Shown in pieces: positions 1 to 64,000 of a DNA stretch of 64,000 bases. The position numbers and the translations under genes are program-made. Source of the DNA: Emticicia aquatilis (GTDB lineage: Bacteria > Bacteroidota > Bacteroidia > Cytophagales > Spirosomataceae); contig NZ_BMKK01000004.1 of NCBI RefSeq assembly GCF_014644295.1, positions 62,001 through 126,000 of the forward strand. The letters are read 5' to 3'. Position 1 is the stretch's first letter; each line of letters opens with the position of its first letter. The notes under the pieces are model-generated. The model did not search any database. It saw only the letters and a list, made by a program, of their open reading frames with translations, and had not been told where the DNA came from.

Positions 1-1
1 T

Positions 2-3000
2 CGAACTGGAAGCAGACCAAGCTATCGTTGGCAAGACCGCTATTTAAACCGTTACACGGCCAAAGTTCCACAATCACCATTCTATCTAAAAGATTCAAAG
101 AATATCATTACGGATTTCAAACTATCGCCAGATGCTAAAGAAATCTCAATCAGCGAAAAAGCTGGTAAACGTATTGATTATAAAGTTCCACAAGCACTTA
201 CATTCAACGAATACTCGAGCATTCAGAATGCCAGTGTTCGTCGCAGCATTTTAAGAGATTATGAAAACCTGCAAGACGGAAAAAGTGCAGTTAGTGGCCG
301 AGGTCTAAGACCATTACTAGAGAAAAACCCAGTAGTTGACCGCATATTTGGCGGAAGCTTACCTGATTTAAAACCGAATGGATTTGTTACACTCGATTTT
401 CAGTTGATTAAACAATTTATTGATAATCCATTCTTGCCACTCATTCAAAGAAAACAAACGCTCTTTAATTTTAATGAGCAAATTAATATCAACTTTAATG
501 GCAAAATTGGTGATAAATTGGGAGTTTTGACAAACCTTGACACCAAAGCAGCCTTTAACTTTGAAAATCAACTAAAGCTAAACTTTAAGAATCAACCCGA
601 AGATATTTTACAAAAAGTTGAAGGTGGAAATATCAGTATGCCCGTAAAGAGTCAATTGATTCCGGGTGTTCAGAACTTAATGGGTGTTAAAGCTGCTTTC
701 AGATTTGGTAAACTTGACGTGACTGCCGTAGTTGCTCAACAGCGTTCTCGAACCGAATCTATTGTGTTGAATGGAGGTTCGCAGAATCGTACTTTTGAGA
801 TTCGATGTGATAATTATGACGAAAACCGTCACTTCTTTTTGGCTCAATTTTTTAGAGATAATTACGAAAAATCTCTTCGTAATTTGCCTTTAGTACTTTC
901 AAATGTGAAAATTACTCGTTTGGAAGTTTATGTAACCAATAGAACAAATAGCATTGAATCAATGCGAAATCTGACTGCGTTTACAGATTTAGGCGAACTC
1001 CCAAATGCTGCCGGTAAATATAATATTGTTGATAATAAAGCGACTGATTTATACGACAAACTTAATAATAACCCAAATTTCAGAAGAGTTGATGATAGTA
1101 CTGGTACTCTCGCAAGACTTGGGTTGAAAAAAGGCATTGATTATGAAGTGCTTAGGGGCTCTAAAAGGTTAACAGAAAGAGAGTTTAAGTACAATGCGGA
1201 ATTGGGTTATATCTCATTGGTTACTCCGCTACGAAACGATGAAATTTTAGCAGTTGCTTATGAATACACCTACAATGGCCGTACGTATAAAGTTGGAGAA
1301 TTGACAGAAGATTACTCTGCTCGCCGTGAAGACGAAGTAATTATGTTGAAACTCATCAAATCATCAACTATTCGTAACCGTACGAATAGCCCGATGTGGA
1401 ATTTGATGATGAAAAATATTTATTCACTCGGTACTCCCGGTGTAGGTAAACAAGGTTTTCAATTACGTATCATTTATAAAGATGACCGCACAGGAATGGA
1501 TACTCCTAACTTACAAGAAGGACGTAAGTTACAGAATATTCCACTCATCAGAATAATGAACCTCGACCGTTTGAATCCAAATAATGACCCTCAACTTCCC
1601 GACGGAGATGGAAACTTTGACTTTGTTGAAGATATAACAATTGATACAAAAATGGGAAAAATGATTTTCCCAGTACTCGAACCTTTTGGGTCAACACTCG
1701 AAAGTAAATTTGACATTGACGAGCAAATCTTGAAAGAAAAGTATGTTTTCAATGAGTTGTATCGTACAACAATGGCTGATGCACAGCAAGTTACAACCAA
1801 AAACAAGTTTTTTATTCGTGGTAGTTTACAAGCAAGCAATGCTTCCGAAATATCGCTCCCTTTGGGTGCATCTGGTCAATCGGTTAGAATTTTTGCGGGT
1901 GGCGTTCAATTACAAGAAGGTGCTGATTATACAATTGAACCACAACTCGGTAAAATCAAAATCATTAACCAAAGTATTCTCAACTCTGCTCGTCAGATTC
2001 GTATCGAATGGGAAAAACCCGATTTATTCAATACACAACGTCGCATCATGCTCGGGTCGAGACTCGACTATAATCTAAGCAAAGATATTCATATCGGTGC
2101 AACAGCCATGACGCTTCGTGAAAGCACCCCAGGTTTCTTGACAAGGGTAGCAATCGGACAAGAGCCAGTCAATAATACAATTTTAGGAGTTGACTTAAAC
2201 CTTCGTAAAGATTCGAGGTTCATTACTCGTATGCTTGATGCCCTTCCGTTGATTCAAACAAAGGAAATGTCATCAATTCAGTTAACTGCTGAGTATGCTA
2301 AATTGATTCCTGCCGTAAATGATAAACGTATTGGTGGAAACGCAATGATTGATGATTTTGAATCAACTCGAAATATCAATGACCTCACTCGTCAACCAAC
2401 ACGTTGGCGTCCAGCTTCAACACCTGAGAGATTTCAGGGAAGTTTGTCAAACTATGATTATAATTATCGTCGAGGAAAAATATCGGTTTATACAGTTGAC
2501 CAAACTACTTATTTTAGTGGTGGCTTTGGAGCAGGAGTGCTTCCTGATAATGTAACGGCTGAGGCCAATAATAACCTTTACGAAAAAGCCTTTACGCCAA
2601 ATCAGATTTTTACTGGTCGTTCATTACCAGCATTCAATTCGTCTATTCCTCTAAATATTCTTGATATTAGTTATTTCCCATCAGAAAGAGGGCTTTATAA
2701 CTATAATCCAAACTTAAATAGCGATGGCTACCTAAATAATCCAAAAGATAATTTTGGTGCTGTGATGCGTGGTATTACGGCTGACAATGACTTTGAGAAT
2801 GCCAATACCGAATATCTTACGTTTTGGATGTTAAATCCATTTGTTGATGTTGTTCGTGATGGTTCGCCTAATGGCAATCGAAGAAACACAAAAGGTGGAA
2901 AATTACTATTTCAGTTAGGTGATATTTCAGAAGACTTTATCCCAGATAGCAGAAATAACTTTGAAAATGGACTTTTGCCGAGTGGTGGTTCTACCTCTCA

Positions 3001-6000
3001 ACCCGTTACAACTCGTTGGGGAAAAGCTCCAAGTGTTCAATTTATAACCGATGCCTTTGATAATCAAACAGGTTCAAGAGAAAAGCAAGATGTTGGTTTA
3101 GATGGTCTCTCAAATTCTGAAGAAAAAGATTTTCCTCATATTAAAAGATACTTGGAAGACATCAAAACCAAAGTAAAGCCAAGTGTTTATGAAGAAATAG
3201 CTAAAGACCCTTCGGGTGATGATTTCAAGTTCTTCATTGATACTGATTATGACGCTCAAAACAAGAATCTTTTACAACGTTTTAAAAACTATTTAGGTGT
3301 AGAGAACAATTCACCCCAAAGCAATACACAATCAAACAATGTGGCGACGCCTGCCAACTCGGTGACGCCTGACAAAGAAGATGTAAATGCAGATAATACT
3401 ATCAACGACGTTGAAAACTTCTACGAATATGAAATTGACCTTCGTCCGAATAGAATGGATGTCGGCCAAGGTTTTATCGTTGATAAAGTGACAGTTCCGG
3501 GAACAGAAGCCACTTGGTATCTTTTCAGAGTGCCAATCAAACAATTTACTCGTAAATATGGCGACATCAACGGATTCAAATCAATTCGTTTTATGCGAAC
3601 AGTTCTTACCGATTTTGAAGAGCCAGTTGTACTTCGTTTTGCTTCACTTCAACTCGAATCAAACAGTTACCGTGTTTATGATAAAAATTTAAGCAATGCA
3701 GGCTTAACCGAAGTACCAGAGCCTTATGATGCAAAATTTAAGGTTGGGATAGTAAGTATTGAAGAAAATGGCTGCTCAGATGATGGTCAAAACTGTAATG
3801 TAAAAGAAGGAAAAACACCTTATGTAGTTCCGCCAGGTTTTATTCGTGACCAAGACGTAACTCAACAACAATTCAACATCAAATTCAATGAGCAGTCTAT
3901 CTCACTCGGAGTTACCAATCTCCGTGATGGCGACTCAAGAGCAGTTTTCAAAAACACTCGTGTTGATATGTTAAACTATAAGCGTTTACGCTTATTTATC
4001 CACGCCGAAAACGATGCTGATAACGAAAAAGAAGTAGGTGGTGCATTTATCAGAATTGGTACGGACTTAACAGAAAACTACTACGAAATTGAAATACCGC
4101 AGTTAAAAATGACTCGAAAAGGAGCATTAAATGAAACTGAAATATGGCCTGACGAAAATATGATTGATGTGGCTCTGCAAGAATTAGTTGCCTTGAAAGG
4201 CGAGCGAAACAGGGTAGCAAAAAATATTTCAGTGCGTTATACCAAACCAACCGAAGATAATAAATTCAATATCACGGTTTTAGGAAATCCAGATTTAAGC
4301 ACTGTTCTTACGATAATGCTTGGGGTTAGGAATCCAAAATCTGTTGATGAATCGGCTAATACATTTTTAGTTTGGATGGACGAACTCCGTGCCTATGGTT
4401 TCGACCAAACTTCGGGTGATGCAGCATTGTTGGCAGCCAATATTAAACTGGCAGACTTGGCAACAGTTGTAGTCAATGGCAATTATAAAGGCTATGGTTT
4501 TGGTGGCGTCCAAGACAAAATTTCTGAAAGAGCCAGAGACACTGGTAAAGGTATTGGTATTGCTTCTAATATCGAAGTAGATAAACTTTTACCCGAAAAA
4601 TGGGGACTAAAAATTCCGTTCTTTATCAACTTCGATAAACAGACCGTGACCCCACATTTCAACCCACTTGACCCCGATATGCCACTTGAAATTGCCTTGG
4701 CCAATATCACCGACCAAGTGCAGCGTGAAAGATATCGTAGATTAGTAGTTGATGACAACACTCGTCGAGGATTTAACTTCTCGAATGTCAGAAAGATTAA
4801 GACGAAAGAAGGAGCAAAATCTCATTTCTACGACATAGAAAACTTTACATTTACTTACGCACAAAACAATGTAAGTCGTAGTAATATCTTGATTGACCAA
4901 TATGCTCTGAACCAATATAAAGGTGGATTTACCTATCAGTTCCAACCAAAACAAATAAATTGGGAGCCTTTTAAAAGTAAAAAATCCCTTGACAGACCGT
5001 TTTTATATTGGCTAAAAGACTTTAATTTCTCTCCATTACCAACCGTAATGGCTTTTAGAACTGATTTTGATAGAAGTTTTGCCAAGACTCAATTAAGAAA
5101 TTCTGATTTAACAACGAATGGTATTATTCCGATGTATGAGAAGTATTTCTTGATGAACAGAATGTATGATTTGCAATGGAATCTCACCAAAAGTGTATTG
5201 TTGAATTATTCTGCTACAATGAATGCGTTGATTGATGAGCCGCAAGGAGATTTGAACACTCAGAGAAAAATAGATTCATTGCTCACAAATCTAAAACGTT
5301 TAGGTCGTGCTAAGAATTTTACCCAAGAAATGCGACTCACATATCGTTTACCGCTCGATAAATTCTTCTTACTCGACTGGATTACGGCTGATGCAAAATA
5401 TAATAATCAATTTAATTATCAGGCAGTTTCGTTGAATATCCTTGATGAATTTAACATCCCGTTCGGTAATACAATTCGCAATGGTCGTGACCGAGGAGTG
5501 AGAGGTAAAATAGACTTTGTAAAACTCTATAACAAAGCCAAATATCTCAGATTTGCCAATAGTCCAAACCCAGTAAAAAAGCGTTTTACACGTAACCCGG
5601 GTGATGATGAAAACATCGAAACTTCAACGAGTAATTTAGCAAAAACTTTTACTCGCTTACTTTTAAGTGTTCGTGGTATAGACTATGACTATTCAATTAC
5701 CGAAACTTCAATCCTTCCTGGATTTATGCCTACTCCAAGATTTTTTGGTTTAGCCACAGACAATGAATCTGCCCCAGGATTAGGTTTTGTAATGGGTGAA
5801 CAAGATAGATATTTCCAAATAAAAGCTGCCGAAAAAGGTTGGTTATCAAAAACGACTGTTCAAACTCAACCATTTACTCAGACTCTACAAAAGAAATTTA
5901 GTTATCGTACCACGATTGAGCCATCAAAAGATTTGAGAATTCAGATTAGCGGCAACATGAGTCGAGGCGATACTTATCAGGAGTATTATACGGCAGACGC

Positions 6001-7063
6001 TAATGGCGGATATAGTGCTAAAAGTCCAGTTCGTAATGGCAATTATGGTATGTCGTTTTGGGGCTTCCGTACGGCATTTGAGCGAATGAGTACTGATAGC
6101 GGCTCTAATTATCAATACAAAGTTTTTGATAATATGATAAAATACCGCAATCAGATGTATTATGCTCAGTTTAAAAATGGCGATGATTTATCAGCTATCG
6201 AAAAGGCATATTACAACAAGAATGCTCAAGATATTTTGATTCCGGCCTTCTTTGCGGCATACAGCGGTAAAACTGACAGAGCAAGAATCGGCTTTAATCC
6301 ATTCAACCCAAACAATCGCCGAATCAATTTACCACTTCCTAACTGGCGAATTGATTATAGTGGTTTGGCAAATTTAGAGCCTTTCAAGCGTATTTTTAGC
6401 TCGATTACCATTAACCATAGCTATACTTCAAATTTCAATGTTGGAAATTACACGTCATCGCTTGAGTATAACAAAACTGATATTGCCATCAATTTAGCAC
6501 AAAAGGGTTATCCTTTACCAAATGGCGATGTTCTCAACTCACTCGGCCAATACATTCCAGTATTTGTGATGAGTACGATTACGATTGATGAGAAATTTGC
6601 TCCGTTTATTGGTGTCCAGTTTGTGACCAAGAGTAAGATTTCGGGTAAATTTGAATACAACAAAGAGCGTAGAGCTTCATTAAATCTTTCAAATTCTCAG
6701 ATTGCTGAATATTCAAGCGACGACTTTGTTTTCAATTTTGGCTTTAAGAAAAACAACGTTAAGCTACCATTGAGAGGTCGTGACGGACAGGTGATTACTC
6801 TAAAAAATGATTTGAACCTTCAGTTTAATCTGACGCTAAGAGATATTAAAGGTATCCAAAGAAGACTCGATGGTGACCCACAACCAACACAAGGAAACTA
6901 TAATTTCCAACTTGGACCTCGCATTTCTTATCAGGTCAATAAAAGAATCTTAATGAATTTCTATATCGACCACTTAGTGAATCGTCCATTCGTAACAAAC
7001 TTCTCATTTCCTCGTACAACCACAACGGGTGGTTTGAATGTAAGATTTAGTCTTTCAGAATAA
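2..7063 (+). CDS. sprA: Cell-surface translocon protein SprA (5' truncated by window edge)
   Basis: The reading frame is open from base 2, so the N-terminus lies outside the window; about 2,353 codons are visible. SprA (Sov in Porphyromonas) is the giant outer-membrane beta-barrel that forms the type IX secretion translocon and is needed for gliding. The visible part has the family's long alternation of beta-strand-like segments, Asn/Asp-rich loops and repeated MxxIDDFE and FWMLNPF-type stretches, and ends with an aromatic-containing strand (VRFSLSE) typical of outer-membrane proteins. A Ser/Asn/Thr-rich linker lies near codons 1100-1130. A hairpin at 7070-7122 follows the stop. The assignment rests on family recognition, supported by gldF in the same window. 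The frame appears intact throughout. Confidence 0.93.
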   Translation, partial: RTGSRPSYRWQDRYLNRYTAKVPQSPFYLKDSKNIITDFKLSPDAKEISISEKAGKRIDYKVPQALTFNEYSSIQNASVRRSILRDYENLQDGKSAVSGRGLRPLLEKNPVVDRIFGGSLPDLKPNGFVTLDFQLIKQFIDNPFLPLIQRKQTLFNFNEQININFNGKIGDKLGVLTNLDTKAAFNFENQLKLNFKNQPEDILQKVEGGNISMPVKSQLIPGVQNLMGVKAAFRFGKLDVTAVVAQQRSRTESIVLNGGSQNRTFEIRCDNYDENRHFFLAQFFRDNYEKSLRNLPLVLSNVKITRLEVYVTNRTNSIESMRNLTAFTDLGELPNAAGKYNIVDNKATDLYDKLNNNPNFRRVDDSTGTLARLGLKKGIDYEVLRGSKRLTEREFKYNAELGYISLVTPLRNDEILAVAYEYTYNGRTYKVGELTEDYSARREDEVIMLKLIKSSTIRNRTNSPMWNLMMKNIYSLGTPGVGKQGFQLRIIYKDDRTGMDTPNLQEGRKLQNIPLIRIMNLDRLNPNNDPQLPDGDGNFDFVEDITIDTKMGKMIFPVLEPFGSTLESKFDIDEQILKEKYVFNELYRTTMADAQQVTTKNKFFIRGSLQASNASEISLPLGASGQSVRIFAGGVQLQEGADYTIEPQLGKIKIINQSILNSARQIRIEWEKPDLFNTQRRIMLGSRLDYNLSKDIHIGATAMTLRESTPGFLTRVAIGQEPVNNTILGVDLNLRKDSRFITRMLDALPLIQTKEMSSIQLTAEYAKLIPAVNDKRIGGNAMIDDFESTRNINDLTRQPTRWRPASTPERFQGSLSNYDYNYRRGKISVYTVDQTTYFSGGFGAGVLPDNVTAEANNNLYEKAFTPNQIFTGRSLPAFNSSIPLNILDISYFPSERGLYNYNPNLNSDGYLNNPKDNFGAVMRGITADNDFENANTEYLTFWMLNPFVDVVRDGSPNGNRRNTKGGKLLFQLGDISEDFIPDSRNNFENGLLPSGGSTSQPVTTRWGKAPSVQFITDAFDNQTGSREKQDVGLDGLSNSEEKDFPHIKRYLEDIKTKVKPSVYEEIAKDPSGDDFKFFIDTDYDAQNKNLLQRFKNYLGVENNSPQSNTQSNNVATPANSVTPDKEDVNADNTINDVENFYEYEIDLRPNRMDVGQGFIVDKVTVPGTEATWYLFRVPIKQFTRKYGDINGFKSIRFMRTVLTDFEEPVVLRFASLQLESNSYRVYDKNLSNAGLTEVPEPYDAKFKVGIVSIEENGCSDDGQNCNVKEGKTPYVVPPGFIRDQDVTQQQFNIKFNEQSISLGVTNLRDGDSRAVFKNTRVDMLNYKRLRLFIHAENDADNEKEVGGAFIRIGTDLTENYYEIEIPQLKMTRKGALNETEIWPDENMIDVALQELVALKGERNRVAKNISVRYTKPTEDNKFNITVLGNPDLSTVLTIMLGVRNPKSVDESANTFLVWMDELRAYGFDQTSGDAALLAANIKLADLATVVVNGNYKGYGFGGVQDKISERARDTGKGIGIASNIEVDKLLPEKWGLKIPFFINFDKQTVTPHFNPLDPDMPLEIALANITDQVQRERYRRLVVDDNTRRGFNFSNVRKIKTKEGAKSHFYDIENFTFTYAQNNVSRSNILIDQYALNQYKGGFTYQFQPKQINWEPFKSKKSLDRPFLYWLKDFNFSPLPTVMAFRTDFDRSFAKTQLRNSDLTTNGIIPMYEKYFLMNRMYDLQWNLTKSVLLNYSATMNALIDEPQGDLNTQRKIDSLLTNLKRLGRAKNFTQEMRLTYRLPLDKFFLLDWITADAKYNNQFNYQAVSLNILDEFNIPFGNTIRNGRDRGVRGKIDFVKLYNKAKYLRFANSPNPVKKRFTRNPGDDENIETSTSNLAKTFTRLLLSVRGIDYDYSITETSILPGFMPTPRFFGLATDNESAPGLGFVMGEQDRYFQIKAAEKGWLSKTTVQTQPFTQTLQKKFSYRTTIEPSKDLRIQISGNMSRGDTYQEYYTADANGGYSAKSPVRNGNYGMSFWGFRTAFERMSTDSGSNYQYKVFDNMIKYRNQMYYAQFKNGDDLSAIEKAYYNKNAQDILIPAFFAAYSGKTDRARIGFNPFNPNNRRINLPLPNWRIDYSGLANLEPFKRIFSSITINHSYTSNFNVGNYTSSLEYNKTDIAINLAQKGYPLPNGDVLNSLGQYIPVFVMSTITIDEKFAPFIGVQFVTKSKISGKFEYNKERRASLNLSNSQIAEYSSDDFVFNFGFKKNNVKLPLRGRDGQVITLKNDLNLQFNLTLRDIKGIQRRLDGDPQPTQGNYNFQLGPRISYQVNKRILMNFYIDHLVNRPFVTNFSFPRTTTTGGLNVRFSLSE

Positions 7064-7069
7064 CAAAAG

Positions 7070-7122
7070 GTCTGCACCGCAGGTCTGACCAAAATAAGTA
7101 AGTGTCAGAGTTCGGTGCAGAC
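7070..7122 (+). terminator. Two-part hairpin after sprA
   Basis: GTCTGCACCG (7070-7079) pairs with CGGTGCAGAC (7113-7122), and an inner TCTGAC (7084-7089) pairs with GTCAGA (7103-7108). It begins 7 nt after the sprA stop. No T-run follows directly, so it could be a 3'-end stabiliser or a small palindromic repeat rather than a classical terminator. Confidence 0.45.
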
Positions 7123-7171
7123 ATACCAAAACTTTTTAAGCTACATTTTTTCTGTTTTCCAACATTTGCTG

Positions 7172-7178
7172 TAACTTG
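7172..7178 (+). promoter_or_regulatory. Possible -7 element of the gcvH promoter
   Basis: TAACTTG resembles the Bacteroidota -7 box TAnnTTTG with one T missing. A clear TTG at the -33 position is absent. It lies 29 nt upstream of the gcvH ATG. The same core GTAACTTGCAGC occurs at 25629-25640, between the divergent hydroxyacid dehydrogenase and pdxA genes. Confidence 0.3.
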
Positions 7179-7206
7179 CAGCCAAATTTTAAAACTTTCA
7201 TCAATA

Positions 7207-7584
7207 ATGAATTTTCCTGCTGACTTACGCTACACAAGCGAACACGAATGGTTAAGAATTACCGAAGGAAACATTGCGGTAATCGGAGTTACTGATTTTG
7301 CTCAAAGCGAATTAGGTGACATCGTATTTGTAGAAATCGAAACGGTTGGACAAACATTGGCCGCTAACGAAATTTTTGGTACGGTAGAAGCAGTAAAAAC
7401 TGTTTCTGATTTGTTTTTACCAGTAGCTGGAAAAATCCTTGAGGTTAACCCAGCACTTGCGAGTAATCCAGAGCTTGTAAATAACGACCCTTATGGAGAA
7501 GGCTGGATGGTAAAAGTTGAAGTTGATGACCTTGCAGCAGTAGAGGCTTTGATGGATTCAGCAGCTTATCAAAATATTATCTAA
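7207..7584 (+). CDS. gcvH: Glycine cleavage system H protein
   Basis: A 125-residue protein that carries the aminomethyl group on a lipoyl-lysine between the P, T and L proteins of the glycine cleavage complex in the cytoplasm. The H-protein signature RYTSEHEW is at residues 8-15. The lipoylation motif is GTVEAVKTVSD with Lys64 as the modified residue. The C-terminal DPYGEGWMVKV stretch is also typical. The start at 7207 gives the normal family length; the longer ORF from 7102 would add 35 unrelated residues and overlap the likely promoter. It is a single-gene unit, followed by a strong terminator at 7621-7644. The gcvP and gcvT genes are not in the window. Confidence 0.96.
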   Translation: MNFPADLRYTSEHEWLRITEGNIAVIGVTDFAQSELGDIVFVEIETVGQTLAANEIFGTVEAVKTVSDLFLPVAGKILEVNPALASNPELVNNDPYGEGWMVKVEVDDLAAVEALMDSAAYQNII

Positions 7585-7620
7585 GCTATGAATCGTCATT
7601 TCATATAATATTACCTTAAA

Positions 7621-7644
7621 TGCCCTCATTAGGGCATTTTTTTT
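7621..7644 (+). terminator. Rho-independent terminator of gcvH
   Basis: TGCCCT-CATT-AGGGCA stem-loop (7621-7636) followed by eight T residues, 37 nt after the gcvH stop. Confidence 0.9.
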
Positions 7645-7720
7645 GATTTTTGAATCAAGATTATAGATTTAAGTTTAATAATCCGACATTCGAGCAATCG
7701 TCTGAAAGTCAAATTAAAAA

Positions 7721-9010
7721 ATGAAAATTTTATTAAAGTCAGTAAAAATTATTGATAATTCCTCCGAGCTAAACGGACAAACAAAAGATATTCTGGTTGA
7801 AAACGGCAAAATTCAAAAAATATCCGACAACATAGAAACCACTGCCGAGCAAGTGATTAGCGGCAAGAATCTATGTGTTTCGGCAGGATGGATTGATATG
7901 AGAGTTTCGCCCAAAGACCCTGGTTACGAATCGAAAGAGGATTTGAATACTCTTTCGTTAGCGGCAATGGCGGGTGGCTTTACTGAAATCGTTACTTTAC
8001 CAAATACCAAACCTGTTGTTCAGACCAAAGAAGCGATAGTTTACGTTAAAAACTTTGCTCAATCGCAACTAATTAATATTTATCCAACTGGGGCAGTTAC
8101 TAAAAATTGTGAAGGAAAAGATTTTACTGAAATGCTTGATTTACACCAAGCTGGTGCGGTGGCTTTCACAGATGGCGACCATACTCTTTGGAATGCCGAT
8201 ATTTTATTAAAAACTTTACAGTACCTCGCTCCTATTGATGCTTTGTTGATGAACCGTCCTGAAGAGCCTTCGATGACGATTTTTGGACAAATGCACGAAG
8301 GCATTGAAAGCACGCTACTCGGCATGAAAGGAATTCCGTCAACTGCCGAAGAATTGATGTTGATGCGAGATTTAAAATTGTTGGAATATTATTTAGGTCA
8401 GAATTCGACCCCAAAATCTAATAGTTGTTTACACTTTTCAACCATTTCAACAAAAGCAGGTGTTGAATTGATTCGTGAAGCAAAACAAAAAGGACTACCA
8501 GTTAGCTGTGACATTTCGACTCACCAATTAGCATTTACTGATGTAGATTTGAGAGATTTCGACACCAACTTAAAAGTTAATCCTCCATTCAGAAGTCAAG
8601 AAGACATTGAGGCTTTACAAGCTGGACTTTTAGACGGAACAATTGATGTTTTAGTTTCTGACCATAACCCACAAGATGAAGAATCAAAAAACCTTGAGTT
8701 TGATATGGCAGATTTTGGTGTTATCGGTCTCGAAACTGCCTTTGCAGTATCTAATACTTACTCAAAACTCTCGGTAGAACAGATTATTACAAAATTAACC
8801 ACTGCCCCACGTAAGTTATTACGCTTAGAAAACGTTTCCATAAAAGAAGGAAATGAGGCAAATTTAAGCATTTTCGACCCGACTATTGAATGGGTCTATG
8901 AAACGAAAATGATTCAATCAAAATCAAAAAATTCGCCATTTATTGGTAAAACCCTAAAAGGAAAAGCCAAAGCAGTAATCAATAAAGGCAAAATTTATAT
9001 CAACAAATAA
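7721..9010 (+). CDS. Dihydroorotase-like protein, metal ligands lost (pseudo-DHOase)
   Basis: This 429-residue protein has the full fold of long-form dihydroorotases: an N-terminal beta sandwich, a GWID strand, AAMAGGFT, LPNTKPV, VNPPFR and GLET motifs. Active DHOases make dihydroorotate in pyrimidine synthesis and bind zinc through an HxH, two later His and an Asp. Here the HxH position reads R61-V-S63 (WIDMRVSPKDPG), the CHVST histidine is T241 (FSTIST), and TPHHL reads STHQL. Asp314 (SDHNPQ) is kept. This pattern matches the inactive PyrC' subunits that hold aspartate transcarbamoylase together in some bacteria. A structural role with PyrB, or moonlighting, is inferred. It is followed 6 nt later by a DUF4199 gene. 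The annotation as a dihydroorotase enzyme would probably be wrong. Confidence 0.85.
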   Translation: MKILLKSVKIIDNSSELNGQTKDILVENGKIQKISDNIETTAEQVISGKNLCVSAGWIDMRVSPKDPGYESKEDLNTLSLAAMAGGFTEIVTLPNTKPVVQTKEAIVYVKNFAQSQLINIYPTGAVTKNCEGKDFTEMLDLHQAGAVAFTDGDHTLWNADILLKTLQYLAPIDALLMNRPEEPSMTIFGQMHEGIESTLLGMKGIPSTAEELMLMRDLKLLEYYLGQNSTPKSNSCLHFSTISTKAGVELIREAKQKGLPVSCDISTHQLAFTDVDLRDFDTNLKVNPPFRSQEDIEALQAGLLDGTIDVLVSDHNPQDEESKNLEFDMADFGVIGLETAFAVSNTYSKLSVEQIITKLTTAPRKLLRLENVSIKEGNEANLSIFDPTIEWVYETKMIQSKSKNSPFIGKTLKGKAKAVINKGKIYINK

Positions 9011-9016
9011 TCAAAG

Positions 9017-9562
9017 ATGCTTAAAAGTAAAATATTAAGATATGCGTTTACGTATGGAGCTATTGCAGCCGCAGTTTGCATAGGAGTTGCTCTCATTCAA
9101 TATTATGGTTTAGAAAAAAGTCCATTTGGACGCTACAAATTACCCGCATTTGGTGTAAATATTATTTTTGTAATTGTTGCTACATGGGTTTATCGTGCCA
9201 ATAATTTGGGAATATTGAGCTTTACAGAAGGTTTTTCGGTTGGTTTCATGACCAATTTGGTGGCAGCCATCATCACTGGCATTGTGTTTTTCTTATTCGT
9301 ACAGTTTATTGATAAACCTTACGGACACAACCACGCCATAATGCTGTGGGTTCAAGAAAATATCAAAGGCATCGAAAAAATCAAAGCTAACCATATCAAA
9401 GATTTTGGTATAAAAGAATACGAACTGTTGTTGAATCAGGCCAAAGAAATACCGTCGGCAGGTTATGTTTTATTAGATGAAATTGTAAAAAAACAACTTT
9501 GTATCGTTGGAATTACAATTGTTTCTGTAATATTTAGACGTCATACTTTCACTATTTCATAG
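9017..9562 (+). CDS. DUF4199-family membrane protein
   Basis: A 181-residue integral membrane protein with four predicted hydrophobic helices, roughly residues 10-27, 43-60, 73-98 and 160-175, and a polar region of about 60 residues between helices 3 and 4. The layout, with a FTEGFSVGF motif after helix 2, matches DUF4199 proteins common in Bacteroidota, whose function is unknown. It starts 6 nt after the pseudo-dihydroorotase gene and is probably co-transcribed with it. The C-terminus (RRHTFTIS) is atypically polar, but no frameshift is evident. Confidence 0.7.
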   Translation: MLKSKILRYAFTYGAIAAAVCIGVALIQYYGLEKSPFGRYKLPAFGVNIIFVIVATWVYRANNLGILSFTEGFSVGFMTNLVAAIITGIVFFLFVQFIDKPYGHNHAIMLWVQENIKGIEKIKANHIKDFGIKEYELLLNQAKEIPSAGYVLLDEIVKKQLCIVGITIVSVIFRRHTFTIS

Positions 9563-9610
9563 AAATTTCGTTAAATTTACTCATCAATAACCTAACTCTA
9601 AACAAAAAAA

Positions 9611-10126
9611 ATGGAAAAACCATCAACCGCTCGCATTGCACTTAAATGGGGATTAATTAGTGCAATCTTTATTATTATCTATACAGTAGGTCTGTATATT
9701 ACTGGTCATTTTAAAACCCCAGCATTATCTTGGATACCATTTCTTTTACTTCTTTTTGGTATCGTGATGTCACTCAGAGAATTTAAGTTAATAAACAATA
9801 ACTTTATGGGTTTCAGCGAAGGATTGGGTTTGGGTACGCTTATGAGTGCTGTTTGTGGTTTAATTGCTGCGATTTTTAATTATATCTACATCACATTTAT
9901 TGATACTACCATCATTCAACAAATGCGTGAAATGCAAGTTGAACAACTGGAGCAACAAGGACTTTCTTCTGAACAAATTGACCAAGCAATGGAAATTGCA
10001 ACCCGATTTGCTACTCCTGGCCTTACTTTTTTGTTTGCAGTCATTGGATATATACTCTTTGGCTTTGTTTTTTCGTTAGTTGTTTCAGCTATTATTAAGA
10101 ATAGTAAACCAGAGTTGGACTTTTAA
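9611..10126 (+). CDS. DUF4199-family membrane protein (second copy)
   Basis: A 171-residue membrane protein of the same family as its upstream neighbour, with four hydrophobic helices and the shared GFSEGLGLG motif after helix 2. The loop between helices 3 and 4 is short and Gln/Glu-rich (MREMQVEQLEQQGLSSEQIDQAME), probably an amphipathic helix. It likely arose by tandem duplication; the two copies are clearly diverged. It precedes gldF by 53 nt. Function unknown. Confidence 0.75.
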   Translation: MEKPSTARIALKWGLISAIFIIIYTVGLYITGHFKTPALSWIPFLLLLFGIVMSLREFKLINNNFMGFSEGLGLGTLMSAVCGLIAAIFNYIYITFIDTTIIQQMREMQVEQLEQQGLSSEQIDQAMEIATRFATPGLTFLFAVIGYILFGFVFSLVVSAIIKNSKPELDF

Positions 10127-10179
10127 TCTGAGAGACCTCTCTAATTTTTCAATCGTTTTCGTAAATTTTCAATTTAAAG

Positions 10180-10902
10180 ATGCTTGCAATATTTCGGAAA
10201 GAATTAAATAGTTTCCTCAATTCATTGGTTGCCTATATCGTAATTGGTGTTTTTTTAGTAATTGTTGGCCTATTTACATGGTTTTTCGACTCAAACGTAC
10301 TCGATTACGGCTATGCAGACCTCAATAATTTCTTTCAGTTAACTCCTTTTATTTTTGTATTTCTGATTCCAGCCATTACGATGCGTTCGTTATCAGAAGA
10401 ATATAAAAGCGGAACTATCGAATTATTATTCACCAAACCTTTAAGTGAGTGGCAAATTATTATTGGTAAATTTTTGGCTATTTTCTTACTGATTTTCGTG
10501 GCGTTACTGCCTACCCTACTTTACTATTATTCAGTTTATCAATTAGGTAATCCTAAAGGAAATATTGATTCGGCGGCAGTTAGTGGCTCTTATGTTGGCT
10601 TACTTTTGCTTGGGGCAACTTTTGCAAGTATTGGTCTATGGGCTTCATCAATAACTGATAATCAGATAGTTGCATTTGTGATTGGTGCAGTTCTTTGTTA
10701 TGTTTTTTATGATGGAATTCAACAACTTGCCAATGTTTTTAGTGGCACAACTCAATTCTATATTTCTTTTTTAAGTCTTGGCTACCATTATGAAGCACTC
10801 GGCAGAGGTTTAATTGATTCTCGAAATATAATCTATCTATTAAGCGTGATTTTCTTGATGCTCTTCTTGACTAAGCAAAATCTGGTATCTAAAAAGAACT
10901 GA
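10180..10902 (+). CDS. gldF: Gliding-associated ABC transporter permease GldF
   Basis: A 240-residue ABC-2-type permease with six hydrophobic segments. Hallmarks are the N-terminal FRKELNSFLNS, the first-loop FFQLTPFIFVFLIPAITMRSLSEE, and SGTIELLFTKPLSEWQIIIGKF, which closely follow GldF. In Flavobacterium GldF works with GldG and the ATPase GldA and is needed for gliding. Here the normally adjacent gldG is missing: the next gene is a phzF homologue 94 nt downstream. With sprA nearby, the organism probably has a type IX system; whether it glides cannot be told. Confidence 0.88.
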   Translation: MLAIFRKELNSFLNSLVAYIVIGVFLVIVGLFTWFFDSNVLDYGYADLNNFFQLTPFIFVFLIPAITMRSLSEEYKSGTIELLFTKPLSEWQIIIGKFLAIFLLIFVALLPTLLYYYSVYQLGNPKGNIDSAAVSGSYVGLLLLGATFASIGLWASSITDNQIVAFVIGAVLCYVFYDGIQQLANVFSGTTQFYISFLSLGYHYEALGRGLIDSRNIIYLLSVIFLMLFLTKQNLVSKKN

Positions 10903-10996
10903 TTTTTTATTTAGCTAAATAACAGATAATTAGAAGATTGCTTCGCTGTGGACTTATTGACCAAAACATTCATCAATAAAATATAAAATCAATAAA

Positions 10997-11785
10997 ATGC
11001 AATTACCTATTTATCAAGTAGATGCTTTCACCGACAAGTTATTTGGAGGAAATCCTGCGGCGGTAATTCCCTTAAAATCGTGGTTAGCCGATGATTTAAT
11101 GCAACGCATTGCTCTCGAAAATAACCTTTCAGAAACTGCCTTTTTTGTACCCAATGCCGATGGCTTCGAGATTCGCTGGTTCACTCCTACTGTTGAAGTA
11201 AATTTATGTGGCCACGCCACATTAGCAACAGCCTTTGTTATTTTCAATGTGTTGAAGTACCCTAAAGATATAATTTTGTTTAGTTCAAAAAGTGGAATTT
11301 TGAAAGTACGTAAAGCTGATAAATGGCTTGAACTTGACTTTCCACTGCAAGAGACTTTCATTTCGGATGCCCCAGAAGGATTGATTGAGAACATTGGTAA
11401 AAAACCAAAAGAAATTTACAGAGCAGCCGATGATTATATGTTGGTGTATGGTACTCAAAAAGAAATCGAAAAATTAAAACCCGATTTTAGTGCATTGAAA
11501 AACATAAAAGCTCGTGGCATAATCGTTACAGCAAAAGCAAAATCAAAGAAAATAGATTTTGTTTCTCGCTTCTTCGGACCAGGTTCTGGTATTGACGAAG
11601 ACCCCGTAACTGGTTCAGCACACACTAAATTAGTGCCATATTGGTCTAAAATCTTCAATAAAACAGAATTAACGGCCGAGCAAATATCAAGTCGAAAAGG
11701 CTATTTGAAATGCACTCTCGTCAATGACCGAGTATTGATGGCAGGAAAAGGCAAACTTTACCTCAAAGGAAAAATTAGCATCTAA
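10997..11785 (+). CDS. PhzF-family isomerase/epimerase-like protein
   Basis: This 262-residue protein has the two-lobed diaminopimelate-epimerase-like fold of the PhzF family. Signatures are FGGNPAAVIPL near residue 17, the catalytic-glutamate region NNLSETAFF (Glu at about 46), CGHATLATAFV, and RFFGPGSGIDEDPVTGSAH around residues 192-210. No phenazine genes are nearby, so the physiological substrate is unknown. It stands alone and ends at a strong terminator (11807-11838). The family assignment is firm; the reaction is not. Confidence 0.9.
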   Translation: MQLPIYQVDAFTDKLFGGNPAAVIPLKSWLADDLMQRIALENNLSETAFFVPNADGFEIRWFTPTVEVNLCGHATLATAFVIFNVLKYPKDIILFSSKSGILKVRKADKWLELDFPLQETFISDAPEGLIENIGKKPKEIYRAADDYMLVYGTQKEIEKLKPDFSALKNIKARGIIVTAKAKSKKIDFVSRFFGPGSGIDEDPVTGSAHTKLVPYWSKIFNKTELTAEQISSRKGYLKCTLVNDRVLMAGKGKLYLKGKISI

Positions 11786-11806
11786 TATAGTTTAAAAATC
11801 AAGTTT

Positions 11807-11838
11807 TGAGACACCGAAAATTCGGTGTCTCATTTTTT
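11807..11838 (+). terminator. Rho-independent terminator of the phzF-like gene
   Basis: A 12-bp perfect stem, TGAGACACCGAA (11807-11818) with TTCGGTGTCTCA (11821-11832), followed by a run of T. Confidence 0.92.
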
Positions 11839-11884
11839 TATCAAATATTTTGATAATTATCATAAAACATTTATATTAAAACAC

Positions 11885-11916
11885 TTGACACCCCCTATTC
11901 CGATTTCGTACCTTTG
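11885..11916 (+). promoter_or_regulatory. Bacteroidota-type promoter of queA
   Basis: TTG at 11885-11887, 21 nt spacer, then TACCTTTG at 11909-11916, a full match to the sigma-ABfr consensus TTG/TAnnTTTG. It implies a 5' leader of about 125 nt before queA. No preQ1 riboswitch was recognised in that leader. Confidence 0.75.
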
Positions 11917-12046
11917 CAGCCTTAAATACTTAGGTTAAGCAATTTTTCTTCGCCTAAATTTCTTCATGTCAGATAACAATCACCCCAATACATGAACGAA
12001 ATCTAACAATTTCTCTGTAAAAATCAGAGTTGGGAATACAATAACA

Positions 12047-13099
12047 ATGAAACTTTCAGAATTTAAACTTGACCTCCCGCATAGTCTTATTGCCATGCAC
12101 CCTTACGAACAACGTGATAGTAGTCGTATGATTGTGGTGAATCGCAAAACCAAAAAAATCGAACATAAGATGTTTAAAGACATCGTTGATTATTTTGGCG
12201 AAAACGATACAATGGTTGTAAACAATACTAAAGTATTTCCTGCACGTTTGTATGGTTCAAAAGAAAAAACAGGTGCAAAAATCGAAGTTTTCTTGCTTCG
12301 TGAATTAAACCGTGAAATGCGTTTGTGGGATGTGTTGGTTGACCCTGCTCGTAAGATTCGTGTAGGTAATAAACTTTATTTCGGTGATAGTGATTTAGTA
12401 GCCGAAGTAATTGACAACACAACTTCTCGTGGTCGTACAATCAGATTTTTATTTGATGGTTCACACGAAGAAATGATGAAAACGATTCACGAATTGGGCG
12501 AAACTCCTCTTCCGATTGACATCATTAAGCGTCCTGTAACAGAAGAAGACCGTGAGCGTTATCAGACAATCTTTGCTGAAAACGAAGGAGCAGTAGCCGC
12601 ACCAACGGCCGGTATGCACTTTACTCGCAATGTTCAACGCCGTATGGAGTTAAAAGGAACAAATTTCTGTCCTATCACGCTTCATATTGGTATCGGTACA
12701 TTCCGCCAAGTTGATGTAGAAGACCTTACTAAACACAAAACTGACTCTGAAAATTTCTTCATTCCAGAAGCTACTTGTGATATCGTAAACAATTCGATTG
12801 ACAAAGAAGGAAGAATCTGTGCGATTGGTACAACGGCAATGAAAGCCATCGAATCATCGGTTTCGGCAAGCAATCATTTGAAGCCAGTAAATAATGGATG
12901 GACAGATAAATTTATCTTCCCTCCTTTCGATTTCAAAATCACTAATGCTCTACTTACTAACTTACACTTGCCTGAGTCAATTTTATTGATGACAGCTTGT
13001 GCATTTGGTGGACATGAGCTTATCATGCACGCCTACAACGAAGCCATCAAAGAAAAATACAAATTCTTTACTTATGGCGATGTAATGTTAATTATCTAA
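12047..13099 (+). CDS. queA: tRNA preQ1(34) S-adenosylmethionine ribosyltransferase-isomerase
   Basis: A 350-residue enzyme of queuosine biosynthesis that transfers and isomerises the ribosyl group of SAM to 7-aminomethyl-7-deazaguanine at position 34 of tRNA, giving epoxyqueuosine. Family motifs are present from the start: [47 protein letters not shown], and later [33 protein letters not shown] and [18 protein letters not shown]. Length is normal. It is read from a strong promoter at 11885-11916 and is followed 50 nt later by ispD, with the left arm of an inverted repeat between them. Confidence 0.97.
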
Positions 13100-13100
13100 C

Positions 13101-13208
13101 CCCCCCGCCGACCCATCGGACTGCCCTAAAGGGGAGCTAAAATAAAGAAATGAATAATAAAGAAATAAGCTCCCCTTTAGGGGCGGACACCGTTGTGGCT
13201 GGGGGTAT
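13101..13208. repeat. REP-like inverted repeat spanning the ispD start
   Basis: CCCTAAAGGGGAGCT (13124-13138) is a perfect inverted copy of AGCTCCCCTTTAGGG (13168-13182). Both are flanked by G/C-rich outer sequence (C-run and GCCGACCC at 13101-13114; GGCTGGGGGT at 13197-13206) that is partly complementary. The GC-rich composition is unlike the surrounding DNA. The ispD ATG (13150) lies in the loop and the right arm is translated. This looks like a small palindromic mobile repeat that landed at the gene boundary. Confidence 0.75.
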
Positions 13209-13884
13209 CTATGCAATTATTGTGGCAGGTGGTAGTGGTAGCCGAATGAAAAGTGAAATTCCAAAGCAATTTCTACCACTCAAAGGTAAGCCTATTTTAA
13301 TTCACACAGTAGAAAAATTCCTGCAAGTACCTGATATTCAAGTCATTGTTGTTCTTCCCAAAAATGATATTGAGTATTGGAATGAAATTACTGCGACTAA
13401 CGAAGTTATCCAATCTCACAAAAACGCTATCAAAATCACGGTTGGCGGAGCTTCTCGATTTCAATCGGTAAAAAATGGATTAGGCACCATAGAAACTGAT
13501 GGGCTCGTAGCAGTTCACGATGGTGTTCGACCACTCATAAATCTTGAAATAATTCAAAACTCTTTTCAAGTAGCCGCCGAAAAAGGTAGTGCCGTAACCA
13601 GTGTTTGGGTCAAAGATTCAGTGAGACAATTTGATAACAACGGCGAAAACTCTACCGCACTTGACCGCACAAAACTGAAGTTAGTTCAAACTCCACAAAC
13701 CTTCCAAATCAGTTTGATGAAGAGGGCTTTTGAAGTAGAAGAACAAACTTTTTTTACAGATTGTGCGAGTGTTTTAGAATTTGCGGGCGAAAAAATCACG
13801 CTAATTGATGGTGCTTACGAAAACATCAAAATTACTACTCCAGAAGACATGTTAGTTGCCGAGGCTTTTCTGGCTCGTCGATAA
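13150..13884 (+). CDS. ispD: 2-C-methyl-D-erythritol 4-phosphate cytidylyltransferase
   Basis: Third enzyme of the non-mevalonate isoprenoid pathway; it joins CTP and MEP to give CDP-methylerythritol. The nucleotide-binding motif AIIVAGGSGSRMKSEIPKQF is at residues 22-41, with the expected Arg and Lys. VHDGVRPL and ENIKITTPEDM are also present. Family members normally begin just before AIIVAGG. Here about 20 extra residues (MNNKEISSPLGADTVVAGG) are encoded by the right arm of an inverted repeat, and no other in-frame start precedes the catalytic motif. The gene stops 1 nt before a converging lipoprotein gene. Confidence 0.93.
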   Translation: MNNKEISSPLGADTVVAGGIYAIIVAGGSGSRMKSEIPKQFLPLKGKPILIHTVEKFLQVPDIQVIVVLPKNDIEYWNEITATNEVIQSHKNAIKITVGGASRFQSVKNGLGTIETDGLVAVHDGVRPLINLEIIQNSFQVAAEKGSAVTSVWVKDSVRQFDNNGENSTALDRTKLKLVQTPQTFQISLMKRAFEVEEQTFFTDCASVLEFAGEKITLIDGAYENIKITTPEDMLVAEAFLARR

Positions 13885-13885
13885 A

Positions 13886-14686
13886 TTACTCACAATTATA
13901 TTCAAATTTCGATTTGCTCGTCACGGTTTTTCCTTGATTTTCCAAAATGATATTCATAGTTACTGGGAAACCTTGTTCGTTATAAGATGTTTCTCTTGCA
14001 GTACGAATATCAGGCACTTCCTTGAATTCTAAATTTTGAATCGAATAAAACTTTGTACCTACGATATTATTGCTACCAAAAGGGATGAAACTATAAAGCG
14101 GGCGTAGCAACCAATAAAGCTGAATATCGGGAATGCCTTCAAAAAAATTACGTTTATCATCAAAATTATGCTCATTGATGGTAGCTAAGCTTCCAAAATC
14201 AGCCCTTGTGATTCTGAATGGATTTCCATTGGCATCATATTCAATCGTGCGATTTGGCCCGATTAGATTTAAACTTACAACGGCAGTAGGTCGATTTTTT
14301 TCGTCATACTCAAATATAATTTCGTTTGACTGCACATTGTTTGTAAGCTGAGTTGCTTTTTCAGCATTGCCCTTCGCATTATATGCAATATTAAAAAGTA
14401 TTATTCTTGTAAGATTTGATTCATCTCTAATTCGAGAGATTCTCCCTAATTCGTTATACTCAAAAAAGATTCTTTGACGGGCAGTTGTATCAGTACCATT
14501 TCGGAGGTCGTAGCTATAAATTTTATCAATTCTATTATTTTTTAATGAAATCAAATCATGATGAATAAGATTGGTAGAAGGAGTTTCGGTAACAAATTTA
14601 GCTAAACGACAAATTGGCTGTTGCTCCGTTTTCTGACATGACCAAAAACACAAACAAAAAATAATTAAGTAAACATTTGTTTTCAT
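13886..14686 (-). CDS. Putative lipoprotein with YD-like repeats
   Basis: A 266-residue exported lipoprotein: a hydrophobic signal followed by FWSC, with Cys17 as the likely lipidated residue. The mature part carries several short repeats of the form FEYNELGRISRI, FEYDEKNRPTAV and IEYDANGNPFRI, spaced about 40-45 residues apart. These resemble RHS/YD beta-hairpin repeats seen in Bacteroidota surface lipoproteins. No enzyme motif is visible. It converges on ispD with 1 nt between the stops and lies downstream of the amine oxidase gene. Specific function unknown. Confidence 0.6.
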   Translation of the reverse strand: MKTNVYLIIFCLCFWSCQKTEQQPICRLAKFVTETPSTNLIHHDLISLKNNRIDKIYSYDLRNGTDTTARQRIFFEYNELGRISRIRDESNLTRIILFNIAYNAKGNAEKATQLTNNVQSNEIIFEYDEKNRPTAVVSLNLIGPNRTIEYDANGNPFRITRADFGSLATINEHNFDDKRNFFEGIPDIQLYWLLRPLYSFIPFGSNNIVGTKFYSIQNLEFKEVPDIRTARETSYNEQGFPVTMNIILENQGKTVTSKSKFEYNCE

Positions 14687-14811
14687 AGGTAGGGTGATAT
14701 TTTATATTAAAACAAATAAAGTTCGTCATTGTTAACGACAGAAACAAAGTAAATTTTGTTGTGTTAATTACAATGACGAACTTTAATAGTAAAATGCTGT
14801 ATTTAAGCACT

Positions 14812-16443
14812 TTAAGCCATGTTCATATCCTTTAATATGGCACGAGCGGCCACTTTGCCAGTATTTGCTCCACCGTTCATGTATCCCTGAAAATCAAAAC
14901 TGCAATGTTCTCCTGCAAAATATAAATTTCCTACTGGCTCAATTTCTGCCCCACCAATGGTTGTCCATTGCCCGACCTTGTATGCCGCGTAGCTACCAAG
15001 CGTAAATGGGTGACTTGGCCAATGGAATCTGACAGCATTACCGTTGTATTTTGCGGTACTACCCGGAAATATCTGGTTTAGCTTTGGCAAATAAGCCGCT
15101 GCTTGACTTTGAGCCGAACCATTACCAACATTTACCCCCGCACTTCCGCCGAAATAAAATGTGTATCCGCCAGCTGTGCCTCCTTGTAGTTGGCTATTAT
15201 CCCAACCCGATTGAACGCCGTTGTCGCTGAATACGTATCCAGAATAACCTAAGCCTCGCCACTTTCGCTCCGTAAAACCCAACATTAGTTTGGCATTCGT
15301 TCCATATCCTAACTGATTGATAGATTTACGTTTAACTGCAGGAAGATTCAAATCAATATCAACTTGGCGTAGTTTGGTGAATGGAATGGTCATCAAAACA
15401 TAATCTGCTTTGACGGTCTGAGCAACTCCTTTGAATTTTAATTCATATTTACCATTATCCTTACTTATTTTAGTAAGTTCCATATTTTTTTCAATCTGAC
15501 TTCCGTATAAGTCAGTTAATCTATCAGTAATTTGCTGATTTCCTCCCGCAATTTTGTAACGTTCGTCACTGACTCCAAAAATCTCAAAGGTTGTTCCACC
15601 TTTAGTATTGGGCGAAATTAAGTAAAGCATATTGATACATGACTGTTGCTGAGGAGCAAGACCATACTCAGTCTCATAAGCAATCTCTAAAAGTTCCTTT
15701 AACCAACCCGTGCAGTTGATAGAATTTAAGTAAGCCGTTATCGATAAGTTATCTAAACGCTCGTCATCGGCCGAAAAACTACTGTAACTAATCACATCTG
15801 ATAAGCTATTTATATCACGGCGAAGGTCGGCAGAGATGGTACGAAAAGCATCAATAACATCTTGAAGTGGAATTAATTGGCCATTGAAATAATAAGCGTC
15901 TTTGATGAGAGCAGTCTCAGATGGTGCTTGAGTATCTAACAACGTAAGGCCAAATTCAGCTGCTAAATTGAGCATATCTTTATGCCCTGAGTCAATAAAT
16001 TCACCACCTAACTCAGTTGTAAGGCCATTAGCCATGATATTTTTGGCGGTGTACATTCTTCCACCAGTACGATTCGAGGCTTCGTAAATGGTAAAATTAG
16101 TGAAGCCTCGTTTTGTAAAAATATGTGCCGCATGCAAGCCTGTAATACCTCCACCAACAATGGCAACACTTGGTTGAGTAGTTGTTGCTTTGCTGAATAA
16201 AGTATTTTCGGCTGAATCTGCATTAGGTGTTGGGTCATCAGCTTTGCAGGCTTCTAACAAACCTACCGCACTGCTAAACATAGCAAATTTTCCTGCATCA
16301 CTCAAAAACTTTCTGCGTTGCAAGAACTTTTCACGTTCAATTTCGATAACAGTTTGTGATGATAAGTTTTCAATGTTAGCTTTTTCGGCCAAACTAAAGG
16401 CTTGTTGTAAAAAAGAGAGTAAAGATGTTTTTGTAGTTTTCAT
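14812..16443 (-). CDS. Flavin amine oxidase-family protein with Tat-type N-terminus
   Basis: A 543-residue FAD-dependent oxidoreductase of the monoamine oxidase family. The dinucleotide-binding motif VAIVGGGITGLHAAHIF is near residue 93, followed by the EASNRTGGRM fingerprint. The C-terminus has YFAGEHCSFDFQGYMNGG, which closes the FAD site. Residues 42-66 read QRRKFLSDAG followed by a hydrophobic stretch ending LLEAC, a twin-arginine signal with a possible lipoprotein Cys. This suggests export of the folded flavoprotein, but the signal starts unusually late, after about 40 polar residues. Substrate unknown. Confidence 0.85.
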   Translation of the reverse strand: MKTTKTSLLSFLQQAFSLAEKANIENLSSQTVIEIEREKFLQRRKFLSDAGKFAMFSSAVGLLEACKADDPTPNADSAENTLFSKATTTQPSVAIVGGGITGLHAAHIFTKRGFTNFTIYEASNRTGGRMYTAKNIMANGLTTELGGEFIDSGHKDMLNLAAEFGLTLLDTQAPSETALIKDAYYFNGQLIPLQDVIDAFRTISADLRRDINSLSDVISYSSFSADDERLDNLSITAYLNSINCTGWLKELLEIAYETEYGLAPQQQSCINMLYLISPNTKGGTTFEIFGVSDERYKIAGGNQQITDRLTDLYGSQIEKNMELTKISKDNGKYELKFKGVAQTVKADYVLMTIPFTKLRQVDIDLNLPAVKRKSINQLGYGTNAKLMLGFTERKWRGLGYSGYVFSDNGVQSGWDNSQLQGGTAGGYTFYFGGSAGVNVGNGSAQSQAAAYLPKLNQIFPGSTAKYNGNAVRFHWPSHPFTLGSYAAYKVGQWTTIGGAEIEPVGNLYFAGEHCSFDFQGYMNGGANTGKVAARAILKDMNMA

Positions 16444-16530
16444 TGTTTTGTTTTAGGGGGTTATTATAAGAACTTGAGGTTGAAAAATTATAAAATTAAA
16501 ATATGCTGCTATTTTATGAAATATTCATTT

Positions 16531-17247
16531 CTAAAAAACTTTAGCCAGTATTGATTCGGGCAGAATTTTCAACAAGAATGCTATAATCTGATAACGTTTC
16601 GTTATGTATGCAACTTTCTTTTTTGCAGCAATTGCTTCAATAATCTGCCTTGCCGCTTTCTCTGAAGTTGCCACCCAAAACATTCCTTTATTCTGTTTTG
16701 TCATTGGCGTATCTACATAGCCAGGACGAATATCAGTAACATAAACTTTTGGATTGTATTTAGCCGAACGCATTCTTAAACCAGACATATAATTTGCCAT
16801 AAATGCTTTAGTGGCGTGATATTCGGGCGAATAGGCACTTCCTGTCAGGGAGGCCAAAGACGAAACACCAACCAAATGTCCACCCCCTTTTTGAACAAAA
16901 TATTTATATGACCATTGAGCCAAAGCAGTAAAACCACGAGCATTAATATCCACAGTATTCATTTCCTGCTCGTAAGTTGCTTTCTGGAACCCAACTCCTG
17001 CATTGATTATCACCAAATCAATACCATTGAGTATTTTTTCAGCCTCATCCATTTTGGCACGTGCTTCATCGGTTTTAGCAACATCCATTTCCAAAACTGA
17101 TATTTTAGTAGTTGGGAAAGCTTTTTGAATTTCTTCGAGAAGAGCTATTCGACGCCCTGTAATTACCATTTCATGGCCTTGAGCAGCATATAACTCAGCG
17201 ACTGAACGCCCAATTCCAGTTGTTGCACCAATAAGTACGATTTTCAT
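16531..17247 (-). CDS. Short-chain dehydrogenase/reductase
   Basis: A 238-residue classical SDR. The NAD(P)-binding motif is GATTGIGRSVAELYAAQG at residues 7-24, followed by TGRR, which suggests NADPH preference. The NAG motif is INAGVG near residue 84, the catalytic Ser lies in GVSSLASLTG, and the active-site Tyr/Lys are in YHATK. The C-terminal region is hydrophobic and could associate with membrane. Substrate unknown. It is divergent from meaB, with 119 nt between the starts. Confidence 0.88.
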   Translation of the reverse strand: MKIVLIGATTGIGRSVAELYAAQGHEMVITGRRIALLEEIQKAFPTTKISVLEMDVAKTDEARAKMDEAEKILNGIDLVIINAGVGFQKATYEQEMNTVDINARGFTALAQWSYKYFVQKGGGHLVGVSSLASLTGSAYSPEYHATKAFMANYMSGLRMRSAKYNPKVYVTDIRPGYVDTPMTKQNKGMFWVATSEKAARQIIEAIAAKKKVAYITKRYQIIAFLLKILPESILAKVF

Positions 17248-17366
17248 TCTTTCAAATATTAAGTTTCTACGAAAAACTGGGTAAAATAAAAGGTAAAGGA
17301 ATTCTATTTTGTTTAATATCTTTGTTTTTCAAATGTAGTAAAATCAAATCAATATTAATATTATTT

Positions 17367-18362
17367 ATGCAAAAACGTCTGACTGCTGAGGAATATATCA
17401 ACGGAATAATTGCTGGCAATAGAATCATCTTGAGTCGAGCTATTACATTGATAGAAAGCCAGTTAGAAAACGACAGAGCCATTGCACAAAAAGTATTGGA
17501 AGGTATTTTACCACATACGGGCGGAGCAGTCAGAATTGGAATAACAGGAGTGCCTGGTGTTGGTAAAAGTACATTTATTGAAGCCTTTGGTAAGCATATT
17601 ACTTCACTTGATAAAAAAATTGCAGTGCTGGCCATCGACCCTACAAGCCAACGAACAAAAGGTAGTATTATGGGTGATAAAACCCGTATGGAGGAGTTGG
17701 CTCATGATTCTTTGGCCTATATTCGACCTTCACCGTCGGGTAGTACACTGGGCGGAGTAGCCAACAAAACTCGTGAAACAATGCTGCTATGCGAAGCTGC
17801 GGGTTTTGAGGTAATTATAATCGAAACGGTTGGTGTTGGGCAGTCAGAGACCGTCGTAAAAGGCATGGTTGATTTCTTTTTGTTATTAATGCTTTCAGGA
17901 GCAGGCGACGAACTACAAGGTATTAAACGTGGAATTATGGAAATGGCCGATGCAATAGCCATTACAAAAGCTGACGGAGATAATAATCAGAAAGCTAAAA
18001 ACGCCCGTATGGAATATGTACACGCATTGCACCTTTTTCCACCTACTCCCAATAATTGGTATCCTCCTGTGCTAACTTGTTCAGCATTAGAAAAAAGTGG
18101 ATTAACTGAGATTTGGCAAGTAATTTCAGATTTTAAGGTACAAATGCTTCAAAATGGTTTTTGGAAGAAAAACCGTCAAGAGCAAAGCCTCAATTGGATG
18201 CACGATTATATCAAACAATACCTCGAAAATCAGTTTTTTAATGATAATGTGGTTAAAAACAACTTAGAATCAGTTTCAAGCCAAGTGCTTTCGGAAGCTA
18301 TTTTGCCGATTCAAGGAGCAAATATCCTTCTGGATAGCTATTTTAAATCTTTACATCATTAA
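17367..18362 (+). CDS. meaB: Methylmalonyl-CoA mutase-associated GTPase MeaB
   Basis: A 331-residue G3E-family P-loop GTPase that chaperones adenosylcobalamin-dependent methylmalonyl-CoA mutase. The Walker A is GVPGVGKSTF near residue 54, followed by AVLAIDPTSQRTKGSIMGDKTRM, SPSGSTLGGVANKTRE, IIETVGVGQSE (Walker B/switch) and the guanine-specificity motif TKAD. The start at 17367 (MQKRLTAEEY) matches relatives; the longer ORF from 17322 adds 15 residues. The mutase genes are not in the window. Confidence 0.94.
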   Translation: MQKRLTAEEYINGIIAGNRIILSRAITLIESQLENDRAIAQKVLEGILPHTGGAVRIGITGVPGVGKSTFIEAFGKHITSLDKKIAVLAIDPTSQRTKGSIMGDKTRMEELAHDSLAYIRPSPSGSTLGGVANKTRETMLLCEAAGFEVIIIETVGVGQSETVVKGMVDFFLLLMLSGAGDELQGIKRGIMEMADAIAITKADGDNNQKAKNARMEYVHALHLFPPTPNNWYPPVLTCSALEKSGLTEIWQVISDFKVQMLQNGFWKKNRQEQSLNWMHDYIKQYLENQFFNDNVVKNNLESVSSQVLSEAILPIQGANILLDSYFKSLHH

Positions 18363-18434
18363 ATTTTTGCTTGGCCGATTTCTTCGCTACCTACAATTCC
18401 CCACAATTTACTTAGACAATACTTAAAAAATAAG

Positions 18435-18442
18435 TAATTTTG
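18435..18442 (+). promoter_or_regulatory. Likely -7 element of the MMPL exporter promoter
   Basis: TAATTTTG matches TAnnTTTG, 62 nt upstream of the exporter start. The expected -33 TTG is replaced by TTA-like sequence. Confidence 0.5.
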
Positions 18443-18503
18443 CACTTTATAGCCTCCTTATAAAGATTCCTTGAAAATTTCCGACTACTGAAAAACCGTA
18501 TTT

Positions 18504-20843
18504 ATGTTCTGGTACAATCTTTCAAAAATTATTTTAAAAAATCGCAAAACATGGTTATTTGTCTTGCTTATTACGACCCTTTTTATGGGTTTTATGGCAT
18601 CAAAGATTACTATGTCTTACGAATTGGCGAGAATTCTTCCCAAGAGTGACGAGAATTTCAAGATTTATGAAGATTTCAAAAAACGCTTTGGTGAAGACGG
18701 TAACGTTATGGTTATCGCTATTGAATCTGATAAAATTTATCAACTCGAAACCTTCAATCAATGGTATGATTTAAGCAAAAAAATTAAAAATATTGAAGGT
18801 ATCAAGAATGTTTTATCTAATGCAAACCTCTTTGGTATTGAAAAAGATAGCATCGAAAAGAAGTTTAACTTCCCTCCTTTGGTGTCGAAACGTCCGTCAA
18901 CTCAAGCCGAAGTTGATACACTAAAAGCAAAAATCGACCGATTACCATTTTATAAAGGTGTCATTTACAGTCAAGAAGGAAACGCCCACCTAATGGCTGT
19001 AACTTTCGACCAAGCGAAGCTTAATAGCAAAGGGAGAATTACGATTTCGAGAGAGATTGAAGCAGCGGCAAGAGCATTTGGCGAAAAAAATAATATTGAA
19101 GTACACTTTTCGGGAATGCCATTTATCCGAACAAATTTCATTTCGAAAGTTTCGGCTGAAATGACAAAATTCCTCGGGCTGGCATTTTTGGTTACGATTG
19201 GTATTCTTTATCTTTTTTTCCGTTCGTTCCGTACTGTACTTTTCACCGCTCTTTTAGTATTGATTTCGGTTGTTTGGTCGGTTGGCTACATTGTTTTATT
19301 TGGGTATAAAATCACTATTCTTACTGGCCTTATTCCTCCACTGATTATCGTCATTGGTATTCCAAACACCATTTTCTTGGTCAATAAATTTCAAGAAGAA
19401 TACCTCAAACACAACGATAAAATGCGTGCATTGGCCGTTGCGATTGAGAAAATCGGTAAAACTACTTTCTTAGCCAACGTAACCACTTCCATTGGATTTT
19501 TTGTATTTTATTTTACGGGAAGCCCTTTATTATTAGAATTCGGGTTGGTTGCAGCTATTTGTATCATGTCAACGTGGGCAATATCATTGATTTTAGTGCC
19601 AATCTTATTTAGTTATTCGGCTGCTCCAAGTGCTAAAAGTGTTCGCCACCTCGACAACAAAACCATTACTCAATTTTTGAGTTTTGTCAATCGTATTGTT
19701 CATACTCGCCGAACGGCATTATATACTTTTATCGGGATTTTGGTAGTGATTTTTGGAATCGGAATGTTCCGTTTGAAAGCAATCGGATATATCGTTGATG
19801 ATTTACCTCAAAATGACCCCATTTATGCTGATTTGAAATTTATCGAAAAGCATTTTCACGGCATCGTACCGTTTGAGGTCGTGATTGATACTAAAAAAGA
19901 AAATGGCGTATTGAACCCGCAAGTATTGAATAAAATCAAGGTTATGCAACGTGAATTTGCAAAATACGATGATTTTACAAATCCAATTTCGTTGGTTGAA
20001 GCAATCAAACTCGTTTATCAAGGATATCGTGGTGGAGACCCTAAATATTTCCAACTTCCTGGGGCTTTAGAACTCCAAAAACTGGCCGAATACGTTGGCA
20101 CAGTGAAGGGTAAAGAAAACTTAGCCACTCCATTTATTGATAGTACCAAGCAATATACTCGTGTTAGTTTTCAGTGTGGTGATGCTGGTACAGTTAGAAT
20201 TAGGCAATTAGTATCGACCTTACAGCCTAAAATTGACACCATCTTCAATTATGATAAAGAAGCAAAGCAATGGCTTCCGAAAGAAGAACAAATTGAAGCC
20301 AAAATTACGGGTAATGGTGTAGTGTTTATGAAAGGTAACGACTATTTACTTCAAAATTTGGTTGAAAGTACAGCTTGGGCTATCCTACTGGTTTGCGTTG
20401 TGATGGCTACCCAGTTTTTTGATGTTAGAATGATTCTGATTTCAACGATTCCAAGTATTTTGCCTTTAATAATTACTGCAGGAGTTATGGGGTACTTTGG
20501 TATTCCGCTCAAACCTACTACTACACTTGTATTTAGTATTGCATTTGGTATTTCATCTGATGGTACGATTTATTTCCTCACCAAATTTAAAGATGAAATG
20601 AAAAACCATAATCGGACAGTTTCCGAAGCCATCACCGAAACAATCATGTACACTGGTATTAGTATGTTCTACACAGCCATTATACTTTTCTTTGGATTCG
20701 GTATTTTTGCGGCATCAAATTTTAAAGGTACAATCTATCTTGGCACATTGGTTTCTGTTACACTTTTGATGGGAATGATTGCTAACTTGATACTTTTACC
20801 TGCTTTTTTAATGACACTCGAAAAAAAGAAAAACAAGGCATAA
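18504..20843 (+). CDS. MMPL/RND-superfamily exporter
   Basis: A 779-residue inner-membrane transporter. It has an N-terminal helix, a large periplasmic domain (about residues 40-230), a bundle of five to six helices (about 235-385), a second leading helix at about 412-432, a second periplasmic domain, and a final helix bundle. This is the duplicated layout of MMPL/RND exporters. Conserved short motifs include IVIGIPNTIFLVNKFQEE and SIAFGISSDGTIYFLTKFKDE. No membrane-fusion or outer-membrane partner is nearby, so it probably acts alone on lipids or hydrophobic compounds. Its stop is immediately followed by the ybeY ATG. Confidence 0.87.
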   Translation: MFWYNLSKIILKNRKTWLFVLLITTLFMGFMASKITMSYELARILPKSDENFKIYEDFKKRFGEDGNVMVIAIESDKIYQLETFNQWYDLSKKIKNIEGIKNVLSNANLFGIEKDSIEKKFNFPPLVSKRPSTQAEVDTLKAKIDRLPFYKGVIYSQEGNAHLMAVTFDQAKLNSKGRITISREIEAAARAFGEKNNIEVHFSGMPFIRTNFISKVSAEMTKFLGLAFLVTIGILYLFFRSFRTVLFTALLVLISVVWSVGYIVLFGYKITILTGLIPPLIIVIGIPNTIFLVNKFQEEYLKHNDKMRALAVAIEKIGKTTFLANVTTSIGFFVFYFTGSPLLLEFGLVAAICIMSTWAISLILVPILFSYSAAPSAKSVRHLDNKTITQFLSFVNRIVHTRRTALYTFIGILVVIFGIGMFRLKAIGYIVDDLPQNDPIYADLKFIEKHFHGIVPFEVVIDTKKENGVLNPQVLNKIKVMQREFAKYDDFTNPISLVEAIKLVYQGYRGGDPKYFQLPGALELQKLAEYVGTVKGKENLATPFIDSTKQYTRVSFQCGDAGTVRIRQLVSTLQPKIDTIFNYDKEAKQWLPKEEQIEAKITGNGVVFMKGNDYLLQNLVESTAWAILLVCVVMATQFFDVRMILISTIPSILPLIITAGVMGYFGIPLKPTTTLVFSIAFGISSDGTIYFLTKFKDEMKNHNRTVSEAITETIMYTGISMFYTAIILFFGFGIFAASNFKGTIYLGTLVSVTLLMGMIANLILLPAFLMTLEKKKNKA

Positions 20844-21257
20844 ATGATAAATTTTCATTCTGAATCCATTGATTTTAAGGTAAAGAATCCAATTAAAACC
20901 AAACGTTGGTTAAAGTCAGTTATCGAAGCTGAAGGTTTTGAATTATCAGACATCAACTATGTTTTTTGTGATGACGAATACCTGCATAAGATAAATGTTG
21001 AGTATCTCGACCACGATACTTTGACAGATATTATTACGTTTGATAACTCAGAAGAAGAAGAATTGATTGAAGGTGATATTTTTGTGAGTGTAGAGCGAAT
21101 TACTGATAATGCCAAAGATTTTAAAACTACTTTCGACCACGAGTTTAGACGTGTTGTAGTTCATGGAGTTTTGCATCTTTGTGGTTATTATGATAAAACT
21201 GATGAGGACGAAAAATTGATGAGAGCCAAAGAAGACCATTACATTAATCTTTGGTAA
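20844..21257 (+). CDS. ybeY: Endoribonuclease YbeY (16S rRNA maturation)
   Basis: A 137-residue metalloprotein required for rRNA maturation and ribosome quality control. The zinc motif is HGVLHLCGYYDKTDEDE near residue 109. The usual HGxxHLxGYDH has Asp in place of the third His, a variation I associate with Bacteroidota members. The upstream LNVEYLDHDTLTDIITF-type region is the other family signature. It begins directly after the MMPL gene stop with no gap, so translation is probably coupled. The terminator at 21277-21306 closes the unit. Confidence 0.94.
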   Translation: MINFHSESIDFKVKNPIKTKRWLKSVIEAEGFELSDINYVFCDDEYLHKINVEYLDHDTLTDIITFDNSEEEELIEGDIFVSVERITDNAKDFKTTFDHEFRRVVVHGVLHLCGYYDKTDEDEKLMRAKEDHYINLW

Positions 21258-21276
21258 ATCATCGACGAAGTATAAG

Positions 21277-21306
21277 AAAAAAGGGCAGAAGATTCTGCCC
21301 TTTTTT
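21277..21306 (+). terminator. Rho-independent terminator of ybeY
   Basis: AAGGGCAGAA (21281-21290) pairs with TTCTGCCCTT, followed by a T-run to 21306. Confidence 0.9.
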
Positions 21307-21884
21307 GCTTTTGTTGCTATTGAGTGAAATAAAATTTTATTGAATATATATTCTATATCAGATTGCGATGTTTAGATAAGTGTTTCATAATACACTTCTA
21401 ACATACTAACAGAAATAACCATGCCAAAGTATTTATAATCAACACTATACGAGGCCTTAACCAAAAATAACACCTCAAATAACACCTTATTTTTGGTTAT
21501 TTTTCAGTATAAAATTCTCATTTTTTGAGTAAAATTATTTATTTGTATCCGTTTAATAAGTTTTTATTTTTGAAAAAAAAAACGAACAATTTAAGGTTAA
21601 ATAACAAAACATCAAATGCTCTAACACCTGCTTTTTCAAAAGTGTAGCATCTTACACACACGAATGGTTCAACTATTTTTCTGAATATATTTGTGATATA
21701 ATTCCCACTACAAAACTTGCTTTTCAGATAGCCCCAATTCTATCCTAAGGCATTTAACACTCTTCAATTTTTTGGAATCAAAGTCAGCCAACAAACTTTT
21801 AAAGTTGAAATATCATTAGTATTTAAGAATTTTATATTTTTGAAAAAAATTGACACCTAATTACTTAAAAACTTAAAAAAAGCC
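21307..21884. other. 578-nt gene-free, AT-rich stretch before the papain-family gene
   Basis: No credible ORF was seen. It holds an ATTGAGTG octamer (21319-21326), a small hairpin AAGTGT/ACACTT around 21379-21398, the inverted repeat at 21457-21500, and a TATATTTTTG sequence near 21830 that could be a degenerate -7 element. The length is unusual for this compact window and suggests a long regulated leader or a decayed gene. Confidence 0.5.
21457..21500. repeat. Inverted repeat with a duplicated loop sequence
   Basis: TTAACCAAAAATAA (21457-21470) pairs, apart from the outermost base, with TTATTTTTGGTTAT (21487-21500). The 16-nt loop and its left flank contain two copies of AATAACACCT. It could be an operator or a weak terminator. 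Confidence 0.5.
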
Positions 21885-23126
<1,242 letters not shown>

Positions 23127-23145
23127 GAATCTGTCGATTTAAAAA

Positions 23146-23191
23146 TTGGCCACATCTAATCAAATTTTATATTTCGATTAGATGTGGCCAA
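23146..23191. terminator. Bidirectional terminator between converging genes
   Basis: A 16-bp perfect stem, TTGGCCACATCTAATC (23146-23161) with GATTAGATGTGGCCAA (23176-23191), flanked by A-rich sequence on the left and an A-run then ATTTAT on the right. It serves the papain-family gene (+) and the GH140-like gene (-). Confidence 0.85.
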
Positions 23192-23199
23192 AAAATTTA

Positions 23200-24564
23200 T
23201 TACGGCTTTGGATATTTTTTAGAAATATCATCTAAAACTAAAACCCAATCTTGTCCATATCCATTTGTAGGTGGCGTAAATTGAGTTTTACCTTTGTTTG
23301 AAAAGAATCCAATTTCTTTGACTTGCCCATTTTTGGGATTAAACCAATAGCCAATTAACTGACTACCAGATACTTTCTCCATATTTACAGTAAAACTCTT
23401 GCCTATTGCCGAATAAACAAAAGCATAGTCATTGCCACGTGTGGCCTGAATACGCTCGTATGCCGAATTATTACTTTCTACAATCAATGATTGGTCGGGG
23501 ATTCGGTCTAAGATTGGCCTTGACTCAATCAATCGTTTTAAATGTTTAATTTGATTTGCCGCAGGTAAGTCAAGTGCTTTTTTCCAGAAAATATGTGGGC
23601 CATTGACAGGAGCAGCGGTCGAGCGATACATCTGCCAAATGTCATGGCAGCCATAAGTAAAACCAAAGGCACCAGCAAAAACATCCAAATAAATAGCTTT
23701 TCTTACATCGTAAGCATTAGTTGTACCTAAATCATTGGCATTGAAACACACTGGGTGGTCTTCATAAATTGGCTCTCCATCAACAACAGGTTTTGTATTA
23801 GGACGCTCATACGAACCTGCTATACGGTTATACACATCATTGTCACGGCAATGCCCTGTTTGAAACATATTGAAATCAAACCAATCATCGTTATGAAACC
23901 ACTCACTCGCACCTTCTTTGTTAGGTTGCGGATGAAAAGTAATTAAAACTTTATCGTTGCCACCGTAAGCCTCTGCAACGCCACTGGCCATTGCTCGCCA
24001 AATAGCCAAATCTTCTGAGCCAGCACGAGGATTTCTGTCTCCACCCAAAATCCAAATAATATTTTTTCGGTTTTTATATCTATCAGCAATCCATTTACCA
24101 TAGATTTTAGCGTTTTCAGCATCAAAAATTTCTGGCCCATTACCCCATCGGTCTTTAAATACCTTATCTCCCCATGTGGGCAGAAGACCAATAGTAAGAC
24201 CTACTTCTGCGGCTTTGTCAATAATAAAATCAACGTGCTTAAAATATGCTTCGTTGGGTTTCGTAGGGTCATTATTTATCAGAGGCTTGTCGCCATAAGC
24301 ATTTGGAGAGTTTAAGCCATCTAATTCAGCTAATGCAACAGCTTGAATAATTGTGAATCCTTGCTCGGCTCTTTTATTTAGATAATAAGTAGCAGAATCT
24401 CGGTCAAGGGCATGAAAAAGTTCCCAAGCTGTATCACCAACCCAAACAAACGGTTTATTTTCTTTCAGAATAAATCTTTTATTTGAGCTTACCGTAAAAC
24501 TCTGAGCAGTAAGATTAAAAATGACAGAGCATAAGAATAGTACCGAGTAAAGTAGTTTTTTCAT
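23200..24564 (-). CDS. GH140-like (DUF4038) secreted glycoside hydrolase
   Basis: A 454-residue exported protein with a signal peptide ending near TAQS. The catalytic (beta/alpha)8 domain begins with the DUF4038 signature KPFVWVGDTAWELFHALDRDSATYYLNKRAEQGFT, continues with LLPTWGDKV and WILGGDRNPR, and has the acidic GEPIYEDHP motif. A C-terminal beta-sandwich of about 90 residues matches the putative collagen-binding domain usually attached to DUF4038. GH140 members include apiosidases acting on rhamnogalacturonan II; that substrate is only an inference. The start at 24564 (MKKLLYS) is preferred because it opens the signal peptide. Confidence 0.85.
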   Translation of the reverse strand: MKKLLYSVLFLCSVIFNLTAQSFTVSSNKRFILKENKPFVWVGDTAWELFHALDRDSATYYLNKRAEQGFTIIQAVALAELDGLNSPNAYGDKPLINNDPTKPNEAYFKHVDFIIDKAAEVGLTIGLLPTWGDKVFKDRWGNGPEIFDAENAKIYGKWIADRYKNRKNIIWILGGDRNPRAGSEDLAIWRAMASGVAEAYGGNDKVLITFHPQPNKEGASEWFHNDDWFDFNMFQTGHCRDNDVYNRIAGSYERPNTKPVVDGEPIYEDHPVCFNANDLGTTNAYDVRKAIYLDVFAGAFGFTYGCHDIWQMYRSTAAPVNGPHIFWKKALDLPAANQIKHLKRLIESRPILDRIPDQSLIVESNNSAYERIQATRGNDYAFVYSAIGKSFTVNMEKVSGSQLIGYWFNPKNGQVKEIGFFSNKGKTQFTPPTNGYGQDWVLVLDDISKKYPKP

Positions 24565-24647
24565 TGTAGTCGTTGAAATAGATAGAATTATTGATGTTCG
24601 TAGCCACAAATTACCAATTATTTTCTATTTCATAACACGCAACTTTC

Positions 24648-25583
24648 TCATATTAAGCTCGCTATTTTCTCAACCAATACTTCATTAATCTTCACATAAG
24701 ACTCAAACGTCCATCCTGCAATATGCGGAGTGAGAATAACACGCTCCGACGAACTTAGATTTTCAAAATCAGCTTGTTGTTCTGTTGAAAGTTTTTGTAA
24801 CTTTTCATTTTCTAAAACATCCAAACAAGCCCCTTTGATTTTCCCAGTTTCGAGATTCTCCACTACCGCACGCAAAGACACAATTTCACCACGGGCTGCA
24901 TTTATCAAAATTATATCATTTTTGAAGCTTGATAAAAATTCAGCATTCACCAATTTATTGGTTTCATTTGTCAGCGGAATATGAAGGCTTACAATATCAG
25001 CTTGTTCAAAAATCATTTCCATAGAAGCCTCCGAAACAAACTCATCCGAGAAGTTAGATTTGTATTTATCATAGGCCAAAACCTTACACCCAAAAGCTTT
25101 AAATCGTTTTGCCGTTTCTTTACCATTATTTCCGTAGCCAATTAAACCGACAGTTTTTCCCATCAATTCATAGCCTCTGTTTTTTTCTCGTTGCCAAATT
25201 CCATTTCTAACCTCACGGTCGGCAATTAAAATATTGTTCATCAAACAAAGTACCATTCCAAGTACGTGTTCGGCAACTGCTACACGGTTTCCTTCGTTAG
25301 CAGCAAAAATTGCTATATTTTTTGACTCTACGTATGCAATATCAATCAAATCGAGTCCCGCTCCTGCCCTTCCAATAAACTTTAATTGCTTAGCGTTCGT
25401 CAATAATTCGGCATCAACAAAAGTTTTACTTCTAATAATTAAACCATCATAATTACCAATTTTCTCAATAATTTCGCTTCTCGTAATTTTCGGTTGATAG
25501 TCTGTTTTATAGCCAATTTTTTCGAGCATAGGCATCAAACTCGGGTGCATTTCGTCGGCTATTAACACCAAACCTTTATTCAT
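24648..25583 (-). CDS. D-2-hydroxyacid dehydrogenase (phosphoglycerate dehydrogenase-like)
   Basis: A 311-residue NAD-dependent dehydrogenase of the D-isomer-specific family. The Rossmann motif is VGLIGYGNNGKETAKRF with Asp of LAYDKYK about 20 residues later. The catalytic Arg is in INAARGEIVS and the catalytic His in LTPHIAGWTFES. It lacks the C-terminal ACT domain of long SerA. It may be a serine-pathway enzyme or act on another 2-hydroxyacid. An upstream GTG at 25601 would add six residues; the ATG at 25583 is used. It is divergent from pdxA. Confidence 0.87.
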   Translation of the reverse strand: MNKGLVLIADEMHPSLMPMLEKIGYKTDYQPKITRSEIIEKIGNYDGLIIRSKTFVDAELLTNAKQLKFIGRAGAGLDLIDIAYVESKNIAIFAANEGNRVAVAEHVLGMVLCLMNNILIADREVRNGIWQREKNRGYELMGKTVGLIGYGNNGKETAKRFKAFGCKVLAYDKYKSNFSDEFVSEASMEMIFEQADIVSLHIPLTNETNKLVNAEFLSSFKNDIILINAARGEIVSLRAVVENLETGKIKGACLDVLENEKLQKLSTEQQADFENLSSSERVILTPHIAGWTFESYVKINEVLVEKIASLI

Positions 25584-25629
25584 AACGTTGTTTGTATTCA
25601 CAGGACTTTTTTTATAATATGATTGTCAG

Positions 25630-25636
25630 TAACTTG
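25630..25636 (+). promoter_or_regulatory. Possible -7 element upstream of pdxA
   Basis: TAACTTG, identical in core (GTAACTTGCAGC) to the candidate before gcvH. It lies in the 153-nt space between two divergent genes. There is no good TTG at -33. Confidence 0.3.
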
Positions 25637-25736
25637 CAGCAAAATTAAGGTTCAGTATTGGATAGACATAGTTTTGTATTATTTTTTGTAAAAAATAATC
25701 TTGTTTGTCCTAAAATCTTTTAAATTCTGTCGAAAA

Positions 25737-26816
25737 GTGAGCGAAATTCAAAAACCAATTATTGGTATAAGCATCGGTGACTTCAATGGTATTGGCCCTG
25801 AAGTTATCATAAAAGCAGTCGGTGGCAATCGACTAAATAAAATTTGTACTCCTGTAATTTATGGTTCTGGTAAAGTAATTAACCGTTATCGCCAGTTAAT
25901 GGATGTAAAAGATTGGCAATTCTTTACTATCCATAAGGTTGAGCAAATCAATCATAAGCAAGTAAATGTAATTAATTGCATGAGCGACCAATCGCTTGAA
26001 GTACAACCAGGCTTAGTTACTCAAGATGCTGGAAAATTAGCGTTTGAATCATTAAAAAGAGCGGTTGAAGACCTAAAAGCTGGAAAAATAGACGCCTTAG
26101 TCACGGCTCCGATAAACAAACATAATATCCAAAGTGATGATTTCAAGTTTCCAGGGCATACTGAGTTTTTAGCAGATGCTTTTGGTGTGAAAAATAAGGA
26201 ACTGATGTTTATGGTAAGCGAAGACCTCAAAATAGGTGTTGCTACTGCCCACGTACCATTAGAGCAAGTAAAGAAAAATATAAGTAAAGAACTAATAATC
26301 ACCAAATTAGACCAAATAAAATCTTCTTTGATTCGTGATTTCGGGAAACAAAAACCTAAGATTGCAGTACTTGGTTTAAATCCACACGCTGGCGAAAATG
26401 GTCTTTTAGGAAATGAAGAAAAAGAGATAATTGAACCAGCGATTATTGAGTATAAGAAAAAAGGAAATTTGGTATTTGGGCCATTCCCTGCCGACGGCTT
26501 CTTTGGTACTGCCGCTTGGAAAAATTATGATGCAGTTTTGGCCATGTACCACGACCAAGGCTTAATGCCATTTAAGATGGTAGCTTTTGAAAATGGTGTA
26601 AACTTTACGGCAGGTTTGCCCAAAGTACGCACATCGCCTGACCACGGTACAGCCTACGATATTGCAGGAAAAAACATTGCAGACGAATCTTCAATGTTGA
26701 ATGCCATCTATATGGCCATTGATATTGCCAAAAATCGCCAAGAATTGGCCGATTTAGAAGCAGGCTCAATGAAAAAGAAAACAATTGTGCTGAAAGAAGC
26801 CAGCATGGAAGACTGA
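25737..26816 (+). CDS. pdxA: 4-hydroxythreonine-4-phosphate dehydrogenase
   Basis: A 359-residue enzyme of the DXP-dependent vitamin B6 pathway that oxidises 4-phosphohydroxy-L-threonine. The N-terminal IGISIGDFNGIGPEVI, TAPINKHNI, FPGHTEFLAD (metal His), LNPHAGENGLLG (metal His), PADGFFG and MYHDQGLMPFK (metal His) are all present. The frame is open from a TTG at 25701, but the GTG at 25737 (VSEIQKP) gives the usual N-terminus. It converges on the recombinase gene across an inverted repeat. Confidence 0.95.
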   Translation: MSEIQKPIIGISIGDFNGIGPEVIIKAVGGNRLNKICTPVIYGSGKVINRYRQLMDVKDWQFFTIHKVEQINHKQVNVINCMSDQSLEVQPGLVTQDAGKLAFESLKRAVEDLKAGKIDALVTAPINKHNIQSDDFKFPGHTEFLADAFGVKNKELMFMVSEDLKIGVATAHVPLEQVKKNISKELIITKLDQIKSSLIRDFGKQKPKIAVLGLNPHAGENGLLGNEEKEIIEPAIIEYKKKGNLVFGPFPADGFFGTAAWKNYDAVLAMYHDQGLMPFKMVAFENGVNFTAGLPKVRTSPDHGTAYDIAGKNIADESSMLNAIYMAIDIAKNRQELADLEAGSMKKKTIVLKEASMED

Positions 26817-26821
26817 TTGGG

Positions 26822-26915
26822 GTTCAGAATTCTGAGCGGTCCGCCGCTGTGGTTTAGAGTTCTGAGTTAGTTACATCATTGACATAACTAACTCAGAACT
26901 TAGCACTCAAAATTC
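26822..26915. repeat. Nested inverted repeat between pdxA and the recombinase gene
   Basis: The inner stem is a perfect 16 bp: AGTTCTGAGTTAGTTA (26858-26873) with TAACTAACTCAGAACT (26885-26900). An outer imperfect stem pairs GTTCAGAATTCTGAG (26822-26836) with sequence near 26906-26920. A small AGCGG/CCGCT hairpin sits inside the left half (26835-26848). It probably acts as a bidirectional terminator, but the nested, repeated GTTCTGAG units look like a palindromic repeat element. Confidence 0.65.
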
Positions 26916-26919
26916 AGAA

Positions 26920-27753
26920 CTATACATCAAGGTCTTCAAATGGGCTGCGTATATTTACGAGTTCTACTTGAGCAATTTGGTTATAAATTGCCGTAGTTTG
27001 TAAGTATTTATGTCCTAATATTTCTTGTAGTAAATGTATATCCATTCCTCGTTCTAAACAATGCACGGCATAACTATGTCGTAGTGTATGCACCGAAGCA
27101 TCTTTTTCAATTTTTGATTTACTCATTGCTTGTTGGAAAACCAACTGTACACTCCTTGGACTATACGTTTTCCCATTTTCTCCTCCAAAAAGCAAGTCTT
27201 GAGGGTTATATTTCTCAATGTAGGCTTTCAAAATTGGTACTAATTTTTTCGGAAGCATCAAAGTTCTGCCCTTTTCGGATTTTGAAGGAGATACTATGAT
27301 TTCTTTCTTATCAAAATCAACATCCGAAATTTTCATGTTCAATACATCACTCAGTTTCAGACCTGCTGCATAAATAATAGACATCAAAGCTTTATGCTTT
27401 AAATTATCTAAAACCGAAATAATTTTAGCAACTTCTTTTTCGGTTAAAATTTCGGGTAAGCTATCACTTTTCGACTCTCCATTAGCTTTGATACCTAATT
27501 TTCGATTGAAAATAACTTCATAAAATAGTTTAATTGCTTTTCCTGCTTGTAATGAAGCATCCAAACTACTTCCTTTTTTTTCACCAAGGTCAACTAAATA
27601 AGCGGCAATCAGTTCTTCGGTAATTTTACTCTGTGGTAAATCTCGAAAATGATTATAAAACACAAAGATAGCATTTCGATAAGCGGCTATCGTTTGTGAA
27701 TTGTACTTGCCTTTTCTTAAAATCTCTGTAAATCGTTCAATAAGGTGGGTCAC
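26920..27753 (-). CDS. XerD-like tyrosine recombinase with altered catalytic Arg
   Basis: A 277-residue tyrosine recombinase with an N-terminal SAM-like DNA-binding domain and a C-terminal catalytic domain. Conserved residues are in HTLRHSYAVH (His and Arg II), LGHKYLQTTAIYNQ (His and nucleophile Tyr). The first catalytic Arg, normally in ATGLRVSEL, is Lys here (AAGLKLSDVL, codon AAA). This may reduce or abolish activity. The start is uncertain: the frame is open to a TTG at 27876, but the GTG at 27753 (VTHLIERF) gives a normal length. It could be a chromosome-resolution paralogue or a relic of a mobile element; no att-like repeats were seen. Confidence 0.82.
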   Translation of the reverse strand: MTHLIERFTEILRKGKYNSQTIAAYRNAIFVFYNHFRDLPQSKITEELIAAYLVDLGEKKGSSLDASLQAGKAIKLFYEVIFNRKLGIKANGESKSDSLPEILTEKEVAKIISVLDNLKHKALMSIIYAAGLKLSDVLNMKISDVDFDKKEIIVSPSKSEKGRTLMLPKKLVPILKAYIEKYNPQDLLFGGENGKTYSPRSVQLVFQQAMSKSKIEKDASVHTLRHSYAVHCLERGMDIHLLQEILGHKYLQTTAIYNQIAQVELVNIRSPFEDLDV

Positions 27754-27897
27754 AGCTGCGTAATAAATTAAAATTTGGGTTTCTATTGCGAAAAATATAA
27801 ATAATGACTGTAATATAAAAGCAAAGTCACATTGAATTGCATTTTTTTTATGATTTTTGCATAAAACTAAGAACAAATCAAATAATTTGCCAATTAA

Positions 27898-29274
27898 ATG
27901 CTGATTAGCTTCATAATTCTTTATCTTTTGCTCACAATTTTTGTTGGTTGGTATGCTTCAAAATTTGTGAAGACCGCCAACGACTTTGCTATCGCCGGCC
28001 GACGAATGCCTACATACGTAGTAGCATCTGGTTTGTTTGCAACTTGGTTTGGCTCTGAAACAGTCATGGGAGCAAGTTCTGAATTTGTAGAACACGGGCT
28101 TTTGGGTGTTATCGAAGACCCTTTTGGTGCAGCTCTGTGTTTGCTGCTTATCGGTATGTTCTTTGCACGGCCGCTCTATAAATTAAATATTCTTACATTC
28201 AGCGATTATTTTAGTATCAGATACGATAAAAAAGTAGAATGGATTTCAGCCATTTTTATGATTCCATCTTATTTTAGTTGGATTGCAGCTCAATTGGTCG
28301 CTTTGGCTATCGTCTTACAATCAATTGCCGATGTACCGTTTGTTTGGGGAATTGCTATTTGTGCATCTGTTGTGCTTTTTTATACTTATGTAGGTGGAAT
28401 GTGGTCAGTTGCCATAACAGATACCATTCAGACGGCCATTATTATTATTGGTATGTTGGTTTTAATGCTCGAACTCATTGGAGAAGTGGGCGGAATCAAA
28501 CAAATAGTAGCCAAAACATCCCCCGATTTTTTCAGATTTACCCCAAAAGAAAATTCTCTTACAAGTTGGATAACATATTTTGCAGCATGGATAACTATCG
28601 GTTGGGGTTCAATCCCACAACAAGATGTTTTTCAACGAACACTTTCGGCAAAGTCTGAAAAAGTTGCCGTACAAAGTGCATATTGGTCAGCTTTGATGTA
28701 CCTAACCGTTGCCTCGATGCCGCTTATCATTGCTCTTTGCGGAACAATCTTGTACTCAGACCTCAAGCAAGGCGATTCTCAAATGCTTATTCCAATTTTA
28801 GTTTTAAAGCACTCGGGAGTTGGAATGCAAATTATATTTTTTGGGGCTTTATTATCAGCAATTTTGAGTACTTGCAGTGGAGCTATTTTAGCTCCTGCTA
28901 CGGTATTGGGTGAAAATTTAATCAAACCGATTTACGGAGAAAAAGTTAGTGATAAAAAATTACTCCATATCATGCGATTATCTGTAATCGGTATCACTTT
29001 GATTGGTGTAGCACTATCGCTCTACAAATCTGAAATTTACGAATTAGTAGGCGAATCATCGGCTTTGAGTCTCGTAGCCTTATTTGTACCTTTAGTGGCT
29101 GGGCTTTACTGGAAAAAAGCAAACGCACTCGGTGCAATTCTTTCAATGACTTTGGGAACTTGCGTTTGGACATTCTTTGAGTTCTACGAAACCGAAATTC
29201 CATCAATGATTTGGGGCCTATTGGCAAGCACCGGCGGTATGATTATTGGTTCATTTATAACAAAACACGACTAA
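27898..29274 (+). CDS. Sodium:solute symporter family protein
   Basis: A 458-residue inner-membrane protein of the SSS family with about 13 hydrophobic helices. Typical features are the N-terminal WYASKFVKTANDFAIAGRRMP, GLFATWFGSETVMGASSE, TFSDYFSIRY and WGSIPQQDVFQRTLSAKS. The solute cannot be told from sequence. The downstream DUF1801 gene starts 3 nt after its stop. Confidence 0.87.
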   Translation: MLISFIILYLLLTIFVGWYASKFVKTANDFAIAGRRMPTYVVASGLFATWFGSETVMGASSEFVEHGLLGVIEDPFGAALCLLLIGMFFARPLYKLNILTFSDYFSIRYDKKVEWISAIFMIPSYFSWIAAQLVALAIVLQSIADVPFVWGIAICASVVLFYTYVGGMWSVAITDTIQTAIIIIGMLVLMLELIGEVGGIKQIVAKTSPDFFRFTPKENSLTSWITYFAAWITIGWGSIPQQDVFQRTLSAKSEKVAVQSAYWSALMYLTVASMPLIIALCGTILYSDLKQGDSQMLIPILVLKHSGVGMQIIFFGALLSAILSTCSGAILAPATVLGENLIKPIYGEKVSDKKLLHIMRLSVIGITLIGVALSLYKSEIYELVGESSALSLVALFVPLVAGLYWKKANALGAILSMTLGTCVWTFFEFYETEIPSMIWGLLASTGGMIIGSFITKHD

Positions 29275-29277
29275 CCA

Positions 29278-29697
29278 ATGAATAAATACATTTCCATAGA
29301 AAATTTTATTGAAAGTCAAGAACCCTTGATTGCAACATTAATGTCTCAACTGAGGGTTACAATCCTCAATGCTCACCCTAAAATGATAGAGCGTTTTATG
29401 TTTAATACTGCTATGTTTGGGGTAAAAAATGAGTTTTGTTATTTTGTTGTATTGAAGAAAAATGCTGGTATTGAAGTTGGGTTTCATCGTGGCTTTCAGA
29501 TGTCGAATGAGCAAGGCTTATTAGAATCGAAAAAACGCAAATTTATTCACGGAGTTACATTTAGAGATTTAGAAGATTTTAAAAAGAAAGAGGCTTCTTT
29601 TAAGGAAATCCTTCAAGAAGCCATTATTCTCGATGATATTAATGAAAAATCTATTTTCTCTGAAATTCTGCAAGCTGGACGCAAGAAAAAATCATAG
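29278..29697 (+). CDS. DUF1801-like small protein
   Basis: A 139-residue cytosolic protein resembling DUF1801/YdhG-type proteins: LIATLMSQLRVTILNAHPKMIERFMFNTAMFGVK, then GIEVGFHRG and a Lys-rich C-terminus. No catalytic motif is recognised. It starts 3 nt after the symporter gene and overlaps the converging flavoprotein gene by 6 nt. Confidence 0.6.
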   Translation: MNKYISIENFIESQEPLIATLMSQLRVTILNAHPKMIERFMFNTAMFGVKNEFCYFVVLKKNAGIEVGFHRGFQMSNEQGLLESKKRKFIHGVTFRDLEDFKKKEASFKEILQEAIILDDINEKSIFSEILQAGRKKKS

Positions 29698-30906
29698 ATT
29701 TTGGGCCGCAATCCAACCGCCAGTCCAAGCTGCTTGAAAATTAAAACCTCCAGTGATGGCATCAATATTTAGCACTTCACCAGCCATAAATAAAGTTGGA
29801 TATTGCTTCAAACTATACGTTTCAAAATCTACTTCTGATAAATCTACCCCGCCTGCGGTAACGAATTCTTCTTTGAAGGTGCTTTTACCATTCACTTCAA
29901 ACGTACAGGCAGTAAGTTGTTCAACCAATCTTTGGATATGTTTTTTACCAGTTTCAGCCCATTTCTGAAACTCTCCAATCTGAGCAGCATTGCACAGATT
30001 TTTCCATAATCTAATCGGCAAGCCAAACTCGGCATTAGCCATTACGTTCTTTTTCTGCTGTGTATTAATTTGATTGTGCAGATAATTACGCACCGCCTCA
30101 ATATTTTTATCACCCAGCCAATTTACTTTAATCGAAAACTTGTATGCTGAGGCATTCAATTCTCTTGCTGCCCACGCTGATAATTTCAAAATTCCCGGCC
30201 CCGAAAGCCCCCAATGTGTAATTAACGTTGGGCCATTGCTTTCAAACTGTGTTTTTTGTATATTAATAATGGCGTTTGGTACCGAAAGGCCCATTAAATC
30301 AGCAAGTTTTTCGTCTTTTATATTAAATGTAAAAAGCGATGGAACTGGCTCAACAATTTTTATTTTTAGTTTTTCCAGTAAAATCCAAACAGCCGTGTCG
30401 CTTCCCGTGGCAATCATTAATTTTTTAGTATATAAAATTCTATCTCCAGCTACACGAAGTTTCCAGTTTGAATGCTCATTTGGCATATAATCAAAATACT
30501 CAACTCTCGAATTGGTCAGTATTTCAATATTATTTAGGCGAGCAGCACCGAGTAAACAATCAATTATCGACTGTGAAGAATCGCTTACTGGAAACATTCT
30601 TCCATCTGCTTCTTTTTTTATCTTTATCCCTCTACTCTCAAACCATTCAATCGTGTTGGTGGGGTTAAATCTTTTGAAAGGCTCAAGTAATTCATTTTCG
30701 CCACGTGGATAAAACTTTACCAGTTTTTCGGGTTCAAAACAGGCGTGCGTAACATTACAACGCCCTCCCCCCGATACTTTAACTTTCTGCAAAACATCTC
30801 TCCCACGCTCTAAAATTGCTATTTTTAAGCCTTTCTTCTTTTCTGCGGCATTAATTGCAGCAAAAAATCCAGCGGCACCTCCACCAACAACGATTATATC
30901 ATACAT
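29692..30906 (-). CDS. BaiN/HI0933-family flavoprotein
   Basis: A 404-residue NAD(P)/FAD-dependent oxidoreductase of the HI0933/YhiN/BaiN family. It begins YDIIVVGGGAAGFFAAINAAE, has the family signature KVKVSGGGRCNVTHACFEPE near residue 41, VSDSSQSIIDCLL, TGSDTAVW, and ends with GEVLNIDAITGGFNFQAAWTGGWIAAQ. The substrate is unknown for most members. The lipoprotein gene lies 3 nt upstream, so the two are probably co-transcribed. Confidence 0.92.
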   Translation of the reverse strand: MYDIIVVGGGAAGFFAAINAAEKKKGLKIAILERGRDVLQKVKVSGGGRCNVTHACFEPEKLVKFYPRGENELLEPFKRFNPTNTIEWFESRGIKIKKEADGRMFPVSDSSQSIIDCLLGAARLNNIEILTNSRVEYFDYMPNEHSNWKLRVAGDRILYTKKLMIATGSDTAVWILLEKLKIKIVEPVPSLFTFNIKDEKLADLMGLSVPNAIINIQKTQFESNGPTLITHWGLSGPGILKLSAWAARELNASAYKFSIKVNWLGDKNIEAVRNYLHNQINTQQKKNVMANAEFGLPIRLWKNLCNAAQIGEFQKWAETGKKHIQRLVEQLTACTFEVNGKSTFKEEFVTAGGVDLSEVDFETYSLKQYPTLFMAGEVLNIDAITGGFNFQAAWTGGWIAAQNL

Positions 30907-30909
30907 ACT

Positions 30910-31404
30910 TTACTTCAAATATTTTTCTTCAAAGTAAACCTTTTTTTCTCGTAAAACAGTCACTAAACTTTCGATTTCTTTTGGTACTTTTCCAAACTCA
31001 AAAGTCACTTTGTGTTTTGAATCGCCTTTCATAATTTCTACCCATTCGGCACCACCATCAGCACAATCTGGGCAACCAAATATTTCATTAAGTTTTTTAA
31101 ATGATTCATAATCAATACTTTTAATAAGCGAATTTTGTAAAGTTGCATCAAGCGATTCTTTAAATGTTTTTGGTGTTCCGCCAGTTGCACCTCTACCTTC
31201 AGTGTAGAAAACTGTAAAACTGACTTCGCCATTTAGTAAATTCATTTCTTTCCGACACGGACCAACACACATCCCGAAACTTGTGCCATAATTGACTACG
31301 TAATCGTTCATAGTCGCCTGACTATCAACCGAATTGCTCTCTTTTTCACAATTTGTAAGGAATAATGTGGAAAGAATCATCACTAAAACAAGTTGCATTT
31401 TCAT
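30910..31404 (-). CDS. Putative lipoprotein
   Basis: A 164-residue exported protein with a lipoprotein signal ending LTNC (Cys19). The mature part has four further Cys in pairs, MCVGPC and GCPDC. The pairing suggests disulfides or metal binding. I recognise no family. It lies 3 nt upstream of the flavoprotein gene. Confidence 0.55.
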   Translation of the reverse strand: MKMQLVLVMILSTLFLTNCEKESNSVDSQATMNDYVVNYGTSFGMCVGPCRKEMNLLNGEVSFTVFYTEGRGATGGTPKTFKESLDATLQNSLIKSIDYESFKKLNEIFGCPDCADGGAEWVEIMKGDSKHKVTFEFGKVPKEIESLVTVLREKKVYFEEKYLK

Positions 31405-31473
31405 AATTTAATCAGATTTTTGTGAATTATTATTTAGCTATAAGATTCAGATTTTATAAAAAAGGTTGGAACG

Positions 31474-33594
31474 ATGACCACAAAACAAATACAAATTATT
31501 GCCCAAACCGTGGGCGTACCCGAAAAGAGTATTCAAAACACCATTAGTTTATTAGATGAAGGTGCTACTGTTCCGTTTATTTCTCGATACAGAAAAGAAA
31601 TGACAGGTAGCATGGACGAAGTGCAAGTGGCCGATACCAAGGAACTTTACAATAAGTTTTTGGAAGCCGATAAACGTCGTGAAGCAATTATCAAGTCGAT
31701 TGAAGAGCAAGGCAAAATGACACCTGAGTTATTGACAAAACTCAATAATGCTCTTTATCTCAATGAGTTAGAAGATTTATATTTACCATATAAACAAAAA
31801 CGTAAAACCCGAGCAACAGTTGCCATCGAGAAGGGGCTCGAACCTTTGGCTAAGATTATTTTCGCTCAAAAAGATAGAAATATCGAAGCCATTGCCGAAA
31901 AATATCTGAATGATAAGGTTGAAAGTGTGGAAGAGGCACTTCAAGGAGCAAGAGATATTATGGCTGAGTGGATTAACGAAGATATTCAGGCCCGAAATGC
32001 AGTTAGAAGATTATTTGAGCGTGAAGCAATTATCACTTCTAAAGTAAAAAAAGGCAAAAAAGAAGACGGTATCAAATACCAAGATTATTACGAATTTTCT
32101 GAGCCATTATCAAAAATCCCATCACATCGACTTTTGGCACTTCGTCGTGGCGAAGAAGAAGGATTTTTGTCGATTGATATTTCGATTGAAACTGAGCGTG
32201 GCGTTGATGCCCTCGACCGAATTTATTTGAAAGGTTTACCTGAAGCCAAAGAACAAGTTGAACAAGCAATCAGCGACTCTTACGACCGACTTTTGAAACC
32301 AAGTATCGAAACCGAGTTTAGTAATATATCCAAACAAAAAGCTGATAGTGAGGCCATTAAGATTTTCGTAACGAACCTCCGTCAACTATTATTGGCTTCG
32401 CCACTCGGACAAAAAAGAGTTTTAGGTATCGACCCAGGTTTCCGGACGGGTTGTAAAACTGTCTGCCTCAACGAACAGGGAGATTTGATTTATGATACAG
32501 TCATTTATCCGATGACCAAGCAAATGGAAGCCGAAGCCGTTATTAAAAAATTGGTTTTGGAATATAAAATTGATGCGATTGCCATCGGTAACGGCACCGC
32601 CAGCCGAGAAACAGAGTCATTAGTAAAATCAGTTGTGAAAAACGGTAATTTGAAAGCAGCCGTTCACATGGTTTCGGAGCAAGGAGCATCCATTTATTCA
32701 GCTTCGCCAATTGCTCGTGAAGAATTTCCTGACAAAGACGTAACCGTCAGAGGAGCGGTTTCGATTGGTAGAAGATTAATGGACCCTCTGGCTGAACTCG
32801 TAAAAATCGACCCAAAATCTATTGGAGTTGGGCAATATCAGCATGATGTTGAGCAGAAAATGCTCAAAGAAAGCCTCGATTCGGTAGTTGAAAGTTGCGT
32901 AAACTTAGTTGGTGTTGAGCTGAACACTGCCAGTAAACACCTTTTAAGTTATGTATCGGGCTTAGGGCCTGCTTTGGCACAAAATATCGTAGAATATCGA
33001 GCAAAAAACGGAGCATTCAGTTCGAGAGAAGAGTTAAAGAAAGTACCAAGATTGGGTGCAAAAGCATTTGAGCAAAGTGCGGGATTCTTGCGTATTCGTG
33101 GTGCTGAAAATCCACTCGATAATTCGGCGGTTCACCCAGAAACCTACCCTATTGTGCAAAAAATGGCAAAAGATTTAGGAGTAAAAGTAGCCGAACTCAT
33201 TGGTAATGAACAACTTAAATCAAAAATTGTTCTTAAAAATTATGTGACAGATAAAGTTGGTTTACCAACACTAAACGATATTTTATCTGAACTTCAAAAA
33301 CCAGGCCGTGACCCACGCGAGGCTCTCGAAGCATTTGAATTTGCTTCGGATGTGCATACCATCGAAGATTTGAAAGAAGGCATGATTCTTCCGGGAATCG
33401 TAACCAACATAACAGCATTTGGCTGTTTTGTTGATGTGGGCGTGCATCAAGATGGCTTGGTTCACGTTTCGCAAATGGCCAATCGTTTCATTAAAGACCC
33501 GAACGAAGTTGTGAAGGTGCATCAAAAAGTCCAAGTAAAAGTGATGGAAATTGATATTCCAAGAAAGCGTATTGGGCTTTCGATGAAGTTTTGA
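31474..33594 (+). CDS. tex: Tex-family RNA-binding transcription accessory protein
   Basis: A 706-residue cytoplasmic nucleic-acid-binding protein. Domains in order: the Tex N-terminal helical region (VPFISRYRKEMTGSMDEVQV), a YqgF/RNase H-like domain starting VLGIDPGFRTGCKTV near residue 316, tandem helix-hairpin-helix motifs (YVSGLGPALAQNIVEYR and VPRLGAKAFEQSAGFLRI), and a C-terminal S1 domain (GMILPGIVTNITAFGCFVDVG to the end). Tex homologues influence gene expression and stress responses. It stands alone and ends at a bidirectional terminator. Confidence 0.96.
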   Translation: MTTKQIQIIAQTVGVPEKSIQNTISLLDEGATVPFISRYRKEMTGSMDEVQVADTKELYNKFLEADKRREAIIKSIEEQGKMTPELLTKLNNALYLNELEDLYLPYKQKRKTRATVAIEKGLEPLAKIIFAQKDRNIEAIAEKYLNDKVESVEEALQGARDIMAEWINEDIQARNAVRRLFEREAIITSKVKKGKKEDGIKYQDYYEFSEPLSKIPSHRLLALRRGEEEGFLSIDISIETERGVDALDRIYLKGLPEAKEQVEQAISDSYDRLLKPSIETEFSNISKQKADSEAIKIFVTNLRQLLLASPLGQKRVLGIDPGFRTGCKTVCLNEQGDLIYDTVIYPMTKQMEAEAVIKKLVLEYKIDAIAIGNGTASRETESLVKSVVKNGNLKAAVHMVSEQGASIYSASPIAREEFPDKDVTVRGAVSIGRRLMDPLAELVKIDPKSIGVGQYQHDVEQKMLKESLDSVVESCVNLVGVELNTASKHLLSYVSGLGPALAQNIVEYRAKNGAFSSREELKKVPRLGAKAFEQSAGFLRIRGAENPLDNSAVHPETYPIVQKMAKDLGVKVAELIGNEQLKSKIVLKNYVTDKVGLPTLNDILSELQKPGRDPREALEAFEFASDVHTIEDLKEGMILPGIVTNITAFGCFVDVGVHQDGLVHVSQMANRFIKDPNEVVKVHQKVQVKVMEIDIPRKRIGLSMKF

Positions 33595-33612
33595 TGTTTG
33601 AATAAACTAAAC

Positions 33613-33648
33613 AAAAAAGGCTTTCGTGATTACACGAAAGCCTTTTTT
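33613..33648. terminator. Bidirectional terminator between tex and the peroxidase gene
   Basis: A 16-bp perfect stem, AAAAAAGGCTTTCGTG (33613-33628) with CACGAAAGCCTTTTTT (33633-33648) and an ATTA loop. It has a T-run on both strands. Confidence 0.93.
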
Positions 33649-33651
33649 GTT

Positions 33652-34818
33652 CTATCTGATATTACCTCCAACACTCAATCTACTCGGTACACTTGTTGGT
33701 ACTGACTTATCAAAATTATCATCCGATAAAGCATTGATAAAAGCCACAATCGCTGCTTGGTTATTACCAATTCTTAAATTTCTGATTCGTGGGTCAATTT
33801 GTCGAACCGCAACATTTCTATTCTGCGAATTTCCTCCTGCAATTCTGCCATAAAATCTAACCACATCATCTAAAGTTTGAAAAACGCCACTGTGCATATA
33901 AGGTGCTGTCACCTTCAAATTTCGCAAACTCGGCGTACGAAACGCATAAGTATTATTTGCTCCTGCATCAGATTGGGCATTTTTTGTATTATCAGGTACC
34001 GAAAGCACATGGAGCTGATAATCAGAAAACATATTTCCTGAATGACAATTGGCACAACCAACAGTCTGAAAAGCATTCATTCCTCTTACTTCCAAAGCTG
34101 AAAGAGCAGATGTTTCGCCAGCCTTATAGCGGTCAACTCTCGAATTGTTCGCCACCAAAGTTCGTTCAAAGGCAGCTATCGCAATTCCCATATTGCTTGC
34201 CGTAATAGATTGGGCATTACCAAAAGCACTTTGAAATAATTGTTGATATTGCGGAATACGTTTTAAACGAGCCACAACGCTATCCAATGCCACGGCTTCT
34301 GAATAGGCATTTCCACGCATTTCTTCAAGAGCTTTGATGGGTTCGACTGACTGTGCCTCTAAACTCCGAACTCTCGAGTCCCAAAACATTGGGGCGGTTG
34401 CTGCATTTACATTTCCGTTGGCATCCATGCCATTGAAAGCAGTATTGAGAATAGTTTGAGCGTTGCGTTTAACAAAAGCAAAAGTATTTGGACTCAAAAA
34501 ATGTCGGTTTGCACCTAAACCAACCGCATTTACGCCAATAGATAAATCAAGATTATCGGCATAGCCATTGGCAGGATGATGGCACGTAGCACAAGCGACA
34601 TCTCGCTTACCCGATAAAATTGGGTCCCAAAATAAAGCTTTTCCAAGAGCGATGGTTTCGGTAGAAGCTGTGGCGTCTACTCGAAATGCGGCGGTTTCTG
34701 AATTGTTTTGATTAGCAGTACTGACAGTAGGAATTAATTCTTCGTTTTTCTGACAAGCGATAAAAACCGAAGCTAAAAAGCATAGTGAAGCCCATAAAAT
34801 ACTTGATTTTACATTCAT
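33652..34818 (-). CDS. Di-haem cytochrome c peroxidase/MauG-family lipoprotein
   Basis: A 388-residue exported protein with a lipoprotein signal (IAC, Cys22). Two haem-binding motifs are present: CATCH at residues 76-80 and CANCH in the second half (TVGCANCHSGNMF). LFWDPILSGKRDVACATCHHP, AFRTPSLRNLKVTAPYMHSG and LDDVVRFY are standard for bacterial cytochrome c peroxidase/MauG proteins. It would reduce peroxide or oxidise another substrate in the periplasm. No partner gene is nearby. Confidence 0.92.
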   Translation of the reverse strand: MNVKSSILWASLCFLASVFIACQKNEELIPTVSTANQNNSETAAFRVDATASTETIALGKALFWDPILSGKRDVACATCHHPANGYADNLDLSIGVNAVGLGANRHFLSPNTFAFVKRNAQTILNTAFNGMDANGNVNAATAPMFWDSRVRSLEAQSVEPIKALEEMRGNAYSEAVALDSVVARLKRIPQYQQLFQSAFGNAQSITASNMGIAIAAFERTLVANNSRVDRYKAGETSALSALEVRGMNAFQTVGCANCHSGNMFSDYQLHVLSVPDNTKNAQSDAGANNTYAFRTPSLRNLKVTAPYMHSGVFQTLDDVVRFYGRIAGGNSQNRNVAVRQIDPRIRNLRIGNNQAAIVAFINALSDDNFDKSVPTSVPSRLSVGGNIR

Positions 34819-35018
34819 ATTTTGATTAGATTTAAGAGTGATTGGTAATAAATTTCAATTAAACGTAAACTTTTATCAAAATATAAATTCAGTTTTGGGG
34901 TGCTTAATTAAGTAAAAATAACGGTCAAAAAGTGCAGTTTTGTAGGCTTGCTTCTTATTAGACGAAATTAATTTGAAAAACTTGCGGCCTACGCCGTTTT
35001 TTTTCAAAAAAATTTTAG

Positions 35019-35050
35019 TTGGCAAAATTGAACTAAAAAGTGTACTTTTG
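35019..35050 (+). promoter_or_regulatory. Bacteroidota-type promoter of ssrA
   Basis: TTG (35019-35021), 21 nt spacer, TACTTTTG (35043-35050). The match and spacing are the same as at queA. The mature tmRNA 5' end is 19 nt after the -7 box. Confidence 0.85.
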
Positions 35051-35068
35051 CATTTGTAAATATGCAAC

Positions 35069-35442
35069 GGGGACGACCGGTTTTGACGGCGTGAGTGGTT
35101 GCGAGTAAAAGCATGTCGGGAGTTGGTAGAATCTCCTGTTAAAAATTCTTCCAAACAATAACTGGCAATACTTCGTATGCCATGGCTGCTTAATTCCGGA
35201 GTGAATTAACCATTTAGCCACATCCCGCCTTGGCTAACCTCTGCCGCTGGGGAGTTCGGGGTGTCGACCTTGCAGAGGCGATTACTTGCGGGGAACTTGT
35301 TTGTAATTAGTATTTAGGTTTCTAAGGAATAGATTTGGTATGTCGGACACCGACCTGTTCTCGAATAAATAAGACCGAATAAACATGTAGAAGGCTCGTC
35401 GATTGCCATGTTCGGACCAGAGTTCGACTCTCTGCGTCTCCA
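35069..35442 (+). ncRNA. ssrA: tmRNA (trans-translation RNA)
   Basis: The 5' end GGGGACGACCGGTTTTGACG and the 3' T-arm AGAGTTCGACTCTCTGCGTCTCC form the tRNA-Ala-like domain. Acceptor stem: 35069-35075 pairs with 35435-35441, including the G3-U70 wobble read by alanyl-tRNA synthetase. A follows as discriminator and a complete CCA is not encoded. The tag reading frame starts with GGC at 35164 and encodes GNTSYAMAA, stopping at TAA 35191-35193. It closely resembles the Cytophaga-type tags I recall (ending SYAMAA). It rescues stalled ribosomes with SmpB. Confidence 0.96.
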
Positions 35443-35450
35443 CAAAGGCT

Positions 35451-35486
35451 AAAAGTCTGATAATCATAAGGTTATCAGACTTTTTT
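35451..35486 (+). terminator. Rho-independent terminator of ssrA
   Basis: AAAGTCTGATAA (from 35452) pairs with TTATCAGACTTT, followed by a T-run. It starts 9 nt after the mature 3' end. Confidence 0.92.
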
Positions 35487-35573
35487 TATTTTCAAAAACA
35501 TTCTTTCTCAACAGTCAGTTTCAATTCTAAATCATTTACAACTATCAAAAATTACATACCAGTCCATCTTTTC

Positions 35574-36167
35574 ATGAGAGAAACACTTTTAGGAAACGAT
35601 TTAATTGAAATTGAAAAACAAATTTGGCTTTTACTCCAACAATCCGTCAAAACTGCAAAATCGCCATTTCATCAAGCTTATGTCGCTACAATTAGTAATA
35701 ACTTTCCCGAACAACGAACAGTAGTTTTAAGAAATATCAATATTGAAGAAAAAAAACTCCGTTTCCATACCGATATTCGTTCCGAAAAAATTGAGCATCT
35801 CAATCATAATAGTTCCCTAAGTTGGTTGTTTTATGATGCCGAACTCAAACTTCAACTCAGAATATATACCAAAGCAGAAATACATTATAATGATGAAATA
35901 GCCGATATGGCTTGGAACAACTCAAGATTAGCCAGTAGAATGTGCTATACCACAAAAGCTAAGTCAGGCAGTATTATAGCTGAGCCCGAAGTTATTGACG
36001 TAAATCAGAAAGATGTTGAGTCAGAGTTGCTCGATTTCGCACGAAAGAATTTTTGTGTAGTTGAGTCTAAAGCCTTTGCGATGGATTTTGTTTTTCTAAA
36101 TGCAAAAGGAAATAAAAGAGGTTATTTTGATTATTCGACGGAGGACTTTCATTGGCGGCAGATTTAA
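35574..36167 (+). CDS. Pyridoxamine 5'-phosphate oxidase-family flavoprotein
   Basis: A 197-residue protein with the split-barrel FMN-binding fold: SPFHQAYVATISNNFPEQRTVVLRNINIEEKKLRFHTDIRSEKIEHL, then LSWLFYDAELKLQLRIYTKAEIH. The C-terminal WRQI is reminiscent of PNPOx-type ends. It is closer to general pyridoxamine oxidase-like proteins than to PdxH itself. The longer frame from 35403 runs through the tmRNA and is not used; ATG 35574 is the first start after it. With pdxA in the window a link to B6 metabolism is possible but unproven. Confidence 0.78.
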   Translation: MRETLLGNDLIEIEKQIWLLLQQSVKTAKSPFHQAYVATISNNFPEQRTVVLRNINIEEKKLRFHTDIRSEKIEHLNHNSSLSWLFYDAELKLQLRIYTKAEIHYNDEIADMAWNNSRLASRMCYTTKAKSGSIIAEPEVIDVNQKDVESELLDFARKNFCVVESKAFAMDFVFLNAKGNKRGYFDYSTEDFHWRQI

Positions 36168-36180
36168 AAACAATATTTTT

Positions 36181-36210
36181 TTGATTGAATAGCCATTATG
36201 TGCTAACTTA
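36181..36210 (+). promoter_or_regulatory. Candidate promoter of the aldose epimerase gene
   Basis: TTG (36181-36183), 20 nt spacer, TAACTTA at 36204-36210, a weak version of TAnnTTTG. It is 46 nt before the start codon. Confidence 0.35.
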
Positions 36211-36255
36211 CACCGTATTTTTTTATCAATCCAATCTTAAACTCTTCCTTAAATT

Positions 36256-37416
36256 ATGAAACTAAAAGTTCTTGGTATTTTGCTGTGTAGTGCCTTGTTA
36301 TTCCAAAACTGCACTTCAAAAAAAGCAGAAAGTACCACAAGTGATTCGACTACCACAATTAACAAAATTGAAAAAACAAGCTACGGCAAACTACCAACTG
36401 GCGAAGCGGCTGACCTTTACACACTAAAAAATAGTAGTGGGATGGTAGTTAAGATTACTAATTACGGTGGAATTATCACTTATTGGTCAACACCAGATAA
36501 AAACGGCAAATACACAGATGTAGCACTCGGCTGCGATTCTTTAGGTGGTTATCTAAAAGGCTCACCATATTTCGGAGCATTGATTGGCCGTTATGGAAAT
36601 AGAATTGCTAAAGGTAAGTTTACACTCGACGGCAAACAATATACTTTGGCACAAAACAATGGTGTAAATGCTCTACACGGTGGAAAAAAAGGCTTTGATA
36701 AAGTAATCTGGACAGCGACTCCAATTGATGGCGAAGAACCTCAACTAAAACTCACTTACACGTCAGCGGATGGCGAAGAAGGGTATCCTGGGAAATTGGA
36801 TGTAGAGGTAATCTATACTTTGCAGAAGGATAATTTATTAAAAATTGCCTACAAAGCAACTACCGATAAACCAACAGTTGTAAATTTAACCAACCATGCT
36901 TACTTCAATCTCACTGGCGATTTTAGCAAAGAAATCCTTGACCATGAAGTGATGCTTAATGCTGATAAGTTTTTGCCAGTTGATGAGACGCTAATCCCAA
37001 CAGGCGAATTGAAAGCAGTAGCAGGAACCCCTTTCGATTTTACGAAATCATTCAAAATTGGTGCAAGAATCAATGATGCAAAAGATATGCAAATCAAATA
37101 TGGGAAAGGTTATGACCACTGTTGGGTTGCAACTGATTCGAGCAAAACTTTGAAAAGCATAGCAACAGTCTATGAGCCAACTTCTGGCCGAGTAATGGAA
37201 GTTTTAACGACCGAACCAGCTGTGCAGTTTTACACAGGAAATTTCTTAGATGGTGTTCCGGCTGGCAAAGGAGTAAACTATAAATTCCGAACAGGATTTT
37301 GTTTAGAAACACAACACTACCCTGATTCACCCAATCAGCCAAAATTTCCGAGTACAGTTTTAAAACCTAATGAAACTTACCAAACAACAACAGTTTATAA
37401 GTTTTCTGCCAAATAA
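36256..37416 (+). CDS. Aldose 1-epimerase (galactose mutarotase), lipoprotein form
   Basis: A 386-residue enzyme that interconverts alpha and beta anomers of hexoses. The mature protein follows a lipoprotein signal (FQNC, Cys19) and a Ser/Thr linker. Family residues are in GRYGNRIAKGKF, GVNALHGGKKGFDKVIW (His), VNLTNHAYFNLTGD (catalytic His), GYDHCW and FCLETQHYPDSPN (catalytic Glu). The periplasmic or surface location fits sugar processing on uptake. The name galM is not used because the cytoplasmic enzyme normally bears it. Confidence 0.92.
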   Translation: MKLKVLGILLCSALLFQNCTSKKAESTTSDSTTTINKIEKTSYGKLPTGEAADLYTLKNSSGMVVKITNYGGIITYWSTPDKNGKYTDVALGCDSLGGYLKGSPYFGALIGRYGNRIAKGKFTLDGKQYTLAQNNGVNALHGGKKGFDKVIWTATPIDGEEPQLKLTYTSADGEEGYPGKLDVEVIYTLQKDNLLKIAYKATTDKPTVVNLTNHAYFNLTGDFSKEILDHEVMLNADKFLPVDETLIPTGELKAVAGTPFDFTKSFKIGARINDAKDMQIKYGKGYDHCWVATDSSKTLKSIATVYEPTSGRVMEVLTTEPAVQFYTGNFLDGVPAGKGVNYKFRTGFCLETQHYPDSPNQPKFPSTVLKPNETYQTTTVYKFSAK

Positions 37417-37431
37417 ATCTACGATGGTTCT

Positions 37432-37464
37432 ACGGAAGACTTCCCTTTGAGGGAAGTCTTCCGT
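37432..37464. terminator. Hairpin between converging epimerase and hisD genes
   Basis: A 15-bp perfect stem, ACGGAAGACTTCCCT (37432-37446) with AGGGAAGTCTTCCGT (37450-37464) and a TTG loop. No long T-run on either side. It probably ends transcription in both directions. Confidence 0.75.
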
Positions 37465-37471
37465 GATTAAC

Positions 37472-38743
37472 TTAACTCAACAAACTCTCCATCCTCAATG
37501 TCACTGCACGTTTGTGAGCTTCTAATGATTCAGCTTCGGCCATCAGTTCAACCGTTCTACCGATATTCAAAATCCCTTGTTTAGTAATTTCTTGAAAAGT
37601 AATTTTCTTCACAAAACTATCTACCGAAACACCACTGTACGCCCTTGCATAACCATTGGTTGGTAATGTATGATTTGTTCCCGAAGCATAATCACCGCAA
37701 GATTCTGGGGTATAATTTCCTAAAAATATCGAACCTGCATTGATGATTTGCTCACCAATTTCATTAAAATTTTCAACCGCTAAAATCAAATGCTCAGGAG
37801 CATATTCGTTGAGCATATCGACACAATCTTGTTGATTTTCGAGCAGAATTATTTTTGAGTTTTCTATTGCTTTTGCCGCTAAGTCTTTCCGTGGCAAACG
37901 ATTTAACTGCCCAGAAACAGCCAAGTTTACTGCCGAAACAAACTTTTTGCTTGTAGAAACTAACAAAACTTGGCTATCGGCACCATGTTCGGCTTGAGAA
38001 AGTAAATCAGAAGCCACAAACGATGGAACTGCCGAATCGTCTGCCATAACAGCAACTTCCGATGGGCCAGCCGGCATGTCAATCGCTACCCCTTCTTTGC
38101 TCAATAATTGTTTGGCGGCTGTTACGTATTGGTTTCCTGGTCCGAAAATTTTATAAACTTGCGGAATTGTTTCGGTTCCGTAAGCCATGGCGGCAATTGC
38201 TTGAGCCCCTCCTATTCTGAATACTTTAGTTATACCAACCAATTTTGCAGCATAGTAAATAGCGGGATGATTGCTCGGAGAACATAAAATTCGTTCTTGA
38301 CACTCAGCAATTTGTGCGGGAATACCTAACATCAAAACCGTTGAGAAAAGTGGAGCTGTTCCGCCTGGGATATAAAATCCGACTTTCTGAATTCCAACGC
38401 TTTTCCTCCAGCATCTTACGCCCTCCATCGTTTCAATAACTTCGGGCGTTTGTTTTTGAGCTTTATGAAAAGTATGAATGTTATTGTATGCTTGCTGAAT
38501 CGCTTCTTTCAGTTCATCGGATAATTGACTTTCTGCTGCATCAATCTCTTCTTGCGAAACTTGAAAATCGGTGATTTCAATTTTATCGAACTTGAGTGCA
38601 AATTCTTTAAGTGCAGTATCGCCTTCGAGTTTTACTTTTTGAAGAATTGGTAATACTTTTTGCTCAATTTCAGCCATTTCTTGCACAGGACGAGCAAGAA
38701 GTTGCTTCCATTCGGAGCGTTGTGGAAATGATATGATATTCAT
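37472..38743 (-). CDS. hisD: Histidinol dehydrogenase
   Basis: A 423-residue zinc enzyme that oxidises histidinol to histidine in two steps. Conserved regions include FYIPGGTAPLFSTVLMLGIPAQIA, GGAQAIAAMAYGTETIPQV, KIFGPGNQYVTAAKQLL, GPSEVAVMADDSA, LLSQAEHGADSQ (zinc-binding Gln/His) and ASGTNHTLPTNGYARAYSGVS. Length is normal. It is the last gene of a minus-strand unit hisG-Uma2-hisD. The other his genes are not in the window. Confidence 0.96.
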   Translation of the reverse strand: MNIISFPQRSEWKQLLARPVQEMAEIEQKVLPILQKVKLEGDTALKEFALKFDKIEITDFQVSQEEIDAAESQLSDELKEAIQQAYNNIHTFHKAQKQTPEVIETMEGVRCWRKSVGIQKVGFYIPGGTAPLFSTVLMLGIPAQIAECQERILCSPSNHPAIYYAAKLVGITKVFRIGGAQAIAAMAYGTETIPQVYKIFGPGNQYVTAAKQLLSKEGVAIDMPAGPSEVAVMADDSAVPSFVASDLLSQAEHGADSQVLLVSTSKKFVSAVNLAVSGQLNRLPRKDLAAKAIENSKIILLENQQDCVDMLNEYAPEHLILAVENFNEIGEQIINAGSIFLGNYTPESCGDYASGTNHTLPTNGYARAYSGVSVDSFVKKITFQEITKQGILNIGRTVELMAEAESLEAHKRAVTLRMESLLS

Positions 38744-38765
38744 TTAATTTATTCTATATGATTCT

Positions 38766-39344
38766 TTATTCAACGATTGTGTCAAAAATCGTATCCATAT
38801 CTACTTCAAAGCCTTGTAATAGTTGACTTTTTATCGTTTTTTCAGCAATAGGTAATGCCTGAAAAGTATCACCTTCTAATTTATATTGATGAATTACTTG
38901 TTCGTAAGGATAAACAACCCAATATTCTTTAACTCCAGCTTGTTCATAAATCTGAAATTTTTGAGTCATTTCTTTACGGGAATTGCCAAGCGATAATATC
39001 TCAATAACTAAGTCAGGAGCTCCAACACAACCTTGCTTTTTTATTTTTGTGGTATCACATATTACACACAAATCTGGTTGAACAACAGTTTCTCCTTCTC
39101 CTTTGATTGATGGTAAATAGACATCAAAAGGAGCTGCTATAACTTTACAAGGCTTCTTTTGCAAAAAGTACCCTAAGTTATAATGTAAATTACTGCTTAT
39201 TATTTGATGTGTACTCGTTGGGGCAGGCGACATTTTAGCAACATAACCACGCAATAACTCAACCCTCTCCTGAAACTTCCACGAAAGATAATCTTTAAAG
39301 GTATAAGCCTTTGTGAGGTCTAATTGTTCGAGACTAGTTATCAT
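38766..39344 (-). CDS. Uma2-family (DUF820) putative nuclease
   Basis: A 192-residue protein of the Uma2/DUF820 family, related to the PD-(D/E)xK nuclease fold. The core is VVQPDLCVICDTTKI (acidic Asp), then APDLVIEILSLGNSRKEMTQKFQIYEQAGVKEYWVVYP, which carries the Glu and the conserved Lys/Tyr. Function is unknown across the family. It sits between hisG and hisD with gaps of 28 and 22 nt, so it probably shares their transcript, though it has no evident tie to histidine synthesis. Uma2 genes are often mobile, so insertion is likely. Confidence 0.85.
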   Translation of the reverse strand: MITSLEQLDLTKAYTFKDYLSWKFQERVELLRGYVAKMSPAPTSTHQIISSNLHYNLGYFLQKKPCKVIAAPFDVYLPSIKGEGETVVQPDLCVICDTTKIKKQGCVGAPDLVIEILSLGNSRKEMTQKFQIYEQAGVKEYWVVYPYEQVIHQYKLEGDTFQALPIAEKTIKSQLLQGFEVDMDTIFDTIVE

Positions 39345-39372
39345 GTTGATTAAGTTTTATTCAACAATCCGC

Positions 39373-40242
39373 TCAGTAAATCATTTTTTCGATTGGAATT
39401 ACCAAAATCCCCTCTGCTCCAGCCGAACGAATGGCTTCGATATTTTCCCAAAACTGATTTTCTTCCAAAACCGAATGAATCGAACTCCAACCTTCCATTG
39501 CCAATGGCACTATGGTCGGACTTTTCATTCCTGGTATCATATTGATAATATCTTGGAGTTTATCGTTCGGTGCATTCAATAAAATGTATTTATAATTTTG
39601 AGCTGTTTGTACAGCTTTGATTCTAAATAACAATTTGTTGAGCGTATCGTGTTTTGATTTTGCTAATTTTTTATTTGAAATCAATATCGCTTCCGAGCGG
39701 AAAATAGTTTCGACCTCTTTTAATCCATTGCTCAAAAGTGTACTTCCCGAACTTACGATGTCACAAACACCTTCGGCTAAGCCAATGCTTGGAGCAATTT
39801 CAACCGAACCACTAATTTCGTGAATTTCGGCTTTTACCCCTTGTTCCTTCAAATAATTGGCAAGAATGCGTGGATATGATGTTGCAATACTCTTACCTTG
39901 AAAATCATCAACACCTTTATAATCTACTCCACGAGGAACGGCTATTGACAAACGGCATTTTGAAAAACCTAATCGGTAGGTTACTTCTGCCTTACGATTT
40001 GTTTCCACAAATACATTTTCTCCTACAATACCAATATCGGCCACACCATCTTCAACGTAGCCCGGAATATCGTCATCTCTCAAAAACAAAAACTCCGCAG
40101 GGAAATTTGATGAGGAAGTCTTGAGTTTTCCTGTACCACTTTCAAACTTTATTCCACACTCTTTAAATAATCTAAACGAATCCTCGCTCAATCTACCCGA
40201 TTTTTGGAGGGCAATTCTCAATATTGAATCTGTATTTGGCAT
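39373..40242 (-). CDS. hisG: ATP phosphoribosyltransferase, long form
   Basis: First enzyme of histidine synthesis, joining ATP and PRPP. The 289-residue length fits the long form, with a C-terminal ACT-like regulatory domain that mediates histidine feedback. Motifs are LRIALQKSGRLSEDS at the N-terminus, FLRDDDIPGYVEDGVADIGIVGENV, GKSIATSYPRILANYL and the PRPP-binding region near CDIVSSGSTL. Within the ACT-like part, MKSPTIVPLAMEGWSSIHSVL is typical. ATG 40242 is chosen over the TTG at 40275. It is the first gene of the unit. Confidence 0.96.
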   Translation of the reverse strand: MPNTDSILRIALQKSGRLSEDSFRLFKECGIKFESGTGKLKTSSSNFPAEFLFLRDDDIPGYVEDGVADIGIVGENVFVETNRKAEVTYRLGFSKCRLSIAVPRGVDYKGVDDFQGKSIATSYPRILANYLKEQGVKAEIHEISGSVEIAPSIGLAEGVCDIVSSGSTLLSNGLKEVETIFRSEAILISNKKLAKSKHDTLNKLLFRIKAVQTAQNYKYILLNAPNDKLQDIINMIPGMKSPTIVPLAMEGWSSIHSVLEENQFWENIEAIRSAGAEGILVIPIEKMIY

Positions 40243-40445
40243 TTGAATTGAAAAATTTCTTTGGTCAAAGCACAAAATTAACTTAATCGCTTGTCAATGA
40301 CAAAATAATATTCGGTTATCAGCAAAACATTTAATGTTATTGTAAAAAAAAAACTTTCAAAAAATTTTGAAAGTTAAATTTAAAACTTATAAATTTACAA
40401 TAGTAAATAATAATGCTTTCCTTATAATCTATTAAGTAACCTAAA

Positions 40446-40565
40446 ATGAAAAATTATATCTCGCTCAGTACAGCAAAAACACGTGGTGTTTTCTCGGTAA
40501 AAACTAAAAAAATCATTTCATTTCTTATCTTAGTTTGCATTTGTCTGATGGCAATTTTTAACTAA
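40446..40565 (+). CDS. Possible small membrane protein (39 aa)
   Basis: The ORF reads MKNYISLSTAKTRGVFSVKT, followed by KK and a hydrophobic run ending CLMAIFN. A basic N-terminus followed by one predicted transmembrane helix is a common layout for small membrane proteins. It lies in an otherwise gene-free region. There is no homology argument, so this could be chance. Confidence 0.3.
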   Translation: MKNYISLSTAKTRGVFSVKTKKIISFLILVCICLMAIFN

Positions 40566-40663
40566 TTTGTTTCGATACATTTTAGGCACTAAGCTCACTA
40601 TTATCTTATCAAATAAATCTGTTTCTTGATTTATCTTTGATATATCTCATTACAAACTTATTT

Positions 40664-40705
40664 GGTCTAAGCGTCAGTATATGATTTTATATTGACACTT
40701 AGACC
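40664..40705. repeat. Long imperfect hairpin
   Basis: The 18-nt arms 40664-40681 (GGTCTAAGCGTCAGTATA) and 40688-40705 (TATATTGACACTTAGACC) pair with one mismatch and one G-U, around a 6-nt loop. No T-run follows directly. It could be a terminator for the small ORF, a structured RNA part, or the end of a decayed element. Confidence 0.6.
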
Positions 40706-40946
40706 CTACCCTATTATTACTTTAAGTATATGTCTCAAAAAAATAGAGACTACAAAAAAGCACTCAAAACTAAGTAAGTACTTGTTATTTAGTGTTCAGG
40801 AAAAGTCATTACAAGAAAATCAAAACACATCACCTAAAATTTGGATGTAAAAAATGACGATTTTTATTCATTTTTTACATAGAATAACCACTAAAAACGC
40901 AAAACAGAAAATTTTAATTAATTTTTGCTACCGTTTGATAAGATTT

Positions 40947-40962
40947 TGGCACAGAATTTGGA
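40947..40962 (+). promoter_or_regulatory. Possible sigma-54 promoter upstream of the OmpA-like gene
   Basis: TGGCACAGAATTTGGA has GG at 40948-40949 and GG at 40960-40961, separated by 10 nt as in -24/-12 promoters. The -12 element is GG rather than the usual GC. It lies about 52 nt before the start codon. Confidence 0.3.
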
Positions 40963-41014
40963 AACCAATAATCAATATCAAACACATGGTTAATCTTACA
41001 CAGTGAACCCAAAA

Positions 41015-42883
41015 ATGACTAAAAAAATGAAAAAGGTTGTGCTTTTAGCGGCTGCAATCGCTTACTTAGGTAGCAATGAAGCCATCGCCCAGAGTAACTT
41101 AAAATCTATTGGTGCTCCAATCAACACAAGAGAGTATCGTGAACACGCATTTTCGATTAGTGGAGACGGAAAAACATTCGTATTTGTACAAGACCGTCCG
41201 GATGGTACAAAAGTATTTATGAGCTCCCGTGCTGACAAATCAGCCGCTTGGGAAACTCCTCAGCTCATTAAAACAATCACAGACAAAGTTCAGAAAGGTA
41301 AAATAATGGGTACAAGCCTTACCTATGATGGTAGAGAATTGTACTTCGATGCTATTTTCCCAAGTGGATTTGGCGACAGAGATATTTTTTACGCAAAACG
41401 TATTGGTAATGAATGGAACGAACCTGCCAATGTAGGCGAGCCACTCAATACTGCTATGTATGAAGGAAGCCCGAGTGTTTCGCAAGATGGTAAAATGTTA
41501 TTTTTTGTACGTGAAAAATTTGAGAAATATCGTAATACAGAATCTTGTTATACAATTTGGGTAGCAAACAAAACTGATGATGGCAGTTGGACAAATTTTG
41601 AGAAGATGGGAGAACCTATCAACTCAGAGTGCGAACGAACTGTAACGCTAATGCCCGATAGCAGAACACTCATTTTTAGTTCAATTAGAGGTGGTGGTGC
41701 TGGTGGATTCGACCTTTATCAAACCGAATTACAAGAAGACGGCACTTGGACATTCCCTAAAGATGTTGATTTCTTGAACACCCCGAATAACGAAGAATAT
41801 ACTGCAATATCTGGCAATACAGAAGAGGTTTATATCGAAATCAAAGGTGACATTTATGTTTCTCCACTACCAAATAAATTTAGAGGAGCAAGACAAGTGC
41901 CTGTGAATGTAATGGTTGTAGATGCCATGACAAAAAAACCAATTGATGCTTCTGTTTTTGTAGCGATGAATAGCCGAAATTCGGCATCTTTCTCAGCAAA
42001 AAATGGTGTATCATTAATGCAATTGAAAGCAGGAAATAATTATACATTGGCTTGCGAAGCTCCAGGTTATTTACCAGCGAATCAAATAAAAGTTAGCCTT
42101 GAAAATGTAAACGGCACTGAAACAATCAATAACACGATTGAAATGATGCCTAAAAACATTGCCTACACAATTAGAGTGTTAGGACCTGATAATAACGTTA
42201 TCAGCAATGCAAAAATCAGAGTTTTTGATTTGAGTAATAATCAGATTGTTCCGCTTGACATCAATAATAATACAAGAGTTGTTTTCGGAAATCTATATGG
42301 TTTAACTGTATCGGGTGGTGGAAACGCTGACTACACAGGCAACTGGATTCCAGAAACAAATGATGCAGACGAAAAATTTGTAAAAACAATTAAACTCGAA
42401 GCTAAAACTACTAGCACGCCAGTTGTAGCTGCTGCGAAAGTTGATAAAAGAGAAAATCCTTATGTAAATGCTCCAGAGGTTGATATGAGCAAACCTACTG
42501 AAACATTTAAGTTGAAAAGTGACCCAAATATTTCGTTTGAAACGAAGAAGATTTACACCCTCAATGATGTGTATTTCGACCGCAACTCAATCATAGTAAA
42601 ATCGGAATATTATATTGACATCAATCGTTTAATCGAGTTGATGACTTTAAATCCAAAATTGAATGTACAACTGTCGGGGTATTCGGATAGTGTTGGTGAT
42701 GCAGTTATCAATCAAAAAATCTCGTTACGTCGTGCAAAATCCTGTGCAGATTATCTGAAAAGAGCAGGAATTGACCCTAACCGTATGCTGGTTAAAGGTC
42801 TTGGCGAACAAGAAATTATTAAAGACTCTAAAGGCAAAGAAGATACTTCAAAAAGTCGAAGGGTAAGATTCATCGTGTATTAA
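41015..42883 (+). CDS. OmpA-family outer-membrane protein with PD40 repeats
   Basis: A 622-residue exported protein with a signal peptide ending near AIAQS. The first half has PD40/WD40-like beta-propeller repeats (SGDGKTFVFVQDRPDG, TYDGRELYFDAIFPSGFGDRDIFYAKR, SPSVSQDGKMLFFVRE, LMPDSRTLIFSSIRGGG). A carboxypeptidase-regulatory-like beta sandwich follows, around residues 300-380. The last ~120 residues form an OmpA-like peptidoglycan-binding domain (LSGYSDSVGD, SLRRAKSCADYL, NRMLVKGLGE). It resembles PorE of type IX secretion but lacks the N-terminal TPRs. It likely anchors the outer membrane to the cell wall. An upstream GTG (41003) and an internal ATG (41027) are alternative starts. Confidence 0.85.
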   Translation: MTKKMKKVVLLAAAIAYLGSNEAIAQSNLKSIGAPINTREYREHAFSISGDGKTFVFVQDRPDGTKVFMSSRADKSAAWETPQLIKTITDKVQKGKIMGTSLTYDGRELYFDAIFPSGFGDRDIFYAKRIGNEWNEPANVGEPLNTAMYEGSPSVSQDGKMLFFVREKFEKYRNTESCYTIWVANKTDDGSWTNFEKMGEPINSECERTVTLMPDSRTLIFSSIRGGGAGGFDLYQTELQEDGTWTFPKDVDFLNTPNNEEYTAISGNTEEVYIEIKGDIYVSPLPNKFRGARQVPVNVMVVDAMTKKPIDASVFVAMNSRNSASFSAKNGVSLMQLKAGNNYTLACEAPGYLPANQIKVSLENVNGTETINNTIEMMPKNIAYTIRVLGPDNNVISNAKIRVFDLSNNQIVPLDINNNTRVVFGNLYGLTVSGGGNADYTGNWIPETNDADEKFVKTIKLEAKTTSTPVVAAAKVDKRENPYVNAPEVDMSKPTETFKLKSDPNISFETKKIYTLNDVYFDRNSIIVKSEYYIDINRLIELMTLNPKLNVQLSGYSDSVGDAVINQKISLRRAKSCADYLKRAGIDPNRMLVKGLGEQEIIKDSKGKEDTSKSRRVRFIVY

Positions 42884-42889
42884 GACCTT

Positions 42890-42923
42890 AAAAAATCGCT
42901 GCAAATTGTGGCGATTTTTTTTT
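42890..42923 (+). terminator. Terminator of the OmpA-like gene
   Basis: AAAAAATCGC (42890-42899) pairs with GCGATTTTTT (42911-42920) followed by more T. Confidence 0.75.
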
Positions 42924-42990
42924 GTATTTTCAAAATGTAGGTTATTTCTGTAATCTAATCTATTTTTGAAGAAAAAAGATTTATCGACCA

Positions 42991-45900
42991 ATGAAAAAAA
43001 TATTCTCACTACTTTTATTTTTAATCGCTTTTGCTCCTACGTTTGCCCAAAAACTTACTGATAAACAAATTGAGGGCTACCTCGACGCACTCCAAAAAGA
43101 AGAAATCATCACTGAATTTGGTAAAGATGCTTTTTTGAAAATAGTTAATAAAGAAGATAAAGTTTTTAATCAACGTTTAGGTGCAAATTCGTTTGGCCAA
43201 TTTGGAAAAAATCAAGTACCTGATTCGCTTATCAAATCTCGAACTGCCATCTTAGGCTTTCTGGGAGTCTTTGAATTAATGCGAAACGTGGGTTCGGCAG
43301 CCGATGAGCTTGTTCGTCTCAGAGAATTGTCTGAAAAAATGTTGGGCGATAAAATGCTCTTTAAAACCGAAATCGAAGGTGATATTAAACTCAATAACCC
43401 GCTGACATTTTTGGTAATTGAACAAAACCTCCGACCCTCTAAAGCTAACTACACAGAATTAGCTGCCAAACTGAAAGCAATAAACTTAATCGACGAAAAA
43501 GTTTATAACGAACTACTCGTTTGGCTAAAAAAAGACCAAATCAAACTCATCAAAGATTTTGGTTTCTTTGTTTATGCTGCCCGACAAACTTACTTCTACG
43601 ATAATTATGTTTCATTGAAAGCAACCCAATTTTCGTTAATTGATAGCTTGCAGCACAAAAAGATGCTATCAATCAATGACGCCAATTCTATCAAGAATTC
43701 ATATAAAGAATACGAACTAAAAAGCAAAGTCGAGATTTTATCCTATTGCAAAAATGTTATTCTGATTCCTGCCGAACAGAAGAATTTGACTCGAAGCGAA
43801 ATCTATGAATCTTATTGGAAAGAAATCAAACAAAAACTTATTCCCAACTTTGATTTTAAAGACATTCAATTAATAGAAATTAGCAAAACCGAAGAAAGTA
43901 AGTCACAAAGTGAATCAAACATTCCAATCAAAAATCCCTTTGCGGGTAGCCAAAATAAGTTTAAAATGACTTATCAAGCAAATGGCAAAACCTATACCCA
44001 AAAAGCAGATACTGATTTTTCGTTAGTAAAAACAATCAAGAAGAACTTACCACCTGATATTGATATTGACTCAACAATCATTCAATCTTATGCAACGGCT
44101 TTTTCGTTTTTGGCAGGTTTTACGAGTAAAGATTTTCAATCAATCAATGATTTTCTGACCGACCAGCATTCTTCCAAAAGAATAATTATTGTCGGCAACG
44201 ATTATAACCCATTTCTATCAGTTAGAGATGGCCGAAAAGCTGTGCTATTGGTCGATAGCACTCAGAATGTTTTGTTTGAAGATAAAAATAAAACAAACCC
44301 AATATTTGAAGGACTTTTTGGAACAAAAGCAGATTTTTCGAGCAAAAAAAGCCGAGATAGTCTCAATTCTCTCATTAAGGAGTTTCAAACGATTGGCCTT
44401 ATCCCTACCACAGATGCATTAAGTATTGATAATGCCATTGTTGAATTACGTTTTGAGCCGAAAAATGCTACTAATATTAAACGAAACTTATTAAGTCAGT
44501 TTCCAGAAGTTATTGCCGAAGTAAATCCGCTTCCGACTAAAGAAAATGAACAAATAATGATGTTTAAAAACTTCGTTGGCGGCTTGGAAAAAATTTCAAG
44601 AGGTGCATTTAAAGCCGACAAAGTAAGCGATAACTTTGAAACTGAAATTAAAAAAAGTCCTAAAAAAGAGCGAGAATTGGTAGTTAGCTTCAAAGTAAAT
44701 GGCAAAAAATATGAGTCAAAAAATAGAATTGCCAAAGCAGATGATGCTGACGAAACTGGTAATGATAAGTTTTCGCTTAATTTTAGTACGCTTTTCTTTA
44801 ATACCCAAGATTGGCTCGAAGAAATAAATCGAGCATTGGAAGAAAACCAAATTGATGGCAAATTTTATAAAATCAATATCCGCAAAGCTTTTACTTACGG
44901 AGGAACCGAGAATTATATTTTCCTTACTAAAAAACAGTCTGAGTATATTGAGAAAAAACACAGTGAAATATTGAATGACCCCGAAAAACCAATCGTTTAT
45001 GGCGATTACAAACAACAAGTGGCTGCATTCAATGTCGAAAATTTTACTAAGGCACTCAAAAGAGAAAAAATGTTGGCCGAAGATACTGCAAAAGACTTAA
45101 AAGCAGCCAAAGAACCATCGGATATTCTAAAAGAAAGCAAGCAAGTTGTAGTGATTGATATGAATGAACTTGCTGAAAAATCTAATACCGAACTCTACAC
45201 TTATATTTTGCAGAAACTCAACGAAAAATTATTACCTAAAGCCAAATTTAGCGAAATCAAGTATCTCCGTGACAACACAGATAGTAGTGAAACTGACTTT
45301 GAAAAACAAAACATTTCGGCTCTCATAGATGGAAAAAGCTACAAACAAACTTTGTATGTTTCTTTAAAACACACGATTAAAAGTAATTTGGATTCACTAA
45401 AAAAAGAGAACTCTAATTATTTCCCATCAATTGGAGAAAATCAGTTTAAGATTGTAAACGATTATCTGACTGACATTGCATCACCTTATCGCTTAGTCAT
45501 TGTCTGTGATTATCGTAGTCCGAAACTTTCTTATGTGTTATTTGATAGTACCCAAGCAAATATTGTAGAAGAAACTTTACCCAATAACTATGTAGATTTT
45601 ACGATGTATGGTACCAAATACAGTCGAGATAGTTTAAGTGTATTACTTGATGAGCTAACACAAATTGAGTTGATTGGAAAAATGTCGAACCAAGAGAAAG
45701 ATGATTTTATTGTAAACCTGCGTAAATTTCAAATCAATGGCCTTTCTGTTCTCGAAAACCTCAAAAATATAACTATTCAATGCAATATCTGGGATGTTGA
45801 ATCTTACAAAGATGTTTATAAATCGGTCATTGATTCTTTGAGTAAGATTTCTCGAAATCAGTTCAAACCTACCCTTTTGACTGATAATTTCGCAAAAACT

Positions 45901-46281
45901 TTAAAGAAAAGTAATTATTCTGACCGCACGTTTACTTATGGTTTTACGATGCCAAACGGAAAAAAATATGAAGAAAAACAATTCGTAAAAGCCTTACCAA
46001 AACCTAAAAACAAACAAGAAAAGCTTACTTACGAACTTTTCGATTTTGATACTGCCAAGCTCATTGACTTAGTTAATCGTGCGGTAGGTGAAAATAATAC
46101 TGCCGATGGAATGTTCTATCCAATCTATTCCGAAGAAGATGTTGAAGAATCCATCGGGCCAAGATTTATTTTCCTTAATTCTAAGCAGTATCGTTGGTTG
46201 AAGATAAAATTCCCAGAAATTTTTGAAACTTACGATAACGAACCCGAAAATGATATTGATGAACGTAAAGAAGAAAAATGA
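42991..46281 (+). CDS. Large exported protein of unknown function with a two-fold internal repeat
   Basis: A 1096-residue protein with a clear signal peptide (to about residue 20, FAQ). I recognise no family. Two long segments are related: about residues 270-660 and 735-1085. Aligned landmarks are DFLTDQHSSKRIIIVGNDYNPFLS with DYLTDIASPYRLVIVCDYRSPKLS, KKSRDSLNSLIKEFQTIGLI with KYSRDSLSVLLDELTQIELI, and NYIFLTKKQSEYIEKKHSEI with RFIFLNSKQYRWLKIKFPEI. An unpaired helical region of about 250 residues leads. The C-terminus is acidic and Lys/Glu-rich. No sorting signal is evident. It stands between terminated genes. Confidence 0.7.
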   Translation: MKKIFSLLLFLIAFAPTFAQKLTDKQIEGYLDALQKEEIITEFGKDAFLKIVNKEDKVFNQRLGANSFGQFGKNQVPDSLIKSRTAILGFLGVFELMRNVGSAADELVRLRELSEKMLGDKMLFKTEIEGDIKLNNPLTFLVIEQNLRPSKANYTELAAKLKAINLIDEKVYNELLVWLKKDQIKLIKDFGFFVYAARQTYFYDNYVSLKATQFSLIDSLQHKKMLSINDANSIKNSYKEYELKSKVEILSYCKNVILIPAEQKNLTRSEIYESYWKEIKQKLIPNFDFKDIQLIEISKTEESKSQSESNIPIKNPFAGSQNKFKMTYQANGKTYTQKADTDFSLVKTIKKNLPPDIDIDSTIIQSYATAFSFLAGFTSKDFQSINDFLTDQHSSKRIIIVGNDYNPFLSVRDGRKAVLLVDSTQNVLFEDKNKTNPIFEGLFGTKADFSSKKSRDSLNSLIKEFQTIGLIPTTDALSIDNAIVELRFEPKNATNIKRNLLSQFPEVIAEVNPLPTKENEQIMMFKNFVGGLEKISRGAFKADKVSDNFETEIKKSPKKERELVVSFKVNGKKYESKNRIAKADDADETGNDKFSLNFSTLFFNTQDWLEEINRALEENQIDGKFYKINIRKAFTYGGTENYIFLTKKQSEYIEKKHSEILNDPEKPIVYGDYKQQVAAFNVENFTKALKREKMLAEDTAKDLKAAKEPSDILKESKQVVVIDMNELAEKSNTELYTYILQKLNEKLLPKAKFSEIKYLRDNTDSSETDFEKQNISALIDGKSYKQTLYVSLKHTIKSNLDSLKKENSNYFPSIGENQFKIVNDYLTDIASPYRLVIVCDYRSPKLSYVLFDSTQANIVEETLPNNYVDFTMYGTKYSRDSLSVLLDELTQIELIGKMSNQEKDDFIVNLRKFQINGLSVLENLKNITIQCNIWDVESYKDVYKSVIDSLSKISRNQFKPTLLTDNFAKTLKKSNYSDRTFTYGFTMPNGKKYEEKQFVKALPKPKNKQEKLTYELFDFDTAKLIDLVNRAVGENNTADGMFYPIYSEEDVEESIGPRFIFLNSKQYRWLKIKFPEIFETYDNEPENDIDERKEEK

Positions 46282-46377
46282 TAGTTTAATTGATAATTAA
46301 AAATGGAGAATTGGAAATACTTTCAAATTTTCAAACATCTTTTATCTTTCGAAAATTTCTATTCAAAACCTTAAATT

Positions 46378-48489
46378 ATGAAACTAAAATTAGTTATTGG
46401 CTCATTGGCATTGTTTTTTTTTATCATTGCCTCAGCACTCCAAATTAAATCTTTGCCAGATGATGTAGATTGGGCTGAGTATTTAGGTGGTGCCGACCGA
46501 AATCATTACTCGACTCTAACCCAAATTAATCCCGAAAACGTAGATAAACTGCAAGTAGCATGGACTTATTCTACACCTGATTCGGGACAAATGCAAGTAA
46601 ATCCGATTATTGTTGGTGGAGTTTTGTATGGCGTAACTTCTGCTGTTCAGGCATTTGCACTCGATGCAGCAACTGGTAAAGAAATTTGGCGTTTTGGCGA
46701 CCCGCTCAAAAACTGGGCGAGTACAAGTCGTGGAGTAGCTTATTGGAAAGAAGGGAACGATAGTCGAATTCTATATACTGTTGGTCCGAACCTTTGGGCT
46801 TTAGATGCAAAAACTGGAAAACCAATCGAATCTTTTGGAGATAAAGGCAAAACCGATTTGCACACAGGTTTGCCCGAAGTTGCACAAAACAAGTTCGTTA
46901 TTTCTAATACCCCAGGAACAATTTTTGAAGATTTAATCGTGATGCCTCTTCGGCTCTCTGAAGGTGCTGATGCAGCCCCTGGCGATATTCGAGCATTTAA
47001 TGTTAAAACTGGAAAATTGGCTTGGACTTTCCATACGATACCCTACCCTGGTGAGTTTGGTTACGAAACTTTCCCGAAAGATGCCTATAAAAATACCTAT
47101 ACAGGGGCAGCAAATAACTGGGCAGGGATGTCTGTTGACCGAAAAAGAGGAATAATCTACGTACCAACTGGATCGGCTGGCTACGATTTTTATGGTGGAA
47201 ATCGTAAGGGACAAAATCTTTTTGCCAATTGTCTTTTAGCTCTTGATGCTCGTACTGGCAAGCGTATTTGGCATTTCCAAACTACACACCACGATATTTG
47301 GGACAGAGATATGCCAGCTCCGCCAAACTTAATGACAATTACTCGAAACGGAAAGAAAATAGATGTCGTGGCTCAAGTTACCAAACAAGGTTTTGTTTTT
47401 GTATTTGACCGAGTAACTGGTAAACCGATTTTTCCAATAAAAGAAATGCCAGTACCGAAATCTACTTTGGCTGGAGAAATTGCTTGGCCGACTCAGCCGA
47501 TTCCAACTAAGCCAGCTCCATTTGCACGCCAGTCAAATAGTTTAGACGAAACACAGATTAGTCCGTATGCCGAAAATCGAGCAGAGTTAGTACAAAATTT
47601 CAAAAAATATAAAACTTCTTTGTATCATCCAGGCACAAAAGAAGGCACCGTTATTTTACCTGGCTATGATGGTGGTGCCGAATGGGGCGGGGCAGCCGCT
47701 GACCCCGAAGGGATTCTTTATGTAAATTCTAACGAAATGGCGTGGATACAGACAATGGTAGAAACACCTAAAGAAGATAAATCGGCCAACCTGAGTGCAG
47801 GCGAAAAACTGTATGTTTCTTATTGCAATACTTGTCATGGAAACGACCGCAAAGGAAATCCGAAATCAAATTACCCTTCGTTGATTGATATTTCTAAAAA
47901 ACGAGATAAAGCTTATGTTAATAATATTATTGCCAACGGAAAAGGAATGATGCCAGGTTTCACGGCTCTTTCGGCTATTGAAAAGCAAGCAATTGTTTCT
48001 TTTTTGTTCGGAGACGAGAAAAAAGAAGCAGGAACAACAACAACCATTTCAAAACCTGTATATTTACCTTTCAAAAGCACTGGTTATAATAAATTTTTAG
48101 ATAATAAAGGCTTGCCAGCTATCTCGCCACCGTGGGGAACAATGAGTGCAATTGATTTGAATACAGGAGAATTTTTGTGGAAAATACCTTTTGGTTATGA
48201 AGAAAGCCTTAAAGAAAAAGGCATCACCAATACAGGAACAGAGAATTACGGCGGGCCAGTTATAACGGCAAGTGGACTATTATTTATTGCCGCAACCAAA
48301 GACGGAATGTTTAGGGCATTCGAGAAAAAAACGGGCAAATTACTTTGGGAAACCAAATTACCAGCAGCAGGATTTGCCACGCCATCGACTTATCAAGTAA
48401 ATGGCAAACAATATATAGTTATTGCCTGTGGAGGCACAAAACTTGGTACTAAAAAAGGAAATCAATATGTAGCATTTGCTCTTCCATAA
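46378..48489 (+). CDS. PQQ-type quinoprotein dehydrogenase with cytochrome c module
   Basis: A 703-residue membrane-anchored or periplasmic enzyme. After an N-terminal hydrophobic signal, a beta-propeller of the PQQ-dependent alcohol/glucose dehydrogenase type follows (W-motifs such as ALDAATGKEIWRFGDP, LDARTGKRIWHFQTTHHDIWDRDMPAPP, EFLWKIPFGY). A cytochrome c domain is inserted before the last blades: YCNTCHGND at about residue 482 with the Met ligand in GKGMMPGF. It would oxidise a sugar or alcohol and pass electrons to the respiratory chain. The substrate is not evident; no PQQ biosynthesis genes are nearby. Confidence 0.9.
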   Translation: MKLKLVIGSLALFFFIIASALQIKSLPDDVDWAEYLGGADRNHYSTLTQINPENVDKLQVAWTYSTPDSGQMQVNPIIVGGVLYGVTSAVQAFALDAATGKEIWRFGDPLKNWASTSRGVAYWKEGNDSRILYTVGPNLWALDAKTGKPIESFGDKGKTDLHTGLPEVAQNKFVISNTPGTIFEDLIVMPLRLSEGADAAPGDIRAFNVKTGKLAWTFHTIPYPGEFGYETFPKDAYKNTYTGAANNWAGMSVDRKRGIIYVPTGSAGYDFYGGNRKGQNLFANCLLALDARTGKRIWHFQTTHHDIWDRDMPAPPNLMTITRNGKKIDVVAQVTKQGFVFVFDRVTGKPIFPIKEMPVPKSTLAGEIAWPTQPIPTKPAPFARQSNSLDETQISPYAENRAELVQNFKKYKTSLYHPGTKEGTVILPGYDGGAEWGGAAADPEGILYVNSNEMAWIQTMVETPKEDKSANLSAGEKLYVSYCNTCHGNDRKGNPKSNYPSLIDISKKRDKAYVNNIIANGKGMMPGFTALSAIEKQAIVSFLFGDEKKEAGTTTTISKPVYLPFKSTGYNKFLDNKGLPAISPPWGTMSAIDLNTGEFLWKIPFGYEESLKEKGITNTGTENYGGPVITASGLLFIAATKDGMFRAFEKKTGKLLWETKLPAAGFATPSTYQVNGKQYIVIACGGTKLGTKKGNQYVAFALP

Positions 48490-48521
48490 AACAATCTTTT
48501 TTTTCATCATAGGTTAACTAC

Positions 48522-48553
48522 TAACCCTTCATGTGATTACGTGAGGGGTTTTT
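48522..48553 (+). terminator. Terminator of the quinoprotein gene
   Basis: An AACCCTTCATG/CGTGAGGGGTT stem with two G-U pairs around a TGATTA loop, followed by T residues. Confidence 0.65.
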
Positions 48554-48571
48554 CATTGGATTTGACATAAA

Positions 48572-48601
48572 AAATGCCGAAAATCAAGATTTTCGGCATT
48601 T
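48572..48601. terminator. Terminator of the 48.6 kb minus-strand gene
   Basis: A 14-bp perfect stem, AAATGCCGAAAATC (48572-48585) with GATTTTCGGCATTT (48588-48601). On the minus strand it is followed by a T-run. Confidence 0.85.
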
Positions 48602-48620
48602 CAACTATTATTAGGGAAGA

Positions 48621-48947
48621 TTACAAGCTTCTACGTTTTACTTTAATCACATCTTGGTAAACGTTTCCATCAGAAACAACTTTCACAAAGTATTTTCCTT
48701 TCGGCAATTGACTGATGTTGTATATCTTTTCAAAATTACTTACATTATAATATCTTGTACCATATACCAAATTATCGTGAATGTCTCTGATTTCAACTTC
48801 TAACGTTTTTACTTTCTTTTCAGGTACTTTTACTTCAAATCTTTTATTTGAATATTTAATTTCAGGACGGTCTGCATCTTTAGCGAAAATTGGTTGGCTA
48901 ATTATGGCAGATAGTATCAAGGCAGGTAAAAGATTCTTCAATTGCAT
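48621..48947 (-). CDS. Small secreted sorting-domain-like protein
   Basis: A 108-residue protein with a signal peptide (to about residue 22, IFAKD). The mature ~86 residues resemble a type IX secretion C-terminal sorting domain or DUF3244 beta-sandwich: VEIRDIHDNLVYGTRYYNVSNFEKIYNISQLPKGKYFVKVVSDGNVYQDVIKVKR. The usual LPKGxYFVKV and xNxY strands are present. It has no cargo domain in front. It could be a free-standing member of that fold with another role. Transcribed alone. Confidence 0.6.
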   Translation of the reverse strand: MQLKNLLPALILSAIISQPIFAKDADRPEIKYSNKRFEVKVPEKKVKTLEVEIRDIHDNLVYGTRYYNVSNFEKIYNISQLPKGKYFVKVVSDGNVYQDVIKVKRRSL

Positions 48948-49021
48948 AATCGTGTTGGTTTATTAAGATGATATTGTTTTAGTTAAAAACTAAGCCAATA
49001 TCATGCCAATCGAAGTTGATT

Positions 49022-50161
49022 TTACTTTTTTATTTTTGGCTCAACATCTACGATTTTTTGAGCAATTTTTGCCGAACTGATGCTAATATCTCTGAGAATA
49101 CCTGTTAATGGTAAATTAAAACCTAAAAAGTATAATCCCTTATAAGTTTCGGTATCATTCCACATCTCTTTTGGGTAGGCCCTTTCATTAAGTAAAGGTG
49201 TAATATTTTTTATTATCTTTTCTAAATGTGCATGATAGCCAGTTGCCAATAATACCACATCAAATTTTAAATGCTGGCCATCTTTAAAAACAACACTATC
49301 ATGCGTAAATTCCTGAATATCAGGCAAAACAACAATATTTTTTTCTTTGATTTGTTGCAGTGTACCGACATCAATCACTGGCACTTTACCTTGTTTTCGG
49401 AGTTGTTCGGAAGGTGCAAGTGGAGAAATCGGAATACCAGTATCTTTCATCGAGCCAGTTGAAAGACGCTTGAAAATCTTAGAGATAAAATCATAAAACG
49501 AATTGCCAAATTTTGAAAGAAAAATAGCCATTCCTTGGGTCGAACGTCCCAAAAATTCACGATTAACGATATTGACAGGATTCCGAATTGAGACAAAAGT
49601 TTTTGCTCCACTTTCATATAAATCAAGGGCAATTTCGGCACCCGAATTCCCATAACCAACGACCAAAACATTCTTTCCAGCGTAGCATTTACCATTTTTA
49701 TATTGGTTAGAATGAATGATTTCTCCTTCAAACAAAGCATTATTAATAAAATGTGGAATCTTTGGCACTCGGTTATAGCCAGTCGAAACAATTACATTTT
49801 CAGCCAAAAACTCATCTGTTATGGTTTTTATATGCCAAATTCCATCCTTCTTAGCTATATCAAGCACTTCTTGCTTATAAATTGGTTGAATTTTGAAATG
49901 CTCAATATACGATTCGAGATACTGAATATACTGGTCTTTCGGCACAAAAGTCGGGTAATCAGCGGGAAATGGCAAGTGTGGCAAAGCCGAGTGAATTTTA
50001 TCGGTATGCAATCTGAGGCGGTCATAATGATTCCGCCACTCGTTGCCCACGTTTTCTGATTTTTCAAGAAGGATAAACGGAATACCTAATTTGCTTAAAC
50101 GCCCCGCAATAGATAGCCCCGAAGGCCCAGCACCGATAATTATATTTTTATGTATCGTCAT
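49022..50161 (-). CDS. Flavin-containing monooxygenase-like protein
   Basis: A 379-residue FAD/NADPH oxidoreductase. The FAD motif is NIIIGAGPSGLSIAGRLSK at residues 6-24, the FMO/BVMO-type signature FEGEIIHSNQY (FxGxxxHxxxY) lies between domains, and the NADPH motif is VLVVGYGNSGAEIALDLYESG. YDRLRLHTDK is typical of YUCCA/CzcO-like members. The substrate is unknown. It starts 1 nt after the pabC-like gene and may be co-transcribed with pabB/pabC. Confidence 0.88.
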   Translation of the reverse strand: MTIHKNIIIGAGPSGLSIAGRLSKLGIPFILLEKSENVGNEWRNHYDRLRLHTDKIHSALPHLPFPADYPTFVPKDQYIQYLESYIEHFKIQPIYKQEVLDIAKKDGIWHIKTITDEFLAENVIVSTGYNRVPKIPHFINNALFEGEIIHSNQYKNGKCYAGKNVLVVGYGNSGAEIALDLYESGAKTFVSIRNPVNIVNREFLGRSTQGMAIFLSKFGNSFYDFISKIFKRLSTGSMKDTGIPISPLAPSEQLRKQGKVPVIDVGTLQQIKEKNIVVLPDIQEFTHDSVVFKDGQHLKFDVVLLATGYHAHLEKIIKNITPLLNERAYPKEMWNDTETYKGLYFLGFNLPLTGILRDISISSAKIAQKIVDVEPKIKK

Positions 50162-50162
50162 T

Positions 50163-50774
50163 TTAGCTTTTTATCGTAATAATATTATTGTCCAATTCAA
50201 ATTCATAACTTAAATCTAAATCTCGCATGGCATTGACTAAGGCAATTCGTTTGAATTTCTTTAGGTCTTTTACAGCAATTTCTTCTTCAAAAAGTAATTG
50301 ATTATCAATTAGATATTCTCTTTTTGTTCCTAAAAGTAGATAGGTATTTGGTGTAAACCATTTTGTGCCATCAAAAAAGGCTAAATTGGCATAAGTCGCA
50401 TCGGTAAGCAAGCCATTTTGAGTGACAATTACATCATCAGCTTTTGGATAAAGCTTCAATAAATTCTGAAATCCGCTTCTATCTTCATATTTGAAATCAT
50501 ATTTAAAAGACTGATATTCATCTAATTGTATAAATTTCGGATGCTTAAAATCATATTCAAAAAATTCTACTTTACTAACCTCTTCGTCATAGCTCACACG
50601 GCACCGATGCAGCCCCTCGCCTACCCAATCGGGAATTTCGATGATGTTTTCAAAATCAAAATCTCCAATTATTCCAAACAAGTTTTCCAACGTCCATCTT
50701 ACCCTATTATTATGGTAAAAAAGATTATGTAATTGGCGGTTTTGGCACTTTATTGTTTCAAACAATAGGGACAT
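50163..50774 (-). CDS. pabC: Aminotransferase class IV, probable 4-amino-4-deoxychorismate lyase
   Basis: A 203-residue PLP-dependent protein of aminotransferase class IV. The motif VTQNGLLTDATYANLAFFDGTKWFTP near residue 120 is characteristic. It is shorter than E. coli PabC. It overlaps the upstream pabB by 17 nt, which strongly supports a role in p-aminobenzoate and folate synthesis, releasing pyruvate from aminodeoxychorismate. The catalytic Lys is probably in SFKYDFKYEDR but is not certain. Confidence 0.82.
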   Translation of the reverse strand: MSLLFETIKCQNRQLHNLFYHNNRVRWTLENLFGIIGDFDFENIIEIPDWVGEGLHRCRVSYDEEVSKVEFFEYDFKHPKFIQLDEYQSFKYDFKYEDRSGFQNLLKLYPKADDVIVTQNGLLTDATYANLAFFDGTKWFTPNTYLLLGTKREYLIDNQLLFEEEIAVKDLKKFKRIALVNAMRDLDLSYEFELDNNIITIKS

Positions 50775-51795
50775 AAATTTTCTGAATCATTTCTTGATAC
50801 TCATTTTCAACAATACTATGGGCAGTTATTCCACCACCACTTTTATAAACTAAGCCATTTCCTGTTTTTTCGATAAATCGAATCATCACGCCTGAGTCAA
50901 AAGTTTTTCCGCTAAAAATTCCACAAATTCCAGTGTAAAAGCCTCGTTTGTTACACAATTCTCCGAATTGTGAAAAGTAAGTATATTTTTCAGCCTCAGC
51001 AATAATCTCCAAAGTTTTATCTTTCGGAGCTCCCGAAATTGAGCCAGCAGGTAAAAGTGAAAAAATAATATCACCTAATTTTTGTTTCCAATCTTCTGTT
51101 AATAAGCCACTTACTTGCGAGCTTACCTGTAATAATTCTTTTTTATCGCTGGTCTGGATTTTATCAATATACCTAAATTTCTCGACCCAAACCTTATTAG
51201 CCACTTTGCTGATGTCATTTCTAATTAAATCAACAATAGTTGTATGCTCGTAAAATTCTTTCTTATCACTTAAAATTATACTTTCAGCATGAGGAATATT
51301 TGCATCAATCGTCCCTTTCATCGGAAACGACGAAATCTTCCCTGATTCATTAATTTGAACAAAAATTTCGGGTGAAAAACATATAAATTCATCGTTAAGA
51401 AGCACTTTATAGCGAGCTTCACTTCGCTCAAAAACCTCCTGCAAATCTATATTTAGGTCAATTTTTGTGGCACAAGTTAGATTTGTCAGAAAACTATTAC
51501 CAAGCAAAATATTGGTTTTAACAAATTCAAATGCTTGTTGATATTCCTCAAATGAAATTGGGAACTTCTGTAATGTAATCTGAGAGTTTTGTGTCTCAGA
51601 AATTACATGATTTGAAATTCCATTCATCCAATATTTTACTTTGTCTGGATTTACGTTGTCGAGTGGCCAAATCATTGATTTTTCCCCTTCAAAATCACTT
51701 ATCATCAAAAAAGGGATTTTATTTGAGGCTAAATCATTAATTTTTTCAATACTTTCTGCTCTATTCAATTTCACCTTATTTACTCTTTGATACAC
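50758..51795 (-). CDS. pabB: Aminodeoxychorismate synthase component I
   Basis: A 345-residue chorismate-using enzyme of the anthranilate synthase/PabB/isochorismate synthase family. The motif SFPMKGTIDA carries the Lys nucleophile typical of PabB rather than the Ala of TrpE. DLIRNDISKV, LLPAGSISGAPKDKTLEII and GFYTGICGIFSG are also conserved. It lacks the N-terminal domain of longer PabB proteins. The glutamine amidotransferase partner is not nearby and may be shared with tryptophan synthesis. It overlaps pabC by 17 nt. Confidence 0.92.
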   Translation of the reverse strand: MYQRVNKVKLNRAESIEKINDLASNKIPFLMISDFEGEKSMIWPLDNVNPDKVKYWMNGISNHVISETQNSQITLQKFPISFEEYQQAFEFVKTNILLGNSFLTNLTCATKIDLNIDLQEVFERSEARYKVLLNDEFICFSPEIFVQINESGKISSFPMKGTIDANIPHAESIILSDKKEFYEHTTIVDLIRNDISKVANKVWVEKFRYIDKIQTSDKKELLQVSSQVSGLLTEDWKQKLGDIIFSLLPAGSISGAPKDKTLEIIAEAEKYTYFSQFGELCNKRGFYTGICGIFSGKTFDSGVMIRFIEKTGNGLVYKSGGGITAHSIVENEYQEMIQKIYVPIV

Positions 51796-52044
51796 CTTTC
51801 ATAATCCTGTAACCTAATCTTAAGCTATTTCATTCCAGAAAAACTACAAAAGCAGATTATTATTAATTTTGACAAAAATCAGTCTCACAATACATTCGCT
51901 TTTGTCGATTAAAATGCACCTTTAGCAATTGTTTTTAGCTAATTCGGCTATTCTCGCTACAAAAATATTAATAGTTTTGTTTATTGAGTAAAATTTGTCA
52001 AATTCGCAATATCATTCATTCATCAAACATCTTAAACCTACTCC

Positions 52045-55000
52045 ATGAGAAAACTTCTTACTTTACTCATTGTTTCGCTCATCTCTGGTTCTGTTTTTTC
52101 TCAAGTCACCTTTCAACGAAATGGCGTCTATGACGAAAGACCGTCGCAGTATGCTTTCAAGAATGCCACAATTGTAGTTGATGCCCAGACAGTTCTTGAT
52201 AATGCCATGATTTATATCAAAAATGGTTTTATTGAGTCAGTTGGAAAAGACCTTCAAGTTCCAGCAGGAACGGTAGTCTATGACCTCAAAGGCAAAAGAA
52301 TTTATCCTTCGCTAATTGACATTTATTCAGATTACGGAATGCCCGAAATTCAACGTCCAGCAGGCGGTGGTAGAGGTTTTGGAGGAGCTCCGCAACTCGA
52401 AACGAACAAAAAAGGAGCTTATGACTGGAATCAAGCCGTAAAACCTGAAGTTGATGCAACAGCCGAATTTAAAGTAAATGCTGCAAAAGCTGAAGAAATG
52501 CGTAAGATTGGCTTCGGAAGTGCTGCTGTACATATTGCAGATGGCATTGTTCGTGGAACTTCGGCCTTTGTTTCTTATGCCGACGACAAGGAAAATAACG
52601 TACTCTTAAAGGCAAAATCTTCCGCTCATTATTCACTCAATAAAGGTACTTCAACGCAAACTTACCCAGTTTCGTTGATGGGAGCTGTAGCTTTGCTTCG
52701 TCAAACATATTATGATGCAGAATGGTATAAAAAAGGTGGAAAAGCACAAGAGAAAAATCTTTCTTTAGATGCTTTTAATGAGATGCAATCGCTTCCACAA
52801 ATCTACGAAGCAACCGATAAATTGGCTGTTTTGAGAGCGGATAAAATTGGTAAAGAATTTGGTGTTCAATATATCATTAAAGGTGCAGGTGACGAATATC
52901 AAAGAATTGATGAAATCAAAGGCTTAGGTAATTCATTAATTATACCCCTCAATTTCCCTTCGGCTTATGATGTTGAAGACCCATTCGATGCTTCGATGGT
53001 AAGCCTTACCGAGATGAAACACTGGGAAATGGCCCCTGCTAATGCAAGTATTTTGGCGAAAGCAGGTGTAAATTTTGCTTTTACAACTGCTGGTTTAAGA
53101 AATAAGACCGAATTTTGGGCAAACCTTCGTAAAGCAATCGAATATGGTTTGCCAGAAAACAAAGCCCTCGAAGCTCTTACCTCTGCCCCTGCTAAATTAT
53201 TGAAAGTAGATAATATAGTTGGTAGCTTGAAAAAAGGAATGTTGGCCAACTTTATTATTACATCAGACAATCTTTTCAATAAAGACAATGTAATTTACGA
53301 AAACTGGGTGCAAGGCAAGCGTTATATCTTGAGCGATATGAATGTAACCGATATTAGAGGTGTTTATGATTTGAAAATTGATGACAAATCAAATTACAAA
53401 CTTAATATCACTGGTAAAATCGACAAACCAGATTATCAGTTTATCAGCAATGATACCGTAAAAACTACTCCTAAGGTAAGCCGTATCAGTGATTTATTGA
53501 CAATCACTACCAAGCTTGATAAGAAAGATGCCAACGAAACTCGTTTGAGTGGGTATTACGATGGCAAAAACATCAAAGGTGATGCTATTTTGGGCGATGG
53601 AAAACAAGTTAAATGGGAGGCTACTTTCAAAGAAGCAGCCAAAGCAGAAGTTGCTAAGAAAGATACAGCCAAAGCGAAAGTACCTCAAGTTGGAAAAGTT
53701 CTTTATCCATTTACGGCTTATGGTAGCGAACAAAAACCACAACAAGAAACACTCTTAATCAAGAATGCCACTGTTTGGACCAACGAAAAAGAAGGAATTG
53801 TAGCAAATACTGACGTTTTATTACAAAACGGTAAAATTGCTCAAGTGGGCAAAAACTTAACTGCTCCAGCAGGAAGCAAAACTGTTGACGGAACTGGTAA
53901 GCACTTAACAAATGGTATTTTTGACGAACACTCGCACATTGCCTTGTTCTCAATCAACGAAGTTCAAAGTGTTTCGGCTGAAGTTCGTCAAGAAGATGCA
54001 GTAAACTCTGACGACATCAATATCTATCGTCAATTGGCTGGAGGTGTTACTTCATCACAATTATTGCACGGTTCGGCCGACTGTATAGGTGGTCAATCAG
54101 CACTTATCAAATTGAAATGGGGCGAAAATCCTAGCAATTTGCTTATCAAAGGAGCAGATGGCTTCATTAAGTTTGCATTGGGTGAAAACGTAAAAAATGG
54201 TAATAACCCATCGCCATCTGGCCGTTTCCCTCAAACACGTATGGGAGTTGAGCAAGTATTCACCGATGCTTTCCAACGTGCCAAAGAATACGAAAAAGCA
54301 TGGAAAGAGTATAATGCACTCGCCAACAAAACAGGTGTTACACCTCCACGTCGTGACATTGAGTTAGATGCTTTGGTAGAAATCCTTAACAAAAAACGTT
54401 TTATCACTTGTCACTCTTACGTACAGTCGGAAATCAATATGTTGATGAAAGTTGCTGAATCTTTCAATTTTAATATCAATACTTATACGCACATCTTAGA
54501 GGGATATAAAGTAGCGGATAAAATGAAAGAACATGGCGTAAATGCTTCGACATTCTCTGACTGGTGGGCATACAAAATGGAAGTAAAAGAAGCTATCCCT
54601 CATAATGCAGCGATTTTGACCAAAGTTGGTGTAACTACTGCTATCAATTCTGATGATGCTGAAATGGCACGTCGCTTAAATCAAGAAGCTGCAAAAACTG
54701 TACTTTATGGTGGCATGAGCGAAGAAGAAGCATGGAAAATGGTAACATTAAACCCTGCTAAAATGCTTCATTTAGATAATCGTTTGGGAAGTATCAAAGT
54801 TGGTAAAGATGCTGACGTAGTTCTATGGAACAACAATCCTCTTTCAATCTATGCTCGCCCAGAAAAAACAATTATCGACGGAACAGTTTATTTCGACATT
54901 GAAAAAGATGAGCAAATACGTGAAAACTTGGCTAAAGAACGTAACAGAATTATGCTAAAAATGCTTGCTGAAAAAGCATCGGGAAATCCGACTCAAAGAG

Positions 55001-55128
55001 CAATGCCAAGAAGAAATCAACACATACACTGCGATACTATTCTTGAAATGGGTGACACTGAAGAATGTAGCAGATGTGCATCGGGTGGACGTATCTTTGG
55101 AGCAAATTTATTTCATGGAACTGAGTAA
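52045..55128 (+). CDS. Exported double-domain amidohydrolase, first domain degenerate
   Basis: A 1027-residue protein with a signal peptide (to about FSQ). It holds two amidohydrolase-like domains. In the first (about residues 30-455), the metal HxH position reads LIDIYSDYG and no ligands are visible. In the second (about 560-980), DEHSHIALF supplies HxH, and CHSYVQ, TYTHILE and NSDDAEM supply the remaining metal ligands. So only the second is likely catalytic, as an imidazolonepropionase/dipeptidase-like hydrolase. The C-terminal tail contains several Cys/His. The family is common in Bacteroidota; substrates are not known to me. Terminator at 55148-55174. Confidence 0.85.
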   Translation: MRKLLTLLIVSLISGSVFSQVTFQRNGVYDERPSQYAFKNATIVVDAQTVLDNAMIYIKNGFIESVGKDLQVPAGTVVYDLKGKRIYPSLIDIYSDYGMPEIQRPAGGGRGFGGAPQLETNKKGAYDWNQAVKPEVDATAEFKVNAAKAEEMRKIGFGSAAVHIADGIVRGTSAFVSYADDKENNVLLKAKSSAHYSLNKGTSTQTYPVSLMGAVALLRQTYYDAEWYKKGGKAQEKNLSLDAFNEMQSLPQIYEATDKLAVLRADKIGKEFGVQYIIKGAGDEYQRIDEIKGLGNSLIIPLNFPSAYDVEDPFDASMVSLTEMKHWEMAPANASILAKAGVNFAFTTAGLRNKTEFWANLRKAIEYGLPENKALEALTSAPAKLLKVDNIVGSLKKGMLANFIITSDNLFNKDNVIYENWVQGKRYILSDMNVTDIRGVYDLKIDDKSNYKLNITGKIDKPDYQFISNDTVKTTPKVSRISDLLTITTKLDKKDANETRLSGYYDGKNIKGDAILGDGKQVKWEATFKEAAKAEVAKKDTAKAKVPQVGKVLYPFTAYGSEQKPQQETLLIKNATVWTNEKEGIVANTDVLLQNGKIAQVGKNLTAPAGSKTVDGTGKHLTNGIFDEHSHIALFSINEVQSVSAEVRQEDAVNSDDINIYRQLAGGVTSSQLLHGSADCIGGQSALIKLKWGENPSNLLIKGADGFIKFALGENVKNGNNPSPSGRFPQTRMGVEQVFTDAFQRAKEYEKAWKEYNALANKTGVTPPRRDIELDALVEILNKKRFITCHSYVQSEINMLMKVAESFNFNINTYTHILEGYKVADKMKEHGVNASTFSDWWAYKMEVKEAIPHNAAILTKVGVTTAINSDDAEMARRLNQEAAKTVLYGGMSEEEAWKMVTLNPAKMLHLDNRLGSIKVGKDADVVLWNNNPLSIYARPEKTIIDGTVYFDIEKDEQIRENLAKERNRIMLKMLAEKASGNPTQRAMPRRNQHIHCDTILEMGDTEECSRCASGGRIFGANLFHGTE

Positions 55129-55147
55129 TTATCATCACACTATTTTT

Positions 55148-55180
55148 AAAGGCCTTGAGAAACTCAAGGCCTTTTTTATT
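55148..55180 (+). terminator. Terminator of the amidohydrolase gene
   Basis: A perfect stem AAAGGCCTTGAG (55148-55159) with CTCAAGGCCTTT (55163-55174) and a T-run. The rest of the 304-nt gap holds AT-rich leader sequence and the promoter below. Confidence 0.92.
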
Positions 55181-55357
55181 TATAAGTGTAAATATTACAA
55201 TTATAAATAAAAATAATCATATTTTAAAATCCAGATAGTTACAAATACTTATTTTTAATTTTTTTTAATAATACAACATACTTTATAAAGCAAAATAATC
55301 ATTTACTACATTTTTATTTGGCTTATTCTAATAAATATAAAATTTTATTCCGAAAAT

Positions 55358-55389
55358 TTGTTTTTTAGAAAACATTGGAAGTAACTTCG
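55358..55389 (+). promoter_or_regulatory. Promoter of the TonB receptor gene
   Basis: TTG (55358-55360), 21 nt spacer, TAACTTCG (55382-55389), one base off TAnnTTTG. Same spacing as at queA and ssrA. It lies about 44 nt before the start. Confidence 0.65.
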
Positions 55390-55432
55390 CACTTGTTAAT
55401 CTAAACAAAAACCAAATAAACTTTAATTATTT

Positions 55433-58240
55433 ATGATGAATCGTTTCACCTACTCGGTGTTAGTGAGCTTGCTTTTCCTAAGCACTACACTATTCGCACA
55501 AACTCGTACTGTCAACGGAACAGTAAAAGATGCAACAGGCTCTGGCATCCCCGGAGTAACAGTAAAAATCAAAGGAACAACCAAAGGTACCAGCACTGAT
55601 ATGGATGGCAAATACTCAATTGCCGCCGATGCAGATGCTGTTCTTGCATTTTCAGCTATTGGTTATGCTGCTCAAGAAATCAAAGTTGGTAGTCAATCAA
55701 CAATTGATGTAACATTGAAAAATGATGAAAAAGCATTGAATGAAGTTGTAGTAGTTGGTAGTAGAGCAAGCCAAAGGTCATTGACAGATTCGCCATTGCC
55801 AATCGACATTTTATCTTCGGCTGAATTGAAAACAACTGGACAACCATCATTCGATAAAGCATTACAGTATCGTGTACCATCATTCAATACTGTAAATACG
55901 CCAGTAAATGATGCCACTACCCTACTTGACCCTTGGGAAATTCGTAATATGGGACCAAGTCGTAGTTTGATTTTGATTAATGGAAAACGTAAAAACTTAA
56001 GTTCATTACTTTATGTGCAGTTTTCTCCTGGTCGTGGTGAAACAGGTGTTGATTTATCTGCTATTCCACAACAAGCAATTAAACGTGTTGAGATTCTCCG
56101 TGATGGTGCTTCTGCTCAATATGGTTCGGATGCAATTGCAGGTGTAATGAACATCATTTTGAAAGACAAATACGAATACACAACATTGAATGTTAATTCG
56201 GGTGTTACATCAAAAGGTGATGGTGGCATGTACAATGTTTCATTAAACAGCGGAAGCAACGTTGGAGGAAAAGGATACATCAATTACACAGTTGATTTCT
56301 TACAACAAAATAGTGCGGTTCGCTCGGGTAAAGTTCACCTTCCTACTGAAATTGCTACTTTCGGTGGAGATGCAGCTACTAACGCAATGATAACTCGCTT
56401 CCTGACTGATTATCCAACAGCTGGAAATATCAATGGAACTGGCGAAACAACAGCAGGACGTTTCTTGATTAATAGTGGTTTCAAATTATCTGAAAATCAA
56501 GAAATCTATGCTAATGCAGCTATGGTTGTGAAAAGAGTTTCGAGTTTTGCTAACTATCGTACTCCATATTGGAGACAAGACCGTGGTTTGTTACATAGCC
56601 CAACTGACAACGGTGGTGTAAACTATGTAACTCAAGCAACTTTAGCTTTCCCTAACGAAGACAAGGTTGATTTATACAAAGGCTACATTGGTTATGTACC
56701 AACATTTGAAGGTGATTTATTAGACTATAATGCTACTATTGGTGCAAAAGGAGAAACAAATGGCTGGAAACATGATGTAAGCTTAACTACTGGTTACAAT
56801 TCACAAGCATATACAGTAGATAATACAGTAAACCGTTCATTAGGTAAAAATAGCCCAACACGCTTCAAGCCAGGTGGCTATCAATTCGGTCATTTAGTTG
56901 GGAATATTGATATTTCTAAACAAGTGAATGAAAAATTAGGTATTGCGTTTGGTATGGAAGCTCGCAATGAGCAATACACAATTGTAGCTGGTGACGAAGC
57001 CTCTTATGACCGTGAAGGTTCTAACTCTTTCCCTGGTATCAACAAAATCAATGCAGGTACGAACAAACGTTTCAACGTTGGTGGATATTTAGATTTGAGC
57101 TATGATATTACAAAAGACTTCTTAATTAACGGTACAGTTCGTACAGAAAAATATAGCGACTTTGGTAATGCAAATGTTTGGAAATTATCAACTCGCTATA
57201 AATTTGCAGATGATAAAGTTGTATTCCGTGCTTCAGCTTCAACAGGTTTCAGAGCTCCAAGTTTACACCAAATTTATGCCCAATCAGTACAAGCTGCTTT
57301 CGTTGGTGGAACAATTCAATCATCAGGATTATTTAATAACCGCTCAGCACAAGCACGTGCGTTAGGTATTCCTTCTTTAAAACCTGAAAAATCACTTAAC
57401 TATACAGTTGGTCTTGCAATTACACCAAGCAAAAACTTCACAATCACACTTGATTATTTCTCAATTAATGTGAAAGACAGAATTGTATATAGTTCATCAA
57501 TCACAACATCTGATAAGAATTTAGCAAACCCAGTAACAGATTTAGGTAGAATTTTGAAAGGAACTGCTGTAGGTGCTGGAAATTATGATTTATCAAGTGT
57601 TCAGTTCTTTATCAATGGTATCGAGACAAAAACTTCTGGTCTTGACTATGTAGTTTCATACAGAAATGTTGCTTTAGGAAAAGGAAAACTTTCTTTCAAC
57701 TTAGCAGGAAACTATATGTTGCAAAACAAAATCGTTGGTACTCCATCAGAGCCAGCACCAGTTAAAGCAGCAGGTTCAAGTATCTTAAATACACAAATCA
57801 AATCATTGTTGACAGAAAGCCGTCCAAAAACAAAAGTAATCTTTGGTGTTGATTACAGTGTTTCAAAATGGAATATTAATTTAAACAATACACTTTTCGG
57901 AAAAACAGCCTTCCAAGACTTGGATAATGGTGGTAGCGACATGGAAAATATCAAAGCTGAATTCAAACCAGCTGTTGTTACTGATTTAAGTGTTGGTTAC
58001 TCATTCAATAGCAAAGTTTCATTGACTTTGAATGCCAATAACTTATTCAACGTTTTACCTAAATGGGATTTAGTTGCCCTAAACGAAAAAGGTGCTGCTG
58101 CTATAGCAAAACCTGAAGATAAGGCACTATTAAGAGGATTCTTAGGATTCAGTGGTCGTTATGACATCCTTGGTTATAATGGTTCACAGTTTAGCCAATT
58201 GGGTACAGTTTTCAATGGTAATTTGAGTATTAAATTCTAA
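55433..58240 (+). CDS. TonB-dependent outer-membrane receptor
   Basis: A 935-residue receptor with a signal peptide (ending FAQ). A carboxypeptidase-regulatory-like domain follows (GTVKDATGSGIPGVTVKIKGTTKGTSTDMDGKY). A TonB-box-like EVVVVGSR comes at about residue 105, then the plug domain (LSSLLYVQFSPGRGETGVDLSAIPQQAIKRVEILRDGASAQYGSDAIAGVMNIILK) and the 22-strand barrel. The C-terminus ends NGNLSIKF, a typical last strand. No SusD follows, so it is not a standard glycan utilisation pair. Ligand unknown. The ATG at 55436 is an alternative start. Confidence 0.93.
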   Translation: MMNRFTYSVLVSLLFLSTTLFAQTRTVNGTVKDATGSGIPGVTVKIKGTTKGTSTDMDGKYSIAADADAVLAFSAIGYAAQEIKVGSQSTIDVTLKNDEKALNEVVVVGSRASQRSLTDSPLPIDILSSAELKTTGQPSFDKALQYRVPSFNTVNTPVNDATTLLDPWEIRNMGPSRSLILINGKRKNLSSLLYVQFSPGRGETGVDLSAIPQQAIKRVEILRDGASAQYGSDAIAGVMNIILKDKYEYTTLNVNSGVTSKGDGGMYNVSLNSGSNVGGKGYINYTVDFLQQNSAVRSGKVHLPTEIATFGGDAATNAMITRFLTDYPTAGNINGTGETTAGRFLINSGFKLSENQEIYANAAMVVKRVSSFANYRTPYWRQDRGLLHSPTDNGGVNYVTQATLAFPNEDKVDLYKGYIGYVPTFEGDLLDYNATIGAKGETNGWKHDVSLTTGYNSQAYTVDNTVNRSLGKNSPTRFKPGGYQFGHLVGNIDISKQVNEKLGIAFGMEARNEQYTIVAGDEASYDREGSNSFPGINKINAGTNKRFNVGGYLDLSYDITKDFLINGTVRTEKYSDFGNANVWKLSTRYKFADDKVVFRASASTGFRAPSLHQIYAQSVQAAFVGGTIQSSGLFNNRSAQARALGIPSLKPEKSLNYTVGLAITPSKNFTITLDYFSINVKDRIVYSSSITTSDKNLANPVTDLGRILKGTAVGAGNYDLSSVQFFINGIETKTSGLDYVVSYRNVALGKGKLSFNLAGNYMLQNKIVGTPSEPAPVKAAGSSILNTQIKSLLTESRPKTKVIFGVDYSVSKWNINLNNTLFGKTAFQDLDNGGSDMENIKAEFKPAVVTDLSVGYSFNSKVSLTLNANNLFNVLPKWDLVALNEKGAAAIAKPEDKALLRGFLGFSGRYDILGYNGSQFSQLGTVFNGNLSIKF

Positions 58241-58253
58241 TCTTGAATATTAC

Positions 58254-58299
58254 CAACAACAAAAAACTCCGAAATCACTTTCGGAGTTTTTTGTTGTTG
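58254..58299. terminator. Long bidirectional terminator
   Basis: A perfect 21-bp stem, 58254-58274 with 58279-58299, and a TCAC loop. Arms contain ACTCCGAAA/TTTCGGAGT with A/T-rich ends that give T-runs on both strands. It separates the TonB receptor (+) from the acetyltransferase (-). Confidence 0.95.
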
Positions 58300-58311
58300 A
58301 TACATTAACTA

Positions 58312-58797
58312 TTACAACCATTGATACATCACAAAAGCATCAACCAAACCCAGCTTTTGATGCTGAAAAACTTTTGGTAAACGGCCAATAATTTCAAATC
58401 CGCATTTTTGCCAAAGCCTTACTGCAACCTCATTTGTACTAATCACAATATTAAATTGCATTGCCTTGAATCCCAAACGACGTGCTTCTTCTAATGAAAA
58501 CCTACACATCGTTTCTGCAATCCCCTTACCTCTTTGCTTGGGGTGAACTAAATAGCCTGCATTGGCTACATGAGAACCTAAATCAGGTTGATTTTGCTTG
58601 ATATAAAATGTACCAACAATTTTATTGTCAATTTCACATACATAAGCATATTTATCATCAGCTGACCAATAGGTAAGCATTTTCTCTCTGGAAGAGTATG
58701 GGGCAAAAACCAAAGTATCACCTTCTGCAACAACTAAATGTAATATTTCCCAAACTGCTTCTGCATCTTTTTCCTTATCAAAACTTCTTATATTCAT
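58312..58797 (-). CDS. GNAT-family N-acetyltransferase
   Basis: A 161-residue acetyl-CoA-dependent transferase. The GNAT core is visible: VGTFYIKQNQP, NAGYLVHPKQRGKGIAETMCRFSLEEARRLGFKAMQFNIV (motif A with the Q/RxxGxG/A loop), STNEVAVRLWQKCGFEIIGRLPKVF. The acceptor is unknown. It begins 1 nt after the methyltransferase gene and is probably co-transcribed. Confidence 0.9.
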   Translation of the reverse strand: MNIRSFDKEKDAEAVWEILHLVVAEGDTLVFAPYSSREKMLTYWSADDKYAYVCEIDNKIVGTFYIKQNQPDLGSHVANAGYLVHPKQRGKGIAETMCRFSLEEARRLGFKAMQFNIVISTNEVAVRLWQKCGFEIIGRLPKVFQHQKLGLVDAFVMYQWL

Positions 58798-58798
58798 A

Positions 58799-59539
58799 TT
58801 ACACTTTTTTTGCTATAAAAAAATTATCGTCCCAAGCATACGATTTCTTGGGCAAAAGATTAACTAATTCAAAACCTGTAATTTTTAAAAATAAGCTCAA
58901 TTCATCTTGCAAAAATGCACGCAGAGTAGAAAAATCTTCACCAATTTTTTCGTATTCGCCATCTTGATTTTTCATAAAATACTCCGATTCCCAATCCCAT
59001 GTCCAACCAAATTGTAGATTCTTCTTACTTTTACTTATTCTTTTGTATTCATTAGAACTATAGGTTGTCAATAATGTATCAAGTTTTTCATAAGTAAAAC
59101 CGACAAAAAGTTTGCTTGCATCAATGGCATCAAACATCAAAAGCCCGTCTTGCTTTAGGCCATTGGCAATACAATTAAATGCTTTGATTAAATCATTATT
59201 ACTCGTCAAATAGCTAATACTTCTACCTGTAATGATGACACAATCTTGCTTTTCTTGCAGCTCAAAATTTCGGGCATCAGCCTGACGAAATTTAGCCAAC
59301 GGAGCAGTCGTTTTTGCAATTTTCAGCATTTCATCAAACAGGTCAATTCCAAGATATTCGTATCCTGCTTCATGTAATCTTTTGGCTAAGTTTCCAGTCC
59401 CACAACCAATTTCAACAACGCTCTTAATCTCGTTTTCTTTTAAATGCTTATCGTAAAACTTAAACTCTTCGTCGTAATCAAACAGGGTTTGATATATTTC
59501 ATGATAAACATTCGCTAAATTTGTATATAATTTACTCAT
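58799..59539 (-). CDS. Class I SAM-dependent methyltransferase
   Basis: A 246-residue methyltransferase. Motif I is VVEIGCGTGNLAKRLHEAG near residue 41, followed by YLGIDLFDEMLKIAK and the acidic RQADARNFEL. The substrate is unknown. Organised as a two-gene minus-strand unit with the downstream acetyltransferase. Confidence 0.88.
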   Translation of the reverse strand: MSKLYTNLANVYHEIYQTLFDYDEEFKFYDKHLKENEIKSVVEIGCGTGNLAKRLHEAGYEYLGIDLFDEMLKIAKTTAPLAKFRQADARNFELQEKQDCVIITGRSISYLTSNNDLIKAFNCIANGLKQDGLLMFDAIDASKLFVGFTYEKLDTLLTTYSSNEYKRISKSKKNLQFGWTWDWESEYFMKNQDGEYEKIGEDFSTLRAFLQDELSLFLKITGFELVNLLPKKSYAWDDNFFIAKKV

Positions 59540-59712
59540 AATTTCGCTCTAAGAAGCATTTTTAGGTATTCAGAAAGTTTAAAAATAAAACTTTTTTTTG
59601 AATAATAAACTTACTTTTTGGTGTGTTTTACGAATATGCAATTAATTGGAATACATATTTGGAATTACCCATATTTTTCACAAAATTTGTTCATCAAACT
59701 AAAACCTGCTCA

Positions 59713-61017
59713 ATGAAAAAACATTTATCACTTCTAAGCTTACTATTAATAAAATTTGGCGTTTTTGCCCAAAACCCTGCACCAGCGGCTCCGCAGTCAA
59801 AACCAATTGCATTGGTAGGTGGAACAATACACGTAGGCGATGGAAAAATCATTCAGAACGGTACGATTGTTTTCGATAAAGGAGTTATTACTGCCATTGG
59901 CGATGCCAACACAAGCTTTGATAAAAATGCGACCGAGGTTATAAGTGTTGCAGGAAAATCTGTTTATCCTGGTATCATTGCTCCTGCTGCTTTGCTTGGT
60001 TTAGTTGAAATTGGCTCGGTTCGTTCAACTTTCGACCAAGCCGAAACAGGCCAATTCAACCCGAATATCCGTGCATTGATTGCCCACAATACTGATTCGG
60101 AGGTTATCCCGACAGTTCGTGGCAATGGTGTTTTGATTGGACAAACAACTCCCGAAGGTGGAATTATTTCAGGAACATCATCTGTAATGGAATACGACGG
60201 CTGGAACTGGGAAGATGCTGCCCTTAAAAAAGATGATGGCGTTTGGTTAAACTATCCTGCCTTGATTGCTCGTCAGTTTAGTCCAGAAGAAGCAAGATTT
60301 GTTGTAAAAAAGAATGACAAATATATTGAGCAAAAAAATGAACTTCAAGGCTTTATTGCCGATGCACTTGCTTACAGCGAAATAAGCAATCCAAATCCTA
60401 AAAACGCTAAACTCGAAGCGATGAAGGGTTTGTTTGATGGCTCAAAAAAGCTTTATATTCGTACAAACTACGGTAAAGAAATAATTGAAGCCTGCCAAAT
60501 GGCACAGAAGTTCAAAATCAAAAATATTGTGGTTGTTGGCGGTGAAGAAGCAGATTTGGCACTGGATTTCTTGAAAACTAATAATATCCCAGTGATTGTT
60601 TCACCAACTCACCGATTGCCGAATACTTCAGATGAAGACGTTTGGAATCCTTATAAACTTCCAAATCGTTTGATGAAGGCGGGAGTTCTAACTGGTATGT
60701 TTTATACTGAAGAATTCTATAAAACTCGTAATTTACCATTCGTAGCAGGAACAAGTGCGGCATTTGGCATGGATAAAGAAGATGCTTTAAAAATGATTAC
60801 GCTCAATAATGCTAAAATCTTAGGTATCGACAAACAAGTTGGTACACTCGAAGTTGGTAAACTTGCTACGATTGCAGTTTCAGAAGGTGATATTTTGGAT
60901 ATGCGAACTAATAAAGTAAGCTACGCATTTATCAGAGGTAAGAAAATTGACCTTGACGATAAGCAAAAAAGACTCTACAAAAAATACGTTGATAAATACG
61001 GAATCGGCGGAAAATAA
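59713..61017 (+). CDS. Exported amidohydrolase homologue lacking metal ligands
   Basis: A 434-residue protein with a signal peptide (to about VFAQN). The composite amidohydrolase fold is visible: VGGTIHVGDGKIIQNGTIVFDKGVITAIGDA and, at the end, LKMITLNNAKILGIDKQVGTLEVGKLATIAV. The expected HxH after the first strand reads GIIAPAALLG, and no other metal ligands are evident. It resembles the N-terminal, degenerate domain of the 52 kb double-domain protein. It may be a non-catalytic partner. The frame extends upstream to 59623, but the ATG at 59713 opens the signal peptide. Confidence 0.8.
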   Translation: MKKHLSLLSLLLIKFGVFAQNPAPAAPQSKPIALVGGTIHVGDGKIIQNGTIVFDKGVITAIGDANTSFDKNATEVISVAGKSVYPGIIAPAALLGLVEIGSVRSTFDQAETGQFNPNIRALIAHNTDSEVIPTVRGNGVLIGQTTPEGGIISGTSSVMEYDGWNWEDAALKKDDGVWLNYPALIARQFSPEEARFVVKKNDKYIEQKNELQGFIADALAYSEISNPNPKNAKLEAMKGLFDGSKKLYIRTNYGKEIIEACQMAQKFKIKNIVVVGGEEADLALDFLKTNNIPVIVSPTHRLPNTSDEDVWNPYKLPNRLMKAGVLTGMFYTEEFYKTRNLPFVAGTSAAFGMDKEDALKMITLNNAKILGIDKQVGTLEVGKLATIAVSEGDILDMRTNKVSYAFIRGKKIDLDDKQKRLYKKYVDKYGIGGK

Positions 61018-61033
61018 AAAGATTCACGAGAAG

Positions 61034-61064
61034 GAAAAGGGATTACTTAGGTAATCCTTTTTTT
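61034..61064 (+). terminator. Terminator of the 59.7 kb gene
   Basis: A GGATTAC-TTAG-GTAATCC stem (61040-61057) flanked by A- and T-rich sequence. Confidence 0.8.
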
Positions 61065-61593
61065 ATACCCTATAATGACAATCCTAAGAATATTCGACGA
61101 AACTAAATCCTAAGGGTTATATATATCGAATGGTTAGGTTTCAAGATAGAATATATCAATGTATGGAAATCTTCAACCATTGGGCAGCAAAATTTCATTC
61201 TATGAGGAAATAGAAGAATAATTAAATACTAATACTAAGATTGAGAATTGGTTCTGAATTTAGAACGAAAGAAATGCAAAAATAAATATATTGCCAAAAA
61301 TGATTAAGTGGTATCATTTTTGCAACATAAATATAAACATAATCAGTTTCTACAAGAGTTTTATCCAAACAATTGTAAAAACTTAGCAAAATGGCTTATA
61401 TATGACCTCTTGCTAATAAATAACAAGTTTCATGCCAAAAACTTAGAAATATTCAGATTTCGTTTTTTTTCATCAAAATCCTATCTAACGTTTCTTAAAG
61501 TAAATAGAGCAAACATTATGCCAAAGTACACACAACATTATAATCTATACTATTGAGATAATTACTATTGAGTGAACCATTAAAAAAGTTAAA
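61065..61593. other. Gene-free AT-rich region before the peptide cluster
   Basis: 529 nt without a credible gene. The one ORF here (61308-61556) has no supporting features. It contains three related GCCAAA words (61294-61299, 61434-61439 and 61520-61525) and the ATTGAGTG box at 61567-61574. It may hold the promoter region of the cluster. Confidence 0.45.
61567..61574 (+). promoter_or_regulatory. ATTGAGTG box 1 of the peptide cluster
   Basis: An octamer preceded by AATTACT. The same ATTGAGTG recurs at 61864-61871 and 62172-62179, and as ACTGAGTG at 63046-63053, each 0-53 nt before a cluster gene. Confidence 0.4.
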
Positions 61594-61773
61594 ATGACTA
61601 ACTTCGTACCCTTCGAAGTCTCGACTAATGAGATGAATCAAATGGTAGGTAGAAATTTCTGCTTAAGTAGGAATTTCTACTTTCCTAAGTTTACAGCTTC
61701 CCTGTTCAAACTTCTACAAGTATTTACAGTGCAAATTATGTGCCATGCTTTAGAGCGTGCCAAACTTTTTTGA
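61594..61773 (+). CDS. Divergent precursor peptide with GG-type leader (GG changed to GR)
   Basis: A 59-residue ORF just under common length cut-offs. Its first 20 residues, MTNFVPFEVSTNEMNQMVGR, align without gaps with the leaders of the three downstream peptides (MKNFDQFELSSTEMNNIDGG). Shared positions include Asn3-Phe4, Phe7-Glu8, Ser10, Glu13-Met14-Asn15 and Gly19. The next residues NFCLSRNFYF echo the TFCFGFNLSFNF start of peptide 1. The usual cleavage residue Gly20 is Arg, and the rest has only two Cys and one Pro. It is probably a decayed or specialised paralogue; processing by the C39 domain is doubtful. Confidence 0.6.
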   Translation: MTNFVPFEVSTNEMNQMVGRNFCLSRNFYFPKFTASLFKLLQVFTVQIMCHALERAKLF

Positions 61774-61795
61774 AAAATATTTTTTTCAAAAATTG
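61766..61795 (+). terminator. AT-rich hairpin after the divergent precursor
   Basis: TTTTTGAAAAA pairs with TTTTTTCAAAAA-type sequence just after the stop. Only A-T and one G-C pair contribute, so it would be weak. Confidence 0.35.
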
Positions 61796-61863
61796 GTGTC
61801 TATCCGTGTGCTAAAATTTGCTTGTAATTACCTCCAAGCAAGAAAATAATATTATAAATAATT

Positions 61864-61871
61864 ATTGAGTG
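61864..61871 (+). promoter_or_regulatory. ATTGAGTG box 2
   Basis: Part of AATTATTGAGTG, 40 nt before the start of peptide 1. It is followed by a CTTTTTAAAA segment that also occurs before peptide 3. Confidence 0.4.
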
Positions 61872-61903
61872 TATTCTTTTTAAAACAATTAATTAAAAAT
61901 CTA

Positions 61904-62158
61904 ATGAAAAATTTTGACCAATTTGAGCTTTCTTCAACCGAAATGAACAACATTGATGGTGGTACTTTCTGTTTCGGCTTTAATCTAAGTTTTAATTTTT
62001 GTGCTCCAAAACCTACTTACTGTGCACCAAAGCCAACAACCTGTACGCCACCAACAAACCCTTGTACTCCTCCACCTACTTCATGCACGCCTCCTAAAAC
62101 TTGTACGCCACCGCCAACAAGCTGTTTGCCTTCGGTAGTGAGTGCAACTGGGTACTGA
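61904..62158 (+). CDS. GG-leader Cys/Pro-rich precursor peptide 1
   Basis: An 84-residue precursor. Residues 1-20, MKNFDQFELSSTEMNNIDGG, form a classical double-glycine leader (LSxxEMxxIxGG) of the type removed by C39-peptidase transporters. The predicted 64-residue core has an alternating aromatic stretch (FCFGFNLSFNF), then Cys-Pro-Thr repeats (CAPKPT, CTPPPTS, CTPPKT), with eight Cys in total, and ends near CLPSVVSATGY. The ATG at 61904 is preferred; the frame extends to a TTG at 61865 that overlaps the regulatory box. No family was recognised for the core. Probable exported peptide, bacteriocin-like or structural. Confidence 0.8.
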   Translation: MKNFDQFELSSTEMNNIDGGTFCFGFNLSFNFCAPKPTYCAPKPTTCTPPTNPCTPPPTSCTPPKTCTPPPTSCLPSVVSATGY

Positions 62159-62171
62159 CATTTGAATATAA

Positions 62172-62201
62172 ATTGAGTGATATAAAACCGTGAACCTTTT
62201 T
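62172..62201 (+). promoter_or_regulatory. Box 3 plus shared 13-mer before peptide 2
   Basis: ATTGAGTG (62172-62179), then CGTGAACCTTTTT (62189-62201). The 13-mer is repeated exactly before peptide 3 at 62488-62500. Confidence 0.45.
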
Positions 62202-62224
62202 GAAACCTTATAAACATGATAGAT

Positions 62225-62473
62225 ATGAAAACTTTTGACCAATTTGAAATCACTTTAAATGAAATGAACAGTATTGAAGGCGGTACATTCTGCTTTGGTT
62301 TTAACTTTAGTTTTAACTTCAATTACTGTATTCCAAAAGTTACAACTTGTATTCCAAAAACTACCAGCTGTACACCAACTTGTCCGCCACCACCAACAAC
62401 TTGTACACCACCTAAAACTTGTACCCCGCCCCCTACTGGCTGTTTACCATCAGGAGGAACCTCAGGAAATTAG
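62225..62473 (+). CDS. GG-leader Cys/Pro-rich precursor peptide 2
   Basis: An 82-residue precursor. The leader MKTFDQFEITLNEMNSIEGG is 20 residues, ending in Gly-Gly. The 62-residue core starts TFCFGFNFSFNFNYC, then carries CIPKVTT, CIPKTTS, CTPT, CPPPPTT, CTPPKT, CTPPPTG and CLPS, eight Cys in total. It is the closest paralogue of peptide 1. The ATG at 62225 lines up with the other leaders; an ATG at 62216 would add three residues. The gap from peptide 1 is 66 nt. Confidence 0.82.
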   Translation: MKTFDQFEITLNEMNSIEGGTFCFGFNFSFNFNYCIPKVTTCIPKTTSCTPTCPPPPTTCTPPKTCTPPPTGCLPSGGTSGN

Positions 62474-62487
62474 TATAGTAAAATAAT

Positions 62488-62500
62488 CGTGAACCTTTTT
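62488..62500 (+). promoter_or_regulatory. Shared 13-mer before peptide 3
   Basis: CGTGAACCTTTTT, identical to 62189-62201. It starts 29 nt before the peptide 3 ATG. It may be a processing, translation or transcription signal, or just the trace of recent tandem duplication. Confidence 0.45.
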
Positions 62501-62516
62501 AAAAACACTAAAACAA

Positions 62517-62810
62517 ATGAAAAATTTCGACCAATTTGAAATCTCTACAATCAACACAAATAACGTAGAAGGTGGTACTTTTGGATTATTAGGATTATTA
62601 GGAACTTGTCTTCCAAAACCAACATGTTCACCAGTTCCAACATGTCCAACGCCAACTCCTCCACCTTGTTATACAGCACCAAAACCAACTTGTCCACCAG
62701 TTCCGACTTGTCCGACACCGACAACGAATATTTGCAAACCAACTATTTCGTTTTCATTCTCAATTTCATTTGGTGGTTGCAAACCTGTAACGCCTTGTTT
62801 ACCATCGTAA
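62517..62810 (+). CDS. GG-leader Cys/Pro-rich precursor peptide 3
   Basis: A 97-residue precursor with leader MKNFDQFEISTINTNNVEGG. The 77-residue core differs in order: it begins TFGLLGLLGTC, has two copies of the block PKPTC-x-PVPTCPTP, and carries the alternating Phe segment (ISFSFSISFGGC) near the C-terminus rather than the N-terminus. It ends CLPS, like the other two. Nine Cys are present. The leader keeps Phe4, Phe7-Glu8 and Gly19-Gly20. The conserved leader but shuffled core suggests selection for export with a changing payload. A terminator follows at 62834. Confidence 0.82.
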   Translation: MKNFDQFEISTINTNNVEGGTFGLLGLLGTCLPKPTCSPVPTCPTPTPPPCYTAPKPTCPPVPTCPTPTTNICKPTISFSFSISFGGCKPVTPCLPS

Positions 62811-62833
62811 TTTTTTTTAATAAGTATAGCTAT

Positions 62834-62867
62834 AAAAGCACTTTCGTCTTTTGAAAGTGCTTTTTTT
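62834..62867 (+). terminator. Terminator after the peptide genes
   Basis: AAAAGCACTTTC (62834-62845) pairs with GAAAGTGCTTTT (62853-62864), then T-run. It would uncouple the peptides from the transporter gene, or allow partial readthrough. Confidence 0.92.
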
Positions 62868-63045
62868 ATTAATATACGTAATCTATTACGATAGAAACTG
62901 TATTCATAAATATAACTATCCATTCTACTTTATTGGCTTAGTTTTTGTTTCCGATTGTATTATTGCTGAGGTGAGTAATTTGGCCATAATAAACATCTAT
63001 TATTGGCAACTTTACGTATCTACAATTACTATTAACCAAATTATT

Positions 63046-63053
63046 ACTGAGTG
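63046..63053 (+). promoter_or_regulatory. ACTGAGTG box at the transporter start
   Basis: ACTGAGTG (one mismatch from the ATTGAGTG boxes), preceded by AATTATT. It includes the GTG start codon. Confidence 0.3.
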
Positions 63054-64000
63054 AAAAAAGTTTTCCCACATTACCGTCAACTTGATGCAGTAGATTGCGG
63101 CCCTACTTGCCTACGTATGATTTCCAAGTTTTACGGTAAAAATTATAGTTTAGAATTTCTCAGAGACAAAACATTTATTACCCAAACGGGCGTATCCTTA
63201 GCAGGTATTAGTGATGGAGCAAAATCAATCGGTTTTCGTACGAAAGCAGTAAAGATACCATTCAAAATACTGCTCGAAGATGCTCCAAAGCCATGTATTG
63301 TTTTTTGGCGTCAACGTCACTTTGTAGTTGTCTATGAAGTTACGAAAACTCATGTAATGGTAGCAGACCCTGCTCTTGGCCTCGAAAAATATACACATAA
63401 AGATTTCTTAGAAGCATGGCACAATGGGGTTTATCCTGAAGATACTCCCGGCATTGCATTATTGCTTGAACCTACTCAGAAATTCTACGAAAGTGAAGAT
63501 GACAAACGTGAAGGGCTTTCTCTGAATTATTTTTGGGGATATTTACGTCCATACAAGCGTTTCTTTATACAAATTGGGGTTGGAATGCTGCTTGGAGCTA
63601 TTCTATCTTTCATCTTTCCGTTCTTGACCCAAGCAGTTGTTGACCGAGGCATTGAGTATCAGGATATGAATTTTATCTATCTGATACTTTTTGGGCAATT
63701 AGCTTTATTTTTCGGTCAAATGGTATCAAATTTCATACAAAACTGGATTTTGATGCTCATCAGCAATCGGGTGAATATTTCTTTGATTTCGGATTTTTTG
63801 GCCAAACTCATGCGACTACCGATTTCATTTTTTGAAACTCGTAATCAAGGTGATATTCTCCAGCGTATCAATGACCACACAATCATTCAAGATTTTTTGA
63901 CGAGTTCTTCACTGAGCGTTGTATTTTCAGTTTTCAATATGCTGATATTCAGCGTATTACTCGCAATTTTTAGTTTGCCAATTTTCCTTATATTCATCGT
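63051..64000 (+). CDS. C39-peptidase-containing ABC transporter (3' truncated by window edge)
   Basis: The frame starts with GTG at 63051 (read as MKKVFPHYRQLDAVDCGPTC) and is open to the window edge, 316 codons. The C39 peptidase domain has all catalytic residues: Gln10, Cys16 (DCGPTC), His90 (QRHFVVVYE) and Asp106 (ADPALG). The transmembrane domain begins near residue 170 (YLRPYKRFF..GMLLGAILSFIFPFLTQAVVDRG). Proteins of this kind cut GG leaders and export the cores with ATP. The ATPase domain is outside the window. It is 240 nt downstream of the peptide genes and is the likely exporter for them. No ATG start is available nearby. Confidence 0.92.
   Translation, partial: MKKVFPHYRQLDAVDCGPTCLRMISKFYGKNYSLEFLRDKTFITQTGVSLAGISDGAKSIGFRTKAVKIPFKILLEDAPKPCIVFWRQRHFVVVYEVTKTHVMVADPALGLEKYTHKDFLEAWHNGVYPEDTPGIALLLEPTQKFYESEDDKREGLSLNYFWGYLRPYKRFFIQIGVGMLLGAILSFIFPFLTQAVVDRGIEYQDMNFIYLILFGQLALFFGQMVSNFIQNWILMLISNRVNISLISDFLAKLMRLPISFFETRNQGDILQRINDHTIIQDFLTSSSLSVVFSVFNMLIFSVLLAIFSLPIFLIFI

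What the first reader, a model, noticed from the sequence alone, without database searches (positions are those of the whole stretch)
61594..64000. Candidate new exported-peptide system: Cys/Pro-rich GG-leader peptides with a C39 ABC transporter
Three tandem precursors share 20-residue GG leaders and have cores of 62-77 residues with 8-9 Cys and dense Pro/Thr. An ABC transporter with an intact C39 peptidase (Q10, C16, H90, D106) follows. GG leaders and C39 transporters are established partners; that these cores form a bacteriocin, signal or surface structure is inference. The Cys spacing (mostly CxPPxxxC-like) does not match lanthipeptide, microcin or pediocin families that I can name. No modification enzyme is seen before the window ends.
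Basis: partly seen in the sequence, partly recalled or inferred. Interest (0 to 1): 0.85.

Follow-up and report, generated by a model that had tools for sequence, protein, structure and literature searches.

The report
Exported cysteine-proline peptides with distant glycosyltransferase
This bacterial genome carries a rare family of small exported peptides rich in cysteine and proline, next to their own cleaving exporter, while a sugar-adding enzyme that appears to belong to the same system lies elsewhere in the genome; this hints at an undescribed kind of glycosylated secreted peptide.

Summary
Three tandem GG-leader genes (P1 61904-62158, P2 62225-62473, P3 62517-62810) precede a C39 ABC exporter with intact active-site residues; beyond the window TolC- and HlyD-type genes complete the exporter. 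P1-P3 show purifying selection (dN/dS 0.13-0.24) and the locus is syntenic in an Emticicia MAG. The ORF at 61594 lacks GG and is probably not a working precursor. P1-P3 have no Pfam or NCBIfam match over cut-off. The peptide family was found in 7 of 222 genomes of its taxonomic family. In 6 of these 7 a member lies within 2 kb of a GT2-type glycosyltransferase and a 250-aa protein; the 250-aa profile hit only those 6 of 222. In this genome that module is on another contig (C2), with a fourth precursor and upstream motifs shared with the window genes. A related GT sits in a pinensin-type lanthipeptide cluster. Best reading: a two-locus, GT-tailored, C39-exported peptide system. Export rests on homology and synteny; glycosylation of the window peptides in trans, and their role, are inferred. 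New variant of a known kind.

The parts
61594..61773 (+). ORF0: 59-aa ORF with a leader-like start but no GG and 2 Cys after it; probably a relic of a precursor or conserved upstream DNA
   Evidence: dN/dS 0.47 with low dS 0.28
61904..62158 (+). P1 precursor, 84 aa: 20-aa GG leader, 64-aa core (8 Cys, 16 Pro, 13 Thr, no Asp/Glu)
   Evidence: dN/dS 0.13
62225..62473 (+). P2 precursor, 82 aa: 20-aa GG leader, 62-aa core (8 Cys, 13 Pro, 14 Thr, no Asp/Glu)
   Evidence: dN/dS 0.16
62517..62810 (+). P3 precursor, 97 aa: 20-aa GG leader, 77-aa core (9 Cys, 20 Pro, 14 Thr, no Asp/Glu), with TFGLL and SFSFS parts shared with the C2-type members
   Evidence: dN/dS 0.24
62834..62864 (+). terminator-like hairpin after P3, before the exporter
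   Evidence: 13 pairs, T tail; pattern match only
63051..64000 (+). C39 peptidase-ABC exporter, GTG start, cut by the window end; the gene runs to 65243 in window coordinates (730 aa); TolC-type (65253-66551) and HlyD-type (66559-67935) genes follow
   Evidence: TolC by Pfam OEP over cut-off; HlyD by TIGR01843, E 1e-24 but 87.4 bits under its cut-off of 208.65
61567..61574 (+). upstream motif AYTGAGTG (within CTATTGAGTGAACC, which is also upstream of the C2 precursor)
61864..61871 (+). upstream motif AYTGAGTG before P1
62172..62179 (+). upstream motif AYTGAGTG before P2
62190..62201 (+). upstream motif GTGAACCTTTTT before P2 (GTGAACCTTAAA before the C2 precursor)
62489..62500 (+). upstream motif GTGAACCTTTTT before P3
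63046..63053 (+). motif AYTGAGTG overlapping the GTG start of the exporter

Best explanation
The locus makes and exports a small family of Cys/Pro/Thr-rich peptides. (1) P1-P3 are made with 20-aa GG leaders. (2) Inferred: in the cytoplasm a GT2-type glycosyltransferase with a 250-aa partner, encoded with a fourth precursor on contig C2 of the same genome (C2:117377-119581), attaches sugar to Thr, Ser or Cys of the cores. (3) By homology: the C39 domain of the window's exporter cuts after GG and, with the HlyD- and TolC-type proteins, moves the core across both membranes. (4) Inferred: outside, the remaining Cys form disulfides and give an acid-free, mucin-like crosslinked peptide. Its role (antibacterial, signal, surface coat) is open; I recognised no immunity gene beside it. 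So the window is one half of a two-locus, GT-tailored peptide export system.
For: Exporter trio complete and syntenic in a second genome; C39 residues present. Leaders of P1 and P2 have hydrophobic -4, -7, -12 and Glu at -8, as described for C39 substrates (PMC6363468, passages). Purifying selection on P1-P3. Precursor family in 7 of 222 family genomes (six of the seven had rows in the profile, G498 was new to it; four further genomes hit weakly and are not members). The 250-aa profile hit 6 of 222, all among those 7, and none of the other 215 (five had rows in the profile, G498 was new). The GT profile hit 7 of 222: the same 6 plus G470. GT and 250-aa (or 271-aa) genes overlap by 4 bp or lie 1-5 bp apart in all 7. 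The same precursor type lies by C39, HlyD- and TolC-type genes in G010, G060, G069, G056 and G498 (HlyD and TolC there named by eye). G470's GT and a possible relative of the 250-aa protein sit in a pinensin-type cluster. Window genes and the C2 precursor share upstream motifs. Two C39 proteins were found in the genome at E up to 0.001.
Against: No modification enzyme seen next to P1-P3; tailoring in trans is inferred. G060 has precursor and exporter but no GT (E up to 1e-20) and no 250-aa protein (E up to 1e-5). The co-occurrence count is partly circular, since the GT and 250-aa families were collected beside precursors; the hypergeometric 4.5e-11 corrects neither for that nor for relatedness. 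Family-linked exporters fall in three separate places of the exporter tree, so they did not simply descend together with the peptides. P3 has Thr at -7 and Asn at -8; of the five C2-type leaders checked, four have Ala or Thr at -7. GT donor and acceptor are unknown; the 250-aa protein matches nothing over cut-off.
Confidence: 0.55

Rival explanations
1. P1-P3 are unmodified, disulfide-crosslinked structural peptides (a coat, sheath or adhesive) exported by their own C39 system; the C2 glycosyltransferase pair serves only the C2 peptide.
For: No enzyme seen at the window locus, nor GT or 250-aa protein in G060; repetitive Cys-Pro-Thr cores whose repeats drift; no confident fold for P1 (mean pLDDT 45; only six sequences); no immunity gene recognised.
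Against: P3 and the C2 peptide share TFGLL and SFSFS parts and upstream motifs; no exporter was seen on the 11 kb around the C2 peptide and only two C39 proteins were found in the genome.
Confidence: 0.25
2. A glycocin-like bacteriocin: the GT glycosylates Cys, Ser or Thr of a Cys-rich peptide that inhibits other bacteria.
For: GT near a C39 exporter and a Cys-rich precursor is how glycocin clusters were sought in PMC12457901 (passages); an odd number of Cys in 9 of 15 members leaves at least one Cys out of intramolecular disulfides.
Against: No match named as a peptide S-glycosyltransferase among the NCBIfam hits of four GTs or the 22 PDB sequences up to E 10; no immunity gene recognised; Pro-rich cores are unlike the helical glycocins (recalled).
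Confidence: 0.15
3. The ORFs are chance open frames in Pro/Thr-rich low-complexity DNA and the exporter has another cargo.
For: Cores are low in complexity; the 61594 ORF looks poorly constrained.
Against: dN/dS 0.13-0.24 with third-position bias in P1-P3; GG leaders; members in seven genomes.
Confidence: 0.03

Closest known systems
Glycocins (sublancin, glycocin F, thermoglycocin)
   Same: C39 exporter, glycosyltransferase and Cys-rich precursor (PMC12457901, passages)
   Different: the GT here matches GT2 and Glyco_transf_7C Pfam models and no named S-glycosyltransferase family; a 250-aa partner; Pro/Thr-rich cores of 60-77 aa; HlyD/TolC export; locus split over two contigs in this genome
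Pinensin-type class I lanthipeptide cluster of G470
   Same: related GT beside a 271-aa protein (weak similarity to the 250-aa family), Cys-containing precursor, C39 exporter, HlyD-type gene
   Different: G470 has LanB-N, SpaB-C and LanC-like genes and a pinensin-type leader over its NCBIfam cut-off; none of these was seen at the window or C2 loci
TIGR04149 (GG_sam_targ_CFB) radical-SAM-modified peptides
   Same: the leader of P1 aligns to the model
   Different: 17.6 bits against a cut-off of 25; no radical SAM gene recognised near P1-P3
RiPP clusters with GlyS (peptide S-glycosyltransferase) hits reported in Bacteroidales (PMC10352776, passages)
   Same: glycosyltransferase in Bacteroidota peptide clusters, C39 exporters in most clusters they detail
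   Different: those carry rSAM and LanC genes as well; no sequence comparison with this GT was made
C39/HlyD/TolC peptide export (type I secretion)
   Same: same three components and GG leaders
   Different: cargo family has no match over cut-off in Pfam or NCBIfam

Membership tests
GG-leader peptide with C39 type I export | GG leader with hydrophobic -4, -7, -12 | tested here: met
   P1 and P2 fully; P3 has Thr at -7
GG-leader peptide with C39 type I export | C39 domain with catalytic Cys, His, Asp fused to an ABC exporter | tested here: met
   PF03412 109 bits over cut-off 22; Q10, C16, H90, D106
GG-leader peptide with C39 type I export | HlyD-type adaptor and outer-membrane TolC | tested here: met
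   adjacent genes; OEP over cut-off; HlyD by TIGR01843 at E 1e-24 but under its curated cut-off
Glycocin | glycosyltransferase encoded with precursor and C39 exporter | tested here: inconclusive
   together in G010, G056, G069, G498; split over two contigs in G000 and G008; not found in G060
Glycocin | GT of the SunS/ThuS type | tested here: inconclusive
   no such name among the NCBIfam hits of four GTs or 22 PDB hits; whether these libraries hold SunS is recalled, not checked
Glycocin | sugar on Cys, Ser or Thr | not testable with these tools
   needs mass spectrometry
Class I lanthipeptide | LanB and LanC next to the precursor | tested here: not met
   none recognised among listed ORFs of C4:122000-141000 or the 11 kb at C2; the two LanB C-terminal domains found in the genome are on C11
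TIGR04149 rSAM-modified RiPP | score over cut-off and rSAM partner | tested here: not met
   17.6 of 25 bits; no rSAM gene recognised by eye at the locus
SpaB_C / thiopeptide-type domain (for the 250-aa protein) | profile similarity to PF14028 | tested here: not met
   hhalign against 15 SpaB_C domains: probability 0.3% (thin profile, Neff 2.4); no PF14028 hit

The most novel reading that the evidence does not exclude
A new class of glycosylated exported peptide: Cys/Pro/Thr-rich cores decorated by a GT2-family enzyme with a dedicated partner of unknown fold, matured in trans across two loci and exported by interchangeable C39 transporters; the GT-partner pair is a portable tailoring module that has also entered a pinensin-type lanthipeptide cluster.
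Probability: 0.4. Interest if true: 0.75.

Novelty: new variant of a known kind. Interest (0 to 1): 0.6.

Why it matters
If right, it adds a glycosylated peptide family in Bacteroidota; PMC9576775 (2022, passages) counts ten experimentally identified glycocins, in Bacillota. It points to a glycosyltransferase with a partner of unknown fold, whose relative stands in a lanthipeptide cluster, and to precursors and tailoring enzymes on different contigs, which mining by gene cluster would miss.

Tried and rejected
ORF0 as a fourth precursor: no GG in either genome, 2 Cys after the leader-like part, dN/dS 0.47 overall. C39 cleavage after Gly-Lys has been shown (PMC12457901, passages), so a missing GG alone does not exclude it; I think it unlikely. 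The 250-aa protein as a SpaB_C-like domain (suggested to me by its FFFFFDSERG stretch): comparison with 15 SpaB_C domains negative; rejected at this sensitivity. Exporter co-inherited with the peptides: the tree of 44 exporters puts family-linked ones in three places; rejected. That tree took 44 loci: of the 45 loci, L018 and L019 (no exporter) and L063 (same place as L020) were left out and L020 and L139 put in; L058, L067, L089 and L091 gave no exporter by my pattern, L062, L069, L071 and L074 gave two each. One search was a first attempt with too narrow a pattern (15 proteins) and was replaced. Weak precursor hits in G338, G025, G487 and G482: one search read two of them on the wrong strand; reread, G338 and G025 are other GG peptides and the other two have no such ORF. 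L014 and L017 show no GG peptide. L140 and L141 were fetched and not studied. Fold of P1 from six sequences: mean pLDDT 45, not used. Rfam: four weak hits, each far under its gathering score. No match to the C2 precursor or the 250-aa protein in plasmid records; phage and viral collections not searched. Drawn samples: first precursor profile over 390 order genomes hit 3 (G000, G056, G069); later profile over 375 phylum genomes hit only the own genome; 250-aa profile over 375 class genomes hit only the own genome. How many of the 222 family genomes were in these draws is not shown.

Papers: nine searches in an open-licence library; in the listings shown, which for several searches are a small part of the hits, I saw no description of this family or of the GT pair. 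Singh and Rao 2021 on glycocins beyond Firmicutes, seen only in a reference list, is not held and may bear on novelty. PMC10352776 reports GlyS hits in some Bacteroidales clusters (passages), which lowers the novelty of glycosyltransferases in Bacteroidota peptide clusters as such. PMC12181424 (passages) held nothing of use.
Full report
What is there. The window is G000:C4:62001-126000 of a 6.75 Mb genome in 36 contigs. At 61904-62810 three small genes code for peptides with 20-residue GG leaders (P1, P2, P3; 84, 82 and 97 aa) and cores of 64, 62 and 77 aa with 8, 8 and 9 Cys and 16, 13 and 20 Pro. A C39-ABC exporter starts at GTG 63051, directly after a stop codon in its frame, and runs to window position 65243; a TolC-type gene follows after 9 bp and an HlyD-type gene 7 bp later (families). 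The exporter keeps Q10, C16, H90 and D106. A terminator-like hairpin lies between P3 and the exporter. The ORF at 61594, where the finding begins, has a leader-like start without GG.

Are the genes real. The same locus, in the same order with the same neighbours, is in a MAG named Emticicia sp. HJF.15. Between the two genomes P1-P3 show dN/dS of 0.13, 0.16 and 0.24, the exporter 0.01, TolC 0.04, HlyD 0.02; the 61594 ORF shows 0.47 with a low dS of 0.28 (NG86; YN00 gave no value for whole P1-P3), so that stretch is more likely conserved DNA or a relic than a working gene.

A family. Six of the seven had rows in the profile; G498 was new to it. Four more genomes passed 0.01 weakly; two are other GG peptides and two are no such ORF. 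Samples from the order (390) and phylum (375) added no further genome. The 14 rows share F4, GG and three further invariant positions (C33, P35, C74 of P1); P3 and the C2-type members also share TFGLL-like and SFSFS-like parts. Of 15 members, 13 have no Asp or Glu in the core and 9 have an odd number of Cys. Of 43 loci fetched around C39 exporters and scanned for Cys-rich GG peptides, 6 held this type; others held different GG peptides or none that the scan recognised. So the layout is common and this cargo rare.

The missing enzymes. This genome has a fourth full member on contig C2 (117377-117622), near a Crp-type regulator, a 250-aa protein and a glycosyltransferase with GT2 and Glyco_transf_7C matches. 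Precursor, 250-aa protein and GT also lie within 2 kb of each other in G008, G010, G056, G069 and G498, and in G010, G056, G069 and G498 the C39 exporter, HlyD- and TolC-type genes are in the same stretch (HlyD and TolC there named by eye). Over 222 genomes the 250-aa profile hits six, all with the precursor (five had rows in it, G498 was new); the GT profile hits those six and G470. Because these two families were collected beside precursors, the telling part is that they were found in none of the other 215 genomes, G470's GT excepted, and that G498 has all three. G060 has precursor and exporter but neither enzyme at the thresholds used, which counts against an obligate role. GT and partner genes overlap by 4 bp or lie 1-5 bp apart in all seven (start of the partner in G498 chosen by me). 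In G470 the GT and a 271-aa gene with weak similarity to the 250-aa family (hhalign probability 32%, E 5e-4) stand in a cluster with a pinensin-type precursor, LanB-N, a stand-alone SpaB-C, a LanC-like gene, a C39 exporter and an HlyD-type gene. That puts a relative of the pair in a recognised peptide-tailoring cluster.

Link between the two loci. The motif AYTGAGTG occurs 9 times on both strands of the window; 4 lie on the + strand within 1.5 kb, before ORF0, P1, P2 and at the exporter start (Poisson 5e-6, for a motif chosen after seeing it). CTATTGAGTGAACC before ORF0 is also before the C2 precursor, with close forms in G008 and G010; GTGAACCTT before P2 and P3 is also before the C2 precursor. 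The motifs were not found before the precursors of G060, G056, G069 and G498. Two C39 proteins were found in the genome; the other serves a LanB/radical-SAM-like locus on C11 with its own precursors. So the window's exporter is the likelier one for the C2 peptide, and the C2 GT pair a candidate for P1-P3. This is inference. The exporter tree warns against simple co-inheritance: the window's exporter groups with the LanB-locus lineage (99/96), G010 with G060, and G056, G069 and G498 elsewhere.

How it may work. Leader recognition and cleavage after GG by C39, with hydrophobic residues at -4, -7 and -12, follow PMC6363468 (passages) and fit P1 and P2 best; P3 and most C2-type leaders depart at -7. 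The Thr/Pro-rich, acid-free cores would suit O-glycosylation; odd Cys numbers would suit S-glycosylation or bonds between molecules. Neither is shown. No fold could be predicted for P1.

Against known systems. Glycocins share GT, C39 exporter and Cys-rich precursor (PMC12457901, passages), but no match named as SunS-type was seen. Lanthipeptide and TIGR04149 membership failed at the window. I file it as a new variant of a known kind: a GG-leader, C39-exported, probably GT-tailored peptide family.

Noticed in passing
L004 (G000:C11:12000-31000): A LanB-type protein (1054 aa), an M16-type peptidase-like protein, a radical-SAM-like protein, a C39 exporter and a short HlyD-type gene with at least three GG precursors ending in SCCKGSC; a second LanB C-terminal domain lies at C11:42756-43508 (most names by eye).
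   Followed up: no
L150:8311-10277 (G470:C6): Related GT plus a 271-aa protein inside a pinensin-type lanthipeptide cluster: possibly a glycosylated pinensin relative.
   Followed up: partly
L139 about 13900-14300 (G498): Broken remnant of a second precursor at the place where G069 and G056 have an intact second precursor whose core holds some acidic residues.
   Followed up: partly
L018:7693-10917 (G000:C2): Long protein with many near-identical internal repeats next to the GT of the C2 locus.
   Followed up: no
L077:8414-9274, L078:8528-9435, L139:13014-13841: GldC-like and HTH-type genes between exporter and GT in the three genomes of genus g23 (GldC by Pfam for L077; the rest by eye); a Crp-type regulator, in two pieces in G069, lies beyond the precursor.
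   Followed up: no
window 61548-61775: The stretch around ORF0 is unusually conserved between window and MAG (up to 75 of 80 identical) while the DNA further upstream is not.
   Followed up: partly
window 58312-59539: Methyltransferase-like and acetyltransferase-like ORFs on the - strand, syntenic in the MAG; not linked to the peptides by any test.
   Followed up: no
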